Of a stretch of DNA of 64,000 nt, positions 1 to 64,000 are shown in pieces. The number at the start of each line of letters is the position of its first letter. Within the stretch, counting starts at the first letter, position 1. The stretch is from Streptomyces beijiangensis (GTDB lineage: Bacteria > Actinomycetota > Actinomycetes > Streptomycetales > Streptomycetaceae). The notes below the pieces were generated by a model, which made no database searches, had not been told where the DNA came from, and saw only the letters and a list, made by a program, of their open reading frames with translations. Location: the NCBI RefSeq assembly GCF_017315755.1, contig NZ_JAFLRJ010000007.1, forward strand, positions 1 to 64,000, in the 5' to 3' direction. Made by a program: the position numbers and the translations under genes.

Positions 1-436
1 CGCCGTCGGGGAAGAGCTCGTGCGGGAGTTGGACGTAACGGCCGGTATAGCTGAGGTCGGTGTTGTAGAGGGCCAGCAGTGGGTGCTGGTAGTTCTTGCC
101 GTCCTCCAGCGGGGCGATGATCCGGCCGTCCGCGTAGTCGATGTCGCCGATGTGGTCGGTTCCGTACTGGCTGCTGAGGGCGGCTGGGATCGCGAAGGGG
201 TTCGAGGAGGTCTGATGGTCGCCGGAGACCGTCGTTCTGACCAGGCTGTAAGTGCCGGAGTAGTAGAAGGACGTGTTGTCCGTCGCGATGCCCTGGCCGC
301 GCGTGAGCGCGGTGAGAGCCGTCCACCGCTGGTAGTCGGGGGTGCGCGACCAGCCGGCGGCGCTCGCCGACTGCGGCAGCAGGGCGAGCGCGACGGCCAG
401 TCCGGTGCAGGTGAGCGCCGTGCGTGTGCGGTTCAT
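1..436 (-). CDS. Secreted protein, 3' end beyond window (partial)
   Basis: Reading the minus strand from 436 gives an open frame that runs off the left edge (145 codons visible). The first ~27 residues form a Sec signal peptide: MNRTRTA, a hydrophobic core, then an SASA-A cleavage region. The mature part is rich in Tyr, Asp and Gly (TDNTSFYYSG, HIGDIDYADGR, LLALYNTDLSYTG), a spacing that could fit beta-propeller blades; I do not recognise the family. An in-frame ATG at 451 is possible, but a GAGA-type ribosome site lies better for 436. The gene follows the phosphatase gene by 22 bp in the same direction and is probably its operon partner. Confidence 0.7.
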   Translation of the reverse strand, partial: MNRTRTALTCTGLAVALALLPQSASAAGWSRTPDYQRWTALTALTRGQGIATDNTSFYYSGTYSLVRTTVSGDHQTSSNPFAIPAALSSQYGTDHIGDIDYADGRIIAPLEDGKNYQHPLLALYNTDLSYTGRYVQLPHELFPDG

Positions 437-458
437 CGACTCGGGTCTCATTCCGCTG

Positions 459-1541
459 TCAGCCGAGCAGCTTGGCGCGCAGGGATGCGATCGTGGTGTC
501 GTCGAGCTTGAGGCCCTTGCGCAGATACGCGTCGAAGCTGCCGTACAGATGGTCGACCTCGGCGAAGGCGGCCCGCAGCCAGGACAGTTCCACTGCCTTC
601 GCGTCTCCCGTGTACGTGTTGCTGGCGAGGAAGTCCGCCTCTACGGTGGCGCGCGGGACGCCAAGGAGCGTGAGCAGTACGGCGGTGCTCCAGCCGGTGC
701 GGTCCTTGCCCGCGGAGCAGTGGTAGACCGTGGCGCCCTCATTGGTGGCCACAGCGGTCAGCAGGTCGTGGAAGGCGTAGTCGGCGCCCTTGAAATTGAC
801 CATGAACGGGTAGCCGATGGACTGGCCGAGGTCGGAGGAGCCCGAGAAGAGCCCGGCGGCCAGTGCGGCGGCGAGGGTGATCAGGGCCGGGTCGTGGAAG
901 CCGATGCCGTGGCTGAGCGAGACGACGTCCGCCACCTGGTAGCGGATGCCGGGCGGGAGCGCGTCCGGATCCTCTTTGCGCTCCGAGGCGTTCCGTAGAT
1001 CGACGTCGAGGGTGAGGTGCTGGGAGAGGAGCTTCTGCTGCTCGGCCGGGGTGAGCGAGGAGAGTTTGTTGGAGCGGTAGACCAGGCCCGTACGGACCCA
1101 GTGGCCGTCGGTCGTGCGATAGCCCCCGATGTCACGGAAGTTGCGTGCCGACGTGATGGACAGGGACCGTTCCGCGATGACGAGCGGTGTGCCGCTGTCG
1201 GGGGTGAGGCGGAAGTACCAGCGCTCGGCGGCGGGCAGCGTACCCGCGGGGACTGCGAGAGAGCCGGAACCGGCCGAGGTGCCGACGACCGTGCCGCCGG
1301 CGGCCGTCGGGTCGGTGACGGCCGTGACCGTCACCGACGCGCTGGGGGACGACCAGGAGAGGGTGTAGCCGCCGTCGGGGGCGAGGTGGGCCTCGGCCGC
1401 GGTGAAGGGCGCGGGAGCGGTGGCCAGGGCCGCGGCGGCAGCGGGCGGCGCCGCGGCGGCCGGGGATGCCAGGACGGGACCGGCGCCGATGAGCAGGGCC
1501 GTGGCGATCGCGGCACCGGTCAGCTTCCGTTGCGTACGCAT
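459..1541 (-). CDS. Secreted protein-tyrosine phosphatase
   Basis: 360 aa. A signal peptide (MRTQRKLTGAAIATALL, cleavage near ASPAAA) is followed by an Ig-like N-terminal region (~35-130). A tyrosine/dual-specificity phosphatase domain of the Y_phosphatase3 type follows, beginning at the family motif ARNFRDIGGY. The P-loop HCSAGKDRTG fits HCx5R, with Cys as nucleophile and Arg binding phosphate. Export implies action on extracellular phosphate esters or phosphoproteins. The start at 1541 has GGAGG nine bases upstream; a longer frame to 1601 would run into the preceding gene. It lies 16 bp after the esterase gene, consistent with one minus-strand transcript of exported hydrolases. Confidence 0.9.
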   Translation of the reverse strand: MRTQRKLTGAAIATALLIGAGPVLASPAAAAPPAAAAALATAPAPFTAAEAHLAPDGGYTLSWSSPSASVTVTAVTDPTAAGGTVVGTSAGSGSLAVPAGTLPAAERWYFRLTPDSGTPLVIAERSLSITSARNFRDIGGYRTTDGHWVRTGLVYRSNKLSSLTPAEQQKLLSQHLTLDVDLRNASERKEDPDALPPGIRYQVADVVSLSHGIGFHDPALITLAAALAAGLFSGSSDLGQSIGYPFMVNFKGADYAFHDLLTAVATNEGATVYHCSAGKDRTGWSTAVLLTLLGVPRATVEADFLASNTYTGDAKAVELSWLRAAFAEVDHLYGSFDAYLRKGLKLDDTTIASLRAKLLG

Positions 1542-1557
1542 GAAGGTGTTCCTCCGG

Positions 1558-3549
1558 TCAGGGCGTGGGGGCGGCGGTGCAGGGGAGTGTGCCGCAGACA
1601 TCTATGACCTGCCCGGTGGTCAGGAAGGTGGCCTTCTGCTGTCGCGCGGCTGACGAGTTGCGGGGATCCGAGTGCGGGTCGTGCCCGTAAGCGGGTTCCG
1701 TGGGCGGGGTGTTGGTGACCGGCGGGCTCGGCGTGCCGCTGTCCCAGACCACCAGAGCGGAACCCTGATAGGGGAGTTGGGACGTGGTGACGGGGCGGAT
1801 TCCCCAGTACGGGGTCCGGTCGGGGCTGCGGCCGGGCGTGAGTGCGGGGCTGACGATCCGGGCGCCGATCGTGCGGGCCTCGGCCTCGGCGGCGGCATTG
1901 GCCACCTGGTGGTCGCCGTACGCGATGTGCATCAGCACCTGGTGGCGGTCGGTGAGCTGAGCCGCGTAACCATTGGTCTCGCCCCGGTCCCAGACCATCT
2001 GGAACAGTTGCAGGACGACCTGCTGCCGGAGCTTGTCCGGGTAGGCGCCGTCCAGGACCTGCTGGAACGGTGCGAAGTCGGCGCTGCGGTTGAGGAGGAG
2101 GCCGTAGTTCATGCCGGTGACGCCGAGGACCCCGCGCCTGATGTCCTTCGACGCGGCGACGAGTGCGCCGCCGAGGATGCCGCCCTGGCTGTTCCCGTCG
2201 TACGAGAGCCCGTGAGCGGTGTCGAGCAGGGGGCGCCCCTCGGGCGTGCGGAACGCGGCGTCGGCGGTCAGTCCGTGGGGGTGGATCAGGTCGCGGCCGA
2301 GGAACAGGGCGTTCAGCATGCCCTGTTCGGAGCGTTCGGGGACGGTGGGGAAGCGGCTCAGGTCGGCCAGGGCGCCGAGGACGACGGGGATGTCCTCCTG
2401 GGCCATGCCGATCCAGTCGGTCGCGCAGAACGTGAAGTTGTGCTCGGCGGCCATCGCCTTGACGTTGCCCGCGCCGACTTCGTTACGGCTGCCGAGCAGT
2501 CCGTGCCCGTACAGCGAGGGGCGGGACGGCGAGGTGAAGGCGGAGCGGGGTATCTCGCAGCGGAAAAAGGCGAGTTGGGTGTTGCCGGGGAGACTGCGGG
2601 GCCGGCCGTCCCGGCCGCGGAGGAGTGTGGACCCGGGGAGTCCGCCGGGCAGTGAGAGGTAGCTGGGGACGGTGACCTGGCCGGAGACCTCACGGGCGAT
2701 GCGCGGATCCTGGGCGGCGGTGAAGTCCTTCACCTCGGTGACCTTGAACTCCGGTGCTGCGGAGCCGAGTCGGCGGAAGGCGTCGTCCCGGAGGGAGAAG
2801 AGGTCACCGGTGAGGCCGCGGTCGCTGGCCACCGTGAAGTCCCAGGCGAGATAGAGCGATTTACTGCCGACACCGGAGTGCTTCAACGCGCCTAGTACGG
2901 GGGTCAGTTCGCGCTGGCGCTCGTACAGCGGGTGCGTACGGGGGAGCCGGTGGCCTGCCGCCGTCGCGAAGGCCTCCGGGGCGGTGAGCGTACGGCCGTC
3001 GGAGTCCTTGAGGGAGCGCAGGGCGACCAGATAGCGGTGGCCCTCGCGGAAGTTGCGCGCCGGGTGGATGAGCAGTGCCCGGCGGTCGGGCCGGGTGGCG
3101 TTGGAGTCCGGTTCCGCCCAGTACGGCCACCGCTCGCCCGTCGCGGCATCCGTCAGGACGATGGGGGCGTCGGCGGCCAGGGAGCGTCCGATGTCGGTCA
3201 GCGGTGCCGCTCCGGTGGCAGTCAGGTCGAGCCCCGGCACCTGCACGATCAGCGCGGACCCCGGCGAGAAACCGTCGGACCGGTTCCAGGCGGTGGGATC
3301 CGCGGGGACGCCCGCGGCGTTCCGGGGGAGCGTGGCAGGGGTGAAGGCGACCCGGCGCCCGGTGGGCGTGGAGGGGTCCGCGCGGGTGAACCAGTCGTTG
3401 GGGAACGGCAGCAGGCACTCGGCCGGGGCCAGCGGATCGCAGCCCCGAACCGCTGCGGGCGGGCCGACGGCCTGGGACGCGGTGGGCGACAGAAGTGCGG
3501 CGGCGGCGCCGAGCGCCGCCGCCGGCACGGTGAGGAGACGGAAGCGCAT
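1558..3549 (-). CDS. Secreted serine esterase/lipase-like protein
   Basis: 663 aa. The signal peptide is MRFRLLTVPAAALGAAAAL with cleavage after ASQA. The mature N-terminus carries the block LLPFPNDWFTRADPSTPTGR and then WNRSDGFSPGSALIVQVPGL, seen in large exported alpha/beta hydrolases related to bacterial virulence-factor lipases. The serine elbow is GNSQGG, with an oxyanion-type GHGLLG block before it. The substrate is unknown; an ester or lipid is inferred. The longer frame to 3663 overlaps the SGNH gene and lacks a signal peptide at its start, so ATG 3549 was chosen although its ribosome site is weak (translational coupling likely). Confidence 0.8.
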   Translation of the reverse strand: MRFRLLTVPAAALGAAAALLSPTASQAVGPPAAVRGCDPLAPAECLLPFPNDWFTRADPSTPTGRRVAFTPATLPRNAAGVPADPTAWNRSDGFSPGSALIVQVPGLDLTATGAAPLTDIGRSLAADAPIVLTDAATGERWPYWAEPDSNATRPDRRALLIHPARNFREGHRYLVALRSLKDSDGRTLTAPEAFATAAGHRLPRTHPLYERQRELTPVLGALKHSGVGSKSLYLAWDFTVASDRGLTGDLFSLRDDAFRRLGSAAPEFKVTEVKDFTAAQDPRIAREVSGQVTVPSYLSLPGGLPGSTLLRGRDGRPRSLPGNTQLAFFRCEIPRSAFTSPSRPSLYGHGLLGSRNEVGAGNVKAMAAEHNFTFCATDWIGMAQEDIPVVLGALADLSRFPTVPERSEQGMLNALFLGRDLIHPHGLTADAAFRTPEGRPLLDTAHGLSYDGNSQGGILGGALVAASKDIRRGVLGVTGMNYGLLLNRSADFAPFQQVLDGAYPDKLRQQVVLQLFQMVWDRGETNGYAAQLTDRHQVLMHIAYGDHQVANAAAEAEARTIGARIVSPALTPGRSPDRTPYWGIRPVTTSQLPYQGSALVVWDSGTPSPPVTNTPPTEPAYGHDPHSDPRNSSAARQQKATFLTTGQVIDVCGTLPCTAAPTP

Positions 3550-3557
3550 GGGGGTCG

Positions 3558-4466
3558 TCAGCCACCGATCCGGGCGCCGACGAAGGTGGCGTACGCCTGC
3601 TCGCCCAGCGCGTTGGGGTGCAGCGGCGCGGCCGGCGCGGTCGGCAGGAAGCCTTCCAGCCACTTCACGCCCGGCACCTGACAGGCGTCATGACCCTTGC
3701 TCGGGGTGCGCACGTCGACGTACTCGGCGCCATGGGCGGACGCCTGGGCGGCGATCACCCCGTTCATCCGGTCGACGCTTCCCTGCAGCCAGTCGGCGTC
3801 ACTGCCGAGCACCGGCACCACGGGCCAGCAGCCGCCCCGCTTGATGTACTCCCCGTACCCCGTGACCAGCACCCGGGCCTGCGGGGAGCGCTGGTGGATC
3901 GTGTCCAGTACGACGGCGAGCTTCGGCCCCAGCGCATCGATGCGCAGCGCCTCCTGGTCGACCCCGTCCTTGATGTACGCGTCCTTGCAGTGGGCGCCGA
4001 GAGGGTTGAGCTGCAGACAGTCCTGCGCGACCCCCACCAGTCCGGCGTCATTGCCGCCGATGGTGAGCGTGACCAGGGTGGTGTCGGCGCTGAGCGCGTC
4101 GAACTGGGGCGGTGCGGTACCCGCGTCCACACCGAGCAGGGAGAGCTTCTGCGGCTGGGTCATGTCCCCGGTGTCCGCGCCGCTGCAGGTCACGTCGCGG
4201 AACGCGTCGACCTTCAGCCGGGCGGCCAGCAGATGCGCGTAATTGCGGGTGGAGCGCCCGCAGGCGAGCGGCCCGGTGATCGGCGGTACCAGCGGGCCCG
4301 ATGCCATCGAGTCACCGAGCGCCACATAGACCTGCCGGCCCGCGTCGGCCGAGGCGGGCGACGCGCCGACGCCGAGGGAGGCGCCCGCCAGCGCCGCCAC
4401 CCCCAGCGCGGTCCGGACCAGGCGGCGGAATCTCGGGTAAGTCTCTTTGCTGTACGGAGAGTTCAC
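3558..4466 (-). CDS. Secreted SGNH/GDSL lipase-esterase
   Basis: 302 aa, starting at GTG 4466 behind GGGAG. A Tat/Sec-like leader (RRLVRTALGVAALAGAS) ends near SPASADA. SGNH blocks: GDSMASG (nucleophile Ser), TCSGADT, TIGGNDAG (Gly/Asn oxyanion) and LHPNALG (catalytic His). Many cysteines fit the disulfide-rich exported lipases of Streptomyces. It is the promoter-proximal gene of the four-gene exported hydrolase group and is divergent from a PucR-type regulator. The intergenic 4467-4577 holds an imperfect inverted repeat (4536-4559, CTGTTTAAC/GTAACGCAG) that could be that regulator's site; this is inference. Confidence 0.9.
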   Translation of the reverse strand: MNSPYSKETYPRFRRLVRTALGVAALAGASLGVGASPASADAGRQVYVALGDSMASGPLVPPITGPLACGRSTRNYAHLLAARLKVDAFRDVTCSGADTGDMTQPQKLSLLGVDAGTAPPQFDALSADTTLVTLTIGGNDAGLVGVAQDCLQLNPLGAHCKDAYIKDGVDQEALRIDALGPKLAVVLDTIHQRSPQARVLVTGYGEYIKRGGCWPVVPVLGSDADWLQGSVDRMNGVIAAQASAHGAEYVDVRTPSKGHDACQVPGVKWLEGFLPTAPAAPLHPNALGEQAYATFVGARIGG

Positions 4467-4577
4467 TGCGGCTCCCGGCTGCTGTCACTGCGGTGGTGGA
4501 CTGTGCCGACGGCCATCTTGCAGACTCGAGTGACGCTGTTTAACTGGTGGGTAACGCAGACTTCCCCGGGGGCCGTT

Positions 4578-5852
4578 GTGACGCGTGACAGAGAAACCGG
4601 TCCGCCAGGGGCCGGGACGCACCTGCGGATCGGCGGCCGGCCGGTCGGTCCGTACCTCAGGGCGAGAAGCCCCGCCCTGGCCCGCCAGGTCGTCGAACGG
4701 CTCCTCGCCGAACTGCCCGTGTACGCGGGGCTGCCGCGCGAGGAGGTCGCGGGCGACATCGCCGACATCGTCCAGCACAATCTGCGGCTCTTCGCGGACG
4801 TCGTCGAACACCGTCGCCCCGCAACCGACGCCGAGCTCGACCAGCAGCGCGACTCCGCCGCCCAGCGCGCCGAGGAGGGCGTGCCGCTGGACGCCATCCT
4901 CACCGCGTACCAGCTCGGCACGGCCATGTGCTGGGAGGAGATCTCCGCGGACGCCGGCCCCGGCGACCTCGCCGACGTACAGGCTGCCGTCGCCCACATC
5001 ATGGTCCTGCAAAGGCAGTTGACCTCGGCGGTGAGCGCCGCCTACCTGGAGGCCAGACAGATCCTCGACAGCCAGGAGCACGGCGGCCGGCACGCCCTGC
5101 TGGCGGCGCTGCTCACGGGCGATGGGCCCGGCCTGCTACGGGCCGGACCGCGCCCCGCTGCCCTCTATGCCGCCTTCACCTTCGCCTTCGGCGCGCATCC
5201 CGACGAGACGGAGCCGGGCCCGGGATCGCGTATCGCCACCCGCCGCAAGATCAGACGCGTGAGGGCGGCTCTCGACCGGTACGCGGGAGAGCCCGCCCTC
5301 ACCGCGCTCGACGGCGAGGGCGGCACGGTACTACTGCCGGTGGCCGCAACGCCACCCTGGGACGAATTGTGCGCCCTCGTCGAAGGGGCCGCCGGATCGG
5401 CCGCCGTGCCGGTCACGGCGGCGGCCGACGTGGTCGAGCCCGCCGCCGTACCCGATGCGGTGGCGCGCACCGCGGAGATCGTGGCGGTCGTACGGTCGAC
5501 AGGGCGCGGCCCGGGTCTCTACCGGCTCACGGACGTGCTCCTCGACTACCAGCTGAGCAGGCCGAGCGCGGCACGCGACGGGCTCGCGAAACTGCTCGGC
5601 CCGCTGGAGTGCAAGCCGGAACTGCTGCACACCCTGGAGACGTTCCTCGGCTGCGGACTCGACCGCAGGACGGCGGCGGCCGTCCTGCACATCCACCCGA
5701 ACACGGTCGACTACCGCATCCGGCGCATCGCCGGGCTCACCGGCCTCTCACCCGCCCGTCCAGCCGACCTCCAGCACCTCAACGCGGCGCTCGTGGCGCG
5801 GCGTTCACTCACGGGCGGGCCCCAGGAGGCATCGAGGCCGGGCACTTCCTAG
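4578..5852 (+). CDS. PucR-type (CdaR-like) helix-turn-helix regulator
   Basis: 424 aa. The central part is a helical sensor-like region. The C-terminal ~70 residues are the PucR/CdaR DNA-binding domain: HTLETFLGCGLDRRTAAAVL, then HIHPNTVDYRIRRI. This family controls catabolic genes, often beside lipase or purine genes; here it is divergent from the exported lipase gene and is the obvious candidate regulator. The GTG at 4578 was chosen because the frame before it overlaps the SGNH gene. The stop overlaps the convergent PLC-domain gene by 4 bp. Confidence 0.85.
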   Translation: MTRDRETGPPGAGTHLRIGGRPVGPYLRARSPALARQVVERLLAELPVYAGLPREEVAGDIADIVQHNLRLFADVVEHRRPATDAELDQQRDSAAQRAEEGVPLDAILTAYQLGTAMCWEEISADAGPGDLADVQAAVAHIMVLQRQLTSAVSAAYLEARQILDSQEHGGRHALLAALLTGDGPGLLRAGPRPAALYAAFTFAFGAHPDETEPGPGSRIATRRKIRRVRAALDRYAGEPALTALDGEGGTVLLPVAATPPWDELCALVEGAAGSAAVPVTAAADVVEPAAVPDAVARTAEIVAVVRSTGRGPGLYRLTDVLLDYQLSRPSAARDGLAKLLGPLECKPELLHTLETFLGCGLDRRTAAAVLHIHPNTVDYRIRRIAGLTGLSPARPADLQHLNAALVARRSLTGGPQEASRPGTS

Positions 5853-8032
5853 CCGCGCTCGGCGTTCAGCGCGTCCACCGCGCCCCGGGTGTCGCCGATG
5901 GTGGCGTAGTCGACGGCAACGAAGTTCACCGGCCTGCCGCGCTCCCGCTCACAGGCGTGGGCGCGCTCCAGCACCTGCGCCCGCGTGTTGATCTTCCCGG
6001 CGTCCAGCCTGCTGCCGCCCGCGACCGTGATGAAGTGGTTGAGCAGGAAGAGCCGCTTGCCGGTGCCCCCGCGGTGCGGGACACAGCTCAGCTCCGCCGG
6101 GCTCTGGAAGGAGAAGGGGGTCTCCATCCCGTAGCGGTAGAAGTTGCGGTACCAGGGCGCGGGCCCGTCCGCCCGCTCCGCGAAGACCACCAACCGCTTT
6201 CCGCTGTCGATCATCTTGCCCAGCGTGGGCCAGGGGCGGTCGGGGTCCTCGTCGGGTACGTACAGCAGATCCTTCAGCCCGGCCTGCTCGAAGGCGCTCG
6301 CGGTCTCCTCGCCACTGATGTCGTCCTGGACGATCAGCGTCAGGATCTCCGAGGGGTGTCCGCGCAGCCAGCTCCCGATCTGCTCCAGTGCCGGTACGAG
6401 AGGGACCGCACCGGCGCGGCAGACGGCGTGGCACAGCCAGGTCCCCTCGCGCGGCGGGTTGAACCGGTTGACGGCTGCCGCGATCTGGCGCTGCTGCTCC
6501 GGCGGAAGGTCCGAGGCACGGAGGCGTTCCGTCACCTCCGCCGGGCTCTCCCAGTGGTAGGTGTCGATCTGGAGGGCGCGCACCCCGTCGTTCAACTGGC
6601 CGACGATCAGCGGGTCCTGCAGGGGACCGATGAACTTGTCTGCGGTCGTCGACATCGCATTGTGGGAGGTGACCTGGGCGAGTTCGTCGTACGGAAGGTC
6701 GCACAGCCTGCTGCTGCCCTGGCAGATGCGCTGCCCCTGCCCGGCGAAGGCGAGAGGGACCAGGACGATCCCGGCCAGGGCGAACGCCGTCGCGCCCAGC
6801 GCTGCCCAGGCCGGCCGGCGCGGAGCGGCACCGAGCGCGTCCCGCGCGCGCAGCACCCCGGCGAGGGCGACGAGCACGGCCCCCGCCGCCACCGGGACCA
6901 GAGCGGTCAGCAGCGCGACGGTCACCACGCGGTCGACCGCGCTCCGCTGTACGTCGTCGACCAGCCGGGCGACCGAGCCGGGCCACGAAGCCGCGGGCTC
7001 GACCACCGACCCGCCCGTCGTCCACCGGGCGACCGCGATGACGATCGCGAAGAGCAGCCCGCCCGCCGCGATCGTCCAGCCGAGCAGCATCACCCGGCGC
7101 GAGCGCGACGAGGGCCCGGTCAGCCAGAGCGCCGCCAGGGCCGCGAGCCCCAGTGCGGCGGCGACAGGCTCCACCACGCCCAGCGCGAGCCGGGTGGCGG
7201 ACCGCACCTGGTGCACCGTCGCCAGAGCCCCTTGCGAGGTGTCGAGGTCCGCTGTGATGTTCCAGGTGCCGCCGTCGGCCGCCTGCCGCAGCTGCGCGGC
7301 CGCGTCCTGCGTACGGCCGGAGAAGGCGGCGGGGCCGACGGCGGCCAGCGCCGTGCCCACGTCCCCGCTCCTGAGCGCCACCTCGACCTCGGGGCGCAGC
7401 GCCGCACGGTCCGACTGCGGTACGACTCTCAGCAGCGCGTCCGTCGCCGTCGCCGCCTCGTCGGGCGACAGGGCGAGCCTGGGCAGACCGGCGGGCGGGC
7501 GGCCGGCGACGACATCGCGTGCGGCCGCGTTGATCCCGTCGAGGAAGGCCGGGAAGTCGGGTTCGGTGCTCTGCTGCACCGAGGCGATCAGATCGCCGAA
7601 GTAGATCTGTGCGAGGGTTCCGACGTTCGCGCTCAGACGGCGGACGTCGACGGTCAGCCGCAGGGTGCTGTGCTCCCCCCTGAGGTAGCCGATCACCTCG
7701 GAGATCTGCTGGTCGACGAGGGCCCGCAGGGTCTCCGGCGGCAGCACGATCTTGAGGTTGGACGTGAGGATCGCCTCGGGGACGGGCAGCTGCCCCAGGA
7801 GGTTCCGGGTCACCGGTGTGATCTGCGGATCGACGAGGACCTGGTCGTACACCCGGTTCCAGGCGTGTTCGTCGTCGAGCGCGGTCCGGTAGAAACCGGC
7901 GCTGAGTACGGTGCTGCGCGCGGTGGCGGCCCCGGCCACGGCGACGATGCACAGCACGGCGAGCACGCACAGGGCCGGGCGGAGCATCCTCGAGGCAGAG
8001 GCGGGCAGGCCCATGCATTCATGCTGGGCCAC
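5849..8032 (-). CDS. Membrane protein with C-terminal PI-PLC-like phosphodiesterase domain
   Basis: 727 aa. An N-terminal membrane anchor (PALCVLAVLCIVAVAGAATA) precedes a ~250-residue probably extracytoplasmic region. A cluster of hydrophobic helices follows (~300-430, e.g. VMLLGWTIAAGGLLFAIVIA). The C-terminal ~290 residues are PLC-like: VTSHNAMSTTADKF near 450-465 supplies the first catalytic-type His, followed by ALQIDTYHWE and ILTLIVQDDIS. By family knowledge such TIM barrels cleave phosphodiesters such as glycerophosphoinositides; the real substrate is unknown. GTG 8032 and ATG 8014 are both possible starts and neither has a good ribosome site. Confidence 0.8.
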   Translation of the reverse strand: MAQHECMGLPASASRMLRPALCVLAVLCIVAVAGAATARSTVLSAGFYRTALDDEHAWNRVYDQVLVDPQITPVTRNLLGQLPVPEAILTSNLKIVLPPETLRALVDQQISEVIGYLRGEHSTLRLTVDVRRLSANVGTLAQIYFGDLIASVQQSTEPDFPAFLDGINAAARDVVAGRPPAGLPRLALSPDEAATATDALLRVVPQSDRAALRPEVEVALRSGDVGTALAAVGPAAFSGRTQDAAAQLRQAADGGTWNITADLDTSQGALATVHQVRSATRLALGVVEPVAAALGLAALAALWLTGPSSRSRRVMLLGWTIAAGGLLFAIVIAVARWTTGGSVVEPAASWPGSVARLVDDVQRSAVDRVVTVALLTALVPVAAGAVLVALAGVLRARDALGAAPRRPAWAALGATAFALAGIVLVPLAFAGQGQRICQGSSRLCDLPYDELAQVTSHNAMSTTADKFIGPLQDPLIVGQLNDGVRALQIDTYHWESPAEVTERLRASDLPPEQQRQIAAAVNRFNPPREGTWLCHAVCRAGAVPLVPALEQIGSWLRGHPSEILTLIVQDDISGEETASAFEQAGLKDLLYVPDEDPDRPWPTLGKMIDSGKRLVVFAERADGPAPWYRNFYRYGMETPFSFQSPAELSCVPHRGGTGKRLFLLNHFITVAGGSRLDAGKINTRAQVLERAHACERERGRPVNFVAVDYATIGDTRGAVDALNAERG

Positions 8033-8094
8033 CGGTGACGCGGCGGCGACCCGGGACGAGGCGCATCCGACGATTTCATGCCTACGATGACGAA

Positions 8095-9357
8095 ATGGTG
8101 ACGTACCGCCCCACGCCCGGAGTGGTGACCGACGCCCTGGCGGAGCTCCTTGAGCGGTTCGCTCCTCTGCGTGAGGGCAGCCTTGCCGACTACATCCCCC
8201 AGCTGGCCCTGGCCGACCCGGACGACTTCGGGATCGCGCTGGTGAGCATGGAGGGCCACTGCTACCAGGCGGGCAGGGCGGACGTCCCGTTCACCGTGCA
8301 GTCGGTGTCCAAGCCCTTCGTCTACGCGCTCGCGCTCTCCCGGCTCGGCCTCGAAGAGGTGACCAGGTGGGTCGGTACGGAGCCGAGCGGCGACGTGTTC
8401 AACGCCATCAGCCTGGAGCCGCGTACCGGCAGACCCGCGAACGCGATGATCAACGCGGGGGCGATCGCCACCACGGCACTGGTGCCCGGGACCACTCCGG
8501 AGGAGCGGTTCGGGCACATTCTGGACTGCCTGAGCCGGTTCGCGGGACGCTGCCTGGACGTCGACGAGGACGTGTACGCGTCGGAGGCGCGGACCGGGGA
8601 CCGCAATCGCGCCCTGGCCTTCCTGCTGAGCAGTGCGGGCACGCTGCCCGGCGACCCGTCCGAGGCGGTGGACACCTACTTCCGGCAGTGCTCGGTACGG
8701 GTGACCGCGGCCGATCTCGCCGTGATGACGGCGACGCTGGCCAACAGTGGCGTCAACCCGGTGACCGGCGAGACGGTGGTGTCGGAGGAGGTCGCGGTGC
8801 AGGTGCTCGCCGTGATGGCGTCGTGCGGGATGTACGACGCCTCAGGGGACTGGCTGCTGCGGGTGGGGCTGCCGGCGAAGAGCGGGGTCTCCGGCGGCCT
8901 GGTCGCGGCCGGCCCGGCCCGGTTCGGCATCGCCGTCTTCAGCCCGCCGCTCGATGTGCACGGCAACTCGGTGCGCGGTGTGGCGGCGCTGCGGGATCTC
9001 TCCGAGCGGTTCGGTCTGCACCTCATGCGCCGCCCGGTGCAGCTCGCCCCGACCGTCGCCCCGACCGTCGTGCCGGGCACAGGGCCCGCGGACGAGGAAG
9101 TGCGCCTGGCCGCCAGGGGATTCCTGGATTTCACCGCCGCGGAGCGCCTGCTCCACGGACTGGCCCACGGCGGTCCGGAGTCCGGCGGCCGGGTGGTGCT
9201 CGACCTGACGGACGCGACCGGAGTCGATCCGTTCGCGGCGCGGCTGCTGCGGGCGGCACTGGCGCGGCTGGAGGGGAGCGGGCGGCGTACGAGTGTGGTC
9301 GGCGGTGAGGCGCTCGCCCGCGATGCGGGACCCGGATCTGCCGGATTTTCCGGATGA
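8095..9357 (+). CDS. glsA: Glutaminase fused to a STAS domain
   Basis: 420 aa. Residues ~1-305 are a serine-dependent glutaminase (glutamine to glutamate plus ammonia) of the beta-lactamase/DD-peptidase fold: FTVQSVSKPF (S-x-x-K nucleophile block), NAMINAGAIA, and the KSGVSGG triad-like motif. A linker rich in Pro/Thr leads to a STAS domain (~315-420: VRLAARGFLDFTAAERLLHG, VVLDLTDATGVDPFAARLLR), the anti-sigma-antagonist fold. Such fusions occur in actinobacteria and may add an interaction or regulatory module. A longer frame begins at 8035, but the conserved start is ATG 8095. It is divergent from the PLC-domain gene. Confidence 0.9.
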   Translation: MVTYRPTPGVVTDALAELLERFAPLREGSLADYIPQLALADPDDFGIALVSMEGHCYQAGRADVPFTVQSVSKPFVYALALSRLGLEEVTRWVGTEPSGDVFNAISLEPRTGRPANAMINAGAIATTALVPGTTPEERFGHILDCLSRFAGRCLDVDEDVYASEARTGDRNRALAFLLSSAGTLPGDPSEAVDTYFRQCSVRVTAADLAVMTATLANSGVNPVTGETVVSEEVAVQVLAVMASCGMYDASGDWLLRVGLPAKSGVSGGLVAAGPARFGIAVFSPPLDVHGNSVRGVAALRDLSERFGLHLMRRPVQLAPTVAPTVVPGTGPADEEVRLAARGFLDFTAAERLLHGLAHGGPESGGRVVLDLTDATGVDPFAARLLRAALARLEGSGRRTSVVGGEALARDAGPGSAGFSG

Positions 9358-9466
9358 TTCATATGTAATGCGGCATAACGAGTCAACTTTCGTGGCGTGA
9401 GTCTGCCGTCGCCGCCCGAGTGCGGTCTACCGTGGGACTTCCTGTCCTGGGGAGAGTGGTGGCAGC

Positions 9467-9973
9467 GTGGACACTGCTTGGAAGATCCTGGTGGTGGACG
9501 ACCGCGAGGACAACCTCTTCGCAGTCGAAAGCGTGCTGCGCCATGTGGGCCGGCCGGTGATCTGTGCGCGCAGTGGGGACGAGGCGCTCAAGACCGTCAT
9601 GCGCGGCGGGATCGCGGTGATCGTGCTCGATGTGATCATGCCGCAGATGGACGGTCTGGAGGTGCTCGCGTACCTCAAGAAGCTGGATCACACGAGGGAT
9701 CTGCCGGTCATTCTGATGACGGGCCTGGGCCGGGACGACGATCTCGCGGCGCGTGCCTACCATCTCGGCGTCGCGGACTTTCTGGTCAAGCCCGTCGACC
9801 CCTGGGCGGTACGGGCCAAGGTCAGGGTGCTGGCGGACCTCTACGCGGACAATCAGAACCTGCGGCGGCGTCTCGACGCCGCGCAGTCCAGCGGCGCGTT
9901 TCCCGAGCCTCGGGTGCCCGTGCAGCGTGACGGTCCCGACGATCACGGCCGGGTCGTGAACGCGGCCGAGTGA
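9467..9973 (+). CDS. Stand-alone response regulator receiver protein
   Basis: 168 aa. CheY-like receiver with acidic pair D11/D12, phospho-acceptor D55 (VIVLDVIMP), switch T85 (ILMTG) and K108 (FLVKP). No DNA-binding or enzymatic output domain follows; the tail is a short helix plus a disordered end. Such single-domain regulators act by protein contact or as phosphate sinks. The partner kinase is not in this window. GTG 9467 follows GGGGAGAG. It ends 2 bp from the convergent rho paralogue. Confidence 0.85.
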   Translation: MDTAWKILVVDDREDNLFAVESVLRHVGRPVICARSGDEALKTVMRGGIAVIVLDVIMPQMDGLEVLAYLKKLDHTRDLPVILMTGLGRDDDLAARAYHLGVADFLVKPVDPWAVRAKVRVLADLYADNQNLRRRLDAAQSSGAFPEPRVPVQRDGPDDHGRVVNAAE

Positions 9974-9975
9974 GG

Positions 9976-11112
9976 TCACGCGGCCGGGACGGTGTGGTGG
10001 ATCTGCCGGAGGAAGGCCGCGTTGGTCGGCGTACGGCGGAGCTTGTCAAGCAGCGTCTCCAGGGTCGCCTGGCTGTCCCTGGTGTGCAGGGCCCGGCGCA
10101 GTCCTCGTACGGCATTCAACTCCGCTGCAGGAAGCAGCAGTTCTTCGCGGCGGGTGCCCGAGGGAGTGATGTCGACGGCCGGGAAGATGCGCTTGTCCGC
10201 AAGGGTGCGGTCCAGGCGGAGCTCCATGTTGCCGGTGCTCTTCAGCTCCTCGAAGAAGTAGTCGTCGGCCCGGGAGCCGGTGTCGACGAGCGCCGTGGCG
10301 AGGATGGTGAGGGAGCCGGCCTCCTCGGTGTTGCGCGCGGCTCCGAACAGGCGCTTGGGGCCCTGGACGGCGGCGGCGTCGACACCGCCGCTGAGGGTGC
10401 GGCCGCCGGCCGCGGCCGCGTTGTTGTGGGCCCGGCACAGCCGGGTGAGGGAGTCGAGAAGGATCACGACGTCCTGGCCCTGCTCGACGAGGCGCTTGGC
10501 GCGCTCCACGGCGAGCTCGGCGAGGGCGATGTGCTCCTTGGCCGGCCGGTCGAAGGTGGAGGCGAGCACCTCTCCCCGTACCGAGCGGCGCATGTCGGTG
10601 ACCTCCTCGGGGCGCTCGTCCAGCAGCACCACCATCAGATGGACCTCCGGGTGGTTTGCGGCGATGGAGGCGGCGAGCTGCTGAAGGAGGACCGTCTTGC
10701 CGGTCTTGGGCGGCGCGACGATCAGACCGCGCTGGCCCTTGCCGACCGGCGAGACGAGGTCGACGAGCCGGGTGGTCACTCCGCCGGCGGGGCTTTCGAG
10801 CCGGAGCCGCTGGTCGGGGTGGAGCGGGGTGAGGTCACGGAAGTGCGGCCGGCGGCGCAGCGTCTCGGGCAGTTGCCCGTTGACGCGCTCGATGTGGCTG
10901 AGCGTGCGCTGCCGTGAGCAGGAGCCCTCGACGATATCGCCGGTGCGCAGGGCGTGTTGGCGGATGAGGGCGGCGGACACCTGGGTGTCGCCGGACGTGG
11001 GGTGGTAGTTGACGGAACGGAGGAAGCCGTTCCCTTGGCGTGTGACGTCCAGGACGCCGGTGACCTGGGTCAACGGGGTCTGGACAGGCGGGTGTTCAAG
11101 GGTGGTGGTCAT
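9976..11112 (-). CDS. rho: Short Rho transcription termination factor paralogue
   Basis: 378 aa. A cold-shock-type RNA-binding domain (~18-80, GNGFLRSVNYHP, LRTGDIVEGS) is followed by the RecA-type ATPase with Walker A APPKTGKT (133-140) and Walker B-type block DVVILLDSLTRL. The R-loop/P-loop region (GPKRLFGAARNTEEAGS) and the C-terminal RIFPAVDITPSGTRREELLL block are intact, so helicase activity looks possible. The long N-terminal extension of the main actinobacterial Rho is absent, so this is a second compact Rho. ATG 11112 follows AAAGGA. A ~230-base leader lies upstream, with a small palindrome at 11310-11322. Confidence 0.92.
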   Translation of the reverse strand: MTTTLEHPPVQTPLTQVTGVLDVTRQGNGFLRSVNYHPTSGDTQVSAALIRQHALRTGDIVEGSCSRQRTLSHIERVNGQLPETLRRRPHFRDLTPLHPDQRLRLESPAGGVTTRLVDLVSPVGKGQRGLIVAPPKTGKTVLLQQLAASIAANHPEVHLMVVLLDERPEEVTDMRRSVRGEVLASTFDRPAKEHIALAELAVERAKRLVEQGQDVVILLDSLTRLCRAHNNAAAAGGRTLSGGVDAAAVQGPKRLFGAARNTEEAGSLTILATALVDTGSRADDYFFEELKSTGNMELRLDRTLADKRIFPAVDITPSGTRREELLLPAAELNAVRGLRRALHTRDSQATLETLLDKLRRTPTNAAFLRQIHHTVPAA

Positions 11113-11309
11113 GATGGAGTCCTTTCGCGGACATGATGAAGGGAGTCCCGGCAGGGGGCGGTGTCAGCACGCCCCCGGACCATGGGCAGAGAGTGCCCGG
11201 GCCGGGAGAGAAGAGGTGGTGCGAGGGGCTGGATCGCCGATCGGAAAGACGGGCGCATCAGCATGGTGGAAACGAAGAAGCACCGGCGCCATCAACGTGG
11301 CGTACACAA

Positions 11310-11330
11310 GTGCTGTAAGCACCATAGCAC
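11310..11330. promoter_or_regulatory. Inverted repeat between rho paralogue and methyltransferase genes
   Basis: GTGCT-GTA-AGCAC at 11310-11322, with a further AGCAC half at 11326-11330. It lies in the divergent region between the minus-strand rho start and the plus-strand methyltransferase. An operator is inferred from symmetry and position only. Confidence 0.3.
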
Positions 11331-11394
11331 GGGTCGGTGATTCATGGTGCGGGTCTACGGTGCCGGGCCGGGATCACTGGGTACGCTGAGGCCG

Positions 11395-12120
11395 GTGTTC
11401 ACCTCCGAGGGACCCACATTCCGCGAGCTCACCGTGCAGGCGCTCTCCTCCATCGAGCGCGGCTACGACCTGCTGGCCCCCAAGTTCGATCACACCCCGT
11501 TCCGTACCCCCGACCGCTTCCTCGACGCGACCGCCGAGACCCTGGCTCCGCTGGGTCCCTTCGACGCGGGTCTCGACGTCTGCTGCGGGACGGGCGCGGG
11601 CGTCGGCATGCTGAGGTCGCTGTGCCGGGAGCGGGTCACCGGGGTCGACTTCAGCGCCGGGATGCTGGCTGCCGCGCGGGAATCCGTACAGGGTGATCAG
11701 CCGCCTGCGGTGGACTGGGTGCGGGCCGACGCGCGTGAGATGCCGTTCGACGGTGCGTTCGATCTGGCTGTGAGCTTCGGGGCGTTCGGACACTTCCTGC
11801 CCGCCGAGCGGCCCGCCGTGTTCGCCGGGGTGCACCGGGCGCTGAGGCCCGGCGGAGTCTTCGCCTTCCCCATCGGAGCGCCCCAGCCCCTGCGGTCCCC
11901 GCTCTACTGGGCGACGCTCGGCTTCGACTCGGTGATGCGGGTGCGCAACGCACTGTGGCGGCCGCCGTTCGTCATGTATTACCGGACCTTCCCGCTGCGG
12001 GGGGTGCGCGAGGACCTCGTGGAGGCCGGATTCTCCGTGCGACTGCTCCCGATGGAGGAGTTCGGGCGCCGCGCGGACGGCAGCCCCAACTGGCGGCTGC
12101 TGGTGGCGGACCGCCTCTGA
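11395..12120 (+). CDS. Class I SAM-dependent methyltransferase
   Basis: 241 aa. Motif I is LDVCCGTGAGVG; the post-I acidic residue lies in GVDFSAGMLAAARE; motif IV-like is DLAVSFGAFGHF; motif V is RALRPGGVFAF. This is the Methyltransf_11/25 small-molecule fold; the substrate is unknown. GTG 11395 with GAGG just upstream was preferred over ATG 11344 because homologous sequence (FTSEGPTFRELTVQALSSI) begins there. It is divergent from the rho paralogue. Perfect inverted repeats follow the stop. Confidence 0.8.
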   Translation: MFTSEGPTFRELTVQALSSIERGYDLLAPKFDHTPFRTPDRFLDATAETLAPLGPFDAGLDVCCGTGAGVGMLRSLCRERVTGVDFSAGMLAAARESVQGDQPPAVDWVRADAREMPFDGAFDLAVSFGAFGHFLPAERPAVFAGVHRALRPGGVFAFPIGAPQPLRSPLYWATLGFDSVMRVRNALWRPPFVMYYRTFPLRGVREDLVEAGFSVRLLPMEEFGRRADGSPNWRLLVADRL

Positions 12121-12124
12121 CGCT

Positions 12125-12145
12125 TGTGTTCATTTCCTGAACACA
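12125..12145. repeat. Perfect inverted repeat downstream of the methyltransferase
   Basis: TGTGTTCA (12125-12132), 5-base spacer TTTCC, TGAACACA (12138-12145). It starts five bases after the methyltransferase stop and ~205 bases before the GH3 gene. There is no T-run, so either a weak terminator or an operator for the GH3 gene is possible. Confidence 0.5.
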
Positions 12146-12165
12146 CCTATCTCTACGGCAAGTTC

Positions 12166-12188
12166 TTCCGTCACATGTCTTGACGGAA
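12166..12188. repeat. Second perfect inverted repeat upstream of the GH3 gene
   Basis: TTCCGTCA (12166-12173), 7-base loop, TGACGGAA (12181-12188). A TTGACG that could act as a -35 element overlaps the right arm (12180-12185), so an operator over the GH3 promoter is a reasonable inference. Confidence 0.45.
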
Positions 12189-12349
12189 TGCTGCGGGCGA
12201 CCAAGACTCACACCTCGTAACACCGTATTTACACGTGTGACCAGTTCAAGTTCTGTCCGGGTTGCGGGACCCGGATCCTTAAGCCGCGCGGGCGACGGAG
12301 CCCGCACCGCGTGCTGCGCGGCGACTCCTTCTCCGGAGGTCTCCTCGTC

Positions 12350-14971
12350 ATGCCTGCCGCACCGAACGACGCCACACCCCGTACGAGCCGACGTGATCTC
12401 TTCAAGCAACTCGGCGGCACCGCAGCCGCTTTCGCCTTCCTGGCCGCAGCAGGTCCGCTCGCCACGGCCTCACCGGCAGTCGCGGCGGCCGCAGGGCCCG
12501 TCCGCACCTCGAACCGGGTGCGCAAGCTGCTCACCCGGCTCACCATCGACGAGAAGATATCCCTGGTCCACGGCGCGACCGACCCGCAGAGACTCGGCCA
12601 GGCCGGCTATCTGCCGGGCGTCGAGCGCCTGGGCATCCCCGAACTGCGGCTGACCGACGGACCGGCGGGTGTCAATGTCGCGAGGTCGGCGACCGGACTG
12701 CCGCCGGTCTCCACGCTCGGCGCCACCTTCAACCCCCACCTCGCCCGCGATTACGGCGCGGTCATGGGGCGCGAGGGCCGCACGCTCGGCATGGACGTCC
12801 TGCTGGCCCCGCAGATCGAGCTCTCCCGCACCCCGCTGTTCAGCCGCAACAAGGACCAGGCGGGCGAGGATCCGTACCTCAACGCACTGATCGGCGTCGC
12901 ACAGGTCGAGGGCGTACAGGCGCAGGGCATGCTCGCCCAGGCCAAGCACTTCCTCGCCAACAATCAGTCCGTGGGGCAGAACGGCGACTTCACCACCGGC
13001 AAGGGCGCCTACGACTTCCGGGTCGACGACCGCACCCTCCACGAGATCTATCTCCCTGCCTGGGAAGCGGTGGTACGCGCCGGAGTCGCCTCCGTGATGG
13101 CCGCGTACAACCATCTCAACGGCCAGTGGAACTCCGAGAACAAGACCACCCTCACCGGTATCCTCCGCGGTGAACTGGGCTTCGACGGATTCGTCACCTC
13201 GGACTGGGGCGCCACCCACAGCGTCTCCATCGACGCCGGCCTCGACATGCAGATGCCCGACGCCGGCTACTTCGGCACCGCGCTCAAGGCCGCGATCGCC
13301 GCCGGCACGGTCCCGCAGGCGGCGCTCGACACCGCTGTCGGCCGCATCCTCGGCCAGTACGACGCCTTCGGAATGCTCGATTCCACCCGGGTGCACGCCC
13401 GCGGGAACGTCGACGTCGAGGCCGGGGCGCGCGTCGCCCGTGCAGTCGCCACACAGGGCGCGGTGCTGCTCGCCAATGACGGTGGCCTGCCGCTGAGCCG
13501 GACCGCGCTCCGCGATCTCGCCCTCATCGGCCCGACCGCGGCCCAGGTCGCGATATCGGCCTCGGGGGAGCGGGCGTACGGCTTCGAGGAGCGCATGGTC
13601 GGTCCGCTCGACGCCTTGCGGCGGACCGCGGGCCATGACGCGCACATCCGTTACGCGGCCGGACTCGACCTCACCGGCACGGCCGTGCCCGCCTCCGCGT
13701 TCCCCTCGGGCCTCACCCGTACGTCGGGCACGGGGGCCCAAGTCCCCGACCGTGCCGTCGACTTCACCGGCGGCAGAGCATTCGCCACCGGCTCGACCGA
13801 GACCTGGACCGGTGACTTCACTCCGCCGACCACCGGCGAGTACGCCCTGTCCGTACAGGGCTGGGGCGCCGCCCTCGGCCTGTCGCTCGACGGGACCCAG
13901 ATCGTCACCGCGGCCACCTCGCGCGACAGCTTCGTCCGCAAGTGGAGCAGCATCGTGCCCACCACCGACGGGCTCGACAACGGCCGGACGTCGCTGCAGC
14001 TCACAGGTGGCAGGACGTACGCGCTGAAGATCACCGCGACCGGCTGGGCGGCGGGCACCGCGGACCGCGGCCCCGTACAGGTCCGCTTCGCCTGGGTCAC
14101 CCCGGAGGAGCGTGCGGCCAACATCCGGGAGGCCGCCGCCCTGGCCCGCACGGTGCACACGCCGGTGGTGTTCGCGTACAACGGCGCGGGCGGGTCCTTC
14201 GGCGGCGCGAGCGAGACCGGCAGCCTCGCGCTCCCCGACCACCAGGACGAACTGATCGCCGCGGTGGCCGCGGCCAACCCGCGCACGGTCCTCGTCCTGA
14301 ACACAGGAACCCCCAACACCATGCCCTGGCGGCGGCAGATCGGCACGATCCTGCGGGCCGGTTACGTGGGCCAGGAGGGCGGCTGGGCCACGGCCGACCT
14401 GCTGCTGGGGCGCGCAAATCCGAGCGGGCGGCTCACGGTCACGTACCCGAAGCAGCTCACCGACCACCCGGCGCACGCCCCCGGGCACCCGGAGCGCTAC
14501 CTGGGCGTCAACGAGGTGGTGACGTACAGCGAAGGGATCTTCACCGGCTACCGGGGCTTCGACAAGGCAGGCACCGAGCCGCTCTTCCCCTTCGGGCACG
14601 GCCTGTCCTACACGGAGTTCGGGTACGGGCGGCTCTCCGTGCGCCGGGACGGTGACGGTCTCGCGGTGTCCTTCACGGTCACCAACCGCGGGCGCAGGTC
14701 CGGGGCCGAGGTGCCGCAGGTGTACCTGGGCGCGGCGCACGGCGCACCCGTGGAGATGGCGGTGAAGTCGCTCGCAGGCTTCGAGCGCGTCGAGCTGGAC
14801 CCGGGGGAGTCCCGCCGGGTCACCGCACGCATCAGTGAGCGGCAGCTTTCGTACTGGGACACGGTGCGTGGCCGCTGGGTTCGGGCCAGGGGTGAGCGCC
14901 CGGTGTACGTGGGCGCCTCCTCGCGGGACATCCGCCTCACGGGGACGACGGGCGGGTCGCACGGGCACTGA
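12350..14971 (+). CDS. Tat-exported family 3 glycoside hydrolase (beta-glucosidase type) with PA14 domain
   Basis: 873 aa. The twin-arginine leader is TSRRDLFKQLGG plus a hydrophobic stretch, cleaved near ASPAVAA. GH3 N-domain: IDEKISLVHG, the substrate Asp block RLTDGPAGVN, KHFLANNQ, and the nucleophile D285 in GFVTSDWG. A PA14-like insert occupies ~445-580 (WTGDFTPPTTGEYALSVQGW). The GH3 C-domain and a fibronectin-III-like tail end the protein (VTNRGRRSGAEVPQVYL). It cleaves beta-linked glucosides or xylosides outside the cell; exact specificity is not visible. ATG 12350 sits behind GGAGG. Confidence 0.93.
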   Translation: MPAAPNDATPRTSRRDLFKQLGGTAAAFAFLAAAGPLATASPAVAAAAGPVRTSNRVRKLLTRLTIDEKISLVHGATDPQRLGQAGYLPGVERLGIPELRLTDGPAGVNVARSATGLPPVSTLGATFNPHLARDYGAVMGREGRTLGMDVLLAPQIELSRTPLFSRNKDQAGEDPYLNALIGVAQVEGVQAQGMLAQAKHFLANNQSVGQNGDFTTGKGAYDFRVDDRTLHEIYLPAWEAVVRAGVASVMAAYNHLNGQWNSENKTTLTGILRGELGFDGFVTSDWGATHSVSIDAGLDMQMPDAGYFGTALKAAIAAGTVPQAALDTAVGRILGQYDAFGMLDSTRVHARGNVDVEAGARVARAVATQGAVLLANDGGLPLSRTALRDLALIGPTAAQVAISASGERAYGFEERMVGPLDALRRTAGHDAHIRYAAGLDLTGTAVPASAFPSGLTRTSGTGAQVPDRAVDFTGGRAFATGSTETWTGDFTPPTTGEYALSVQGWGAALGLSLDGTQIVTAATSRDSFVRKWSSIVPTTDGLDNGRTSLQLTGGRTYALKITATGWAAGTADRGPVQVRFAWVTPEERAANIREAAALARTVHTPVVFAYNGAGGSFGGASETGSLALPDHQDELIAAVAAANPRTVLVLNTGTPNTMPWRRQIGTILRAGYVGQEGGWATADLLLGRANPSGRLTVTYPKQLTDHPAHAPGHPERYLGVNEVVTYSEGIFTGYRGFDKAGTEPLFPFGHGLSYTEFGYGRLSVRRDGDGLAVSFTVTNRGRRSGAEVPQVYLGAAHGAPVEMAVKSLAGFERVELDPGESRRVTARISERQLSYWDTVRGRWVRARGERPVYVGASSRDIRLTGTTGGSHGH

Positions 14972-14989
14972 GCCGCCGGTAGTGGCGGT

Positions 14990-15047
14990 GGGGGCGGATG
15001 GGTCTGCTGTGTTCCGTACGGGAACAGGCAGGCCCATCCGCCTCCCC
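14990..15047. terminator. Large hairpin after the GH3 gene
   Basis: GGCGGATGGG near 14993-15002 pairs with CCCATCCGCC (15033-15042), flanked by G-run/C-run pairing. A second inner stem TGTTCC/GGGAACA closes a GTAC loop. It lies 18 bp after the GH3 stop, fitting a GC-rich actinobacterial terminator without U-tract. Confidence 0.7.
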
Positions 15048-15061
15048 GGGGCGCAGGACCG

Positions 15062-15090
15062 TGGACCAGATACCCCCTAGGGGTATAGTG
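15062..15090 (+). promoter_or_regulatory. CsoR-like copper operator overlapping a promoter
   Basis: The palindrome ATACCCCCTAGGGGTAT (15070-15086) matches the TACCC/GGGTA symmetry of Cu(I)-sensing CsoR sites in actinobacteria. A -10-like TATAGT (15084-15089) overlaps its right arm, and a -35-like TGGACC lies 16 to 17 bases upstream. Bound repressor would cover the promoter, so copper induction of the downstream gene is inferred. Confidence 0.75.
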
Positions 15091-15130
15091 TCCGGTGTCG
15101 GAAGCCACTCCGAGGAGCAGAGGGTTCGTC

Positions 15131-16018
15131 ATGAACACCGGACTGAAGATCACCGCTTTTGCCGCCGCCGTCGCCGCCACCTTCGGCACGGCCTACGGGG
15201 TGGGCCAGGCTGTCGACCCCGTGGTCGCGACGGACCGGGGAAACAGCGCCCAGGGCGGTCACGACGCCGGTGGCGAGCACGGCGGGCATGACGGACAGGC
15301 CGCCGGCGGAGGTGCTCCGGCCACCGGGCTCAAGAGCTCGGAGGGCGGTTACACCCTGGCTCTGGACAAGCCCTCGGTCGCCGCGGGCGTGCCCGGCGAG
15401 ATCCGGTTCGCCGTCAAAGGCGAGGACGGCCGCAATGTCACCGCGTACCGGCGCGAGCACGGCAAGGAGCTGCACTTCATCGTCGCCTCGCGCGATCTCA
15501 CCGAATTCCGCCATCTGCACCCCGTGCGCGCCGCCGACGGCACCTGGTCGACCCCGGTGCGCCTGCCGAAGGCCGGTGCCTACCGGGTCTTCGCCGACTT
15601 CACGCCGGCGGCCGAGGGTGCCGAGGGGCACACGCTCGGCACCGGGCTCACGGTCTCGGGCGAGGCGAGCCCGGCACCCCTGCCACCCGTCCGCGCCACC
15701 GCCGGGGTCGACGGCTACCAGGTCGCTCTCTCGGGCGCCCTGCACTCGGGCCGGGCGGGAGAGCTGAGGCTGACGGTACGGAAGGACGGCAGGCCGGTCA
15801 CGGATCTTCAGCCCTATCTGGGCGCGTACGGGCATCTGGTCGCCCTGCGCTCCGGGGATCTCGCCTATCTTCATGTCCACCCGAACGACGGGGGACCGGG
15901 ACCCGTGGTGTCGTTCACGGCGACCGCGCCGAGTGCAGGTGTCTACCGGCTGTTCCTGGACTTCCAGCACGAGGGGAAGGTCCGTACCGCCGCATTTACG
16001 GTGCGGGCGGCGGGGTAG
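15131..16018 (+). CDS. Exported His-rich protein, probably copper-responsive
   Basis: 295 aa. N-terminal signal or anchor (LKITAFAAAVAATFGTAYGV), then a His/Gly-rich segment (GGHDAGGEHGGHDG) that could bind metal. Two similar beta domains follow, each with clustered His: KELHFIVASRDLTEFRHLHP and YGHLVALRSGDLAYLHVHP. Proteins with this layout often neighbour copper export genes; here the CsoR-like operator directly upstream supports a periplasm-side copper role. No copper ATPase or csoR gene is nearby. ATG 15131 follows GAGGAGCAGAGG. Confidence 0.75.
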   Translation: MNTGLKITAFAAAVAATFGTAYGVGQAVDPVVATDRGNSAQGGHDAGGEHGGHDGQAAGGGAPATGLKSSEGGYTLALDKPSVAAGVPGEIRFAVKGEDGRNVTAYRREHGKELHFIVASRDLTEFRHLHPVRAADGTWSTPVRLPKAGAYRVFADFTPAAEGAEGHTLGTGLTVSGEASPAPLPPVRATAGVDGYQVALSGALHSGRAGELRLTVRKDGRPVTDLQPYLGAYGHLVALRSGDLAYLHVHPNDGGPGPVVSFTATAPSAGVYRLFLDFQHEGKVRTAAFTVRAAG

Positions 16019-16055
16019 CAGTCGGCCGCGGGGCCCGATATCGAGGAGGCGGCCA

Positions 16056-16568
16056 GTGAAGACGGTGGTGGAGGTCGACGCGCTCGTCGGCGCTGCGCAT
16101 GCGGGGCAGCTCGACAAGATCGGCGTCCCGTACGCCGACCATGTGCGAGCGGTCGCCGCCGGGCTGGCGCACTTCGGCCCGGACCTGGAGATGGCCGGGC
16201 TGCTGCACGACATCGTCGAGGACACGGACTGGACGGCCGGAAGACTCCGCTCCGTCGGCGTACCGGACCATGTCGTCGGCATCGTCCAAGCCGTCACCAA
16301 TCAGCGAGACATGTCGTACGAGGAGAAGATCCGGCGCATCACCCGTAGCCGCGACGCCACGCTCGTCAAGATCGCCGACAACGCGCACAACAGCATCCCC
16401 GAGCGTGCTGCTCAGCTCCCGGCGGCAGAGCGTGACCGCCTTGCCGCGAAGTACCGTGCCGCGCGCGATGTCCTCTGGGCGGCGGCCGACCCTGCGCAGG
16501 TCGAATCCATCATCGCGATCGTCAACCCCGCGCTGCTGACCGAGCTCCGGGAGCGGCTGGCCGGGTGA
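16056..16568 (+). CDS. Small HD-domain phosphohydrolase (RelA/SpoT hydrolase-like)
   Basis: 170 aa, GTG 16056 behind GAGGAGG. Metal-binding pattern of the (p)ppGpp hydrolase fold: AHAGQLDKIG, H51-D52 in GLLHDIVEDTD, and LVKIADNAHN, which matches the SpoT LKLADRLHN-type block. There is no synthetase, TGS or ACT domain, so it resembles stand-alone small alarmone hydrolases (Mesh1-like). Hydrolysis of (p)ppGpp or another nucleotide diphosphate is inferred. It starts 37 bp after the copper-type gene and may be read through from it. Confidence 0.8.
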   Translation: MKTVVEVDALVGAAHAGQLDKIGVPYADHVRAVAAGLAHFGPDLEMAGLLHDIVEDTDWTAGRLRSVGVPDHVVGIVQAVTNQRDMSYEEKIRRITRSRDATLVKIADNAHNSIPERAAQLPAAERDRLAAKYRAARDVLWAAADPAQVESIIAIVNPALLTELRERLAG

Positions 16569-16590
16569 CGGCCGTGGTCCTGGCGCTTCG

Positions 16591-17235
16591 TCACGCGTCA
16601 GGGCCGGTGCCGAGGACGCCTTCGCCGAAGGCGGCGGCGAGCGCCTTCGCGATCACGTCGGGCAGATCGGTCCTTCCGTCGTCCTCGGACCAGCGGACCA
16701 ATGCCGTGTGCATGGCGGCCAGGCAGGCGCTCGCCGCCGCTTGGGTGCGGAATGCCGTGTCGGAATCGGTGGCACCGTCCCCGAGGGCGTCGACGATCGC
16801 CTGCTGCAGCGCGTAGTTGTTGTCCAGATGCCTGGCCCGCAGGGCCGGCGTCGAGATCATGAGCCGCAGCCGGGCGAGCAGGAACTGCTCGTTCGTGGTC
16901 GGGCTGTCCCCGCTGTTCCCGCTGCCGCCACTGGTCAATGTCGTGGCCGCGTCGATGAGCGCGCTGCCGATGCGCCGGACCAGTGGCTGCGCGGCGGAGG
17001 ACGCGGCGATCCGCTCGGCGACGAGCCTGGCGTGCTGGTCGACGAGGACGAGGTCCTCTTTCGTGGGGAAGTGCCGATAGACGGTCATGGGTGACACACC
17101 TGCGGCTTCGGCGACGTCGGCCACGGTCGTGGCGTCGTATCCGTGCCCGGTGAAGAGCCGTACCGCGTGCGCCTGGATCACGCGCTGCGTCTCGGCTCTC
17201 CGTTGTGCTCGCAAGGTTGAGTGCTGATCGGGCAT
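16591..17235 (-). CDS. TetR-family transcriptional regulator
   Basis: 214 aa. N-terminal TetR helix-turn-helix: TQRVIQAHAVRLFTGHGYDA, TTVADVAEAAGVSPMTVYRH, FPTKEDLV. The ligand domain is divergent and no ligand can be predicted. It is divergent from the SDR gene with a TGGTAGT palindrome between them, so it very likely represses itself and the SDR. Confidence 0.9.
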   Translation of the reverse strand: MPDQHSTLRAQRRAETQRVIQAHAVRLFTGHGYDATTVADVAEAAGVSPMTVYRHFPTKEDLVLVDQHARLVAERIAASSAAQPLVRRIGSALIDAATTLTSGGSGNSGDSPTTNEQFLLARLRLMISTPALRARHLDNNYALQQAIVDALGDGATDSDTAFRTQAAASACLAAMHTALVRWSEDDGRTDLPDVIAKALAAAFGEGVLGTGPDA

Positions 17236-17254
17236 GTGGTAGACCCTATCGTAT

Positions 17255-17279
17255 TGGTAGTGACTACCAGATTGGTAGC
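17255..17279. promoter_or_regulatory. TetR-type operator
   Basis: TGGTAGT-G-ACTACCA (17255-17269) is a perfect palindrome in the 59-bp divergent gap, followed by another TTGGTAG half-site at 17273-17279. Symmetry and position support binding by the adjacent TetR protein. Confidence 0.7.
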
Positions 17280-17294
17280 GGCTAACGGTATGGG

Positions 17295-18077
17295 GTGGCG
17301 GACATGGGCGATCTGTCGGATCTGACGGGCAGGACGGCGCTGGTGACCGGGGCGTCGCGCGGGATAGGGCAGGCGATCGCGGTCCGGCTGGCGGCGAGGG
17401 GGGCGGTGGTCATCGTGCACTTCGGAACGGACGAGGGTGGTGCGGCGGCGACGGTCGACGAGATCGGACGTGCCGGGGGAGCGGCGTTCGCCGTCGGGGC
17501 GGAGCTGGGTGTCGACGGCGACGTCGAGACACTCTTCGCGGGAGTCGAGGCGCGCCTGGCCGGACGCCCGCTCGACATCCTCGTGAACAACGCGGCTGCC
17601 GCACCCGCAGGCCCGCTGGGTGTCACGACGCGGGCGGAGTTCGACCATCTCTTCGCCGTGAACGTGCGGGCGCCGTACTTCATCGTCCAGCGCGCATTGC
17701 CGCTGTTCCGCGACGGCGGCCGCATTGTCACGATCTCGTCAGTGGCGACCAGGATGGCGAACCCCGGCCAGACGTCCTTCGCCATGACGAAGGGGGCGGT
17801 CGAGACGATGAGCATGACTCTGGCCAACGAGCTCGGGGTGCGCGGGATCACGGTGAACGCGGTGGCCCCCGGGGCCACCCGTACGGCGACCAACGGTTCG
17901 TACTTCGAGGCGCCGGGCCTGGCCGAGTTCATCGCGGGGACGACGGCGCTCGATCGGCTGGGCGCGCCCGACGATGTCGCCGACGTGGTCGCGTTCCTCG
18001 CCTCCGACGCTGCGCGCTGGATCACCGGCCAAGTGATCGACGCAAGCGGTGGCCTGTTCCTCGGTCCGCGCGTCTGA
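17295..18077 (+). CDS. SDR-family oxidoreductase with Phe at the catalytic Tyr position
   Basis: 260 aa. Classical SDR fold: cofactor motif TGASRGIG (19-25 region), LVNNA, N123, Ser149 in VTISSVAT, and K166. The usual Y-x-x-x-K is F162-A-M-T-K here (codon TTC where TAC is expected), so the general acid/base Tyr is missing. The C-terminal block ITGQVIDASGG is normal. The protein may be inactive, use other chemistry, or carry a recent point change. GTG 17295 and ATG 17304 are both possible starts. Regulation by the divergent TetR protein is likely. Confidence 0.88.
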   Translation: MADMGDLSDLTGRTALVTGASRGIGQAIAVRLAARGAVVIVHFGTDEGGAAATVDEIGRAGGAAFAVGAELGVDGDVETLFAGVEARLAGRPLDILVNNAAAAPAGPLGVTTRAEFDHLFAVNVRAPYFIVQRALPLFRDGGRIVTISSVATRMANPGQTSFAMTKGAVETMSMTLANELGVRGITVNAVAPGATRTATNGSYFEAPGLAEFIAGTTALDRLGAPDDVADVVAFLASDAARWITGQVIDASGGLFLGPRV

Positions 18078-18090
18078 GGCCGGAGCCGGT

Positions 18091-18158
18091 TGGTGCCGAG
18101 TGGCGCCACTCGGTGCCATTTCGCGCTGCAGAGGTGCATGGGCGTGCGTGGCGCGCCA
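18091..18158. promoter_or_regulatory. Upstream palindrome pair in the RHH regulator control region
   Basis: The 18-bp perfect palindrome CCGAGTGGCGCCACTCGG (18096-18113) is flanked by TGGTG and TGCCA, so TGG(T/C)GCC-like units recur. A second palindrome TGGCGCGCCA lies at 18149-18158. The units resemble the perfect operator at 18249-18267, suggesting several binding positions for one protein. Confidence 0.5.
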
Positions 18159-18241
18159 TGGTCGCTCAGCTGAGTGCCACGTGTCTTCGCAGGTCAGAGT
18201 GGTCGAACCGGATGCCGACGGCGAGGATGTCGCCGTATGGC

Positions 18242-18271
18242 TTGCAAGTGGCACCACTGTGGTGCCATCAT
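18242..18271 (+). promoter_or_regulatory. Operator/promoter of the RHH regulator, probably leaderless
   Basis: TGGCACCACTGTGGTGCCA (18249-18267) is a perfect inverted repeat with 8-base arms. It sits between a -35-like TTGCAA (18242-18247) and a -10-like CATCAT (18266-18271). That -10 places transcription start at about the ATG at 18278, which has no ribosome site; a leaderless mRNA and autorepression are inferred. Confidence 0.6.
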
Positions 18272-18277
18272 GACGTC

Positions 18278-18796
18278 ATGGACCTCACTCCGTATATCGA
18301 CAAGCTCCGCCGCGAACTCGCGGTGGCCGCCGAAGCCGGCGGTGACGAAGCCCGTGAGCTGGCGGAGAGGCTCACCGCTCCACTGGGGTCGGCGACCCGG
18401 CTGGCCATGCTCAATGTGCTCTCCGCCGCGACGGACGAGATCACCCGCGAGCTCGCCCCCGGCTCGGTCGATGTACGGCTGCGCGGGCTCGACCCCGACT
18501 TCGTGGTGACGCTGCCGCCCACCGACGGCGGCGCCCGCGAGGAGCCGGCTCCGCCCACCGAATCGCTCAAGACCTCGGCCCCGGCCGACGGCGACGAGGG
18601 TGGCACCGCCCGCGTCAACCTGCGTCTGCCGACCCACCTCAAGTCCCGTGCCGAGGAGGCCGCGGCCCGCGAGGGTCTGTCGGTCAACGCGTGGCTGGTG
18701 CGCGCCGTGTCGGCCGCGGTCGACGGTGACATCCGGCCGCGTACGCCGGAGAGGGCCCAGACCCTCGGGCAGAGCTTTACGGGCTGGGTGCGCTAG
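18278..18796 (+). CDS. Ribbon-helix-helix (HicB/Arc-like) regulator
   Basis: 172 aa. The N-terminal ~75 residues are helical (LRRELAVAAEAGGDEARELA). A Pro/Glu linker leads to an RHH DNA-binding domain at ~110-150 (ARVNLRLPTHLKSRAEEAAA, GLSVNAWLVRAV), then a conserved-looking tail QTLGQSFTGWVR. No toxin partner is adjacent, so this is more likely an autoregulated repressor of the downstream DUF4097/ABC exporter genes than an antitoxin. A longer frame to 18113 exists but crosses the operator palindromes; ATG 18278 was chosen. Confidence 0.8.
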   Translation: MDLTPYIDKLRRELAVAAEAGGDEARELAERLTAPLGSATRLAMLNVLSAATDEITRELAPGSVDVRLRGLDPDFVVTLPPTDGGAREEPAPPTESLKTSAPADGDEGGTARVNLRLPTHLKSRAEEAAAREGLSVNAWLVRAVSAAVDGDIRPRTPERAQTLGQSFTGWVR

Positions 18797-18881
18797 CCGC
18801 ACTCCCGCCCCTCGCACCACTTCACCCACACCACGTCCCACCAGCGGGGACGCCCTGTAGACCCAAGAGGACGGGACAGCC

Positions 18882-19724
18882 ATGCCTACTTTCGACACTC
18901 CCGAACCGATCTCGGCCACGACATACGTGGAGGCCGGTTCCATCGGGTTCAGCGCGGGCGACCGCCTCGACACCGTCGTCGAGGTGCGGCCCCGCGACCC
19001 GAAGCGGGACCAGGACGTACGAGCGGCCGACCAGACCCAGGTGACGTACGCCGGCGGCGCACTGACTGTCAGGACGCCCAAGCCCAATCTGTTCGGCCGC
19101 ACCGGCACGGTCGATGTGACGGTCGAACTGCCCACGGGCTCGCGCATCGACATGACCGGCGCCTGGGCCCAGGTGCTCGGTGAGGGCCGGCTCGGCGAGG
19201 TCCGCGTGAAGACCTCGTCCGGCGATGTCCGCCTCGACACGACCGGCCCGCTGTAGCTGATCGCGTCGCACGGCTCGATCACCGTGGACCGGGTGGAGGG
19301 CAGGGCCGAGATCACCACCAGCTCCGGCAGTCTGCGCGTCGGCCTCGTCGACGGTCCGGCCGTCCTGAAGAACTCGCACGGCACCACGACCGTCGGCGCC
19401 GCGACCGGCGAGCTGCGGGTGCGTGGCGCAAACGGAGACATCGAGATCCGGCGCGCCGAGGGCTCGGTCACCGCCGTCACCTCTCACGGCACCCTGCGCG
19501 TAGACGAAGTGGCCCGCGGCACCGTCCAGTTGGAGACCTCGTACGGCGCCATCCAGGTCGGCGTCCGCGAGGGCACGGCCGCCTGGCTCGATGTCCACTC
19601 GGGCTCCGGGCAGGTGCGCAACACGCTCACCGCGTCCGAGACCCCGGGGAAGACCGAGGACACCGTCGAGGTCCGCGCCCGCACCCGGTACGGCAACATC
19701 GACATCCGCCGCGCCAAGGTCTGA
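18882..19724 (+). pseudogene. DUF4097-family beta-strand repeat gene with in-frame TAG
   Basis: One reading frame of 281 codons is interrupted only by TAG at 19254-19256. Before it lies the N-terminal half (ATTYVEAGSIGFSAGDRLDT ... VRLDTTGPL). After it, in the same frame, come repeating beta-strand units (ASHGSITVDRVEGRAEITTS, SHGTTTVGAATGELRVRGA, SYGAIQVGV). A C-to-T change of CAG would create the stop. Restart at GTG 19284 is conceivable. DUF4097 proteins form right-handed beta arrays of unknown role and often accompany RHH regulators and DrrA-type ABC genes, as here. A sequencing error cannot be excluded. Confidence 0.85.
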
Positions 19725-19792
19725 CCCCGGAAGCGCCCGTCTCGACTCGCTCACCCCGCCAGCCACTTCATCCCCCCGAACGGGAGGGCCCC

Positions 19793-20794
19793 ATGCCTTC
19801 TTCTGTCATGCCCATGTCTATCAAGCACGACGGTCACCCGTCGCCTGCCGCCGTCTCCGCCGTCGGTCTGCGCAAGTCGTACGGCGACAAGACCGTCCTC
19901 GACGGCGTCGATCTGCGCATCCCGGCCGGGTCGGTGTTCGCGCTGCTCGGGCCGAACGGCGCCGGGAAGACCACCGCCGTGAAGATCCTCTCCACGCTCA
20001 TCACCGCCGACGGCGGGCAGGTCCAGGTAGCAGGCCACGACCTGGCCGTCGCCCCGCAGGCCGTACGGGCGGCGATCGGTGTCACCGGACAGTTCTCTGC
20101 GGTCGACGGGCTGATCACCGGCGAGGAGAACATGCTCCTCATGGCGGACCTGCACCACCTGTCCAAGCGTGAGGGGCGGCGCGTCACCGCCGAGCTGCTG
20201 GAGCGCTTCGACCTCGTCGACGCTGCCAATAAGCCTGCCTCCAGCTACTCCGGCGGTATGAAGCGCCGCCTCGATCTCGCGATGACGCTGGTCGGAGGCC
20301 CGCGGATCATCTTTCTGGACGAGCCGACCACCGGACTCGACCCGCGCTCCCGCCACAACATGTGGCAGATCATCCGCGAGCTCGTCGCCGACGGCGTGAC
20401 CGTCTTCCTCACCACCCAGTACCTGGAAGAGGCCGACGAACTCGCCGACCGCATCGCCGTACTCAACGACGGGAAGATCGCCGCCGAGGGGACGGCGGAC
20501 GAGCTGAAACGGCTCATCCCCGGCGGACACGTCCGGCTCCGGTTCGACGACCCTGCCTCCTACCAGTCCGCCGCGGTCGCCCTGCGCGAAGTCACCAGGG
20601 ACGACGAGGCGCTGGCCCTGACCATCCCCAGCGGCGGCAGCCAGCGCGAACTGCGTTCCATCCTCGACTGGCTGGATGCCTGCGACATCGCGGCGGACGA
20701 ACTGACCGTGCACACCCCCGACCTCGACGACGTGTTCTTCGCCCTGACCGGCAGCACCGACGTCCCCGCCCAGCCCAAGGAGACCGTCCGATGA
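19793..20794 (+). CDS. ABC transporter ATP-binding protein, DrrA family
   Basis: 333 aa. Walker A GPNGAGKTT, signature YSGGMKRRLDLA, Walker B IIFLDEPTTGLD, and the DrrA-type TTQYLEEADEL in place of an H-loop His. The ~90-residue C-terminal domain of daunorubicin-resistance ATPases follows (DLDDVFFALTG). It energises export of a drug-like or lipid-like compound with the permease whose start overlaps its stop (ATGA). GGGAGGG precedes ATG 19793. Confidence 0.93.
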   Translation: MPSSVMPMSIKHDGHPSPAAVSAVGLRKSYGDKTVLDGVDLRIPAGSVFALLGPNGAGKTTAVKILSTLITADGGQVQVAGHDLAVAPQAVRAAIGVTGQFSAVDGLITGEENMLLMADLHHLSKREGRRVTAELLERFDLVDAANKPASSYSGGMKRRLDLAMTLVGGPRIIFLDEPTTGLDPRSRHNMWQIIRELVADGVTVFLTTQYLEEADELADRIAVLNDGKIAAEGTADELKRLIPGGHVRLRFDDPASYQSAAVALREVTRDDEALALTIPSGGSQRELRSILDWLDACDIAADELTVHTPDLDDVFFALTGSTDVPAQPKETVR

Positions 20795-21582
20795 GCTCCC
20801 TTTCCCTCGCGGTGCGCGACTCGTCCACGATGCTGCGGCGAAATCTGCTGCACGCGCGGCGCTACCCGTCCCTGACGCTCAATCTGCTGCTCACGCCGGT
20901 CATGCTGTTGCTGCTCTTCGTCTACATCTTCGGAGATGTGATGAGCGCCGGCATCGGGGGCGGCGGGGCGGACCGGTCCGACTACATCGCGTATCTCGTC
21001 CCCGGCATCCTGATGCTGACCATCGGCGGCACCACCATCGGCAGCGCGGTATCCGTCTCCAGCGACATGAACGAGGGGATCATCGCCCGCTTCCGTACGC
21101 TGGCGATCCACCGCGGTTCCGTGCTCATCGGGCACGTCGTGGGCAGCGTGCTCCAGTGCATCGCCAGCGTGGTCCTCGTCGGCGCCGTCGCCGTGGCCAT
21201 CGGCTTCCGGTCGACGGACGCCACCGCTCTGGAGTGGATCCTGGCGCTGGGGCTGTTGACGCTCGTAGCCCTGGCGCTGACCTGGATCGCGGTCGGGATG
21301 GGCCTGTCCAGCCCGAACGCCGAGGCGGCAAGTAACAGCGCCATGCCGCTGATGATCCTGCCGCTCATCTCCAGCGCCTTCGTACCGGTCGACGCGATGC
21401 CGGGCTGGTTCCAGCCGATTGCCGAGTACCAGCCGTTCACTCCGGCCATCGAGACCCTGCGCGGGCTGCTGCTCGGCACCGAGATCGGCAACAACGGGTG
21501 GCTGGCCGTCGTCTGGTGCCTTGGGCTGGCCGTGCTCGGCTACTTCTGGTCCAGGTCACTGTTCGACCGCGACCCGGAGTAG
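20791..21582 (+). CDS. ABC-2 type exporter permease, DrrB family
   Basis: 263 aa with about six membrane helices (SLTLNLLLTPVMLLLLFVYI, VLQCIASVVLVGAVAVAI, WILALGLLTLVALALTWIAV) and the ABC2 block EYQPFTPAIETLRGLLLG. It overlaps the ATPase gene by 4 bp. Its last codons and the following ~20 bases are repeated at 22308-22329. The substrate is unknown. Confidence 0.92.
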   Translation: MSSLSLAVRDSSTMLRRNLLHARRYPSLTLNLLLTPVMLLLLFVYIFGDVMSAGIGGGGADRSDYIAYLVPGILMLTIGGTTIGSAVSVSSDMNEGIIARFRTLAIHRGSVLIGHVVGSVLQCIASVVLVGAVAVAIGFRSTDATALEWILALGLLTLVALALTWIAVGMGLSSPNAEAASNSAMPLMILPLISSAFVPVDAMPGWFQPIAEYQPFTPAIETLRGLLLGTEIGNNGWLAVVWCLGLAVLGYFWSRSLFDRDPE

Positions 21583-21586
21583 CGCC
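21565..21586 (+). repeat. Direct repeat copy 1 (3' end of permease gene)
   Basis: 22 bases covering the last codons (DRDPE-stop) and first untranslated bases of the permease are identical to 22308-22329; similarity continues imperfectly for ~20 bases more. Confidence 0.85.
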
Positions 21587-21675
21587 GGTTTCTCGGGGGT
21601 ACTGTCCTGCCCGCACCCCGCCGCGCACCCTTCGCAGAGATCGGCGTGCGCGGCGCTGCAGGGGGGCCGTTTCGG

Positions 21676-21861
21676 TTACGACTTGGGCGGGTCCTGCTCT
21701 GATCCCAGCTGCTGCTTGAGCTTTTCCTGGGCGGTGTCGACCTGGCTGCTGTATTTGCCCTGGGTCTTCTCGTCCACGAAGTCGCCGGCCTTGTCGATTC
21801 CCTGGCCCGCCTTGTCCTCGTGGCCCTTGAGCATCTGCTTGAGCTTGTCCAACATGGCCAT
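21676..21861 (-). CDS. Rv0909/MT0933-like small protein (putative antitoxin family)
   Basis: 61 aa, highly charged and helical: LDKLKQMLKGHEDKAGQGID, KAGDFVDEKTQGKYSSQVD. This matches the MT0933-like family annotated as antitoxins and resembles CsbD-like stress proteins. No toxin gene is adjacent, so an antitoxin role is doubtful. ATG 21861 follows AGGAGGAGCACC; the longer frame to 22062 overlaps the divergent small gene. Confidence 0.8.
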   Translation of the reverse strand: MAMLDKLKQMLKGHEDKAGQGIDKAGDFVDEKTQGKYSSQVDTAQEKLKQQLGSEQDPPKS

Positions 21862-21967
21862 GGTGCTCCTCCTAGAACAGCCCCCACACCACAGGATCCC
21901 CCCTTTCCCCGCCACTCCGCATCCGGGGCGATCCTCCCGGGGGCGGGCGCTGTCCGACACATAGGGT

Positions 21968-22198
21968 GTGAATATGTTCAATTCGAAGCGAATCAAGCCA
22001 GAGGACTCCTGGCGGGGCGCCATCGTCGACAAGAGCCGCAACATTCCCGACGGCTCGAACATGTACCACTACATCAAAGTGGAACTGACCGAGGGCCAGA
22101 CCAAGAAGTTCCGCGTCGACAAGGCGCTCTGGGAGACGCTGGAGGTCGGCGATCGTCTCATCAAGCAGCCCGGCAACGCCGCCCCCACAAAGCAGTAG
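21968..22198 (+). CDS. Small conserved-looking hypothetical protein
   Basis: 76 aa (GTG 21968; ATG 21974 also possible). Soluble, with WRGAIVDKSRNIPDG, MYHYIKVELTEGQTKKFRV, LEVGDRLIKQPG: a compact beta-rich pattern in which a ligand or polymer modifies function cannot be guessed. There is no ribosome site; TAGGGT at 21962-21967 could be a -10 for a leaderless mRNA. It is divergent from the Rv0909-like gene. Confidence 0.7.
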   Translation: MNMFNSKRIKPEDSWRGAIVDKSRNIPDGSNMYHYIKVELTEGQTKKFRVDKALWETLEVGDRLIKQPGNAAPTKQ

Positions 22199-22307
22199 GT
22201 CAATGCCGCCGACACCGATGCAGTCGCCCGTGTTGGTGCCTGGGCCGATCCCACCTGCGGCTACGCCCCGCGAGAACCAGCGAGTGGCTCCGGGATGCGC
22301 CAAGTCG

Positions 22308-22329
22308 GACCGCGACCCGGAGTAGCGCC
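22308..22329 (+). repeat. Direct repeat copy 2 (stray permease 3' end)
   Basis: Identical 22 bases to 21565-21586, including a stop codon, but without a permease gene in front. The two copies enclose 743 bp carrying the two small genes. Confidence 0.85.
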
Positions 22330-22392
22330 CGTTTCCCGGGGTATCGGTCAGTCGCACACTGGCGGTACATATCCCTGCCGAAAGAGGCGATC

Positions 22393-22653
22393 ATGGAGAT
22401 CTCGGGCCTTCTCAGTGCGATTGTGATCGGCGTCGTCATCGGCGTACTGGGACGGCTCGTCGTCCCGGGGCGTCAGCGGATCGGCATCCTGTGGACGATC
22501 CTGATCGGCATCGTGGCGGCGCTGATCGGCAGCGTCATCGCGCATGCCACCGGCGTCGACGACACGAACGGTGTCGACTGGATCGAGTGGCTGATCCAGA
22601 TCGGGCTCGCCGCACTCGGCGTCGCCGGTCTCGACCGCGCCAAGTCGCGCTGA
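22393..22653 (+). CDS. GlsB/YeaQ/YmgE-family stress membrane protein
   Basis: 86 aa with three hydrophobic helices: LLSAIVIGVVIGVLGRLVVP, IGILWTILIGIVAALIGSVI and WLIQIGLAALGVAGL. The Gly-rich pattern is that of the transglycosylase-associated/YeaQ family, linked to general stress. ATG 22393 has GAGG six bases upstream. The specific function is unknown. Confidence 0.85.
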   Translation: MEISGLLSAIVIGVVIGVLGRLVVPGRQRIGILWTILIGIVAALIGSVIAHATGVDDTNGVDWIEWLIQIGLAALGVAGLDRAKSR

Positions 22654-22685
22654 CAGCAGACAGAGAAGAAAACAGGCGACTGACC

Positions 22686-22716
22686 GTCAGGGGCCGTCAG
22701 TACGACGGCCCCTGAC
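22686..22716. terminator. Perfect 13-bp stem terminator between convergent genes
   Basis: GTCAGGGGCCGTC (22686-22698), loop AGTAC, GACGGCCCCTGAC (22704-22716). It lies between the plus-strand YeaQ-like gene and the minus-strand permease gene and probably acts in both directions. Confidence 0.85.
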
Positions 22717-22722
22717 AGGGGT

Positions 22723-24255
22723 TCAGACAATGCCCTCCGCGATCTCGGTCTGCTCGCGGTCCGATCCGTAGGCGGCCGGGGTGCTGTACCTGTTCCGGGC
22801 GACGTACCACCAGATGCTGGCCAGTACGAGTACGGCCGCCAGCGCGATCACCGCGTAGTTCATCGAGTCGATGTTCACCGGTGACTTCTGGGGGAGGCAG
22901 AAGAGCACGGTGACCAGGGCCACCCACACCACGGCCACCCAGCCGATCGGCTTGCTCCAGCGGCCCAGGTTCCAGGGGCCGGGCTGGAAACGGTCGCCGG
23001 CGCGCAGCTTCAGATAGATCGGGATGGCGTACGCGGGCGTGATGCCGATGACGTTGATGGCGGTCACCGCGCCGTACGCGGTCGCCGAGTACAGCGACGG
23101 CAGGGCGAGCACGCCGGCGAAACCGACCGAGAGCCAGACCGCGTTGACCGGTGTCTGGGTGCGGCTGCTGACCTTGCGCCACAGCTTGGAGCCCGGCAGT
23201 GCGTTGTCGCGGCTGAAGGCGAAGACCATCCGGCTCGCCGCGGCCACCTCGGCGTTGCCGCAGAAGAGCTGCGCCACGATGACGACCAGCAGCAGGGCGG
23301 TGGCGCCGCCGGTGCCGAGTGCGTCGATGAAGATCTGGGCCGGCGGGACACCGGTGTCGCTGTTCTGGGTGCCGGCGTAGTTCTGGATGGCGAAGGTCAG
23401 CCCGGCGAGGAGGACGAAGCCGGCGATCCAGGAGACCCAGATGGAGCGGACGATGCCCTTGGCCGCCGACACCGAGGCGTTGGACGTCTCCTCCGACAGG
23501 TGGGCCGAGGCGTCGTAACCGCAGAAGGTGTACTGGGCCAGCAGGAGGCCGATCGCGGCCACGTACAGCGGGTTCGACCAGCCGGTGTCGTTGGCGAAGT
23601 GGGTGAAGACGAACGACGCCGACTGGTGGTGGTCGGGGACGATGGCCAGGACGCCGACGATCACCGCGACACCTGCCAGGTGCCACCACACGCTGATCGA
23701 GTTGAGCACGCTGACCAGCTGTACGCCGAAGAGGTTCAGCACGGCGTGCAGCAGCAGGATGCCCATGAAGATGAGCATGGTCGAGCCGGGTGTGGGGACG
23801 AATCCGAACTGCAGGTTAAGGAAGGCGCCCGTGAACAGGGCCGCGCCGTAGTCGATTCCGGCGATCGCGCCCAGCAGCCCGAGCAGATTCAGCCAGCCGG
23901 TGTACCAGCCCCAGCGGCGGCCGCCGAGCCGGTCGGCCATGTAGTAGAGCGCCCCCGACGTGGGGTACGCGCTGGTGACCTCGGCCAGTGCCAGGCCGAC
24001 GAACAGCACGAACAAGCCGACGCCCGCCCAGCCCCACAGCATCACGGCGGGACCGCCGGTGCCGAGCCCGAATCCGTACAGCGTCATGCATCCCGAGAGC
24101 ACGGATATGACGGAGAAACTTATCGCGAAGTTGCCGAAACTGCCCATACGGCGGGCCAGGACGGGCTGGTAGCCGAGTTCCCGCAGGCGCGCTTCCTCGT
24201 CCTGCTGCGGTGGGTTACCGGTACCGGTGCTCGACCAGGTGGTGGTACGCGACAC
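22723..24255 (-). CDS. APC-superfamily amino acid permease
   Basis: 510 aa, about 12 membrane helices after a ~40-residue cytoplasmic start. Signature blocks: SFSVISVLSGCMTLYGFGLG, SAYPTSGALYYMADRLGG, and CGYDASAHLSEET in the helix 6 region, typical of amino acid/GABA/choline-type permeases (ACT group). Substrate not predictable. GTG 24255 has GGAGG ten bases upstream; the open frame to 24807 overlaps the next gene and was rejected. Confidence 0.9.
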   Translation of the reverse strand: MSRTTTWSSTGTGNPPQQDEEARLRELGYQPVLARRMGSFGNFAISFSVISVLSGCMTLYGFGLGTGGPAVMLWGWAGVGLFVLFVGLALAEVTSAYPTSGALYYMADRLGGRRWGWYTGWLNLLGLLGAIAGIDYGAALFTGAFLNLQFGFVPTPGSTMLIFMGILLLHAVLNLFGVQLVSVLNSISVWWHLAGVAVIVGVLAIVPDHHQSASFVFTHFANDTGWSNPLYVAAIGLLLAQYTFCGYDASAHLSEETSNASVSAAKGIVRSIWVSWIAGFVLLAGLTFAIQNYAGTQNSDTGVPPAQIFIDALGTGGATALLLVVIVAQLFCGNAEVAAASRMVFAFSRDNALPGSKLWRKVSSRTQTPVNAVWLSVGFAGVLALPSLYSATAYGAVTAINVIGITPAYAIPIYLKLRAGDRFQPGPWNLGRWSKPIGWVAVVWVALVTVLFCLPQKSPVNIDSMNYAVIALAAVLVLASIWWYVARNRYSTPAAYGSDREQTEIAEGIV

Positions 24256-24295
24256 GGAAGTGCCTCCAGGGGTGAGGGACGGGGACGGTGGTGGT

Positions 24296-25294
24296 TCAGT
24301 TCTGGGGGCCGGGACCCGGACCGCGGGGAGCGGACATGCAGCGGGCGCGCGCCTGGACGTACGTCTCCGCGGCCAGGTCCGGATCGCCGGGGTCGTGGGT
24401 ACGGTGAGACCAGGGGGCGGGGGTGAAGTACGGGCCGAGCGCGTCGAACACCCGTACCGCGTCCGGGAATTGGAGCGATCCCCACAGGGCGTGCGCCAGA
24501 TGGCTGAGGTCGAGCAGCGAGTTGGCGGCCGGCGGCGAGCGGTCGAACCAGCCGTGCAGGGCACGCAGCGTCTCCCGGGTGGCGTCCTCCGCGACCCAGT
24601 GCAGGTCGAGGGCCTTCTCGCGGCCGCCCTCCCTGAGGTACCGCTCGACCCGTACGTACAGAGGCAGCACCAGGAGCGCGGAGCCCTCGGGCGCCTGGGC
24701 GGCTGCCCAATGGACGAAACCGACCGCTTCTGACAGATGCCCACCAGGTCTGCGCGCGTAGGTGAACTGCAGCATGCGGTGGTAGGCCTCGCGGTTGTAC
24801 GGGTCACGCTTGTCGGCCTCGGCCAGCAGACCCCAGGGGCCGGGGAACAGCATCTGCTCCGGGGGTGCCTGCCGGTGCTCCTCCCACTGCTGCCGCTCGT
24901 CGAGCTGCGACAGCGCCAGCTGGCACACCCACGGCACAGGGTCCTGGGGCGTCGCCTCGGCGGCGATCTGGCACGCCTGCCAGGCCTCGCGCCACAGGCT
25001 GTCCGTACTCCGGTGGCCCGCGCGGTGGGCGCGCAGGGTCCGTTCCACCAGGACCCGGGTGTGCATGACGGCGGCGTCGGCGCTGCGCGGCTCCTCGCTC
25101 CGCCACATCTGCACCACGTCCGTGCCCGCGGCCGCGGCCGCCAGGACCTGGGTGCGCTGCGTCCACAGTGACCAGCCGGGGGTGTCGGCGAGCAGATCGC
25201 GCATGGACCGCCAGCGGCCGGTCCTGAGATCCTGAAGCGCGTTGCGCAATCCGTCGTCGTGGCCGGCCGGGTGATACACCGGACGTGCTAACAC
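24296..25294 (-). CDS. Hypothetical protein with TTA as second codon (possible bldA target)
   Basis: 332 aa, soluble and helical, Trp/Arg-rich, with a TPR-like cadence (WREAWQACQIAAEATPQDPV, LDLSHLAHALWGSLQFPDAV). Family not recognised. The start is GTG-TTA-GCA at 25294 with AAAGGAG five bases upstream, so Leu codon TTA follows the initiator directly. In Streptomyces TTA needs the bldA tRNA, which ties expression to development. It precedes the permease gene by 40 bp in the same direction; the two may share a transcript. Divergent from the glycerol operon. Confidence 0.75.
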   Translation of the reverse strand: MLARPVYHPAGHDDGLRNALQDLRTGRWRSMRDLLADTPGWSLWTQRTQVLAAAAAGTDVVQMWRSEEPRSADAAVMHTRVLVERTLRAHRAGHRSTDSLWREAWQACQIAAEATPQDPVPWVCQLALSQLDERQQWEEHRQAPPEQMLFPGPWGLLAEADKRDPYNREAYHRMLQFTYARRPGGHLSEAVGFVHWAAAQAPEGSALLVLPLYVRVERYLREGGREKALDLHWVAEDATRETLRALHGWFDRSPPAANSLLDLSHLAHALWGSLQFPDAVRVFDALGPYFTPAPWSHRTHDPGDPDLAAETYVQARARCMSAPRGPGPGPQN

Positions 25295-25373
25295 CTGGCT
25301 CCTTTGGGGGAAGAGCGATAGAGGCGGACGCTCCGGTTCTCGCGGAGCGTTGCTGATCTTATGCAACTCTGAG

Positions 25374-25383
25374 CCAAATTTGG
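25374..25383. promoter_or_regulatory. AT-rich palindrome in the divergent gap before the glycerol operon
   Basis: CCAAATTTGG is a perfect 10-bp palindrome in an unusually AT-rich patch between the divergent genes starting at 25294 and 25445. A TTGACG at 25409-25414 with a TAG-type -10 nearby may be the operon promoter. Low certainty. Confidence 0.35.
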
Positions 25384-25444
25384 GAAATTGATGGTGTGTC
25401 AGTAACCCTTGACGTCGGCGACGGCCGTGTAGCAGGCTGCCGCA

Positions 25445-26899
25445 GTGATCACGAACGACGGCCCGGTACTGGCGATCGACCAAGGCACCTCCGGTACGAA
25501 GGCGCTGGTCGTCTGCCCCGAACGCGGCGTGATCGGCACCGGCGCGGCAGAGGTGCGCCCCCGTCACCGCCCCGGTGGACTGGTCGAGGTGGACCCGGCC
25601 GCGCTGCTCTCCTCCGTCGTCGACGCGGGGCGCCAGGCACTGGCGGCGGCAGGTGAACCGGTGGCGGCTGTGGGTCTGGCCAACCAGGGAGAGACGGTCC
25701 TCGCCTGGGACCCCGCGACCGGGCGGCCGCTGACGGACGCGATCGTCTGGCAGGACCGCAGAGCCGGACCACTCTGCTCCGAACTCGCCGCGTACGACGC
25801 GGAGTTGCGCGAGCTGACCGGGCTGCCGCTCGACCCGTACTTCGCCGCACCCAAGATGGCCTGGATACGCCGCTCCCTCACCCGGGAGGGGACGGTCACC
25901 ACCAGCGACGTCTGGCTGGTCCATCAGCTCACCGGCGCCTATGTCACCGATGCGTCGACCGCAGGACGCACCCAGCTGCTCGACCTCGACGAGGCCGCGT
26001 GGTCGCCCCGCGCACTCGACATCTTCGGGCTCGCGGACGAGCGGCTGCCGGAGGTCGTCGACGCGGCGGGACACTTCGGCACCACCAGCGCCTTCGGTCC
26101 CGAGATACCGCTCACCGGCCTCCTCGTCGACCAGCAGGCCGCACTTCTCGCCCAGGACGTCACGGCGCCGGGCACCGCCAAGTGCACCTACGGAACAGGT
26201 GCGTTCCTCCTCGCCCAGACGGGTGCCCGTCCGCTCCGCTCCAGCAACGGGCTCGTCAGCTGCGTGGCCTGGCGGCTCGCGGGCGAGACCAGCTACTGCC
26301 TCGACGGGCAGGTCTACACCGCCGCGTCCGCCGTAGGCTGGCTCGCCGACCTCGGCGTGATCTCCGGCGCCCAGGACATCGACCCGGTCGGCTCCGCCGA
26401 AACCGACTCGGGCGGCGTCACCTTCGTCCCCGCACTCGCCGGACTCGCCGCGCCCTGGTGGCGGGGCGATCTGCGCGGCTCGGTGACCGGCCTCGGCCTG
26501 GACACCACACGCGGGCATCTGGTGCGGGCCCTCTGCGAGGGCATAGCGGCCCAGGTCGCGGAGGTGGCCGCCGCGGCCGTGGGTGACCTGGGCGCGCCGC
26601 TGTCCGTACTGCGAGTGGACGGCGGTCTGACCCGCTCGGCCCTGCTGATGCAGACGCAGGCGGATCTGCTCCAAATCCCGGTCGAAGTCTCGGAGTTGCC
26701 CGACACGACCGCACTCGGCGTGGCCGCCGTCACCCGCCTCGGACTGAACCCGGGCCTCCCCCTGCGGGCGGTCCTGCGGACCGGTGAGCCGTCCGCCGTC
26801 TACGAACCCTGGATCAGCGCAGGGCAGGCAGCCGAGCGCCTCGGCGTCTTCCGCGCCGAGGTGGCCGCCCTGCTCGACCGCAGGCCCGCCGCCTCATGA
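25445..26899 (+). CDS. Glycerol kinase-like FGGY kinase
   Basis: 484 aa. N-terminal ATPase loop LAIDQGTSGTKA, catalytic-type IVWQDRR, YGTGAFLLAQTG (close to the GlpK YGTGCFLL block), and LRVDGGLTRSALLMQTQADL followed by TTALG. These favour glycerol phosphorylation to sn-glycerol-3-phosphate over sugar kinases. GTG start with little ribosome site, possibly leaderless. Its last codon overlaps the dehydrogenase gene start (ATGA). It is the first gene of a five-gene run ending with NUDIX. Confidence 0.88.
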   Translation: MITNDGPVLAIDQGTSGTKALVVCPERGVIGTGAAEVRPRHRPGGLVEVDPAALLSSVVDAGRQALAAAGEPVAAVGLANQGETVLAWDPATGRPLTDAIVWQDRRAGPLCSELAAYDAELRELTGLPLDPYFAAPKMAWIRRSLTREGTVTTSDVWLVHQLTGAYVTDASTAGRTQLLDLDEAAWSPRALDIFGLADERLPEVVDAAGHFGTTSAFGPEIPLTGLLVDQQAALLAQDVTAPGTAKCTYGTGAFLLAQTGARPLRSSNGLVSCVAWRLAGETSYCLDGQVYTAASAVGWLADLGVISGAQDIDPVGSAETDSGGVTFVPALAGLAAPWWRGDLRGSVTGLGLDTTRGHLVRALCEGIAAQVAEVAAAAVGDLGAPLSVLRVDGGLTRSALLMQTQADLLQIPVEVSELPDTTALGVAAVTRLGLNPGLPLRAVLRTGEPSAVYEPWISAGQAAERLGVFRAEVAALLDRRPAAS

Positions 26900-28320
26900 C
26901 CGTCACCACCGCCGGTGAACTGCCGGACGGGACGTACGACGTCGTGGTCGTCGGGGCCGGTGTGGTGGGCACGGCCATCGCGCGGGAGCTCGCCCGCCAC
27001 CCGCTGCGCACAGCAGTCGTCGAGGCCGCGAACGACGTGGGCGACGCCACGTCCAAGGCCAACACGGCGATCCTGCACACCGGTTTCGACGCCGTGCCCG
27101 GATCCCTGGAATCCCGTCTCGTACGGGAAGGACAGCGGCGCCTGGCCGCGTACGCGACCGAGTCGGGCATCCCCGTCGAACCCGTCGGCGCGCTGCTGGT
27201 CGCCTGGGACGAGGAGCAGCGCGCCGCGCTCCCCGCACTGGCGGAGAAGGCCGGACGCAACGGCTGTCCGGACGCACGGATCATCGGCGCCGACGAGGTG
27301 TACCGCCGCGAACCGCACCTGGGCCCCGGCGCCCTCGCCGCACTCGACGTCCCGGGCGAGAGCATCATCTGCCCCTGGACGACCACGCTCTCGTACGCGA
27401 CCCAAGCGGTCCGCGCGGGCGTCGACCTGCACCTCAACTGCCGCCTGCACGACGTCAGTCGTACGCCGGACGGAGAGGGGGACGGGCACAGTCTGCGCAC
27501 CTCCCGCGGGACGGTGCGCACCCGCTACCTCGTCAACGCGGCCGGACTTCACTCGGACACCGTCGACCGCGCGCTCGGGCACGACGACTTCACCGTCACT
27601 CCGCGCCGCGGCCAGCTCATCGTCTTCGACAAGTTCGCGCGCGATCTGGTCCGCCACATCCTGCTGCCCGTGCCCACGGCGCTCGGCAAGGGCGTCCTGG
27701 TCGCGCCGACGGTGTACGGAAACGTGCTGCTCGGCCCCACCGCCGAGGACCTGGACGACAAGGCCGCGACCGGTTCGACCGCCGGGGGAATCGCCGTCCT
27801 GCGCGAGAAGGGCCGCCGTATCGTCCCCGGGCTCATCGACGAGGAGGTCACCGCGGTCTACGCGGGACTGCGCGCCGCCACGGAGCACGACGACTTCCAG
27901 ATCCGCGCCCACCCCGGACAGCGGTACATCACGGTAGGCGGAATCCGGTCCACCGGACTCACCGCCTCGATGGCGATCGCCGCGTACGTCACCGAACTGC
28001 TCGCCGGGGCAGGCCTCGGCCTGGGAGAGCCCCGCGACCTGGAACCCGTGCGCATGCCCAACCTCGGCGAGGCGTTCCCGCGCCCGTATCAGCGCGCCGA
28101 ACTCATCGCGGCCGACCCCGAGTACGGCGTCCTGGTCTGCCACTGTGAACGGGTGACCCGCGGCGAGATCCGCGACGCCCTCGCCGGACCGGTCCCACCC
28201 GGCTCGCTCGACGGACTGCGACGGCGCACCCGTGCCAGGGGAGGCCGCTGCCAGGGTTTCTACTGCGGGGCCGAAGTCCGGGAACTCTTCGACGAGCGTG
28301 CGGAGGTGCAGCGGGGATGA
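26896..28320 (+). CDS. FAD-dependent glycerol-3-phosphate dehydrogenase-like protein with BFD-type [2Fe-2S] tail
   Basis: 474 aa. FAD-binding VVVVGAGVVGTAIARELAR; DAO-fold body with NTAILHTGFDAVPGSLES as in GlpA-type enzymes. The C-terminal ~60 residues carry Cys-rich YGVLVCHCERVTRGEI and GGRCQGFYCGAEV, the bacterioferredoxin-like [2Fe-2S] pattern. Expected reaction: glycerol-3-phosphate to dihydroxyacetone phosphate, electrons passing through the Fe-S tail to the next gene product. Overlaps both neighbours by ATGA, so the three genes are translationally coupled. Confidence 0.85.
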   Translation: MTVTTAGELPDGTYDVVVVGAGVVGTAIARELARHPLRTAVVEAANDVGDATSKANTAILHTGFDAVPGSLESRLVREGQRRLAAYATESGIPVEPVGALLVAWDEEQRAALPALAEKAGRNGCPDARIIGADEVYRREPHLGPGALAALDVPGESIICPWTTTLSYATQAVRAGVDLHLNCRLHDVSRTPDGEGDGHSLRTSRGTVRTRYLVNAAGLHSDTVDRALGHDDFTVTPRRGQLIVFDKFARDLVRHILLPVPTALGKGVLVAPTVYGNVLLGPTAEDLDDKAATGSTAGGIAVLREKGRRIVPGLIDEEVTAVYAGLRAATEHDDFQIRAHPGQRYITVGGIRSTGLTASMAIAAYVTELLAGAGLGLGEPRDLEPVRMPNLGEAFPRPYQRAELIAADPEYGVLVCHCERVTRGEIRDALAGPVPPGSLDGLRRRTRARGGRCQGFYCGAEVRELFDERAEVQRG

Positions 28321-29546
28321 GAAGCGAGCGCACCGTCGACGTCCTGGTCGTCGGCGCAGGACCCGCGGGTCTCGCCACCGCGGCCCGGCTGGCCGACGCG
28401 GGCGAAGTGGAGGTCCTGGAGCGCGAGGCCCGGGCCGGCGGCATCCCGCGCCACTGCCACCACGGCGGGTTCGGGCAGCGCACCGGCCCGCAGTATGTCC
28501 GCAAGCTGACCGGCGAGGCCGCGCGGGCCGGCGCCCGGCTGCGTACCTCGGTCACGGTCACCGGCTGGGCCGGACCGCTCACTCTCGACACCACGAGCGC
28601 GCAGGGGCTGGAACGCATCACCGCCCGCGCCGTCGTCCTCGCCACCGGTGCGCGGGAACGCCCGCGCAGCGCACGGCTGGTGCCCGGCAGCAGACCCGCC
28701 GGGGTGTTCACCACGGGCGAGCTCCAGCAGACCGTCCACCTCCACGGCCGCAGCCCCGGCACCCGTGCGGTGGTGATCGGCGCGGAACCGGTGGCCTACT
28801 CGGCCGTCCGTACGCTGCTGGGCGCGGGCGTCGAGATCGCCGCGATGATCACTGGACTGCCGCGCCACCAGGCGGCCGTCACCGACGCCGCCGACACCCG
28901 TCTGCGCCGCCGGGTACCCCTGCTCACCGACGCGACCGTCGCCGAACTCCTGGGCAGGGAAAGGCTGTCGGGGATCGTGGTGCGGCACGCGGACGGCAGA
29001 CGGGCGGTGATCGCCTGCGACACCGTCGTCTTCACCGGCGACTTCGTCCCCGACCACGAACTGGCCCGGCGCGGCGGCGTACTGCTGGATCCCGGCACCC
29101 GGGGCCCTGCGGTCGACTCCGCCTTCCGCACCGCAGAGCCCGGCGTCTTCGCCGCCGGAAATCTTCTCCACGGCGCCGAACCGGCGCTGTACGCCGCCCG
29201 GGAGGGCGGGCTCGCCGCGGCCGCCGTACTGCGCCACCTGGAGGGTGCGCCCTGGCCCGCGGAGCAGATTCCCGTACGGACCGAAGACCCGCTGGGCTGG
29301 GTGGCGCCGCAGCGCATCACCCCGGGCGGGCCCCCGCCCCCGTACGGCCGCTTCCTGCTGCGCACCACGCGGTTCCTGGTGAGGCCGCACCTGGTCGTCC
29401 ACCAGGACGGCCGGATCCTGCACCGGCAGAGACTCGCGCACACCGCCGTGCCGAACCGGTCCTTCGCCGTCTCCGGGAGCTGGGTGGGCGCAGTCGATCC
29501 CCGAGGTGGCACAGTGATCTTCACGGCGGAGCAGAGGAGCATCTGA
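28317..29546 (+). CDS. FAD/NAD(P)-binding oxidoreductase partner of the glycerol dehydrogenase
   Basis: 409 aa. FAD motif VLVVGAGPAGLATAARLADA, IPRHCHHGGFGQRTGPQYV, ATGARERPRSARL, and GVFAAGNLLHG near the second FAD contact. This is the pyridine nucleotide-disulfide oxidoreductase-like subunit found beside GlpA-like/BFD proteins in Thermotoga-type glycerol oxidation systems; it may hand electrons to NAD(P) or quinone. The usual CxxC redox pair of disulfide reductases is absent. Start overlaps the previous stop. Confidence 0.82.
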   Translation: MRSERTVDVLVVGAGPAGLATAARLADAGEVEVLEREARAGGIPRHCHHGGFGQRTGPQYVRKLTGEAARAGARLRTSVTVTGWAGPLTLDTTSAQGLERITARAVVLATGARERPRSARLVPGSRPAGVFTTGELQQTVHLHGRSPGTRAVVIGAEPVAYSAVRTLLGAGVEIAAMITGLPRHQAAVTDAADTRLRRRVPLLTDATVAELLGRERLSGIVVRHADGRRAVIACDTVVFTGDFVPDHELARRGGVLLDPGTRGPAVDSAFRTAEPGVFAAGNLLHGAEPALYAAREGGLAAAAVLRHLEGAPWPAEQIPVRTEDPLGWVAPQRITPGGPPPPYGRFLLRTTRFLVRPHLVVHQDGRILHRQRLAHTAVPNRSFAVSGSWVGAVDPRGGTVIFTAEQRSI

Positions 29547-30379
29547 TGGGGCGGACGGGTCCGACGGGACTTGCGGCGGGCGAGGTGTCCCGACCGCCCT
29601 TCGAACTGATCGCGGGCGCTGCCGCATCACCCGTCATCCTGCATGTGCCGCACTCCGCACGCGCCCTGCCCGCCGCGGTGCGGCGCTCCATCGTGCTGGA
29701 CGACGTGGCCCTCGGCCTCGAACTGGACCACATCACCGACGCGCACACCGCCGAGATCGCGGCAGAAGCGGCCGCATCGGTCCCACTCACCCCCTGGCAG
29801 TTCGTCAACCGGCTGTCGCGCCTGGTCGTCGACCCGGAGCGGTTCCCCGACGAACGGGAGGAGATGCGGGCGGTCGGCATGGGAGCGGTCTATACGCACA
29901 CCACCCACCGCGAAAGGCTTCGCGCGCCGGAGACGGACGAACAACCCCTGATCGAGGCCTACTTCCACCCCTATGCGGCCGCGATCACGCGGGCGGTCGA
30001 CGAGCGGCTGGCGTCCGCGGGCCGGGCGGTGGTGATCGACGTCCACTCGTACCCGACCGAGCCCCTGCCCTACGAACTCCACGGCGATGGCCCGCGCCCT
30101 CCCGTCTGCCTCGGCACCGACCCCTTCCATACCCCCGACGGGCTGCTCGCCCGCGCGCGAGAAGCCTTCGCTCCGCTCGGCGTGACCGCCGTGAACACCC
30201 CCTTCGCCGGCACCTACGTACCCCTGAAGCACTACGGCAAGGACCGGCGGGTGAGCGCCCTGATGATCGAGATCCGGCGCGACCTCTATATGAGCGAACC
30301 GGGCGGGCAGCCGGGTCCGGGCCTCAAGGCACTGGCCGAGGCGGTCGCCGCACTGGTCCATGGCGAGAGCGCGAAGTGA
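29546..30379 (+). CDS. N-formylglutamate amidohydrolase family protein
   Basis: 277 aa. Metal/active-site blocks VILHVPHSARALP, ELDHITDAHTAEI, FVNRLSRLVVDPERFPDE and AVVIDVHSYP match FGase-fold zinc hydrolases, which release formate and glutamate from N-formylglutamate at the end of some histidine pathways; other N-formyl or carboxylic substrates are possible in this context. ATG 29546 shares one base with the previous stop and has GAGGAG upstream. The C-terminal AK-stop lies in the first unit of an 11-bp tandem repeat. Confidence 0.85.
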   Translation: MGRTGPTGLAAGEVSRPPFELIAGAAASPVILHVPHSARALPAAVRRSIVLDDVALGLELDHITDAHTAEIAAEAAASVPLTPWQFVNRLSRLVVDPERFPDEREEMRAVGMGAVYTHTTHRERLRAPETDEQPLIEAYFHPYAAAITRAVDERLASAGRAVVIDVHSYPTEPLPYELHGDGPRPPVCLGTDPFHTPDGLLARAREAFAPLGVTAVNTPFAGTYVPLKHYGKDRRVSALMIEIRRDLYMSEPGGQPGPGLKALAEAVAALVHGESAK

Positions 30380-30399
30380 GCGCGAAGTGAGCGCGAAGT
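30367..30399 (+). repeat. Three tandem 11-bp repeats at a gene junction
   Basis: GAGCGCGAAGT occurs three times head to tail. The first unit ends the amidohydrolase gene; the third runs into the GTG of the NUDIX gene. Copy-number change would alter the spacer by 11 bp per unit. Confidence 0.9.
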
Positions 30400-30883
30400 G
30401 AAGGCCGAGCGCGCCGAGCGGCGCTTCCCCGTACCGAACAGCCTCACCGGCGTCGGCCTCGTCGTCACCCGCGACGACGGCCGCATCCTGCTGGGACGTA
30501 GCCACGACGGGCGCTGGGAGCTGCCCGGCGGGAAGGTCGACGCGGGCGAGGGCTTCGCGGACGCGGCCGTACGGGAGCTCGCCGAGGAGACCGGCATGCG
30601 CGCCGAAGCGGCCGGAGTCGAGATCCTCGCCGTGCTCCTGGACAGCCGCGGCGGGGTGCCCCGGGTGACCGCCGCCGCACGGACCCCGTACGCGGCAGGG
30701 ACCGCCCGGGTCATGGAGCCGGACAAGATCGAGCGGTGGGAGTGGTTCGCGCCGGACGCGATCCCGGCCGAGCTCTTCGGGCCGTCCGCCGCCGTACTGG
30801 ACTGCCTCTGGCCGGGACGGGCCGCACAGGCCGGGTCCGGGACCCACCGCTACCGCGTGGTCAGCCCGCCGCCGCTTCCCTGA
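30398..30883 (+). CDS. NUDIX hydrolase
   Basis: 161 aa. Complete Nudix box Gx5Ex7REUxEExGU: GKVDAGEGFADAAVRELAEE then TGM. Hydrolyses a nucleoside diphosphate linked to another group; substrate unknown. GTG 30398 arises at the end of the 11-bp tandem repeat and no proper ribosome site is visible, so coupling to the preceding gene is likely. Its 3' end overlaps the convergent VOC gene by 23 bp. Confidence 0.85.
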   Translation: MKAERAERRFPVPNSLTGVGLVVTRDDGRILLGRSHDGRWELPGGKVDAGEGFADAAVRELAEETGMRAEAAGVEILAVLLDSRGGVPRVTAAARTPYAAGTARVMEPDKIERWEWFAPDAIPAELFGPSAAVLDCLWPGRAAQAGSGTHRYRVVSPPPLP

Positions 30884-31334
30884 GCGCCTGGACCTCGATC
30901 TTCCCCATGCCCATCATGGCCTGCATGACCCGGCCGGCCTTGGCCCCGTCCGGGTCGGAGAGCAGGTCGGTCAGCTCCTTGGGGATGATCTGCCAGGACA
31001 GCCCGAACTTGTCCTTGAGCCAGCCGCACTGGCTCTCCTGGCCGCCGTCGGCCGTCAGCCTGGACCACAGATCGTCGACCTCCTCCTGGGAGGAACAGTC
31101 GACGTACAGCGAGATGGCCTCGGTGAAGCGGAACTCCGGTCCGCCGTTGAAGGCGGAGTAGCGCTGCCCGTCGAGCTCGAACGTGACGACCATGACCGAA
31201 CCCGGTTTGCCGGGACCGCTGTCGCCGTAGTGGTTCGCCTCGACGATCCGGGAGTTCTTGAAGAGGGATGTGTAGAAGCGTGCTGCTTCCTCGGCCTGGT
31301 CGTCGAACCACAGGGTTGGCGTGATCTTCTGCAT
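30861..31334 (-). CDS. VOC/PhnB-like (glyoxalase-fold) protein
   Basis: 157 aa. Starts QKITPTLWFDDQAEEAARFY, then SVMVVTFELDGQRYSAFNGG and CGWLKDKFGLSWQIIPKEL, the 3-demethylubiquinone-methyltransferase-like branch of the vicinal oxygen chelate fold. In this branch a real enzyme activity is usually undefined. ATG 31334 follows GAGGAGG. Confidence 0.88.
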   Translation of the reverse strand: MQKITPTLWFDDQAEEAARFYTSLFKNSRIVEANHYGDSGPGKPGSVMVVTFELDGQRYSAFNGGPEFRFTEAISLYVDCSSQEEVDDLWSRLTADGGQESQCGWLKDKFGLSWQIIPKELTDLLSDPDGAKAGRVMQAMMGMGKIEVQALREAAAG

Positions 31335-31401
31335 GAGGTGTCCTCCTCGGGAGGTGGCGCGCGGTTGCTTCCGAAGGGTGGACCGGCGCGGCCACCGGAA
31401 C

Positions 31402-32340
31402 TCATCGGCCTTCGGCAAGACCATCCTGAGCCCGTATCCCGCTCTTCGCACGACGGGCCGGAAGGGTGACGAGCGCGATGCCGGCGCAGCACACCGCGAG
31501 CAGGGCCACCTCGGCGGCGGAGGGCGGCGGAGCGGTCCCGAGCGACCAGTCGCCGAGGCGCACGGTGAAAGGGACGGCAAGTTGCACCGCCGCGGTGAAG
31601 ACGGGTCCTGTACGCAGGATGAGCCGGTGCTGGACCAGGTAGGCGGGCGCGTAGATCACCGCACCGAGCAGCACGATGCCCCAGGCCTGGGCCGCGGTCG
31701 GCGGATCCGAGAGGAGCGAGGGCAGCGCCATCGGCAGAAGCACCGCGCTCGCCGCGCCCAGGAGTACGGGAAGGACCGCGAGCGGCGGCAGACCGGACAG
31801 CCTGCCCCGGTACAGGAAGCCGTAGACCGCGAACCCGGCGGTCGCGGCGGCCGCGAGCAGCAGCCCTACCGGGTCCAGGTCGCCCGCGTCCGCGCCGAGC
31901 GCCGCGTACCCGGCCGCTGCCGCGGCGGCCAGTGCCGCCCCGCCCATCTGCCGCGCACCGGACCGCTCCCCGAAGAAGAGCGCCCCGATGGCCACCGCGA
32001 AGCACGGCATCAGCGCCACCACCAGATTGGTGAGCGAGGTCCCGATCCGCGGTATCGCGAGCAGGGTGCCCGCCGCGTACCCGGCGAAGCCGAGCAGTCC
32101 CAGGAGCCACACCGTGCCGGGGCGGGCCGCCGCCCGGCGCAGATCCGCGCGTCCGGACGCGGTCGAGGCGGCGACGGCGGTCAGCGTCAGGCAGCAGACG
32201 GCGGTGCGGCCCGCCGCCACCGCGAGCGGTGCGGTGCCGGCGACCAGCGCACCCGAGAGGAGCCAGGTCCCCGCGAGCAGCGCCACCAGGCACACCGCCA
32301 TCGCGGGCACGGCCCGGGAGCGTGCGCCGCGCTCCCTCAC
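31402..32340 (-). CDS. EamA-family (DMT superfamily) transporter
   Basis: 312 aa, ten predicted helices in two EamA halves (PRIGTSLTNLVVALMPCFAV and AVIYAPAYLVQHRLILRTGP mark equivalent positions). Metabolite efflux is expected. The GTG at 32340 overlaps the stop of the dehydrogenase gene, so it is the last cistron of the sugar operon; export of a related metabolite is an inference. Confidence 0.85.
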   Translation of the reverse strand: MRERGARSRAVPAMAVCLVALLAGTWLLSGALVAGTAPLAVAAGRTAVCCLTLTAVAASTASGRADLRRAAARPGTVWLLGLLGFAGYAAGTLLAIPRIGTSLTNLVVALMPCFAVAIGALFFGERSGARQMGGAALAAAAAAGYAALGADAGDLDPVGLLLAAAATAGFAVYGFLYRGRLSGLPPLAVLPVLLGAASAVLLPMALPSLLSDPPTAAQAWGIVLLGAVIYAPAYLVQHRLILRTGPVFTAAVQLAVPFTVRLGDWSLGTAPPPSAAEVALLAVCCAGIALVTLPARRAKSGIRAQDGLAEGR

Positions 32341-33644
32341 GGCAGCCGGACGACGTGGCCGGTGCGCCGCGCCCGTTCGGCCGCGAAGACCACACGATGG
32401 CTGTCGCGGCTCTCCTCGGCGCCGGAAAGGAGCAGGTCGGGGCGGCCTTCGTGATGGGCGCGTACGAAAGCCTCGACGAGCCCCGCGTCCCCTCCGCCGT
32501 GGCCCTCGGCCGCCGAGGCTCCGCCGTTGTCGGTGTCGATGACGGTGCGTTCGTCGGTGGCGAAGTCGTAGATCTCGATGGTGCGGCCGTCCCCGGTGAT
32601 CTGGCCGCCGGTGCCGAAGATCTTGGTGTGGCGGTTCTCCTGCGGGGTGAAGGCGGAGAGGGTGAAGGCGACGGTGGCGCCGCCCTCGTACTGGAGGCTG
32701 ACCACCTGGTGGTCGACGACGTCGTTGTCGCTGCGGTACACGCAGCGGCCGTACGGGCCCTCGGCGATGGCCTTCCCGACCGCCTCCTCGGTCAGCTCGT
32801 CGGAGGCGATCCTGGTGAAGTAGCGCTTGACGCCGCCCTCGCGCAGTCCCACCTGGTAGAGCTTGCGTGCCGAGTAGGGGCAGTCGGGTTCGACGGCGCA
32901 GGAGACACAGCGCTCGCCGGCGCCTTCAGGAGCGTTCTCGGGGCGGAAGTGGTGGAGCGAGCCGAAGGAGGAGACGGCGGTGACCGGGCGGCCGACGAGA
33001 TGGCCGAGCCAGTCGATGTCGTGGCAGGACTTGGTGAGCAGGGTGAAGCTGGCCAGGTCCTCGCGGCGCCAGTTCCCTCGGACGTACGAATGCGCGTAAT
33101 GCCAGTAGCCGATCGGCTCCAGGTGCTCGATGCCCACCAGGTCCCCGATGCGCCCGGAGTCCACGAGCGCCTTGAGCCGCACGCTGTAGGGCGAGTAGCG
33201 CAGCACGTGGCAGACGGTCAGGGAGACCCGGGCCGCCTCGGTGGCGGCGGCGATGCGGTCGCACTCGTCGGCGCTGAGCGCCATCGGCTTCTCGAGGAGG
33301 ATGTCGTACCCGCGTGCGGCGAAGGCCTCGGCGGCCTCCAGATGCTGGGCGTCCTGTACGGCGATGATCACCGCGTCCGCGAGGCGGGGGAGCGCGGCCA
33401 GCTCGCGCCAGTCGTCGAAGCGCTGCCCGGCCGGGATGCCGTACCGCTCCGCGAGTTCGTCACGGCGGGCGGTCCGCGGCTCGGCAACCGCCGTCAGCTG
33501 TACGGGTGTTGACGAGGCGGTCGCGAGGGAGGCGTAGCCGGTGCCGCGTGCGCCCGCACCGGCGAGCGCGATGGTGAGGGGGCGGGCGAGGGGGAGGCCC
33601 GGATGGGTGCGGAGATTGCTGAACTGCTGTGCGGTCACGGTCAT
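32337..33644 (-). CDS. Gfo/Idh/MocA-family NAD(P)-dependent sugar dehydrogenase
   Basis: 435 aa. Rossmann motif TIALAGAGARGTGYASLA, the family ILLEKPMAL block, and DIDWLGHLVG. A Cys group CVSCAVEPDCPYSA, seen in some members, is present. Oxidises or epimerises a sugar or cyclitol, probably that imported by the linked ABC system. ATG 33644 follows GGAGGAG and overlaps the permease stop. Confidence 0.88.
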   Translation of the reverse strand: MTVTAQQFSNLRTHPGLPLARPLTIALAGAGARGTGYASLATASSTPVQLTAVAEPRTARRDELAERYGIPAGQRFDDWRELAALPRLADAVIIAVQDAQHLEAAEAFAARGYDILLEKPMALSADECDRIAAATEAARVSLTVCHVLRYSPYSVRLKALVDSGRIGDLVGIEHLEPIGYWHYAHSYVRGNWRREDLASFTLLTKSCHDIDWLGHLVGRPVTAVSSFGSLHHFRPENAPEGAGERCVSCAVEPDCPYSARKLYQVGLREGGVKRYFTRIASDELTEEAVGKAIAEGPYGRCVYRSDNDVVDHQVVSLQYEGGATVAFTLSAFTPQENRHTKIFGTGGQITGDGRTIEIYDFATDERTVIDTDNGGASAAEGHGGGDAGLVEAFVRAHHEGRPDLLLSGAEESRDSHRVVFAAERARRTGHVVRLP

Positions 33645-34474
33645 CCCTTGACGGCTCCTCCGGTGAGGCCCTTGACGAAGTGCTTCTGGAGGGCGATGTA
33701 GAAGATCAGTACGGGCAGGGCGGCGAGGAACATCAGGCCGAAGACCTGCCCGTAGTTCTGCTGGTGTTCGCCGATCGCCCGGTAGACGCCGACGGTCACG
33801 GTGGTGCCGCCGGCCGGGCCGAGAATGATCAGCGGGTTGAGGAAGTCGTTCCAGATCCACACACCGAGGAAGATCAGCACGCTGGCGGTGGCGGGGCGCA
33901 GCAGCGGGAAGACGATCTGCCAGAACACGCGCCAGCGGCCCGCGCCGTCCAGCGACGCGGACTCCTCCAGCTCCAGGGGGATGGTGCGGATGAAACCGGA
34001 GAAGACGAACACGCCGAAGGGCACGTAGTAGCCGACGTTGAAGGCGACGATGCCCTGCAGGGTGGCCATCATCCCGGTGAGCTGGAGGATGTCGGTGACC
34101 GGTACGAGGATCACCTGCGGCGGGATCATCAGCCCGGCGAGCAGCACGAGCATCGTGATCCGGGCGGTCCTGCTGCGGCTGCGGCACAGATAGTGGCCGA
34201 GCATCGCCGAGAGGACCGTGAGCAGCACGATCGACAGCAGGGTGATCGTGACGCTGTTGATCAGGCCGTTCCAGAAGAGCCGGTCGGGCCTGGACAGCGC
34301 CTGGGAGAGGTTGTCCAGGGTGGGTGGCCACGGCAGGGAAGCGGGGTGGCCGGAGATGTCCTCGCCCGGCTTGAAGACATTGGCGAGGACGAGATAGAGG
34401 GGGAGGAAGAAGGCGGCGGTGACGGCGAGCGCCACCACGGGCCGCAGCCACGGGGTGCGTTGACGGTCCTGCAT
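33641..34474 (-). CDS. Sugar ABC transporter permease (MalG type)
   Basis: 277 aa with six helices. The EAA loop that docks the ATPase is LEESASLDGAGRWRVFWQIV. Couples to the MalF-type permease immediately upstream (one-base overlap at 34474). No ATPase gene is in the operon; Streptomyces usually share the MsiK ATPase among such importers. Confidence 0.92.
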   Translation of the reverse strand: MQDRQRTPWLRPVVALAVTAAFFLPLYLVLANVFKPGEDISGHPASLPWPPTLDNLSQALSRPDRLFWNGLINSVTITLLSIVLLTVLSAMLGHYLCRSRSRTARITMLVLLAGLMIPPQVILVPVTDILQLTGMMATLQGIVAFNVGYYVPFGVFVFSGFIRTIPLELEESASLDGAGRWRVFWQIVFPLLRPATASVLIFLGVWIWNDFLNPLIILGPAGGTTVTVGVYRAIGEHQQNYGQVFGLMFLAALPVLIFYIALQKHFVKGLTGGAVKG

Positions 34475-35421
34475 CAGAAGTCCACCTCACGGCGCTGGAG
34501 GAAGCGCAGCGCGACGCTGGAGACGACGGCGACGATCACCAGCATCAGCAGGGCCATCGCGGAGGCCTCGCCGGTGCGGTTGGCGGTGAAGCCGGTCTGG
34601 ATCACGGAGAAGGCGAGTGTGGCGGTGGTGCCGGTGCCCGGGCCGCCGCCGGTGAGGACCTGGATGTGGTCGTACGCCTTGAAGCCGGTGATCAGCAGCA
34701 TCACCGTGTTGATGGTGAGCGCGGGCGCGAGCATCGGCCAGGTGACCTTGCGGAAGCGCAGCCAGGGTCCTGCGCCGTCGATCGCGGCGGCCTCGTGCAA
34801 CTCCTGCGGGACGCTTTGGAGTCCCGCCAGATAGACCACCGCGCAGAAGCCGAGCATCTGCCAGCTGATGATGAAGCCGACCGAGTACAGGGCGATGTCC
34901 GGGTCGGAGAGCCAGCCGGGCGGCGAGTGCACGCCCATCGCGCGCAACGCCGTGTTGACCAGGCCGTCGTCGGTGAGCATGGCCTGCCAGACGACCGAGA
35001 CGACGACCGAACTGAGCACGACGGGAACGAAGAACACACCGCGCAGGGCGTTGTAGAACCAGCCGCGCCGGTCGAGCAGTACGGCGACCGCCAGACCCAG
35101 CACATTGGGGACGATCACCACGATGAGGGTGAGGATCGTCGTCACCTTCAACGCGGTGAGGAACTCCTGGTCGGTGAGGAGCCTGGTGTAGTTGTCCAGG
35201 CCCACGAAGCGGGTACGGGGCACGAACTGGTTGGCGTTGGTGAAGCTGTAGCCGACGCTCAGCGCGATCGGGGCCAGCACGAAACAGGCGTAGACGAGCA
35301 GCCCCGGCGCGCCGAATCCGAGGAAGTGCCACAGCCGGGGCAGCGCGCCGCGGCGGGTGCCTGGCGGGGTGCGGGGCGGAGCGTCCGTGCGGATGCCCGC
35401 CCTCTCCTTGACGAGGCTCAC
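34474..35421 (-). CDS. Sugar ABC transporter permease (MalF type)
   Basis: 315 aa. An N-terminal cytoplasmic stretch is followed by six helices (GLLVYACFVLAPIALSVGYS first) and the EAA loop LHEAAAIDGAGPWLRFRKVT. GTG 35421 overlaps the binding-protein stop, so the frame running further to 36804 is an out-of-frame shadow of that gene. Confidence 0.92.
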   Translation of the reverse strand: MSLVKERAGIRTDAPPRTPPGTRRGALPRLWHFLGFGAPGLLVYACFVLAPIALSVGYSFTNANQFVPRTRFVGLDNYTRLLTDQEFLTALKVTTILTLIVVIVPNVLGLAVAVLLDRRGWFYNALRGVFFVPVVLSSVVVSVVWQAMLTDDGLVNTALRAMGVHSPPGWLSDPDIALYSVGFIISWQMLGFCAVVYLAGLQSVPQELHEAAAIDGAGPWLRFRKVTWPMLAPALTINTVMLLITGFKAYDHIQVLTGGGPGTGTTATLAFSVIQTGFTANRTGEASAMALLMLVIVAVVSSVALRFLQRREVDF

Positions 35422-36716
35422 TGGGTGGCGGCCTTCTTCCAGTCCTCGTCGAGCGCCTTGGTGGCCGCGTCGGCGTCCTTGCGGCCCGCGATGACGTCCT
35501 GGGCGAGTGCGTACGACTTCTCGACCAGGCCGGGCAGAAGTGCGTCGTCCCCGGTCTCGACGAGGAAGGCGTTGGTGACGCCCTTGGCCTGAACGGCGGC
35601 GTCGTACACCTTCACGGTGGCGTCGTAGACGGGGCCCATGCCGGCCGGCGGGGTGTAGCCCTTCATGGCGATGATCGCGCCGTCGCTCTTGACGACCGCG
35701 TCGAGGTTGGCCTTGTCCTGCTGGAAGGCGAGCGCGAACTCCTTCGCCTCCTTGAGGTTCTTGGACTTCGCCGACACGGACATGCCGCCGCCGGTGTACG
35801 AGGGCACGGAGAGGCTGCCGTCGTCCGTCGGGAAGGCGAACACGCCGATGTCGTCCTTCATGGCGCTCTTGTCGCCCGCGGTGGCGAACCAGGTGCCCAT
35901 CGGGTACATGGCGCCCTTGCCGCCGAGGAAGGCCTTCTCGGTGTTGGCGTAGTCGCGGGAGAGGCCCGCTTTGTCGACGTACCCCTTCTTCACCAGCTGG
36001 ACGAACTTGTCCGTCGCGCCCTTGAAGCCGGCGTCGTTGAACGCGACCTTGCCCGCGCGCCGTTGTGCCATCCAGTCCGGCGTCTGCTTGTACACATCGG
36101 TGCCGACCAGGGCCGTCCAGAGGTACGAGGAAGCGAAGGTGTCCTTGCCGCCGCCACCGACCACGAAGGGGTCGATGCCCTTGCTCTTCAGCTTCGCCGA
36201 GTCGTCGAGCAGCTCCTGGTACGTCCTGGGGGGCGCCGTGATGTCCGCCTCGGCGAAGAGCTTCTTGCTGTAGTACACCAGCGGTGTCGGCTGGGTGTTG
36301 TACGGCAGCTGATAGACCTTGCCGCCGATGGGATTGGAGTGCGGGAAGGTGTACTGCGCGAGTTCCTTGTCCGTCCACGGGGCCATCTGCCCGGACTCGG
36401 CGAAGCCCACGGGGGAGACGGAGATCATCACGTCGGGGAACTGCCCGGAGGCCAGCAGCTGCTTGGCGTATCCGGTGCGGTCGGTGCTGGGGGCCACCAG
36501 CTTCTTGACCTTGAGGCCCGGGACCTTCGCCTCGGCCCGCGCGATGGCGGCGTCCCAGTACGCGGCGTCCAGGTTGGGCGTCTCGAAGGTGAGGAAGGTG
36601 ATCTCCTTCTTCCCGCCGGCGCCGCTGCTCCCGGCGTCGGTGCCGGCCGGCGAGCAGCCGACAGCGGCCAGAGTGAGGGCAGTTAGCGGGACAGCTAGGC
36701 GCGCGATGCGGTTCAC
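35418..36716 (-). CDS. Sugar ABC transporter substrate-binding lipoprotein
   Basis: 432 aa. Lipoprotein signal with lipobox LAAVGC (Cys ~21). Family 1 extracellular binding fold: ITFLTFETPNLDAAYWDAAI, GQFPDVMISVSPVGFAES, PYNTQPTPLVYYSKKLF. Captures an oligosaccharide, aminosugar or polyol; which is not visible. GTG 36716 follows GAGGA. First gene of the operon, controlled by the divergent ROK gene's region. Confidence 0.93.
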   Translation of the reverse strand: MNRIARLAVPLTALTLAAVGCSPAGTDAGSSGAGGKKEITFLTFETPNLDAAYWDAAIARAEAKVPGLKVKKLVAPSTDRTGYAKQLLASGQFPDVMISVSPVGFAESGQMAPWTDKELAQYTFPHSNPIGGKVYQLPYNTQPTPLVYYSKKLFAEADITAPPRTYQELLDDSAKLKSKGIDPFVVGGGGKDTFASSYLWTALVGTDVYKQTPDWMAQRRAGKVAFNDAGFKGATDKFVQLVKKGYVDKAGLSRDYANTEKAFLGGKGAMYPMGTWFATAGDKSAMKDDIGVFAFPTDDGSLSVPSYTGGGMSVSAKSKNLKEAKEFALAFQQDKANLDAVVKSDGAIIAMKGYTPPAGMGPVYDATVKVYDAAVQAKGVTNAFLVETGDDALLPGLVEKSYALAQDVIAGRKDADAATKALDEDWKKAATQ

Positions 36717-36755
36717 GTGGTAGTCCTCGGTTCGGAAGGTTGGCAGTGCCAGGGA

Positions 36756-36780
36756 TTATTTTTGGTACCTTCTGAAATAA
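36756..36780. promoter_or_regulatory. AT-rich operator for the ROK regulator
   Basis: A 25-bp AT-rich island with outer arms TTATTT (36756-36761) and AAATAA (36775-36780) around GGTACC, in the 94-bp divergent gap. Base composition contrasts sharply with its surroundings. ROK repressors of sugar operons bind such sites, so this is the likely operator for both directions. Confidence 0.6.
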
Positions 36781-36810
36781 CAACGGGCTGATGGTGCAGC
36801 CCACCGCCGA

Positions 36811-37968
36811 GTGGAGTCAAGGGGGTCGAGCACGATCGTGACCGTTGCCGGAGGGGATTCCTCCTTGCTGCGCCGTCTCAACGCGGCCGCCGTACTACGG
36901 GTGTTGTACGAAGCGCAGAGTCTCACCCTCACCGAGCTCGTCCAGTCGACAGCCGTCACCCGGGCCACCGTGGAGAACGCGCTCGCCGGACTGACCGAGC
37001 AATCCTGGGTCGAGGAGGTGGCCCCCGACGCCGACGGCCCCCGCCAGGTCGGCCGCCCCGCCAAGCGCTACCGCTTCCGCGCGGAGGCGGGATGCGTACT
37101 GGGACTCGACATCGGTGTGCACACGGTCCGCGCGGTCGTCACGGACCTCAAGGGCGAGGTCCTCGGCGTACGCCACACCGCGGTCACCCCCGGGCTCCCC
37201 GGCGCCGAACGCATCGCCGCCGCACGGGTCCTGGGCCGCCGGGCGCTGCGCGGATGCGACCGTACGACCGCCGAGGTGCGGGCCGTGGGCATCGGCACGA
37301 CCGGCATCGTCGACGCCTCGGGCAAGGTGACGCTCAGCGCGCTCCTCCCCGACTGGGCGGGCACCGATCTCTGTGCGGCCCTGGCGGAGCCCTTCGATGC
37401 CCCTGTCGTGGTGGGCAACGACTCCAAGCTCGCCGCCCTGGGCGAGCACTGGAAGGGCGCGGCCGCCGCGGCACGCGACGTGCTCTACATCCACGCCGGA
37501 CGCGGGATCTCCGCGGGCATGCTCATCGACGCCAAGGTGCACGCGGGGCGCCGCGGCGCCGCGGGCGAGATCGGCAATCTGCCCGCCTCGCGCTGGCACA
37601 CCGCCCCCGCCCGGCTGCTCGGCTGGACCGGCGAGGGGCAGGGCGACGCCGAAGCGCTCTTCGCCGCCGTACGCGAAAGGGACCCGCGCGCCCTGCGCAT
37701 CCTGGAGCAGTACGCGGACGACCTGGTGCAGGGCGTCGCGGCGATGGTCCTCGCGCTCGACCCCGAACTGGTCGTCGTCGGCGGCGGGGTGGCCCGGGCG
37801 GGCGACCTGCTTCTCGACCCCCTGCGCAGCAGACTCGACGGCCTGGTCCTCTTCCCGGTGGAGGTCGTCGCCTCCACGCTGGGGGACCGGTCGGTGGCGC
37901 TCGGCGCCGTGCGCCTCGCCCTGGACGAGGTGGAGAAGCAGCTCTTCGAGGTGGCTTCCCGGGGCTGA
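36811..37968 (+). CDS. ROK-family transcriptional repressor
   Basis: 385 aa. N-terminal winged helix (LLRRLNAAAVLRVLYEAQSL, TELVQSTAVTRATVENALAG) joined to a sugar-kinase-like ROK domain (CVLGLDIGVHTVRAVVTDLK, AVGIGTTGIVDASG). The CxCGxxGC zinc motif of ROK kinases is missing, as expected for a pure sensor. GTG 36838 with AAGGGGG upstream is an alternative start. Divergent from the sugar importer and presumably its substrate-responsive repressor. Confidence 0.88.
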   Translation: MESRGSSTIVTVAGGDSSLLRRLNAAAVLRVLYEAQSLTLTELVQSTAVTRATVENALAGLTEQSWVEEVAPDADGPRQVGRPAKRYRFRAEAGCVLGLDIGVHTVRAVVTDLKGEVLGVRHTAVTPGLPGAERIAAARVLGRRALRGCDRTTAEVRAVGIGTTGIVDASGKVTLSALLPDWAGTDLCAALAEPFDAPVVVGNDSKLAALGEHWKGAAAAARDVLYIHAGRGISAGMLIDAKVHAGRRGAAGEIGNLPASRWHTAPARLLGWTGEGQGDAEALFAAVRERDPRALRILEQYADDLVQGVAAMVLALDPELVVVGGGVARAGDLLLDPLRSRLDGLVLFPVEVVASTLGDRSVALGAVRLALDEVEKQLFEVASRG

Positions 37969-37992
37969 GGCCGGGCCGTACCCTTGCGGACC

Positions 37993-38691
37993 ATGAATCC
38001 CGGTGAAGCGGCCCGCGCCGTGGTCGAAGAACGTCATCCCGCTGCCCGTGCGGCCTTCCTCGGCGGCAGTGTGCTGACCGCGCGGCGCACGGACCGCTCG
38101 GACCTGGACATCGTGGTACTGCTCCCGGACGGCGATCCGGACGTGTACCGGGAGAGCTTCTGGTACGGGCCGTGGCCGGTGGAACTGTTCTCCCACACCG
38201 AAGCGCGCTGGCGCGGATTCGTGGACCGGGAGATACCGCTGCGCCGCTCACCGCTGCTGTTCATGTGCGCCGAGGGCGAGTTGCTCTTCGACCGGGACGG
38301 AGGGGGTGCGCTCCTGGCGGCGGAAGCCGCACGCCTGGTGGCGGCGGGGCCGCCGGCGGTGACGGTGGAGGAGCTGGAGGTCGAGCGCTACCGTCTCACC
38401 GACCTGCTGGACGATCTGGCCGGCTGCACCGACCCCGGCGAACGGCTGTGCATCGTCGGCGACATCGCCCGGAACACGGGCCGGTTGCTGCTGCTCTCGC
38501 AGGGTGCGTGGCTGGGCGGCGGCAAGTGGCTCGCCCGGCGCACCGACGCGGTGCGGCCCGGGTTCTCCGGTGACATGCACCGCACGGTGCGCGAGGCGCT
38601 CGACGGCCGTACGGACGCGCTGGTCGCCCTCGTCGACGAGGTGCTGGCCCTGGTCGGCGGACGGTTCTGGGAAGGGTTCCGACGCGGCTGA
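37993..38691 (+). CDS. Nucleotidyltransferase-fold protein
   Basis: 232 aa. Pol-beta-type motif AFLGGSVLTARRTDRSDLDI: GS followed by D-x-D, which binds Mg-NTP. The C-terminal helical half (GDIARNTGRLLLLSQGAWLG) may bind the acceptor. The family includes antibiotic adenylyltransferases and MNT-type proteins; the substrate is unknown. ATG 37993 has little ribosome site. Confidence 0.8.
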   Translation: MNPGEAARAVVEERHPAARAAFLGGSVLTARRTDRSDLDIVVLLPDGDPDVYRESFWYGPWPVELFSHTEARWRGFVDREIPLRRSPLLFMCAEGELLFDRDGGGALLAAEAARLVAAGPPAVTVEELEVERYRLTDLLDDLAGCTDPGERLCIVGDIARNTGRLLLLSQGAWLGGGKWLARRTDAVRPGFSGDMHRTVREALDGRTDALVALVDEVLALVGGRFWEGFRRG

Positions 38692-38719
38692 GGGGGCGGC
38701 GGCATGCCGCTTCCCCCTC
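38690..38719. terminator. Hairpin terminator between convergent genes
   Basis: GAGGGGG (38690-38696) pairs with CCCCCTC (38713-38719); the inner GCGGCATGCCGC extends the stem. It sits between the nucleotidyltransferase and endonuclease V 3' ends. Confidence 0.75.
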
Positions 38720-38732
38720 GTACACGAAGACC

Positions 38733-39419
38733 CTAGGAACCCGGAACCGCCAAGGTCGCCTCGCGCAGCGCCCTCCGGCAGAGGGCGTCCGCGCGACGGG
38801 TCGTCTCCGGCAGGCGGTAGGCGGAGGCGAGGTGCAGGGTGTGGGCGCAGGCGTTGTCGAGGCTCACCCGGTGGCCGACCGAGACATAGACCGGCTTGAC
38901 GGACTCCTGGGTGCGCAGCGCGCGGCCGACCACGTCGCCCCCGTCGGCGAGCAGCGGCGAGGAGTCGCCGCGCCGGGTGCCCGGCTGCGCGTAGGTGAAG
39001 GTGAAGGGGTTCTTGGCGACGCCGATCACCGGCAGCCCGGTGAGCACGCCCAGATGGCTGGCCAGCCCGAAGCGGCGGGGGTGCGCCTGGCCGTAGCCGT
39101 CGCAGACCACCAGGCCGGGGCCTGACGTCAGTTGCTCCAGTGCGGCCAGGACCGTGGGGATCTCGCGGAAGGCGAGCAGCCCGGGGACGTACGGAAAGGC
39201 CACCTGGCCCACCGCGGTGGCCTCCTCGACGACGGCGAGCGTGGCCGCGTCGAGGACGACCGCCGCGGCCGCGACGATGTTCCGCTCGTCGTCGTACGCC
39301 ACGTCGACACCCGTGACCAGGCCCGTTCCGGGAGGCGGTCCGGTCTCGTCCAGCACCACCCGGGTGCGGAGTCGGTCCTGGATCGCACGGGCGGCGGCTT
39401 CGTCGGTGGGGGTGTCCAT
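38733..39419 (-). CDS. nfi: Endonuclease V (deoxyinosine 3' endonuclease)
   Basis: 228 aa, the family's usual size. Active-site blocks: GVDVAYDDERN (metal Asp), PYVPGLLAFREIPTVLAALE (catalytic Glu), VVCDGYGQAHPRRFGLASHL (second Asp), VIGVAKNPF. Repairs deaminated adenine (hypoxanthine) in DNA, nicking one base 3' of the lesion; some members act on inosine in RNA. The start at ATG 39419 is set by homology. Confidence 0.95.
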   Translation of the reverse strand: MDTPTDEAAARAIQDRLRTRVVLDETGPPPGTGLVTGVDVAYDDERNIVAAAAVVLDAATLAVVEEATAVGQVAFPYVPGLLAFREIPTVLAALEQLTSGPGLVVCDGYGQAHPRRFGLASHLGVLTGLPVIGVAKNPFTFTYAQPGTRRGDSSPLLADGGDVVGRALRTQESVKPVYVSVGHRVSLDNACAHTLHLASAYRLPETTRRADALCRRALREATLAVPGS

Positions 39420-39429
39420 GACCAACAGC

Positions 39430-39879
39430 CTACGAGTGCGGCTGCTTTGCGGGCTCCAGTACGAAGACGGGGATCTGCCGGTCCGTCTTCTTCTGGTAGC
39501 CGGCGTAGTCGGGGAACGCAGCGACCGCACGCTCCCACCACAGGGCCTTCTCGTCGCCGGTCACCTCACGGGCCGTCATGTCCTGTCGTACGGTGCCGTC
39601 CTGGAGCTCGACCCGGGGGTCGGCCACGACGTTGTGGTACCAGACGGGGTGTTTGGGCGCGCCGCCCAGCGAGGCCACCGCGGCATAGGTTCCGTCGTGC
39701 TCGACGCGCATCAGCGGCGACTTGCGGAGCTTGCCGCTCTTCGCCCCGCGGGTGGTCAGCAGGATGACCGACATGCCACGCATGGTCATGCCCTCGGCGC
39801 CGCCGGACTTCTCGATCCGCTCGACCTGCTCGCGTACCCACGAGGTCGGGCTCGGTACGTACTCGCCTTCGAGAGGCAT
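39430..39879 (-). CDS. Deazaflavin (F420)-dependent nitroreductase family protein
   Basis: 149 aa. DUF385/Ddn fold: [48 protein letters not shown]. Members use coenzyme F420 (made by actinobacteria) to reduce quinones or nitro compounds. ATG 39879 behind AAGGGA. Ends 10 bp before the endonuclease V start, likely co-transcribed. Confidence 0.9.
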
Positions 39880-40035
39880 GGCAGTGGTCCCTTCGTCGAT
39901 TGGTACTGACGATGGCTCAACGTAGCGGAGAGGGGAATTCATCCTCGCCCGAATGGCCCAGCACCGGTGTGGGCGGGCGCCTCGCGCACGGAGAGTGGAG
40001 AGGTTACGTCCGCAGCCGCTCACCTGGAGACCGCG

Positions 40036-40569
40036 ATGACCTGTATCAACCGGCGTGACCTCGGCCTGCTCGTGCTCCGGGCCGGCACCGGCGGGGTGCT
40101 GATGGCGCACGGGGCGCAGAAACTGCTGGGCTGGTTCGGCGGCGGGGGCATCGAGGGCACCGCCGCGGCGATGGAGCAGATGGGGTTCAGGCCAGGAAAG
40201 CAGAGCGCGCTCGCCTCCGGGCTCGGCGAGGCGGGCGGCGGGGCGCTGCTGCTGCTCGGGCTCGCCACCCCGGCCGCGGGCGCCGCGGCCGCCGGAACGA
40301 TGGCGGGGGCGGTGGCGGTCCACGCGCCCGCCGGGTTCTTCGCCCACGGCGGGGGCTACGAGTACCCCGCCTTCCTCGGCTTCACCGCGGCCGCCATCGG
40401 GGTGGCCGGTGCGGGCCGCTACTCCGTCGACCACGCGACGGATCATGTCTTCGACCGGCCGTGGACCGTCGCGCTGGCCTTCGCGGGCAGCGCGCTCGCG
40501 GCCGCTGTCGTGGTGGGCAGGCGGAACAAGGCACAGCGCGCCGCCCAGGACGACGGGGCGGAGACGTAA
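40036..40569 (+). CDS. DoxX-family membrane protein
   Basis: 177 aa with four to five helices. [40 protein letters not shown] and [16 protein letters not shown] follow the DoxX pattern. Members interact with thiosulfate/quinone or thiol-redox systems; exact role unknown. ATG 40036 has GGAG eight bases upstream. Confidence 0.88.
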
Positions 40570-40584
40570 CCCTCCCGGTGCCCG

Positions 40585-41007
40585 TCAGGCGATGGACGCC
40601 GCGATGACCGCCGCCACCGCGATGTTGCAGGAGGCCGTGACCCACACCGCGGGGTGCGGCTCGGGGTCGACGAGGGTCGCGCCCAGCTTCCCCGGGGTGA
40701 CGAGGTCGACGACGAAGAACGCAAGCGCCATCATCACCAGGCCGAGCACCCCGAACGCGGCGGTCGACGCGAGGCCCTTGCCGAAGTCGTCGTACGTCGT
40801 CCAGATCGACGTGAACACGATCCCGCCTATGGAGAGCAGGGCGGAACTGAGGAGAGTGGCCGCGTTGCGGTTGCGGTCCTCCCAGATCTGACGGCCGAGC
40901 TTGCCCGGCGTCAGGGCGTCCACCAGGAAGATGCCGAGGACCAACAGCACTACGCCCAGGGCTCCGTAGGCGGCGGCGCGGCCAAGTCCGTTGACGATGT
41001 CGTTCAT
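40585..41007 (-). CDS. DUF350-family membrane protein
   Basis: 140 aa, four helices in two similar halves, each ending in TPGKLG (FLVDALTPGKLG, FVVDLVTPGKLG). This internal duplication is typical of DUF350/YjfL proteins. Function unknown. Divergent from the ABC exporter and convergent with DoxX. Confidence 0.85.
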   Translation of the reverse strand: MNDIVNGLGRAAAYGALGVVLLVLGIFLVDALTPGKLGRQIWEDRNRNAATLLSSALLSIGGIVFTSIWTTYDDFGKGLASTAAFGVLGLVMMALAFFVVDLVTPGKLGATLVDPEPHPAVWVTASCNIAVAAVIAASIA

Positions 41008-41091
41008 GGTGAGATCGTTCTCCGCACGTGAAAGTTGATCAGGTCAAGGAAGCGCAAAACCTATCGCACCCCTGCCGCGAGAGGTATGTGC

Positions 41092-41122
41092 TTGACCTCG
41101 ATCTTGGTTGAGGTTTTAGCGT
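41092..41122 (+). promoter_or_regulatory. SoxR/MerR-type promoter upstream of the ABC exporter
   Basis: TTGACC (-35, 41092-41097) and TAGCGT (41117-41122) are 19 bp apart, the overlong spacing used by MerR activators. Between them lies the dyad ACCTC...GAGGT (41095-41114), one base off the SoxR-type CCTCAA/TTGAGG symmetry. No soxR gene is near, so control in trans is inferred. Confidence 0.6.
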
Positions 41123-41159
41123 TCACGTTGTCCCTCACCAGAACCCATGGAGGCACGAC

Positions 41160-43049
41160 GTGAGCATGGAAGCCACCGCATGGACATCACTGCACAGCGT
41201 GATGAACGCACAGCAGGAAAAACGGCCCTTCTCCCGCGCGACCCTGCGCCGGATCGCCGCGTTCGCCCGTCCGCACCGTACCCAAGTGGTGCAGTTCCTG
41301 CTGCTCAGTGTGGTCATGGCGCTGCTCGCGGTCGCAACTCCCGTTCTTTCGGGCCGGGTTGTCGACGCGATCGTCAAGGGAAAAGCCTCGGGCACGGTCA
41401 CCGCACTCGCCCTGCTGATCGCCGGGATCGCCCTCGTCGAGGCGGCGATCGGGGTGCTGACCCGCTGGCTCTCCTCGACGCTCGGCGAGGGGCTGATCCT
41501 CGATCTGCGGACCGCGGTCTTCGACCACGTACAGCGCATGCCGGTCGCGTTCTTCACCCGGACCCGCACCGGAGCACTGGTGAGCCGGCTGAACAATGAT
41601 GTGATCGGCGCCCAGCGGGCCTTCAGCAGCACCCTGTCGGGAGTCGTCGGCAATGTCGTCACACTGCTCCTGACGGTCGCGGTGATGCTCTCCATCTCCT
41701 GGCAGATCACCCTGCTCGCCCTGGTCCTTCTGCCGGTCTTCGTGATCCCCGCCCGCCGTACCGGCTCCCGTATGGCACACCTCCAGCGCGAGGCGGCCGG
41801 CCACAACGCGGCCATGGGCACGCAGATGACGGAGCGGTTCTCGGCTCCCGGCGCGACCCTCGTGAAGCTCTTCGGGCGACCTGCCGACGAGTCCGCCGAG
41901 TTCGCCGCACGGGCCAGCAGGGTGCGTGACATCGGAGTGCGTACCGCCATGGCGCAGTCGGTGTTCATCACCGCGCTCACCCTCGTCTCGGCCCTCGCCC
42001 TCGCGCTGGTCTACGGACTGGGTGGTTTCTACGCGCTGCGCGGCCAGTTGGAGCCCGGCGCGGTCGTCGCGCTCGCCCTTCTGCTCACCCGGCTGTACGC
42101 CCCGCTCACCTCGCTGGCCGGCGCCCGTGTGGAGGTCATGAGCGCCCTCGTCAGCTTCGAGCGGGTCTTCGAGATCCTCGACCTGAAGCCGCTCATCGCC
42201 GAGAAGCCGGACGCGCGAACGGTCCCCGAGGGGCCCGTCTCCGTGGAGTTCGACGATGTGCGCTTCGGCTACCCGTCCGCCGACAAGGTCTCCCTCGCCT
42301 CCCTCGAAGAGGTCGCCACCCTCGACTCGCGTGGCGGCACCGAGGTCCTGCACGGGGTCTCCTTCCGCGCCGAACCCGGACAGATGATCGCCCTCGTCGG
42401 ATCATCCGGCGCCGGCAAGTCGACCATCGCCCAACTGCTGCCGCGCCTCTACGACACCGACGCCGGGTCCGTACGCCTGGGCGGCATCGACGTACGCGAC
42501 CTCACCGCGGACTCCGTACGCGCCACCCTCGGCATGGTCACCCAGGACGGCCACCTGTTCCACGAATCGGTACGTGCCAACCTGCTGCTCGCCAGGCCGG
42601 AGGCGACTGAGGCCGAGGTCTGGGACGCTCTGCGCCGCTCGCGTCTGGACGGCCTCGTCGCCTCGTTGCCCGACGGTCTCGACACCGTCGTCGGCGAGCG
42701 CGGTTACCGGCTCTCGGGCGGCGAACGCCAGCGGCTGACCATCGCCAGGCTCCTCCTCGCCCGTCAGCGCGTCGTGATCCTCGACGAGGCAACCGCCCAT
42801 CTGGACTCGACCTCCGAGGCCGCGGTCCAGGAGGCGCTGGGGGAGGCGCTGGCGGACAGGACCGCGATCGTCATCGCCCACAGGCTCTCGACCGTGCGGG
42901 CCGCCGACCTGATCCTCGTCATCGAGGAGGGCCAGGTCGTCGAACGGGGCACCCACACCGAGCTCCTCGCGGTCGGTGGCCGGTACGAGGAGCTGTACCG
43001 GACCCAGTTCGAGCGGCCGGGAACAGAGACCGCGGAGGTGGCGGGATGA
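41160..43049 (+). CDS. ABC exporter (fused membrane and ATPase domains)
   Basis: 629 aa half-transporter that should act as a dimer. Six-helix ABC_membrane domain ~40-330 (FFTRTRTGALVSRLNNDVIG), then the ATPase with Walker A GSSGAGKST, Q-loop TQDGHLF, signature LSGGERQRL, Walker B RVVILDEATAHLD, and H-loop IAHRLST. Exports a drug, lipid or peptide. GTG 41160 has GGAGG. The SoxR-like promoter suggests induction by redox-active compounds. Confidence 0.93.
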   Translation: MSMEATAWTSLHSVMNAQQEKRPFSRATLRRIAAFARPHRTQVVQFLLLSVVMALLAVATPVLSGRVVDAIVKGKASGTVTALALLIAGIALVEAAIGVLTRWLSSTLGEGLILDLRTAVFDHVQRMPVAFFTRTRTGALVSRLNNDVIGAQRAFSSTLSGVVGNVVTLLLTVAVMLSISWQITLLALVLLPVFVIPARRTGSRMAHLQREAAGHNAAMGTQMTERFSAPGATLVKLFGRPADESAEFAARASRVRDIGVRTAMAQSVFITALTLVSALALALVYGLGGFYALRGQLEPGAVVALALLLTRLYAPLTSLAGARVEVMSALVSFERVFEILDLKPLIAEKPDARTVPEGPVSVEFDDVRFGYPSADKVSLASLEEVATLDSRGGTEVLHGVSFRAEPGQMIALVGSSGAGKSTIAQLLPRLYDTDAGSVRLGGIDVRDLTADSVRATLGMVTQDGHLFHESVRANLLLARPEATEAEVWDALRRSRLDGLVASLPDGLDTVVGERGYRLSGGERQRLTIARLLLARQRVVILDEATAHLDSTSEAAVQEALGEALADRTAIVIAHRLSTVRAADLILVIEEGQVVERGTHTELLAVGGRYEELYRTQFERPGTETAEVAG

Positions 43050-43135
43050 CCGAAGAGCGATGAGTTTTCCGGGGCGCCGGAGTCCTACCTTCAAACCGCT
43101 GACGCGGACGCCCACGTACGGAAGGACCTGCTCTC

Positions 43136-43960
43136 ATGACCACCGTCCACACCCTTGAGGTTCCCGGCGCCCGCCTGCACTACGAGGTCCGCGGCACAGG
43201 GCCGCTGCTGCTGATCATGGGAGCGCCCATGGACGCGTCGGCCTTCGCGCCGCTGGCCGACGCACTCGCGAACGACCACACGGTCGTCACGCACGACCCG
43301 CGCGGCATCTCGGGCAGCGTCCTCGACGACCCGGAGCAGGAGTCCACCCCCGACCTGCGGGCGGACGACGTCGCCGCTCTGCTGGACGCGCTCGGAGCCG
43401 AATCGGCCGACGTGTTCGGCAGCAGCGGCGGCGCGGTGACCGGCCTCGCGCTGGTCACCCGGCACCCCGGGCGGGTGCGGACGCTCGTCGCACACGAACC
43501 GCCCCTGCTCGAACTCCTCCCCGACGCCGCCGAACAGCGTGCCAAGGTCGACGACCTGGTCGACACCTTCCACCGGGAGGGGCTCCAGTCGGCGTGGAAG
43601 AAGTTCATGACCGGCGCGGGATTCGAGGACGACGCCGACGGCGCCCCCGCGCAGGCGCCGGACGAGCCCTCCCTGCAGGATCTCGCCAACAGCGCCCGCT
43701 TCTTCGGCCATGAACTGAAGGCCACCAGCCTCTACCTGGCCGACATCGACGCGCTGAAGGCCGGTCCCGCCAGGGTCGAGGTCGGCATCGGAGAAGGCTC
43801 GGGCAGTCTCGACACCTTCCGTACCTCCAACGCCCTGGCCGGACTGCTCGGCAGGCCGCCGGTCGAGTTCCCCGGCGACCACGGCGGCTTCATCCCCGGG
43901 CCGGTGGAGTTCGCCGACGTGCTGCGGAAGGTACTGGCGGACGGCCCCGGACGGGCATGA
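43136..43960 (+). CDS. Alpha/beta-fold hydrolase
   Basis: 274 aa. Oxyanion block LLLIMGAPMDASAF, nucleophile elbow VFGSSGGAVTG (G-x-S-x-G, Ser), Asp region and a late His in PGDHGGF. Typical small-molecule esterase or dehalogenase-like fold; substrate unknown. It follows the ABC exporter by 86 bp and could share its induction. Confidence 0.88.
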   Translation: MTTVHTLEVPGARLHYEVRGTGPLLLIMGAPMDASAFAPLADALANDHTVVTHDPRGISGSVLDDPEQESTPDLRADDVAALLDALGAESADVFGSSGGAVTGLALVTRHPGRVRTLVAHEPPLLELLPDAAEQRAKVDDLVDTFHREGLQSAWKKFMTGAGFEDDADGAPAQAPDEPSLQDLANSARFFGHELKATSLYLADIDALKAGPARVEVGIGEGSGSLDTFRTSNALAGLLGRPPVEFPGDHGGFIPGPVEFADVLRKVLADGPGRA

Positions 43961-43994
43961 CGCCGGAGCCGTCGGCAGCGTGGGCCGGCGTCCG
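43961..43994. terminator. Stem-loop between convergent hydrolase and epimerase genes
   Basis: GACGCCGG (43961-43968) pairs perfectly with CCGGCGTC (43987-43994) across an 18-base loop, directly after the hydrolase stop. Confidence 0.65.
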
Positions 43995-44008
43995 CTGATC
44001 GATTGCTC

Positions 44009-44932
44009 TCAGGTGAAGTAGTGGCCCTTGTCGAGGTCGTCGATAAGCCCGGGCCGGGTCGGCTGCCACCCCAGCAGTTCGCGGGTGTACGCGCTGGAGA
44101 CCGGGCTGTCCATGCCGAAGTAGGCGGCCAGCCAGGTGAAGTGCGCGGGCGCGTCGTCGGGGGAGATGGAGGCGACGGGCAGGCCGAGGTGCCGTCCGAT
44201 CACTTCGGCGACGGCACGGATCGGCACGCCCTCGTCCGCGATCGCGTGCAGCGAGGAGCCGGCCGGGGCGCCTTCCAGCGCCAGACGGAAGAGGTGCGCG
44301 GCATCGGTACGGTGCACGGCGGGCCAGCGGTTGGCGCCCTCGCCGATGTAGCCGGAGACACCCTTCTCACGGGCGATGGCGACCACGGTGGAGAGGAAGC
44401 CGTGATCCCCGTCGCCGTACACGGTCGGAGGGAGCCGTACGACGGACGAGCGGACGCCGCGGTCCGCGAGGGCGACCGTCGCCTGCGCGTTGGCCAGCCG
44501 CTTGGCCGGGCCCGCGGGCATATGGGCGCCGAGCGGGGTGGACGCCTGGCCGTCCTGTTCGGTGGCGAACCGCCCCGGAGTCAGCCCGAGCGTCCCTGAG
44601 GCGATGAGGAACGGGCGGTCGGAGCCTGCGAGCGCCTCGCCGAATGTGTCGATGGCACGCCGGTCGGCTTCGGCGGCGGCCTCGAAGCCGCCGCTGAATG
44701 CGATGTCGTGCTTGAAGGCGAGGTGGATCACGCCGTCGGACTCGGCAGCCGCGCTGCGCAGCGTGTCGAGATCGTCGATCGTGCCGTGGCGCACCTCGGC
44801 GCCGGCCTCGGCGAGGGCAGCGGCCGAGGCGTCCGAGCGGGCGAGCCCGACGACCTGGTGGCCGGCGCCGATGAGTTCCGGAACGACTGCTGAACCGATC
44901 CAGCCGGACGCGCCGGTGACGAATACACGCAT
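44009..44932 (-). CDS. NAD-dependent epimerase/dehydratase (extended SDR)
   Basis: 307 aa. RVFVTGASGWIGSAVVPELI holds the GxxGxxG NAD(P) motif; VIHLAFKHD and VVRLPPTVYG follow the atypical SDR pattern. The active-site Tyr-x3-Lys is not obvious (AGPAKRLA region), as in atypical members. ATG 44932 sits behind GGAGG. Divergent from a TetR gene that presumably represses it. Confidence 0.88.
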   Translation of the reverse strand: MRVFVTGASGWIGSAVVPELIGAGHQVVGLARSDASAAALAEAGAEVRHGTIDDLDTLRSAAAESDGVIHLAFKHDIAFSGGFEAAAEADRRAIDTFGEALAGSDRPFLIASGTLGLTPGRFATEQDGQASTPLGAHMPAGPAKRLANAQATVALADRGVRSSVVRLPPTVYGDGDHGFLSTVVAIAREKGVSGYIGEGANRWPAVHRTDAAHLFRLALEGAPAGSSLHAIADEGVPIRAVAEVIGRHLGLPVASISPDDAPAHFTWLAAYFGMDSPVSSAYTRELLGWQPTRPGLIDDLDKGHYFT

Positions 44933-44960
44933 GAGGAGAACCTCCGGGTAAGGAGAGGCC

Positions 44961-45011
44961 ATGTCAGTCACTGTCATCGACCGTAACATGCAATGTCAGT
45001 CACTGTCATCG
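44961..45011. promoter_or_regulatory. Duplicated 19-bp operator between epimerase and TetR genes
   Basis: ATGTCAGTCACTGTCATCG occurs at 44961-44979 and again at 44993-45011, start to start 32 bp (about three helical turns). Each contains the dyad CAGT-C-ACTG. The copies lie upstream of both divergent genes. Confidence 0.8.
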
Positions 45012-45025
45012 CGTAGGATCCGGGC

Positions 45026-45610
45026 ATGAGCAGATGGCAGCCGAACGCGCGCGGGCGCCTCGAACAGGCGGCGCTGGACCTTTACAGCGAGCGCGGATTC
45101 GAGCAGACGACCGCCGCCCAGATCGCGGAACGCGCCGGGCTCACCGAGCGGACGTTCTTCCGGCACTATGCCGACAAGCGCGAGGTGCTCTTCGGGGGTG
45201 CGCATCTGTTGCAGGAGCTCTTCGTGAACACCCTCGCCGACATCCCGGAATCGGCCGCGCCGATCGACGCGATGGCCTCGACGCTGGAGACCGTCGCCGA
45301 CGCTGTCTTTCTGGAGCGCCATGAGCATTCACGGCAGCGTCAGGCCGTCATCGCGGCCAGTGCGGAGCTGCGCGAGCGCGAGCTGATCAAGCTCGCGTCG
45401 CTGTCCGCCGCGCTCGCCGCCACGCTGCGGCGGCGCGGTGTCGACGACCAGGCGGCGAGTCTCACCGCCGAGGCGGGCATCGCTGTGTTCAAGGTCGGCT
45501 TCGAGGGCTGGGTCGGCGGCAACGGGGAGCACACGCTGGCGGATTTCCTGCGGGAGTCGCTCGAAGAACTCAAGGCGGTAGCTGCGGGCGCGGGGCGGCG
45601 TAAGAACTGA
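45026..45610 (+). CDS. TetR-family transcriptional regulator
   Basis: 194 aa. DNA-binding domain GRLEQAALDLYSERGFEQTT, AAQIAERAGLTERTFFRHYA, DKREVL. The C-terminal sensor domain is all-helical. Located 14 bp from the nearer operator copy, so strong autorepression plus control of the epimerase is expected. Confidence 0.92.
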   Translation: MSRWQPNARGRLEQAALDLYSERGFEQTTAAQIAERAGLTERTFFRHYADKREVLFGGAHLLQELFVNTLADIPESAAPIDAMASTLETVADAVFLERHEHSRQRQAVIAASAELRERELIKLASLSAALAATLRRRGVDDQAASLTAEAGIAVFKVGFEGWVGGNGEHTLADFLRESLEELKAVAAGAGRRKN

Positions 45611-45708
45611 ATCACCCGTATGGTCCCCGCCCCGGCATTCATGCTCAGCGATCCGGTGCGGCTGTAATCCAGTTGCGCGTCTTCGGAAGCCCGCCGAGAA
45701 TCTGGCGA

Positions 45709-46518
45709 ATGCCAACAGTCCTGACAGCAGACGAGATTGAGCGGTTCGTCACTGACGGCTTCGTGCGTCTCCCAGGGGCGTTCCCTCGCTCGGTCGCCGA
45801 AGAGTGCCGGGCATTCCTGTGGCGCGAGACCGGGCTCGACCCGGATGACCCCGCAACCTGGCAGCACCCGGTCATCAGGCTCAGCGGCTACGCAACCGAG
45901 CCGTTCCAGCGCGCGGCCACGACCCCGCGCCTGCACCAGGCCATGGACCAACTTGTCGGCGCGGGCAGGTGGGCACCGAGAGCCGGCCTGGGCACCTTCC
46001 CCATCCGCTTCCCCCACCCGGACGACCCGGGCGACGCAGGATGGCACCTGGACGCCGGCTTCAGCCCCGATGGTGAGACGGGAACCTGGATCAACCTCCG
46101 TTCGCGCGGCCGCGCCCTGCTGATGCTGTTCCTCTTCTCCGACATCGACGCCGACCATGGCCCCACCCGGATCAAGGTGGGCTCGCACCTGGACGTCCCG
46201 GCGTTCCTGGAGCCCGCCGGTGAGCGAGGTGTCGAATTCTTCACGCTCTGCCGGTCCATGGACGCTGCGGGGGAGCTCGACTCACCGGAACGGCCCGTCG
46301 CCCTGGCCACCGGTCGCGCCGGCGACGTCTATCTCTGCCACCCGTTCCTGATCCACGCCGCTCAGCCCAACCGGGGCACCGTCCCTCGGTTCATCGCCCA
46401 GCCGCCTCTGCTGCCGACGGGCCTGCTCGACCTCGACCGCCAAGACGGTGCGTACTCGCCCGTCGAACGTGCGGTACGGCTCGGCCTGGGCACCACCGAC
46501 GACGCACGGACCTACTGA
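45709..46518 (+). CDS. Phytanoyl-CoA dioxygenase (PhyH) family protein
   Basis: 269 aa. Fe(II)/2-oxoglutarate-type fold: GWHLDAGF gives the H-x-D pair, and HPFLIHAAQPNRG holds the distal His and the Arg region. Hydroxylates or halogenates an unknown small molecule. ATG 45709 chosen; the frame is open to 45673. Confidence 0.85.
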   Translation: MPTVLTADEIERFVTDGFVRLPGAFPRSVAEECRAFLWRETGLDPDDPATWQHPVIRLSGYATEPFQRAATTPRLHQAMDQLVGAGRWAPRAGLGTFPIRFPHPDDPGDAGWHLDAGFSPDGETGTWINLRSRGRALLMLFLFSDIDADHGPTRIKVGSHLDVPAFLEPAGERGVEFFTLCRSMDAAGELDSPERPVALATGRAGDVYLCHPFLIHAAQPNRGTVPRFIAQPPLLPTGLLDLDRQDGAYSPVERAVRLGLGTTDDARTY

Positions 46519-46637
46519 CCCCCGGACACAGGCAGGAAGTCGGAGGAGACAGTCCACGGGCCAGCAATCGGGCGAAAGACACTCGTCAGGATGATGCGAT
46601 CCGCAATACGAGACGAGCTTCGGGTTATACCTGCCCG

Positions 46638-47330
46638 GTGACCACAACACGCCCCTCTCAGAGGCGACGTCCCCGCACGCTCATCGGCCTCTCGGCAGCG
46701 ATCGCAGCCCTGCTCGTCGGCTGCGTCGCTGCGCCCGCCGCCGCCGCGCACCGAGTGCCGGCTCCCGCCTTCACCGCCCACGTCACGACCGTCTCCCAGA
46801 CGAATCTGGGCCGCAGCTGGCATCGGGGCTGCCCGGTGAATCCTCGGGGGCTGCGGCTCATCCGGATGAACCACTGGGGATTCGACGGCAGGATCCACAC
46901 GGGCGAGCTCGTCGTCGGCAAGCAGGCCGTGCGCCCACTCATGTACGTGTTCGGCCGGGCATTCGCCGCCCATTTCCCCATCCGACGGATGCGGCCCATG
47001 GCCAAGTACGGTGGCAGCGACACCGCCGCGATGAATGCCGACAACACCTCGGCCTTCAACTGCCGTGCTGTCACCGGGGATCCGACCCGCCGCTCCCAGC
47101 ATTCCTTCGGCAACGCCGTGGACATCAACACACGGGAGAATCCCTATGTCGACAGATACGGGCGCGTCTACCCTGCCTCAGGCGCCGCCTATCTCGACCG
47201 CAGGCGCAAGGCGAAGGGCATGATCCGTACCGGGGACGTCATCACTACGGCCATGCATGCCGTGGGCTGGAAATGGGGCGGGCGCTGGTGGGCACCGGAC
47301 TACCAGCATTTTTCCGCGAACGGTCGCTGA
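46638..47330 (+). CDS. Secreted M15-family metallopeptidase (D-Ala-D-Ala carboxypeptidase-like)
   Basis: 230 aa. Signal peptide with RRRPRTLIGL core and cleavage near PAAAAH. Zinc motif SQHSFGNAVDIN (His and Asp ligands) and DYQHFS (third His) match M15/VanY-type peptidases that trim peptidoglycan stem peptides. The arginine/tyrosine-rich body is extracellular. GTG start. Confidence 0.88.
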   Translation: MTTTRPSQRRRPRTLIGLSAAIAALLVGCVAAPAAAAHRVPAPAFTAHVTTVSQTNLGRSWHRGCPVNPRGLRLIRMNHWGFDGRIHTGELVVGKQAVRPLMYVFGRAFAAHFPIRRMRPMAKYGGSDTAAMNADNTSAFNCRAVTGDPTRRSQHSFGNAVDINTRENPYVDRYGRVYPASGAAYLDRRRKAKGMIRTGDVITTAMHAVGWKWGGRWWAPDYQHFSANGR

Positions 47331-47459
47331 CCGCGCTTTCACCGTGCTCGCGGGTGTGTCGGCGGCGTCGCCCGACTCGGGGGCCCAGGGTGCGGCTGTC
47401 GGTTCGCCCGGGGTGCACTCCGGCAATCTCGTTCAGGGCCCGGTGCACGCGACGATCGG

Positions 47460-48021
47460 CTACACCGTGGGCAAGGTGGGCTCCATCGCGACCTGGAGAT
47501 CGGATCGGTGCATCGACACCGTGGCGTTGGCACTGGCGGCCGCGAGGATGCCGAGCTGCGGATGCTCGGCGAACGCGACGTCTGGTGGATCTGTGCGCGG
47601 GAGCCGGTCACGGGCGGGAGCGGTAACCGATGCCGGCGAGGGGTCGAATGCGGCGCTCACATCGACCCGGTGGCCGGCCTTGCGCAGCATCTCGACGGCC
47701 CTGGTGGTGCGGCCCTGCCCGTCACGCCGCTGGTCGGTCAGCGCGTACAGGGTCGGGTGGTCCGGGACGGGGTGGCGGCCGACTGCGATGTTCGGCAGCG
47801 AGTCTCGCTCGGGGTGGCGTCGGGGACGGACTGGCGGACGATGCAACAGACGACGGCAAGGCAATACGGAGCAGCGCCGCATCGGCGGGGCACTGTTCGA
47901 GCGCAGCAATCGCCACGTTGCCCTTAAGCCGGGTGGTCGGCAAATACGCGACGGCCTGCTGCCCGCGTAACAGCAGATGCGTTTCGGCCGTCGCCAATGC
48001 GACGGCGGCCTGCGAGGGCAT
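47460..48021 (-). pseudogene. Decayed hypothetical gene (frameshift and probable deletion)
   Basis: Coding-like sequence begins on the minus strand at ATG 48021 (SQAAVALATAETHLLLRGQQ ... DAALLRIALP, with a TTA Leu codon). It shifts frame near 47830 and continues in another frame (NIAVGRHPVPDHPTLYALTD, TRAVEMLRKAGHRVDVSAAF, DVAFAEHPQLGILAA), ending at 47460. The last segment jumps abruptly to VSMHRSDLQVA, suggesting lost internal sequence. I do not know the family. The flanks 47331-47459 and 48022-48161 show no gene. Confidence 0.55.
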
Positions 48022-48161
48022 CAGGGGAGTGCTGCGTGTCGGCCCGGGTTCCTGGGCAGAGCGACATCATTCGATCGGGCTACCGGGGACGATGCGTTTA
48101 CGGGGCCGCAGACCCTTGATACTGCGCCCCAGGCCGGTATGCGGAGGGGTACGCCGCCGCC

Positions 48162-48914
48162 GTGCGGCGCCGTGAGGAACCGGATCGCTTTGCGCGCCGA
48201 TGTCAGGCGATCGAAGCTGAGGGCATGCGCGATTTCCCACTGGGTGCGGTGCTCCACCGACGGATCCGATTGTCCGGCCGCATACGGCGCGTTGCCTGTA
48301 CGGCGGTGAACCGTGCCTGGACCGCAGCCCAGGAATACGGCCGGATCAGCAAGGACAGCCCGGCGGGGCTGCGTTTCGCCCATTTCGGGGACCACGCCTG
48401 TATCGCCTTCCCCTCCGGCGCGATCTTCGGTGAGCCGTGGATCGCGATCGGCGACGGCACTCTGATCGGGGCGCAGGTCTCGCTCTCGGCCGGCTTCGTG
48501 CCCGGCCAGGATCTCGGCACCGGCCTTGTGGTGGACATCGGGAAGCGTTGTGCGATCGGCCGGGGCAGCCACATCGTCGGGCACAGCTCGATCCGCATCG
48601 GTGACGACGTGTTCATCGCCCCCTACGCCTACATCACCGACCAGAACCACACCTACGCCGACCCCGACAAGCCCATCGGCGGCCAGTGGCCGCAGAACGT
48701 CCCGGTCTCCATCGGCGACGGCAGCTGGATCGGCACCGGCGCCGTCATTCTGCCGGGCGTCATCGTCGGCGCCAACTGTGTGGTCGCCGGTGGCGCGGTG
48801 GTACGCGGCCAGTTCCCCGACCACTGCGTCATCGCGGGGGTGCCGGCGCGGATCGTTCGCCGCTATGACCCCGACCTCGGCTGGCAAAGCGTCAGCGCCG
48901 CCCCCGTCGCCTGA
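48162..48914 (+). CDS. Left-handed beta-helix (hexapeptide repeat) acyltransferase
   Basis: 250 aa. Isoleucine-patch hexapeptides run through the middle (GEPWIAIGDGTLIGAQVSLS, IGRGSHIVGHSSIRIGDDVF, IGTGAVILPGVIVGANCVVA). DQNHTYADPD provides the catalytic-type His of the xenobiotic/maltose O-acetyltransferase group. Acetylates a sugar or polyketide hydroxyl, or is a phospholipid-like acyltransferase. The GTG at 48162 has GGAGGGG 12 bases upstream. It precedes an SGNH esterase by 43 bp, a potential add/remove acyl pair. Confidence 0.85.
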   Translation: MRRREEPDRFARRCQAIEAEGMRDFPLGAVLHRRIRLSGRIRRVACTAVNRAWTAAQEYGRISKDSPAGLRFAHFGDHACIAFPSGAIFGEPWIAIGDGTLIGAQVSLSAGFVPGQDLGTGLVVDIGKRCAIGRGSHIVGHSSIRIGDDVFIAPYAYITDQNHTYADPDKPIGGQWPQNVPVSIGDGSWIGTGAVILPGVIVGANCVVAGGAVVRGQFPDHCVIAGVPARIVRRYDPDLGWQSVSAAPVA

Positions 48915-48957
48915 CACCGCTCGGTCCTCAAGAGCCCTCACAGCAGGAGTACTTGTC

Positions 48958-49752
48958 ATGACGTCTGTCGACTACGACAACCCCGGTGTCGTCGAAGTGT
49001 CCCTGATGATCGTCGGTGACTCGATCAGTCACGGCAGCAGTGGCGACTGGACCTGGCGCTACCGGTTCTGGAAACACCTGCGGACCTTCGGGCTCGACGT
49101 GGACTTCGTCGGTCCGTACAAGACCCTGGACAACATCCGTACCGAAGAGGTCGGCGACGGTGACGAGACCTACGCCGACTCCGAGTTCGACCGTGACCAC
49201 GCCGCGAAGTGGGGCCAGCCCTACGTCGTGGCGAAGACCACCATCCAGGAGTACGTCGAGACATACCGGCCCGACTTCGTCCTCGTCCTGCTGGGTATCA
49301 ACGACCTCGTCTGGTACGACACGGACCCCGACGAGTTCGAGACGAACCTGCGGGAGTTCATCGGCAACGCCCGCAGCGGGCACCACGCGGTGCGCCTGAT
49401 CCTCGGCACCATCCTGGAGACCGCCCGGGCCACTGAGGACTTCGCATTCGCCAAACGCGTCAGCAAGTGCAACGACCGCATCCGCGCGGTCGCCGCCGAG
49501 CTGCGCAGGCCCATCTCACCGATCGAGGTCGCCGACACCGCGGTGGAGTTCGTGGCCGCCGAGCACACCTGGGACGACACCCACCCCAACCCGAACGGCG
49601 AGGTGCGTATCGCCGCCGCGTTCTCCGACGTTCTCGCGCAGCGCTTCCAGATCGGCGGCATGTACCCGCGCCCGTACCCGGTACTGGACGACATCCGGCC
49701 GGAGGCGAAGGCCCCGGTACACATCGACACCGCCGAGGACGCCGGTCGGTGA
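48958..49752 (+). CDS. SGNH/GDSL hydrolase, no signal peptide
   Basis: 264 aa. Block I SLMIVGDSISHGSSGD (Ser nucleophile), block III VLVLLGINDLVWYD (Asn), block V DDTHPNPNGEVRIA (Asp/His). This is a lysophospholipase/acetylesterase-type fold, predicted cytosolic. ATG 48958 has GGAG ten bases upstream. Probably co-transcribed with the acyltransferase and convergent with the ketosynthase gene. Confidence 0.88.
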   Translation: MTSVDYDNPGVVEVSLMIVGDSISHGSSGDWTWRYRFWKHLRTFGLDVDFVGPYKTLDNIRTEEVGDGDETYADSEFDRDHAAKWGQPYVVAKTTIQEYVETYRPDFVLVLLGINDLVWYDTDPDEFETNLREFIGNARSGHHAVRLILGTILETARATEDFAFAKRVSKCNDRIRAVAAELRRPISPIEVADTAVEFVAAEHTWDDTHPNPNGEVRIAAAFSDVLAQRFQIGGMYPRPYPVLDDIRPEAKAPVHIDTAEDAGR

Positions 49753-49783
49753 ACTCTCCGTGGGTGTGGGGCCCGGCCGCTCG

Positions 49784-50985
<1,202 letters not shown>

Positions 50986-50989
<4 letters not shown>

Positions 50990-51234
50990 CCGGCGCGGCG
51001 CTCGTCGACGCGGGCGGAGAACTCGGCGAAGGTGAGCTCGCGCAGCTCGTCCTCGGTGGCGCTGACACCCAGGTCGTCCTTGAGCGTGATGGCCATTTCG
51101 ACGACCATCAGCGAGTCGGCGAGCAGCTCGGCCATGTGGGCATCGGCCCGGATGGCGGCCGGGTCGACCTCGAACTTGCCGACGAGCAGGCCAGTGATCA
51201 GATCCGCGGTCGCAGGTGACGCAGAAGTACCCAT
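50986..51234 (-). CDS. Acyl carrier protein
   Basis: 82 aa. Phosphopantetheine site S41 in ELLADSLMVVEMA (D-S-L); helix II is acidic/hydrophobic as usual. The N-terminal MGTSASPATADLI differs from primary AcpP. ATG 51234 follows AAAGGT. First gene of the ACP-ketosynthase pair; divergent from the acyltransferase. Confidence 0.92.
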
Positions 51235-51343
51235 GGTGACCTTTCCCTGAACAGCACCCGGGAATCGGGCACCATGAAAGAAGACCACCTAAATGGCACC
51301 TTTAATCTTGCAATGTTCCATTTTGGGCTGAAAGTGGGATCTT
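51235..51343. promoter_or_regulatory. Divergent control region of ACP and acyltransferase genes
   Basis: An AT-rich patch (about 51290-51330) inside GC-rich flanks holds AAATGG (51291-51296) and its inverted mate CCATTT (51318-51323). The self-complementary TTGCAA between them could serve as a -35 for both directions. A shared regulator is inferred. Confidence 0.4.
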
Positions 51344-52084
51344 GTGACAGAAGCGAATATGGGGCCATGGGGTGAACTCGGCACCGATCTGCTGGACGGC
51401 ATACTGGGATGGCTGGCCGACGACTACTTCCGCGTCGACGTCTCGGGCCTGGAGAACGTGCCGCGGACCGGGCCCGCGCTCGTGGTCGCCAACCACTCCG
51501 GCGCCTGGGGTCTCGACGCATTCGTCCTGCATAAACTCCTGCACCGGGAGCTGTGCCGGCCGGTGCACTTCTACGCCTCCGCACTGGCCTTCCGGCTGCC
51601 GGCACTGGCTGCGTACGCCCGTCGGCACGACGCCTTCACCGACGATCCGACCCTGGGCCAGGACCGGCTGGAGGCGGGGCACCTCGTCGCGGTGTTCCCC
51701 GAGGGGGTCGACGGGGTCGGCAAGCCGTTCTCACAGCGCTACCGGCTCCGGCCCTTCAGCCCCGGCTTCGCCGTCACCGCGGTGCGGACCGGCGTGCCAG
51801 TGGTGCCCGTGTCGATCGTGGGCGCCGAGGAGACGTACCCGAAACTCGGTGAGATCCGGGCGCTGGCCCGCCGGTTCGACCTGCCGTACTTCCCTCTGAC
51901 CACGCTGCTGCCGCTTCCGGCGAAATGGCGGATCAGCATCGGTGAGCCGGTTCCCGCCCCGGCCCGCTCCGCTTCCTTCGCCGTCCGCTCTGCGGCGGCC
52001 CGGCGGCTGTGCGACGAGGTCTTTTTCACCGTCCAGGGCATGGTCGACAGGGACCGGGAACACCGGGTGTCCCCCTTCTGGTAG
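51344..52084 (+). CDS. 1-acylglycerol-3-phosphate acyltransferase-like (PlsC family)
   Basis: 246 aa. Acyltransferase blocks: VVANHSGAWGLDAF (catalytic His with Asp seven residues on, as in some actinobacterial members), VAVFPEGVDGVGKPF (glycerol-phosphate binding FPEG), and VPVVPVSIVGAEE. Transfers an acyl group from ACP or CoA to a phospholipid-like or polyol acceptor. GTG 51344 or ATG 51359. Convergent with the P450-like gene (12 bp apart) and divergent from the ACP. Confidence 0.88.
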   Translation: MTEANMGPWGELGTDLLDGILGWLADDYFRVDVSGLENVPRTGPALVVANHSGAWGLDAFVLHKLLHRELCRPVHFYASALAFRLPALAAYARRHDAFTDDPTLGQDRLEAGHLVAVFPEGVDGVGKPFSQRYRLRPFSPGFAVTAVRTGVPVVPVSIVGAEETYPKLGEIRALARRFDLPYFPLTTLLPLPAKWRISIGEPVPAPARSASFAVRSAAARRLCDEVFFTVQGMVDRDREHRVSPFW

Positions 52085-52096
52085 GAGCCCGGGGCC

Positions 52097-53539
52097 TCAG
52101 TTCGCCAGCCACTCGGCGGCCCGGCGCGCATCGCCGGCCGCGCGGGCACAGCGCTCGGCGTGGGCGAGCAGCGTCATCCGGCAGCGCTCGCCGAACGCGT
52201 CGTGGTTCCAGCCGGACTGCCGCGCGCAGGCGACGAGTTTCCGCGCGTGCTCCTCCAGGCTGCGGGCGTCGGCCGCGGCGAGCGCGGCGTAATGGGCGGG
52301 ACTCTGCCCGACGATGGGCGGCACGTACCCGTCGATCACCGGTTCGGCGGCGTCTCGCGGTGCGTGGTCGGTGTCCTCCATGGCGAGGCGCAAGGACGCG
52401 GCGGGCAGGTCGGCCGGCAGCGCGTCGAGGGTGAGGTGCGGGGCGAGGACGACCGGTTCGGCGATCCGGGTGAGGGCGCGTACGAGTTCGGTGGCCGCGA
52501 GGACGGCGAGTCCGGCAGCGGAGCACGGGGCGGGCGCCGCGCACAGGGACGCCGACGGGTCCCCGCCGCTGCGGCCCTGCTCCTCGTCCAGGTCCCGCAG
52601 CCAGGCGGTCGCACACAGGATCTCGGTGCCCGCCTCGACGGCCAGGCTGTGCCAGACAAAGGGGGCACAGACCGTGTGCACCGTGGCGGCCAACGGTGGG
52701 TAGCGGCGCAGGGCCTCGCTCACGGCCCGCTCGGTGCGGTCGGTCGCAGGCATCAACGGCTGCACCGTCACCAGCGCCAGTGCCTGCGGCGCCGTGTCGG
52801 TGAGGGCCCTGGAGACGGTCTCCAGCGCGTGCTCGACCACAGCGTCCCTGGCGTCGTCGGCAAGGTCGGAGGTGACGAGTCCGCCCGGGGCCTCGGCATG
52901 GACGTACGGGGCGAGGCGACGACGCAGGGCGGCGGTCCGGGCGTCGTACTCAGTGCTGTCCTCGGCCTGGGCGGTGGCTTCGAGGATGGCGCTGACGAGG
53001 CTGTCGTCGGCGGCGCCGTCCCCCAGGACGATCCGTCGCGCGAGGCGTGCGGTGAGCGTGCACCAGTCGGCGCGGCCGAGGCTTCCGTCCCTGCGGCGCA
53101 TGGCGTAGATCGCGGCAGCCTCCTCTTCGGCGGCGGCCCGCACCTGGGTGCGCAACGTCCCGAGGGGGACGGGAAGCGCCGCATGCGGTGTCAGCCGCAG
53201 GCGGCGGCCCTCGGCTGTCAGGGTGGTGACGTCGCCCCGGGCGCCGGCCTCATCGGCCCTACCGATCAGGCTCGTGGCGTCGTCGGCGTTCAACGGCATC
53301 AGGAACGTGCCGAATGCGGTGCGCAACCGGGTGGGCCGTCCGGACGAGGTGCGCCGCAACTGGGCCAGGACCTGACGGGTCAGGTGCTGGCGCGTCAACG
53401 GCTTGAGGCCGATGGCACGCGCCGGAGCGTCGATCCAGGAGACGCGCTGGGCCGCCAGCGCGGCGCTGACCAGAGCGTTCTCCAGGGGCCAGGCCCTCGC
53501 GGGCCGGCGAGGAGCGGTGGTGGTGTCACTGGTGTTCAT
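52097..53539 (-). CDS. Cytochrome P450-like protein with altered heme signature
   Basis: 480 aa. P450 K-helix ExxR is present as E275-A-L-R278 followed by RYPPL. A TDT(A) I-helix motif lies ~30 residues before it. The heme loop, normally FxxGxxxCxG, reads LCAAPAPCSA: the axial Cys (C339) is kept but both Gly and the Phe are not. Helix L continues AGLAVLAATELVRAL as in P450s. It may still bind heme with altered geometry or be a non-catalytic P450 fold. ATG 53539 behind GGGAGA. Follows the lipase gene by 37 bp; the two form one transcript. Confidence 0.7.
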   Translation of the reverse strand: MNTSDTTTAPRRPARAWPLENALVSAALAAQRVSWIDAPARAIGLKPLTRQHLTRQVLAQLRRTSSGRPTRLRTAFGTFLMPLNADDATSLIGRADEAGARGDVTTLTAEGRRLRLTPHAALPVPLGTLRTQVRAAAEEEAAAIYAMRRRDGSLGRADWCTLTARLARRIVLGDGAADDSLVSAILEATAQAEDSTEYDARTAALRRRLAPYVHAEAPGGLVTSDLADDARDAVVEHALETVSRALTDTAPQALALVTVQPLMPATDRTERAVSEALRRYPPLAATVHTVCAPFVWHSLAVEAGTEILCATAWLRDLDEEQGRSGGDPSASLCAAPAPCSAAGLAVLAATELVRALTRIAEPVVLAPHLTLDALPADLPAASLRLAMEDTDHAPRDAAEPVIDGYVPPIVGQSPAHYAALAAADARSLEEHARKLVACARQSGWNHDAFGERCRMTLLAHAERCARAAGDARRAAEWLAN

Positions 53540-53576
53540 CGCCGGTCTCCCTGTAGGTGGTTGCTGGCCGGCGGCG

Positions 53577-54983
53577 TCACTTGTCGCGCAGCAGATAGGG
53601 CTGGTTGCCGACAATTTCGCCGTCGTATCGGGTGATCAGCTCATTCACGCGGGCACGGTGCGGGACCTCACCGCTGCGCAAGGTGTCGGCGTACGCCTGC
53701 GGGGCGTGGGAAAGGGGGTAGTCGTACGTCTCGTCCAGCCAGGAGCACTCGATCCAGCTCTCGGGGATGTCGTTCGCGCTGGCCGGCCCGCGCCCGTCAA
53801 GGCCCGGGATCACGTCGTGCTCGTTGACGAGGCTGACCACCTGGGTCATGGGGTCGGCCGGGCGCTTGGCGTCAATGGGCGAGCCGACGGTGACGACGTG
53901 CGTGAGCCGGTACGCCGACACGAAGTCGAGATCGCAGGCCAGGTTCATGGCGGTGATGCCGCCGAGGCTGTGTCCGACGATCATCAGCTCCGTGCCCTCG
54001 GGCACACCCGCGCGCGTCAGCATCTGCTTGACGGACCGGCTGTACGTCGTGTCGGTGTGCAGCAGTGCGTCGAACGCGCCGACGAGATCCTGCGGCGTGC
54101 TGTTGCTCAGCAGCCCGAAGCTGGTGCCCGGCAGCAGCAGGACGTGCCGCGGCGTGCCGTCCGCACAGGCGATGCGCCGCAGCAGGGCGAGCCCGTGATT
54201 GCCGAGGGCCGAGATGTCGTCGATGTAGCGGACGATGTCGTTTCCGGAGCGGGCCAGGACGCGGGCCAGCATCGCGTCGGCCTCGGTGCGCTCGGCGCGC
54301 CCCGGGCCCGGGTTGAGGTGCCGGACCAGCGCTGAGGGCAGGCCGAACAGTGGTTCGGTGGTGGGCACACCGCCGGCCAGGGTGACCCAGGCGAAGCTGT
54401 CGTTGGTCGGATTCTCGTCGAGCAGTCCGGCCAGAGCCAGCAGCTCCATGATCACGGGGCTGATCGTCGTCAGGGTGCGGGTGACTCCCATGAGGGCCAC
54501 CAACTCCCGTGCGGCGCGCAGCGCTTCGATCCTGCGGCCGGCAACGACGGCATCCGTGAGCCGTTTGGCGAGCGGCGCCGCCAGGTTCGGGTGCTCATGG
54601 GCGGCGGCCTCGATGCGCAGGGCGAAGGCGTCCACTGCCATCGCCACGCCGGCGGGCCGCTGACGCGCCAGGGCCCCCAACGACCGGACGGTCTCACCGA
54701 CCAGTCCGCCGTTGGCCGCGAGGCCGAGCCCAGCGGGGTTCGTCATCGCACGGGCCGCCGACAACGCGGTGCCGAGCGCCCACCCGGGGCGCCGGAGCGC
54801 CTGCAGCCCGACTCGCCAGCTGGCGCCGGCCGCGGTCAGTCCCGCGCCGGTCCGCCGTACCGCGAGTGCGGCATCCGCGAGCAGGACCGAGGCCGCGAGC
54901 AGCAGCTCGGCATCCGTCCGTGTCTGCTGTTCATGTCGTACGGGCGTCTGCTCGCCGACAGCGTCAACTGTCCGGGCTGCCAT
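53577..54983 (-). CDS. Lipase-like alpha/beta hydrolase
   Basis: 468 aa. The N-terminal ~230 residues are Ala-rich helices without a clear signal peptide. The C-terminal half is a class-3-lipase-like domain: [10 protein letters not shown], elbow [14 protein letters not shown] (Ser), [25 protein letters not shown] (Asp), and a late SHAPQAY (His). Lipid ester or thioester release is inferred from context. ATG 54983 has GAGG nine bases upstream; the frame further upstream is unsupported. Confidence 0.85.
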
Positions 54984-55128
54984 AGCCGCCACCTCGTCTC
55001 TGATGCTTGCCGGTCTGGCAGCGCGGCTGCGCGCGATGACGGACCTGTCACTCTCAGCAGTAGAACCCTCCCCGGGGCTACCGGCAGGGCTTCTGCCGCC
55101 ACGTGGGTGAATCGCTGAGCGTGTCCGC

Positions 55129-56403
55129 GTGTCGGGGGTGCGTCCGATGCGCGACCGTGCACAGCATTCCGGTGTGATCATCGGGCGAGAGGATGCGGCA
55201 ACGGCACGGCGGCTGGTGGTCGGCATTCTCCTGACCGCGGTCTGCTGGTCGGCCGCCGATCCCTCCGCCGCCGACGGCATCGGACCGCACGGCCTCACCC
55301 TCGAGGTCACGGTGAACACCCGGCCGGGCCTCGGCGCCCTGCACCCCGGAATCCGAACCGGCGCCGTTGTCGTCAAGTCGTACCGCCTCGTCAATCGCAG
55401 CGGCGCCGACCTGCGCGACGTACGGGTGCGGGACCTCGGAATGCCGGGCGCCGCGATCCGCTGCCCAGGAGGGCTGGACCGCGTTCCGATGCTGACCGGA
55501 CTGCGCTCGGTACGCTGCACGGCGACCGGAGCCGCGCGCCCCGGAGCCTGGATCGGCAAGGTCCTGGCGGCCGGACAGCAACGCACGCTGCGCGCCACCG
55601 TGCAGGCAACCGCACGTTCCGGCTACGCCGGGGTGGGCGCCGCTCTGGACCTGTCCGAGACGGCGCGCGTCACGGGCCCGGAGCAGGCTGAGGTCCGCTA
55701 CGTCCTGGTCAACAACGGCAACCGGCCCGTCCACGGAGTCCGGATCACGGATCCGGCGCTGGCCCCGCACCGGATCGCCTGTGCGGGCGGGCGGCCGGTC
55801 GTCGGACGCCTTGCCGCCGGGGCGCGGGCGGCGTGCATCGCCGTCGTACGACGTTCCCCCGGCACGTACGTCAGCCGGGGGCAGGCCGACGGCAGCGACC
55901 TGCTCCGCACCCTCGATCCCCGCGGCGGACCTGTGGCGCCCCCGCGGCTGACAGCACGGGCCACGGCACGCTTCACGCTCCGTGCCCCGGTGCCGGCCGC
56001 GCCGGTGACGCCGCGGCCCCGGACGACTGTGGTCCCCGGGGCGCACCCGCGCGTCGAACCGCCGGCTCCCTTGCCTCCCCCCGCCGCGCTGCATCCGCTC
56101 GCCGCACTGCTCCCCCCAGCGCCTACGGCACCGGGCATCACGGCACCCGGGATCGCTCCGCCCGCCGTCGGGCCTCGCCTTCCTGACCGCCCCGACGGGG
56201 CGAGGCAGGATCCGGCACCGCGGCCGCCGGCGACGCAACCGCCGGCCGCGGTACCGAAGCAGGCCCGGCCGCCGCGCTCTCTGCTCGGGCGCTTCATCCG
56301 GCAGGACCACGTCCCCACTGGCCTGGGCATGCTGGCCGCACTGCTCCTCGTACTACTGCCCGCAGCCGTCGCAGCCGCTGTGTTCGGCTCCCGCAGACTC
56401 TGA
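55129..56403 (+). CDS. Exported, C-terminally anchored DUF11-like repeat protein
   Basis: 424 aa. Signal-like N-terminus (LVVGILLTAVCWSAADPSAA), then two Ig/DUF11-type units (VVVKSYRLVNRSGADLRDVR, RVTGPEQAEVRYVLVNNGNR) that usually form isopeptide-like adhesion rods. A long Pro/Ala-rich wall-spanning stretch follows, then one membrane helix (GMLAALLLVLLPAAVAAAVF) and a basic tail. No LPxTG. GTG 55129 or ATG 55147 (better G-rich ribosome site) may be the start. Confidence 0.75.
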   Translation: MSGVRPMRDRAQHSGVIIGREDAATARRLVVGILLTAVCWSAADPSAADGIGPHGLTLEVTVNTRPGLGALHPGIRTGAVVVKSYRLVNRSGADLRDVRVRDLGMPGAAIRCPGGLDRVPMLTGLRSVRCTATGAARPGAWIGKVLAAGQQRTLRATVQATARSGYAGVGAALDLSETARVTGPEQAEVRYVLVNNGNRPVHGVRITDPALAPHRIACAGGRPVVGRLAAGARAACIAVVRRSPGTYVSRGQADGSDLLRTLDPRGGPVAPPRLTARATARFTLRAPVPAAPVTPRPRTTVVPGAHPRVEPPAPLPPPAALHPLAALLPPAPTAPGITAPGIAPPAVGPRLPDRPDGARQDPAPRPPATQPPAAVPKQARPPRSLLGRFIRQDHVPTGLGMLAALLLVLLPAAVAAAVFGSRRL

Positions 56404-56431
56404 CCGCGCCGCCACGAAACGGGACCCACCG

Positions 56432-57172
56432 ATGATCGAAAGCCTTGCCATCGTCCTGGGCGTCGCGCTGCTCGCCGCGGCGGTCGTCCTGCTCAAACAC
56501 CGCCTATGGCCAATGGGCCCGGACGACGAGCCTCGCGAGGACGTCGCCGAGTACATCTCCATGATGGTCGGCGTCCTGTACGCACTCGTCCTGGGTCTTG
56601 CCCTGGTGTCGGTCTGGGACACCCACTCCGGCGCCGAGGGCCACGCTGCCACCGAGGCCAGCGCCGCGCACCAGATCCATCTGCTCGCCGCGGGCCTGCC
56701 CTCCGAGCAGTCCGACCGGATGCGCGGCACGATCGAGACGTACATCCGGCACGTCACCGACACGGAGTGGCCCGCCATGACCGAGCGCACCCCGCTGGGT
56801 CCGGCCGGCTGGCGCCTGCTGAACGAGGTGCGAGCCACGAGTCAGATCCCTGCGGATGCGACACCGGCCCAACAGGCCACGGGTCAGGAGACTTTGGCGC
56901 AGCTCAGCATCCTGGACGACGCACGCCGCGGCCGCGAGGCCGACGCCACGAAACAGCTGTCCCCGGTGATCTGGTTCGGCCTGATCGTTGGCGGCGTCCT
57001 CACCATCGCCTTCATGTTCATGTTCGGGGTCCAGCGCAGTTTCACCCATGTCGTGATGGTGATGGGTCTGTCCGCCCTCATCACCTTCACCGTGCTTCTC
57101 ATCTATCAACTGAACAATCCGTTCCATGGGTTGTTCGCCATCGCCCCCACCCCGTTCACGCGCTACTTCTGA
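56432..57172 (+). CDS. DUF4239 (bestrophin-like) membrane protein
   Basis: 246 aa. Two N-terminal helices (ESLAIVLGVALLAAAVVLL, ISMMVGVLYALVLGLALVSV) and two C-terminal helices (VIWFGLIVGGVLTIAFMFMF, VVMVMGLSALITFTVLLIYQ) enclose a ~100-residue soluble loop. This topology is that of DUF4239 proteins of unknown function. It starts 28 bp after the DUF11-like gene. Confidence 0.85.
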   Translation: MIESLAIVLGVALLAAAVVLLKHRLWPMGPDDEPREDVAEYISMMVGVLYALVLGLALVSVWDTHSGAEGHAATEASAAHQIHLLAAGLPSEQSDRMRGTIETYIRHVTDTEWPAMTERTPLGPAGWRLLNEVRATSQIPADATPAQQATGQETLAQLSILDDARRGREADATKQLSPVIWFGLIVGGVLTIAFMFMFGVQRSFTHVVMVMGLSALITFTVLLIYQLNNPFHGLFAIAPTPFTRYF

Positions 57173-57612
57173 CGACTGGTCACGGAGCATTCCCACCGCG
57201 TACCTGATCGAGAAGCACGAGACAGCCGCGATAAGGGCTGACGCGCAGCCCGTCGAGCACGTCCGGGCCCCTCTCCATGGGAGTGATGGCACCGCATCCC
57301 AGGCTTTGCCGCAGGACGCCCACCGGGTGCGGTTCAGCCCATGGGACCACTTCACACGCTTTGCGTTGCCGGGCTGCGCGAGCGCGTGCCACGAGGGAAC
57401 GGCAGGTGCATTCGCCACGGTGGCCTCCCCGGGGCAATCGTCTCGTCACGCTCCACGCAACCAGCAACACATAGCGCAGTGCGACGGCCAACCGATGAAA
57501 GAACGATGCAAGTTGCTCCCGGTCAGGTGACGTCAGGCGAAGGCGGGGGCATGGGAGCAGTGGGGGCGGTACGGTCGCCGGTCCTGTCCGCCCCACGGAC
57601 CCGGAGCCGGTC
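57173..57612. other. Intergenic region with no supported gene
   Basis: 440 bases between DUF4239 and a truncated HTH gene. Frames here lack codon bias or ribosome sites. It probably holds the promoter of the HTH gene; I see no repeat or hairpin worth naming. Confidence 0.5.
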
Positions 57613-57960
57613 ATGGCCGACCACCGCAAGCCCACCCCGAACACCCGGCTGCGCACTGTGCGCAAGCTGGATTTCCAGATGAGCCGGGCTGAGTTCGCCA
57701 AGAAGATCAACAAAGTCGGCGAAGCGATGGGCGAGAACCTCGCCTGCGGATCGCGGCTGATCGCGGACTGGGAAGACGGGACGGTTGGTTGTCCGCGCGC
57801 TGTGTATCAGCGCATCCTGACCAAGGTGACCGGCAGGAGTATGGCCGATCTCGGATTCCACCTGCCAACACCAGCACGGTCGGTACTGCCTTCCTCTGGT
57901 CTGTACGGGCCAAGGGAGGAGGATGACGTTGGGGTTTGCCCCGAAATATGGACATCTCTT
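57613..57960 (+). pseudogene. 5' part of a helix-turn-helix regulator gene, cut by an IS3 remnant
   Basis: About 115 codons of an XRE-like domain: MSRAEFAKKINKVGEAMGEN, GSRLIADWEDGTVGCPRAVY, LTKVTGRSMADLGF. This fits the N-terminus of actinobacterial HTH-plus-sensor regulators (R/W-E-D-G motif). The matching C-terminal part is missing: IS3-type sequence begins around 57950. The frame stays open to 58413 only by reading the IS remnant and antisense sortase out of frame. ATG 57613 has GGAG seven bases upstream. Confidence 0.65.
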
Positions 57961-58320
57961 GAAGGTCGGGTCGTGGGGTCCGATGAGGAGGTGCCCTGGT
58001 GGCTGTCACCCGGTATCCGGAAGGGTCCAAGAGGGATGCGGTCGGGCTGGTCATGTCGAGTGGCCGGTCGGTCAACTCGGAGGCCAAGGTCTCGCGTTCG
58101 AGGTTCTACCGATGGCGCCGCACCGCGACCGCAAGAGCGGCCCGGCAAGCCGTCGAGGTCGGACTCGCGGCCCGGATACGCAAGGTCCACCAGGACTCCG
58201 ACGGCACCTGAGATGTCCCGAGGATCATCGCCGGGCTCCGTGACGAGGGCGGGGCGGCCCGGTGGTCAACCACAAGCGGGTCGCGAGAATCTTGCGGACC
58301 ATCGGGGGTGTCCGCGCGGT
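57930..58320 (+). mobile_element. IS3-family insertion sequence remnant
   Basis: OrfA begins at GTG 57999 behind GAGG (AVTRYPEGSKRDAVGLVMSS), is cut short and fused to the start of OrfB (SRSRFYRWRRTATARAARQA, LAARIRKVHQDSDGT). A TGA at 58209-58211 replaces the usual Tyr. DVPRIIAGLRDEGG and, after a further frameshift, VNHKRVARILRTIG follow. The catalytic DDE region and right end are gone. Boundaries are approximate. Confidence 0.75.
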
Positions 58321-58355
58321 CGGCATCGGCCACCCGTCCAGTCGGAGGGGTGGCG

Positions 58356-59012
58356 TCAGTGGGTGGCTCGTGTGGCGGTGAGGTGGGCGAAGGCGACGAC
58401 GTTTCCCCGGTAGCGGTGGGCCTTTGTGTCGAAGCCGGCGCCGCAGGTGATGACGCGGAGTTCGGCGTGTGGGCTGGGGCCGTAGATCTTCTGGCTGGGG
58501 AAGTCGTCGGCATCGAAGGCTTCTACCGTGTCGATGGTGAAGACCGCGGTCTGGCCGTCGGAGCGGTCGACTTCGATGCGGTTGCCGTTCTTCAGCGCGC
58601 CGAGGTTGTAGAAGACCGCCGGCCCGTGGTCGTTGTCGACGTGCCCGGCGATGATCGCGGTGCCGTCTGTGCCGGGCGGGGTTCCGTCGCGGAACCATCC
58701 AGCGAGGTTGGCGTCGGCCTCCGGCGGTGGCGCCAAGTGATGCTCTGCGTCGAGGCTCAGCCCGGTCAGTGGAGCGTCCACGTGGATGGACGGGATGTGC
58801 ACCTGGATCGGTGTGGCGTGGGGCATCCCCGGGTGGGTGGCAGCGTGGTGTACACCCGGAGCGCTCTGCGCTGCGGCGGGCTGAGGGGGTGGAGCGGCAT
58901 GGGGGTGTCTGCCGTTGTAGAGAAGGACGAGCCCGATCAGCGTGATCAGTGCAAGGGCTACGCGCCCTGCCATGGGGCGGTGTTCATTGTGGGGGGCGGA
59001 TCGACGGTTCAA
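58356..59012 (-). CDS. Class F sortase
   Basis: 218 aa. One N-terminal membrane anchor (GRVALALITLIGLVLLYNG), a Pro/His-rich linker, then the sortase barrel: TAIIAGHVDN (catalytic His), RVITCGAGF (Cys) and HRYRGNVVAFA (Arg). Class F enzymes are the actinobacterial type, of unclear substrates. Start TTG 59012 is supported by AGGAGAGG nine bases upstream; an ATG at 58973 lacks one. Lies downstream of a gene for an exported, C-terminally anchored protein. Confidence 0.88.
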   Translation of the reverse strand: MNRRSAPHNEHRPMAGRVALALITLIGLVLLYNGRHPHAAPPPQPAAAQSAPGVHHAATHPGMPHATPIQVHIPSIHVDAPLTGLSLDAEHHLAPPPEADANLAGWFRDGTPPGTDGTAIIAGHVDNDHGPAVFYNLGALKNGNRIEVDRSDGQTAVFTIDTVEAFDADDFPSQKIYGPSPHAELRVITCGAGFDTKAHRYRGNVVAFAHLTATRATH

Positions 59013-59184
59013 CGTCTGACCTCTCCTGCACCTTCGGGCCCGTACAGGCTTCGGACAAGCGCCCGGCCCCTCTTGAACACGTCTGGACCGGCGGGCGTCA
59101 GCGTGCGGTGTGCGTGGCGGTGACGCACCGGGCCCGCGCGGCCAGGAGATCTTTTTGGACGCGCGGGCTCCGAGAGCGTGGGTG

Positions 59185-59616
59185 TCAGACCTGCGAGTCG
59201 GCCCGGCGGCGGCGCAGTGCCATCACGCCGATGCCCGCCGCGCCGACGAGCCCGGCCCCGGTCGCGAGGGAGGCCGCGTTCGAGCCCTCGCTGGTGCTGC
59301 CGACACCGGTCTTCATCGGGCCGACCGGGCTCGTGTTGCCGCAGACGCGCTGCGCGTCCGTGGTCGCGAGGGCCGCCGCGTTTGCCAGCGAGGCCGCGTT
59401 GTCCTCCTCGGCCTTGCCCGGGTGACCGCCGGCCTCTTCCTGCTTCTTCAGGTCGGCGGCAGCGGCGTCGGAGTCCGCCTGGGCCTGGTTGGCCTTGGTC
59501 GTCGCGGTGTCACACGCCGCGGAGGCCTGCGGGGCGGCGTGGGCTATCGGCGCACCGAATCCAAGCGCGACGGTGAGAGCTGCTGCGGCGGGAAGGGCGT
59601 AACGGATAGAGCGCAT
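59185..59616 (-). CDS. Exported protein with C-terminal membrane anchor, likely sortase partner
   Basis: 143 aa. Signal peptide (RYALPAAAALTVALGFGAPI, cleavage near AHAA), a small helical domain with two Cys (ACDTAT, RVCGNT), and a C-terminal sorting-like region: SLATG, a hydrophobic helix (AGLVGAAGIGVMAL) and RRRR. SLATG resembles but does not match LPxTG/LAxTG. The gene order with the class F sortase suggests it is the substrate. ATG 59616 behind AGAGG. Confidence 0.78.
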   Translation of the reverse strand: MRSIRYALPAAAALTVALGFGAPIAHAAPQASAACDTATTKANQAQADSDAAAADLKKQEEAGGHPGKAEEDNAASLANAAALATTDAQRVCGNTSPVGPMKTGVGSTSEGSNAASLATGAGLVGAAGIGVMALRRRRADSQV

Positions 59617-59919
59617 GGCCTCTGCTTTCACCAAACAGGTGCGGCGCCCGATGCGCCGCAGTCGTCCCTGCTCCCTCCATCAAGACGCCATAGGCAACGA
59701 ACCGCACGGCAGGGCTGCTTCTCCTTTTCCGCCGAACGTGGTACTGCCCCTTCCCTCTGATCGTCAATGCCTGCAGGTGACAGCGTTGGGACGAGCAAAG
59801 CGATCGACGGACGGAAGCACCCGCTGAACGGGTGACGCCCCCACATGAAGGGGACACAGATGCCCTGTTGGCCCCGACAGCGCGCTTAAGCCTGATGCAG
59901 AACTGCCGTCGGGCGCCTA
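59617..59919. other. Intergenic DNA between the anchored-protein gene and the IS element
   Basis: About 300 bases with no convincing frame. It should contain the promoter of the minus-strand anchored-protein gene; the IS left end begins at 59920. Confidence 0.5.
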
Positions 59920-59938
59920 GGCCGTTTCGTTTGGATCA
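59920..59938 (+). repeat. IS left inverted repeat
   Basis: GGCCGTTTCGTTTGGATCA, preceded by TA; exact inverse of 61732-61750. Confidence 0.9.
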
Positions 59939-59939
59939 T

Positions 59940-60855
59940 CTGATCGTTGGCCCGGACGTGCCGTTGACTGACGCGCAGTGGGCGCGGATCGAGCCGCTAC
60001 TACCGGCCCGGACGCCGAGGCGAGGTGGGCGGTGGCGGGATCACCGGGAAGTGATCGATGCAATCGCCTGGAATTTTCAGACAGGGTCGCAATGGGTGTA
60101 TTTGCCTGCGAAGTACGGCAACTGGAGGGGCGTCTACAACAGGCTGCGGATGTGGGCCGTGGACGGTACTTGGGAGCGAGTGTTCGCCGTCTGATGGCCG
60201 ATGCGGACGCTGACGAAGCCCTGATCTGGGTTGTCTCGGTGGACTCCACAGTCGTGCGCGCTCACCAGCACGCCGCCGGGGCCCGTAAAAAAAGGGCCCC
60301 GGTCGGTGAGCCGGACGACCACCCCATCAGCCGTCCGTGGCCCCAGCTGAGCCCAGGGTCCTCGCTCTTGTGAAGAGCCCCACGGCTCCGGCTGATCGGG
60401 AGGTGGCCCTGGGGACGGTTCGAACCACGGCACGGTACGCCGACCGAATCCGAAGGGGCAGGGGCCGGTCTGCGTCCCTCTTGTCGAAGCGCTCCAGGCG
60501 CTGCGTATTGACCAGACGTCCCACCCGGCCCCCGCCAGGGTGGGCCCAACGGCCCACCCGCAGTGCTTATTAGGCGTACTCATCGCGCGCGATCCGCGAG
60601 CACCTGCGCAAGCGCGGTATCCGCGCGGTGATCCCTGTCCCGGCGGATCAGAAGGGCCACCGACCGCGTCGAGGCAGCCGCGGTGGCAGGTCACCCACCG
60701 CCGACCGTGAGGCATACAAACAGCGCAGCAGGGTCGAGCGGTGCATCAATCGCCTGAAGCAGTGGCGCGGCGTTGCCACCCGCTACGAAAAGACTGCGGT
60801 CATCTACCTGGCCGGGCTCTATGTCGCGGCCATCTTCCTGTGGTCCGCACGGTGA
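59940..60855 (+). pseudogene. IS5-family (IS427 group) transposase, frameshifted and interrupted
   Basis: The N-terminal part VPLTDAQWARIEPLLPAR, YGNWRGVYNRLRMWAVDGTW stops at TGA 60192-60194 through a one-base loss after VFA. The +1-related frame continues LIWVVSVDSTVVRAHQHAAG (first catalytic Asp), then an A7-G3 slippery run near 60287-60296 as used for programmed frameshifting. Homology ends near 60340, is replaced by ~230 unrelated bases, and resumes at ~60571 with YSSRAIREHLRKRGIRAVIP to the normal end LAGLYVAAIFLWSAR. No active transposase can be made. Confidence 0.85.
60341..60570. other. Unidentified ~230-bp segment replacing the middle of the transposase
   Basis: Replaces the central ~190 bp (second catalytic Asp region). 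Both strands have short open frames without ribosome sites. It contains GGTTCGAACC, but no tRNA fold could be assembled around it. Origin unknown. Confidence 0.55.
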
Positions 60856-60913
60856 GCCACCGCGCTCCGGTCAGGACGAGTGCCGCGACGGCGGGGCGAG
60901 CGCGGGAGCCTTG

Positions 60914-61486
60914 TCAGCGGACGACGTCGAAGACGTTCTTCTGCAGCCCGTTGGCGTAGGCCTCGTGCTCGACGAGCTTCAGCTTCTGTGTGTCCTTGTC
61001 GGTGGCGCTGAAGAGCCGCTTGCCCGCCCCGAGCAGCAGCGGGAAGACGACCAGGTGGTAACGGTCGATCAGGCCGGCGTCCGAAAGCGCCCGGTTCAGG
61101 GAGGCACTGCCGTGGACGATGATGGGGCCGCCCTCGGTCCCCTTCAGCGCGGCGACCTCGTCGAGGGTGCGCAGGATTGTCGTCTCGCCCCAGTTCGATA
61201 CCAGGTCGTCCTCGGTGAGGGTGGTGGAGACGACGTACTTCGGCATCAGCTTGTAGTCGGCGAAGTCCGCCATGTCGGGCCACACCGGGCTGAACGCCTC
61301 GTAGCTGGTCCGGCCCATCAGGATCGCGGCAGCCTCCTGCTGCTCCCGGCCCTTGATCTCGAAGGCCTCGGGGAGGAACTCGACGTCCTTAAAGGTCCAC
61401 CCGGAGTTCCGGTAGCCGGGCTCGCCTCCCGGGCCTTCCACGACGCCGTCGAGCGATATGAAGGCGGTGCTGATCAGGGTACGCAT
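60914..61486 (-). CDS. RibD C-terminal/dihydrofolate reductase-like protein
   Basis: 190 aa. RTLISTAFISLDGVVEGPGG, AAAILMGRTSYEAFSPVW, YVVSTTLTEDDL, GGPIIVHGSASLNRALSDAG and YHLVVFPLLLGAGKRLF follow the RibD_C/YwjB-type NADPH reductase fold; classical folate residues are not conserved, so antifolate resistance is doubtful. ATG 61486 behind GAGGAA. It lies within the IS inverted repeats, opposite to the transposase. Confidence 0.9.
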   Translation of the reverse strand: MRTLISTAFISLDGVVEGPGGEPGYRNSGWTFKDVEFLPEAFEIKGREQQEAAAILMGRTSYEAFSPVWPDMADFADYKLMPKYVVSTTLTEDDLVSNWGETTILRTLDEVAALKGTEGGPIIVHGSASLNRALSDAGLIDRYHLVVFPLLLGAGKRLFSATDKDTQKLKLVEHEAYANGLQKNVFDVVR

Positions 61487-61731
61487 CTCGGTTCCTCGGT
61501 GTCTCGTGTCTGGATCTCAGCGGGTGCGGCCGGTGCACGCTTCGACCACCTTCGTGGCTGCGGTGCACCAATCACGATCTATGACTGTGGATCATGGAGG
61601 AACTCATCGGTCGCCGCCACCCTTTTCCGACAGCCTCGGCCATCTGAATCACCTCGGCGAGTCACACACGTGCCAGATCGTGCGACCTGGCCGCAACAGG
61701 TGGCGCTGCATCTTGATGCAGTCGCACTCCG

Positions 61732-61750
61732 TGATCCAAACGAAACGGCC
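61732..61750 (-). repeat. IS right inverted repeat
   Basis: TGATCCAAACGAAACGGCC, followed by TA; exact inverse of 59920-59938. Confidence 0.9.
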
Positions 61751-61940
61751 TAAGCCGCTGGCCTTGCCGTTGCGGTCGGCATCGGCGCTGTTCACGGCGG
61801 CGCGCAGTGTGACGACGCCGTTGCCGGGCCGGGCCCTGTCGCCGAGGTGCGCTTCTACGTGTGATGCCTTTTGGGCGGGTCGCAGGTGCACCGCCGTGGT
61901 GCCGGATGGTCCCTGGATCGGGACGTTGGTCTCTGGCGGG
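61751..61940 (-). pseudogene. Possible gene fragment cut by the IS right end
   Basis: On the minus strand, approaching the IS boundary, a high-GC3 stretch reads TTAVHLRPAQKASHVEAHLG, GNGVVTLRAAVNSADADRNG and then enters the IS repeat in frame. It looks like a protein fragment truncated by the insertion; no continuation was found left of the element. Low confidence. Confidence 0.3.
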
Positions 61941-61975
61941 CACGGAGGGGCCAGGGAACGCTGGGGAGAGTAAGT

Positions 61976-62659
61976 ATGTCTGCCGACCCAAGGAGCCTCA
62001 TGGGCGTCAAGATTCGCAGCCGCCTTGAGCGCGTCTGCGGGGAGCACCGTGCCGTGTTCATCGAGCGCCGCCGTCTGGACGCGGACCGTACCATCGGCGG
62101 CTTTGTCCTGGAAACGAACCAGGACTGGACTCTGATGGCGCCGCTGACGGGCTTGGCACCGGACGGTTGGATCGCCTTGCGGACGGCGGATGTCACCGAG
62201 GTGAGCGTGAAGGGGGAACGGGATGTGGCGATGCGCTGGCTCAAGCACAAGGGCACGTGGCCGGCACAGCCCCCGTCTGACGGCTTTCCCCTGACAGATG
62301 CCCGATCCATCATCGAAGCGGTCAGTGACCGCTGGGGCCTGGTAGGTCTCTCCCATGAAGCGGACGACATGGACTGCCTGCACATTGGTGCCGTCGAGCG
62401 CGCTGCTCCGAAAAAGGTCCGCTTGCGAGAGCTCGATGCCAAGACTCGGTGGGCCGTGCGTGCCACGAAACTCCGCTATGCCGATATCACGCGCATCGAT
62501 TTCAACGACGCGTACATGACCGCCCTGGGAACTCTGGCGGAGCCGGCACCAGGCCAGCTTTACCGCCACCGCGCGGTTTCTGGCAGCACTGCCACTGTTC
62601 ACGTTATTGCCAAAGGCACCGGCACCCACGGGTCCACTGGCACCGCCGACGGTCGCTGA
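61976..62659 (+). CDS. Hypothetical protein
   Basis: 227 aa, soluble. SLMGVKIRSRLERVCGEHRA, VFIERRRLDADRTIGGFVLE, RTADVTEVSVKGERDVAMRW: a beta-rich start resembling proteins that bind or process small effectors, but no family is recognised. The C-terminal part (LRYADITRIDFNDAYMTALG) is followed by a low-complexity Thr/Gly tail. ATG 61976 is supported by GGGGAGAG. Confidence 0.75.
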   Translation: MSADPRSLMGVKIRSRLERVCGEHRAVFIERRRLDADRTIGGFVLETNQDWTLMAPLTGLAPDGWIALRTADVTEVSVKGERDVAMRWLKHKGTWPAQPPSDGFPLTDARSIIEAVSDRWGLVGLSHEADDMDCLHIGAVERAAPKKVRLRELDAKTRWAVRATKLRYADITRIDFNDAYMTALGTLAEPAPGQLYRHRAVSGSTATVHVIAKGTGTHGSTGTADGR

Positions 62660-62872
62660 GGTGCCGGTGAAGGAGTTGCAGTGGCCGTCGGTGCGGTGGG
62701 TACCCGGGGCGGGCGCGGCACGATCCAGCCCAGGGGCACACAGGCAAGGTAGGGCGGGCAGCTGCTGTGTGAGGCTCCTGGACTCACCTGCGGTGGCTCG
62801 CTGGACGGAATTGCGGGCAGGGATTCGCTGTGTGCGGCAGGTGGTGGCCTGGCGATAATGGACGGAGGCGGT

Positions 62873-63226
62873 ATGCGTAACGGGTTCGCTGAGGGGAGGC
62901 TCTGGGACCAGGAGGGGACTGCCTGGACCCGGACCAGGAACTGGGTCGATCCAGAGGAGGCCGTCGCGCTCATCGACTCCGGGGCGCGGTGGGTTATCAA
63001 CGGGTGCAGCTCACCCTTCACCTGGCCGGATCCTCAGTCGGAACGGGAGCTGAGGAGGGACGTGCTGCCGCGGCTCATCACGCGGCGCAGGGCACTCAAG
63101 CGGGCCCGCAGACGAACGGTGCCCACCGTCTGGTTCGCCGAACTGTGGGAAGAGGAAGGCGGCGGCCAACTCGTTCTCCTTCTGGAGAGCGGCCCGTACC
63201 CCAGATCCACCTCGCAGTTCCACTGA
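62873..63226 (+). CDS. Hypothetical protein
   Basis: 117 aa, Arg/Trp-rich (WDQEGTAWTRTRNWVDPEEA, LITRRRALKRARRRTVPTVW, LLLESGPYP). No family recognised. ATG 62873 has GGAGG five bases upstream and is preferred over ATG 62858. It follows the previous gene by ~210 bases with nothing else visible between. Confidence 0.65.
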   Translation: MRNGFAEGRLWDQEGTAWTRTRNWVDPEEAVALIDSGARWVINGCSSPFTWPDPQSERELRRDVLPRLITRRRALKRARRRTVPTVWFAELWEEEGGGQLVLLLESGPYPRSTSQFH

Positions 63227-63329
63227 GGCAACCGTCGGCGATGGCGTGCGCACATCTTCGGCCGGGGTAGCGCAGGATCGGTCGACCCGTCCGGGGATGG
63301 CTGCGGCTCGGCTGTGGGTGCGGGAGATG

Positions 63330-63480
63330 TCACTTCAGGTCGCGCTCGTGCAGGATGCTTTTCGGGTTGATCTCGCGCCGGATGGCACGGTTTGTGCTGT
63401 CGACGATGACGGTCGCGCCAATCCTGGACCATGTGCCGAGGTGTGCCGCTGTGGAGCCGTTCGGTCTATTTGGTGAGGCG
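63330..63480 (-). pseudogene. Possible C-terminal gene remnant
   Basis: Minus-strand frame ending HLGTWSRIGATVIVDSTNRA, IRREINPKSILHERDLK-stop at 63330 has strong GC3 bias and regular protein character, but no plausible start or upstream domain. It may be the tail of a lost gene. The rest of 63227-63510 shows nothing. Confidence 0.3.
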
Positions 63481-63510
63481 CGTCGTTGTCCGCCCCGGTG
63501 TGATGGGCGT

Positions 63511-64000
63511 ATGGGGTTGACGATGTGGGGCGCGGCCGCGGTGTTCCTGGTGCTGTTCGCCGTGGGGGTCTGGCGTGAGCCGCGACGGCTGCGCAACGCG
63601 GTCCTCCTGGGCCTGGCGCTGGCCTGCGTCACCCTGGATGTGGTGGGGCGACTGGGCGAGGAGCACGGCCGGGTGGTGACGATTGCCGCCTACGTACTGC
63701 TGGTGCTGCCCGTCGTGTCGTGCGTGTTGCTCGCCGGAGTGCTGATCGCGAACGGCTGCATCATCGTCCGCAAAGAAGGCCGGTCGCTGTCGCACCTGTT
63801 GTCGCTGATGGCGGGAATCGCCATGCTGACCGCACTGGCGTTGACGTGGGCGGCGGTGGTCTGGCAGAACCGGGACCTCTCGGTCCCCGCGGAGATGGTC
63901 CTCCTGGTCGGCGGGTACCTGTCGTTCCTCTTCGTCTGTTTCCTCCTGTACGGCTTCCTGTATACGCGCCTCCCACCGCGTCGCGATGCCGCGTTCGTCG
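63511..64000 (+). CDS. YdcF/DUF218-type membrane protein, 5' part (partial)
   Basis: 163 codons visible, continuing past the right edge. Four to five helices (WGAAAVFLVLFAVGVW, AVLLGLALACVTLDVVG, VTIAAYVLLVLPVVSCVLLA, LSLMAGIAMLTALALTWAAV, EMVLLVGGYLSFLFVCFLLY) are followed by TRLPPRRDAAFV, where the DUF218 domain would begin in actinobacterial YdcF proteins. Start ATG 63511 (or 63523) lacks a clear ribosome site. Assignment rests on topology and junction sequence. Confidence 0.65.
   Translation, partial: MGLTMWGAAAVFLVLFAVGVWREPRRLRNAVLLGLALACVTLDVVGRLGEEHGRVVTIAAYVLLVLPVVSCVLLAGVLIANGCIIVRKEGRSLSHLLSLMAGIAMLTALALTWAAVVWQNRDLSVPAEMVLLVGGYLSFLFVCFLLYGFLYTRLPPRRDAAFV

Follow-up and report, generated by a model that had tools for sequence, protein, structure and literature searches.

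Plain insertion sequences (IS) are mostly thought to carry the transposase alone, and examples of transporter IS (tIS) exist in IS families other than the one discussed here. The name tIS refers to IS copies with a passenger gene that is unrelated to transposition (PMC3129680), and the mobile insertion cassettes (MICs) are among the derivatives that encode no transposase themselves (PMC3129680, PMC3281130). For the IS427 group, the published account gives a size of 832-865 bp, two overlapping ORFs with a frameshift motif in members, and mostly 2-bp direct repeats (PMC3281130). We report on a 1831 bp element in Streptomyces beijiangensis, at positions 59920-61750 of the window (i.e. the whole stretch of DNA that was analysed, 64,000 nucleotides of contig NZ_JAFLRJ010000007.1), which, judged from sequence comparisons, very probably represents a decayed passenger-carrying IS (tIS) of the IS5 family. 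The lineage is IS427-like, the group name being given by resemblance. Like the tIS (PMC3129680), it is an IS copy that carries a further gene without relation to transposition; it differs in belonging to an IS5/IS427-like Streptomyces lineage, in an outer right end that apparently comes from a second IS copy, and in the predicted absence of a functional transposase of its own in the window copy, where the gene is broken, while the corresponding frames are open in Streptomyces sp. V4I2. With MICs (PMC3129680, PMC3281130), the window copy has in common that it is now a gene between IS ends without a working transposase, whereas it keeps most of a transposase gene, and the V4I2 copy has open frames. 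Passenger-carrying IS (tIS, MIC) are already known; among the literature matches listed (titles and beginnings of abstracts), neither the element nor a passenger-prone IS427-like lineage of this kind was described, and no RibD passenger on an IS5-type element was found.

The window element is bounded by exact 19-bp inverted repeats that are identical to each other, with TA outside both, and it holds a broken transposase gene and an intact, oppositely oriented reductase gene, as a preliminary description of the locus had stated. Specifically, the left repeat is followed by the broken transposase gene (+) with its normal end, and then by 0.9 kb that includes the reductase gene (-), convergent with the transposase, and the right repeat. 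When up to 3 mismatches are allowed, the assembly (8.4 Mb) contains the 19-bp repeat 5 times (reversed control, 0), and a search for paired ends with the reversed pattern found none in 1.62 Mb of fetched loci, some of which overlap. The features are as follows.

59918..59919, no strand: left TA, presumed target duplication (sequence)
59920..59938, +: left terminal inverted repeat, 19 bp, exact (repeat search)
59964..60194, +: N-terminal part (DUF4096) of the predicted IS5-type transposase, frame lost after it (Pfam DUF4096, E 8.5e-26; alignment to relatives)
60188..60340, +: middle piece of the transposase in a different frame, reaching past an A run (comparison with relatives)
60341..60571, +: stretch without BLAST match to the transposase genes of relatives (BLAST)
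60572..60855, +: C-terminal part (DDE) of the transposase, ending ...FLWSAR stop (Pfam DDE_Tnp_1; mostly 78-84% DNA identity to relatives)
60853..60913, no strand: junction of transposase stop and passenger, with an apparently eroded inner right repeat (junction comparison; TGATCCAACG in L168, L065 and L055)
60914..61486, -: passenger, intact 190-aa RibD_C (dihydrofolate reductase-like) gene (Pfam, ORF)
61487..61618, -: conserved upstream (promoter-like) module of the reductase (most aligned copies, inside and outside IS ends)
61619..61731, no strand: right subterminal stretch, in relatives apparently an eroded 3' end of a second transposase copy (shuffle test; the window copy alone is not significant)
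61732..61750, -: right terminal inverted repeat, 19 bp, exact (repeat search)
61751..61752, no strand: right TA, presumed target duplication (sequence)

The DUF4096 part of the transposase lies before position 60194 and scores above the Pfam cut-off, while the C-terminal part, which extends to 60855, matches DDE_Tnp_1 just below it (E 8.2e-05, 22.9 bits, cut-off 23); between the two there are frame changes and sequence that aligns poorly. Plain relatives, approximately 899 bp long, end in repeats of the same type with TA outside each, and they contain only the transposase gene, whose stop codon touches the right repeat. Two overlapping transposase frames are present in the relatives from V4I2 (L168) and G048 (L110). 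In common with the IS427 group (PMC3281130) are the DUF4096/DDE transposase, the two overlapping frames in relatives, the size of the plain elements and the TA duplication, whereas the elements considered here hold an extra ~0.25-0.9 kb of gene-containing DNA, located before or after the transposase gene. It had also been suggested to look for full-length copies elsewhere in the same genome. No closely related one was found in the window's own draft assembly (94.6% complete), where the nearest whole transposase is 48-54% identical and one partial transposase 58%; on these values, help in trans within this assembly appears doubtful.

The passenger matches the Pfam family RibD_C over a full-length domain (residues 2-182, E 1.3e-29), and its closest solved structures are PDB 8jsv (E 5.2e-21) and YyaP (2gd9, E 7.6e-10). 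The match to RibD_C/YyaP-type dihydrofolate reductase-like proteins covers most of the length, and the product is a predicted reductase. Together with ~130 bp of promoter-like DNA the gene is common in the genus, where the matches listed include more than 100 places with ≥82% identity and one with 79%. As a sample we used the 93 best-scoring listed places outside the own genome. All 93 of these loci have an intact reductase gene (190 codons), the median dN/dS is 0.21 (600 random pairs), and flank similarity divides them into 76 different contexts; on our reading, the window reductase is still kept by selection. Two more copies are present in the own genome, on contigs C973 (L059) and C1070 (L060), one complete (88% identical) and one matching only the first 366 of 573 bases, and IS ends were not seen beside either. 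Most aligned reductase copies are preceded by a conserved upstream block, CCGATGAGTTTC...GCAGTC (window 61487-61618), a possible candidate site for a regulator; in a search of the own genome for a wider regulon with this motif, only the window and C1070 reductase copies matched.

The proposal that the locus is a passenger gene on an IS (tIS-like) gains support from two more strains, in which the search that had been recommended, for the same repeats around the same passenger, was successful. Scanning one genome per species from ~85,000 prokaryote species for the reductase-side end gave 8 matches, two of which are units in Streptomyces sp. V4I2 and Streptomyces sp. MMG1533; the other six (Methylobacterium, two Xanthobacter, Nitrospiraceae and two Collimonas) were dropped as they had no match to the elements. 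The V4I2 unit (L168, positions 5910-7743, 1834 bp) is 81-86% identical to the window element; its two repeats are present and each bordered by TA, the two overlapping transposase frames are open and the reductase gene is intact. The MMG1533 unit (L167, 5329-6900, 1572 bp; 91-94% identical to the window) also has both repeats and an intact reductase gene, with part of the transposase deleted and the right TA reading CA. Because the junction between transposase and reductase is common to the three units and their flanks have no mutual similarity (for V4I2 only 257 bp on one side were compared), we conclude that the unit came to three unrelated places in one piece, and the open frames in V4I2 argue that the window copy is a decayed derivative. 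Three whole reductase units are thus known, two of them with a damaged transposase gene; no whole unit was found in 391 other genomes of the genus (the best other matches were 901 and 931 bp), nor did any plasmid record cover 80% of the window or V4I2 element.

Sister elements contain other passengers. A 250-aa ORF without any Pfam family above cut-off occupies the same position in elements from G221 (L109, 3870-5484, 1615 bp), G048 (L110, 3911-5594, 1684 bp) and a Streptomyces tendae plasmid (L172, 3159-4810, 1652 bp), all three with TA on both sides and with mutually unrelated flanks. An extended left end with an 82-83-aa ORF before the transposase is seen in elements of 1141-1161 bp from G290, G205 and G095 (L112, 3446-4606; L113, 3553-4693; L114, 3546-4700), of which two have TA on both sides; the conserved ORF looks membrane-bound by eye. 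L112 and L113, each situated next to other IS5-type sequence, have 435 bp in common at 82% (on opposite sides), and a stretch of 300 bp is common to L113 and L172 at 74%. Moreover, there are passengers with single occurrences: a barstar-like gene after the transposase (L098, 1501-2943; PF01337, E 1.8e-21; TA on both sides, right repeat with 4 mismatches), a DUF6924 gene before it (L107, 1501-2988; E 5.3e-35), a HAD-domain gene in an element with only the transposase end present (L132, 1503-2240; E 2e-09) and a 96-aa ORF (L108). In the own genome, a 665 bp element on contig C983 (4427-5091; L061) has ends like those of the window element, one with 1 mismatch and the other with 3, and is bordered by TA at both; it is without transposase and nearly filled by a 205-aa ORF, i.e. 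it is MIC-like. These single-case passengers (barstar, DUF6924, HAD, 96-aa and 205-aa) are candidate mobile elements that could be fusions at one site. Among 30 loci from a search for ends, 9 have a TA-bordered pair within the ≤3 kb fetched, a distance beyond which elements are not visible, and these comprise 4 plain, 1 shortened and 4 extended elements; 2 more pairs have other borders. Very small and common IS elements of one lineage thus appear to carry single genes repeatedly.

For the origin of the reductase unit the right ends are informative. Just inside the repeat, the right ends of L168 (V4I2), L167 (MMG1533), L039, L040 and L045 (the latter three from G284, G218 and G293) contain what appears to be eroded coding sequence for the transposase C-terminus, at an offset of 57-64 bp. 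In five of seven right ends the score was above all 300 dinucleotide shuffles, barely so for MMG1533 (31 vs a maximum of 30), while 26 of 300 shuffles reached the score of the window right end and 50 of 300 that of L068 from G110, neither of which is significant on its own. In addition, the start of an inner right repeat, TGATCCAACG, follows the transposase stop in V4I2 (L168), G069 (L065) and G048 (L055), and a further changed version of this relic is present in the window, MMG1533 and G218. The eroded coding in the five relatives, together with the inner repeat relic, fits two IS copies with decayed inner ends, and the unit probably arose where two such copies, oriented alike, flanked a reductase gene. 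Its apparent origin thus has the arrangement of a composite transposon; the window element differs from the latter in being now a single unit, with one transposase gene and outer ends only, where the right arm corresponds to the eroded 3' end in the relatives. For the 250-aa passenger, a second-IS origin of the right end was unsupported (214 to 270 of 300 shuffles as high in all three ends). Two loci in other genomes possibly resemble earlier stages of capture: L121 (3492-5167), where an IS is followed, 776 bp further on, by an orphan right end of like orientation, with an ORF enclosed, and L115 (3339-5555), where an IS whose inner end is truncated precedes a 356-aa gene and then the 3' end of a second IS, with CA instead of TA at the outer right border. 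With an orphan end, a truncated inner end, an eroded inner end and a complete unit as candidate capture stages side by side, the origin of passenger elements becomes testable.

These data suggest that the ancestral unit would have consisted of the left repeat, a frameshift-type transposase gene, a convergent reductase gene with its own promoter-like DNA, and the right repeat, left behind when the inner ends of the two IS copies eroded, so that a single transposase gene was retained along with the second copy's outer right end. A transposase made by frameshifting would bind the two outer ends and move everything between them, such that, as the anatomy suggests, the unit would enter a TA-containing target as a whole and duplicate the TA. 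As its own transposase is dead, the window copy could presumably no longer move itself, and movement would need transposase in trans. The preliminary description had ascribed such reliance to the element; it fits the broken window copy and does not extend to V4I2, which has both transposase frames.

Two other explanations of the window locus deserve attention. A reductase gene resident at this site could merely be flanked by two IS that inserted independently, or by an IS on one side and a solo end on the other; in line with this, the reductase gene and its promoter-like DNA are widespread in the genus at places that lack IS ends, a second IS copy seems to be the source of the right end, and L121 is an IS with just such an orphan end. 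What speaks against it is that the same unit with the same inner junction is found at three sites with unrelated flanks, and that the window repeats are identical and both bordered by TA. Related strains with the reductase gene at this very place and without IS ends would have indicated separate insertions; the reductases that lack such ends were instead found in other neighbourhoods. We consider independent insertion at the window site highly unlikely and largely refuted for the whole unit, while for the unit's ancestor it remains the likely origin. It is also most improbable that the locus is a mobile insertion cassette that never had a working transposase of its own: the transposase gene is broken, no close whole transposase was found in the assembly and the C983 element shows that the same genome has another end-bounded element without one, but large parts of a transposase remain in the window, and the two open frames in V4I2 refute a cassette for the lineage. 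Non-autonomous is nevertheless a fair description of the present state of the window copy, and a decayed tIS remains the preferred reading.

To what extent the IS contributed to the distribution of the reductase gene in the genus is a separate matter. We looked for transposase relics (tblastn, E up to 0.01, by zone and strand) around the 93 loci. Sufficient flanking sequence was available near the gene at all 93 loci upstream and at 91 downstream, and farther out at 79 upstream and 71 downstream. Relics were detected at five loci (weak for L051, 33% identity), in every case convergent with the reductase gene and no more than 1.8 kb downstream of it; the other seven zone/strand classes had none. 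End-like sequence (≤4 mismatches, expected orientation, -380 to -120) was found at eight of the 93 loci, with two of these (L057 and L058) representing one context, and some hits, at -163 to -202, resembling an internal stretch of long right ends, so that they may be look-alikes. There was no hit for the opposite orientation (93 loci), in four other zones of 260 bp (91-93 loci) or with two altered patterns (93 loci), and four wider zones gave 0, 0, 0 and 1. Altogether 11 loci have an IS trace (relic or end-like sequence) and 82 do not. In addition, the reductase gene of three plasmid loci (L148-L150) is accompanied by a repeat that resembles the left end with 3 mismatches. The reductase tree is poorly resolved, with 9 of 94 inner branches well supported; on it the 17 linked rows need 13 changes, a mild clustering (a value this low was seen in 12 of 500 shuffles), and placing the 8 clearly IS-linked copies in one lineage is compatible with the gene tree (AU p 0.479).

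We hold it to be an even call whether the reductase gene spread by other routes (plasmids, recombination) and was captured once by the IS, which then had no large part in the spread; this question concerns the spread of the gene and not the identity of the window element. The many loci without a trace, the possible single clade and the mild clustering are all consistent with such routes, as is the presence of the gene on five plasmids at ~90% identity, of which the three examined in detail are predicted to be non-mobilizable. Conversely, the transposase relics occur solely, and the end-like sequences almost solely, at the expected place, the 93 loci represent 76 contexts, and the linked rows require 13 changes, albeit on a poorly resolved tree. 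The association between IS and reductase gene appears old and specific, and we do not claim a genus-wide spread of the gene driven by the IS. A wider idea, put forward tentatively and in our judgement somewhat doubtful, is that the IS427-like lineage acts as a general one-gene shuttle in Streptomyces, which, using either an extension of its left end or the orphan right end from a second copy, would pick up host genes (reductase, barstar, DUF6924, HAD and several others), scatter them and erode with little trace, such that the genus-wide scatter of the reductase gene would be largely its work. The lineage may in any case offer a possible route for scattering single accessory genes through Streptomyces.

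Finally, empty TA target sites, another check that had been proposed, were not found with the flanks searched. The window right flank gave only short matches in 34 of 391 other genomes of the genus (best 3.5e-6). Among the matches listed for the joined flanks of L110 in 99 other genomes, one side alone was covered (~114 bp at 77-79% in five) and none extended across the join. The joined flanks of L172 gave 0 plasmid records with 80% of the query, the listed matches being on one side. On the other flank of the window element, a gene for a sortase-domain protein adjoins one for a small secreted-looking protein with a C-terminal tail resembling a membrane anchor (58356-59634, - strand; the latter judged by eye).
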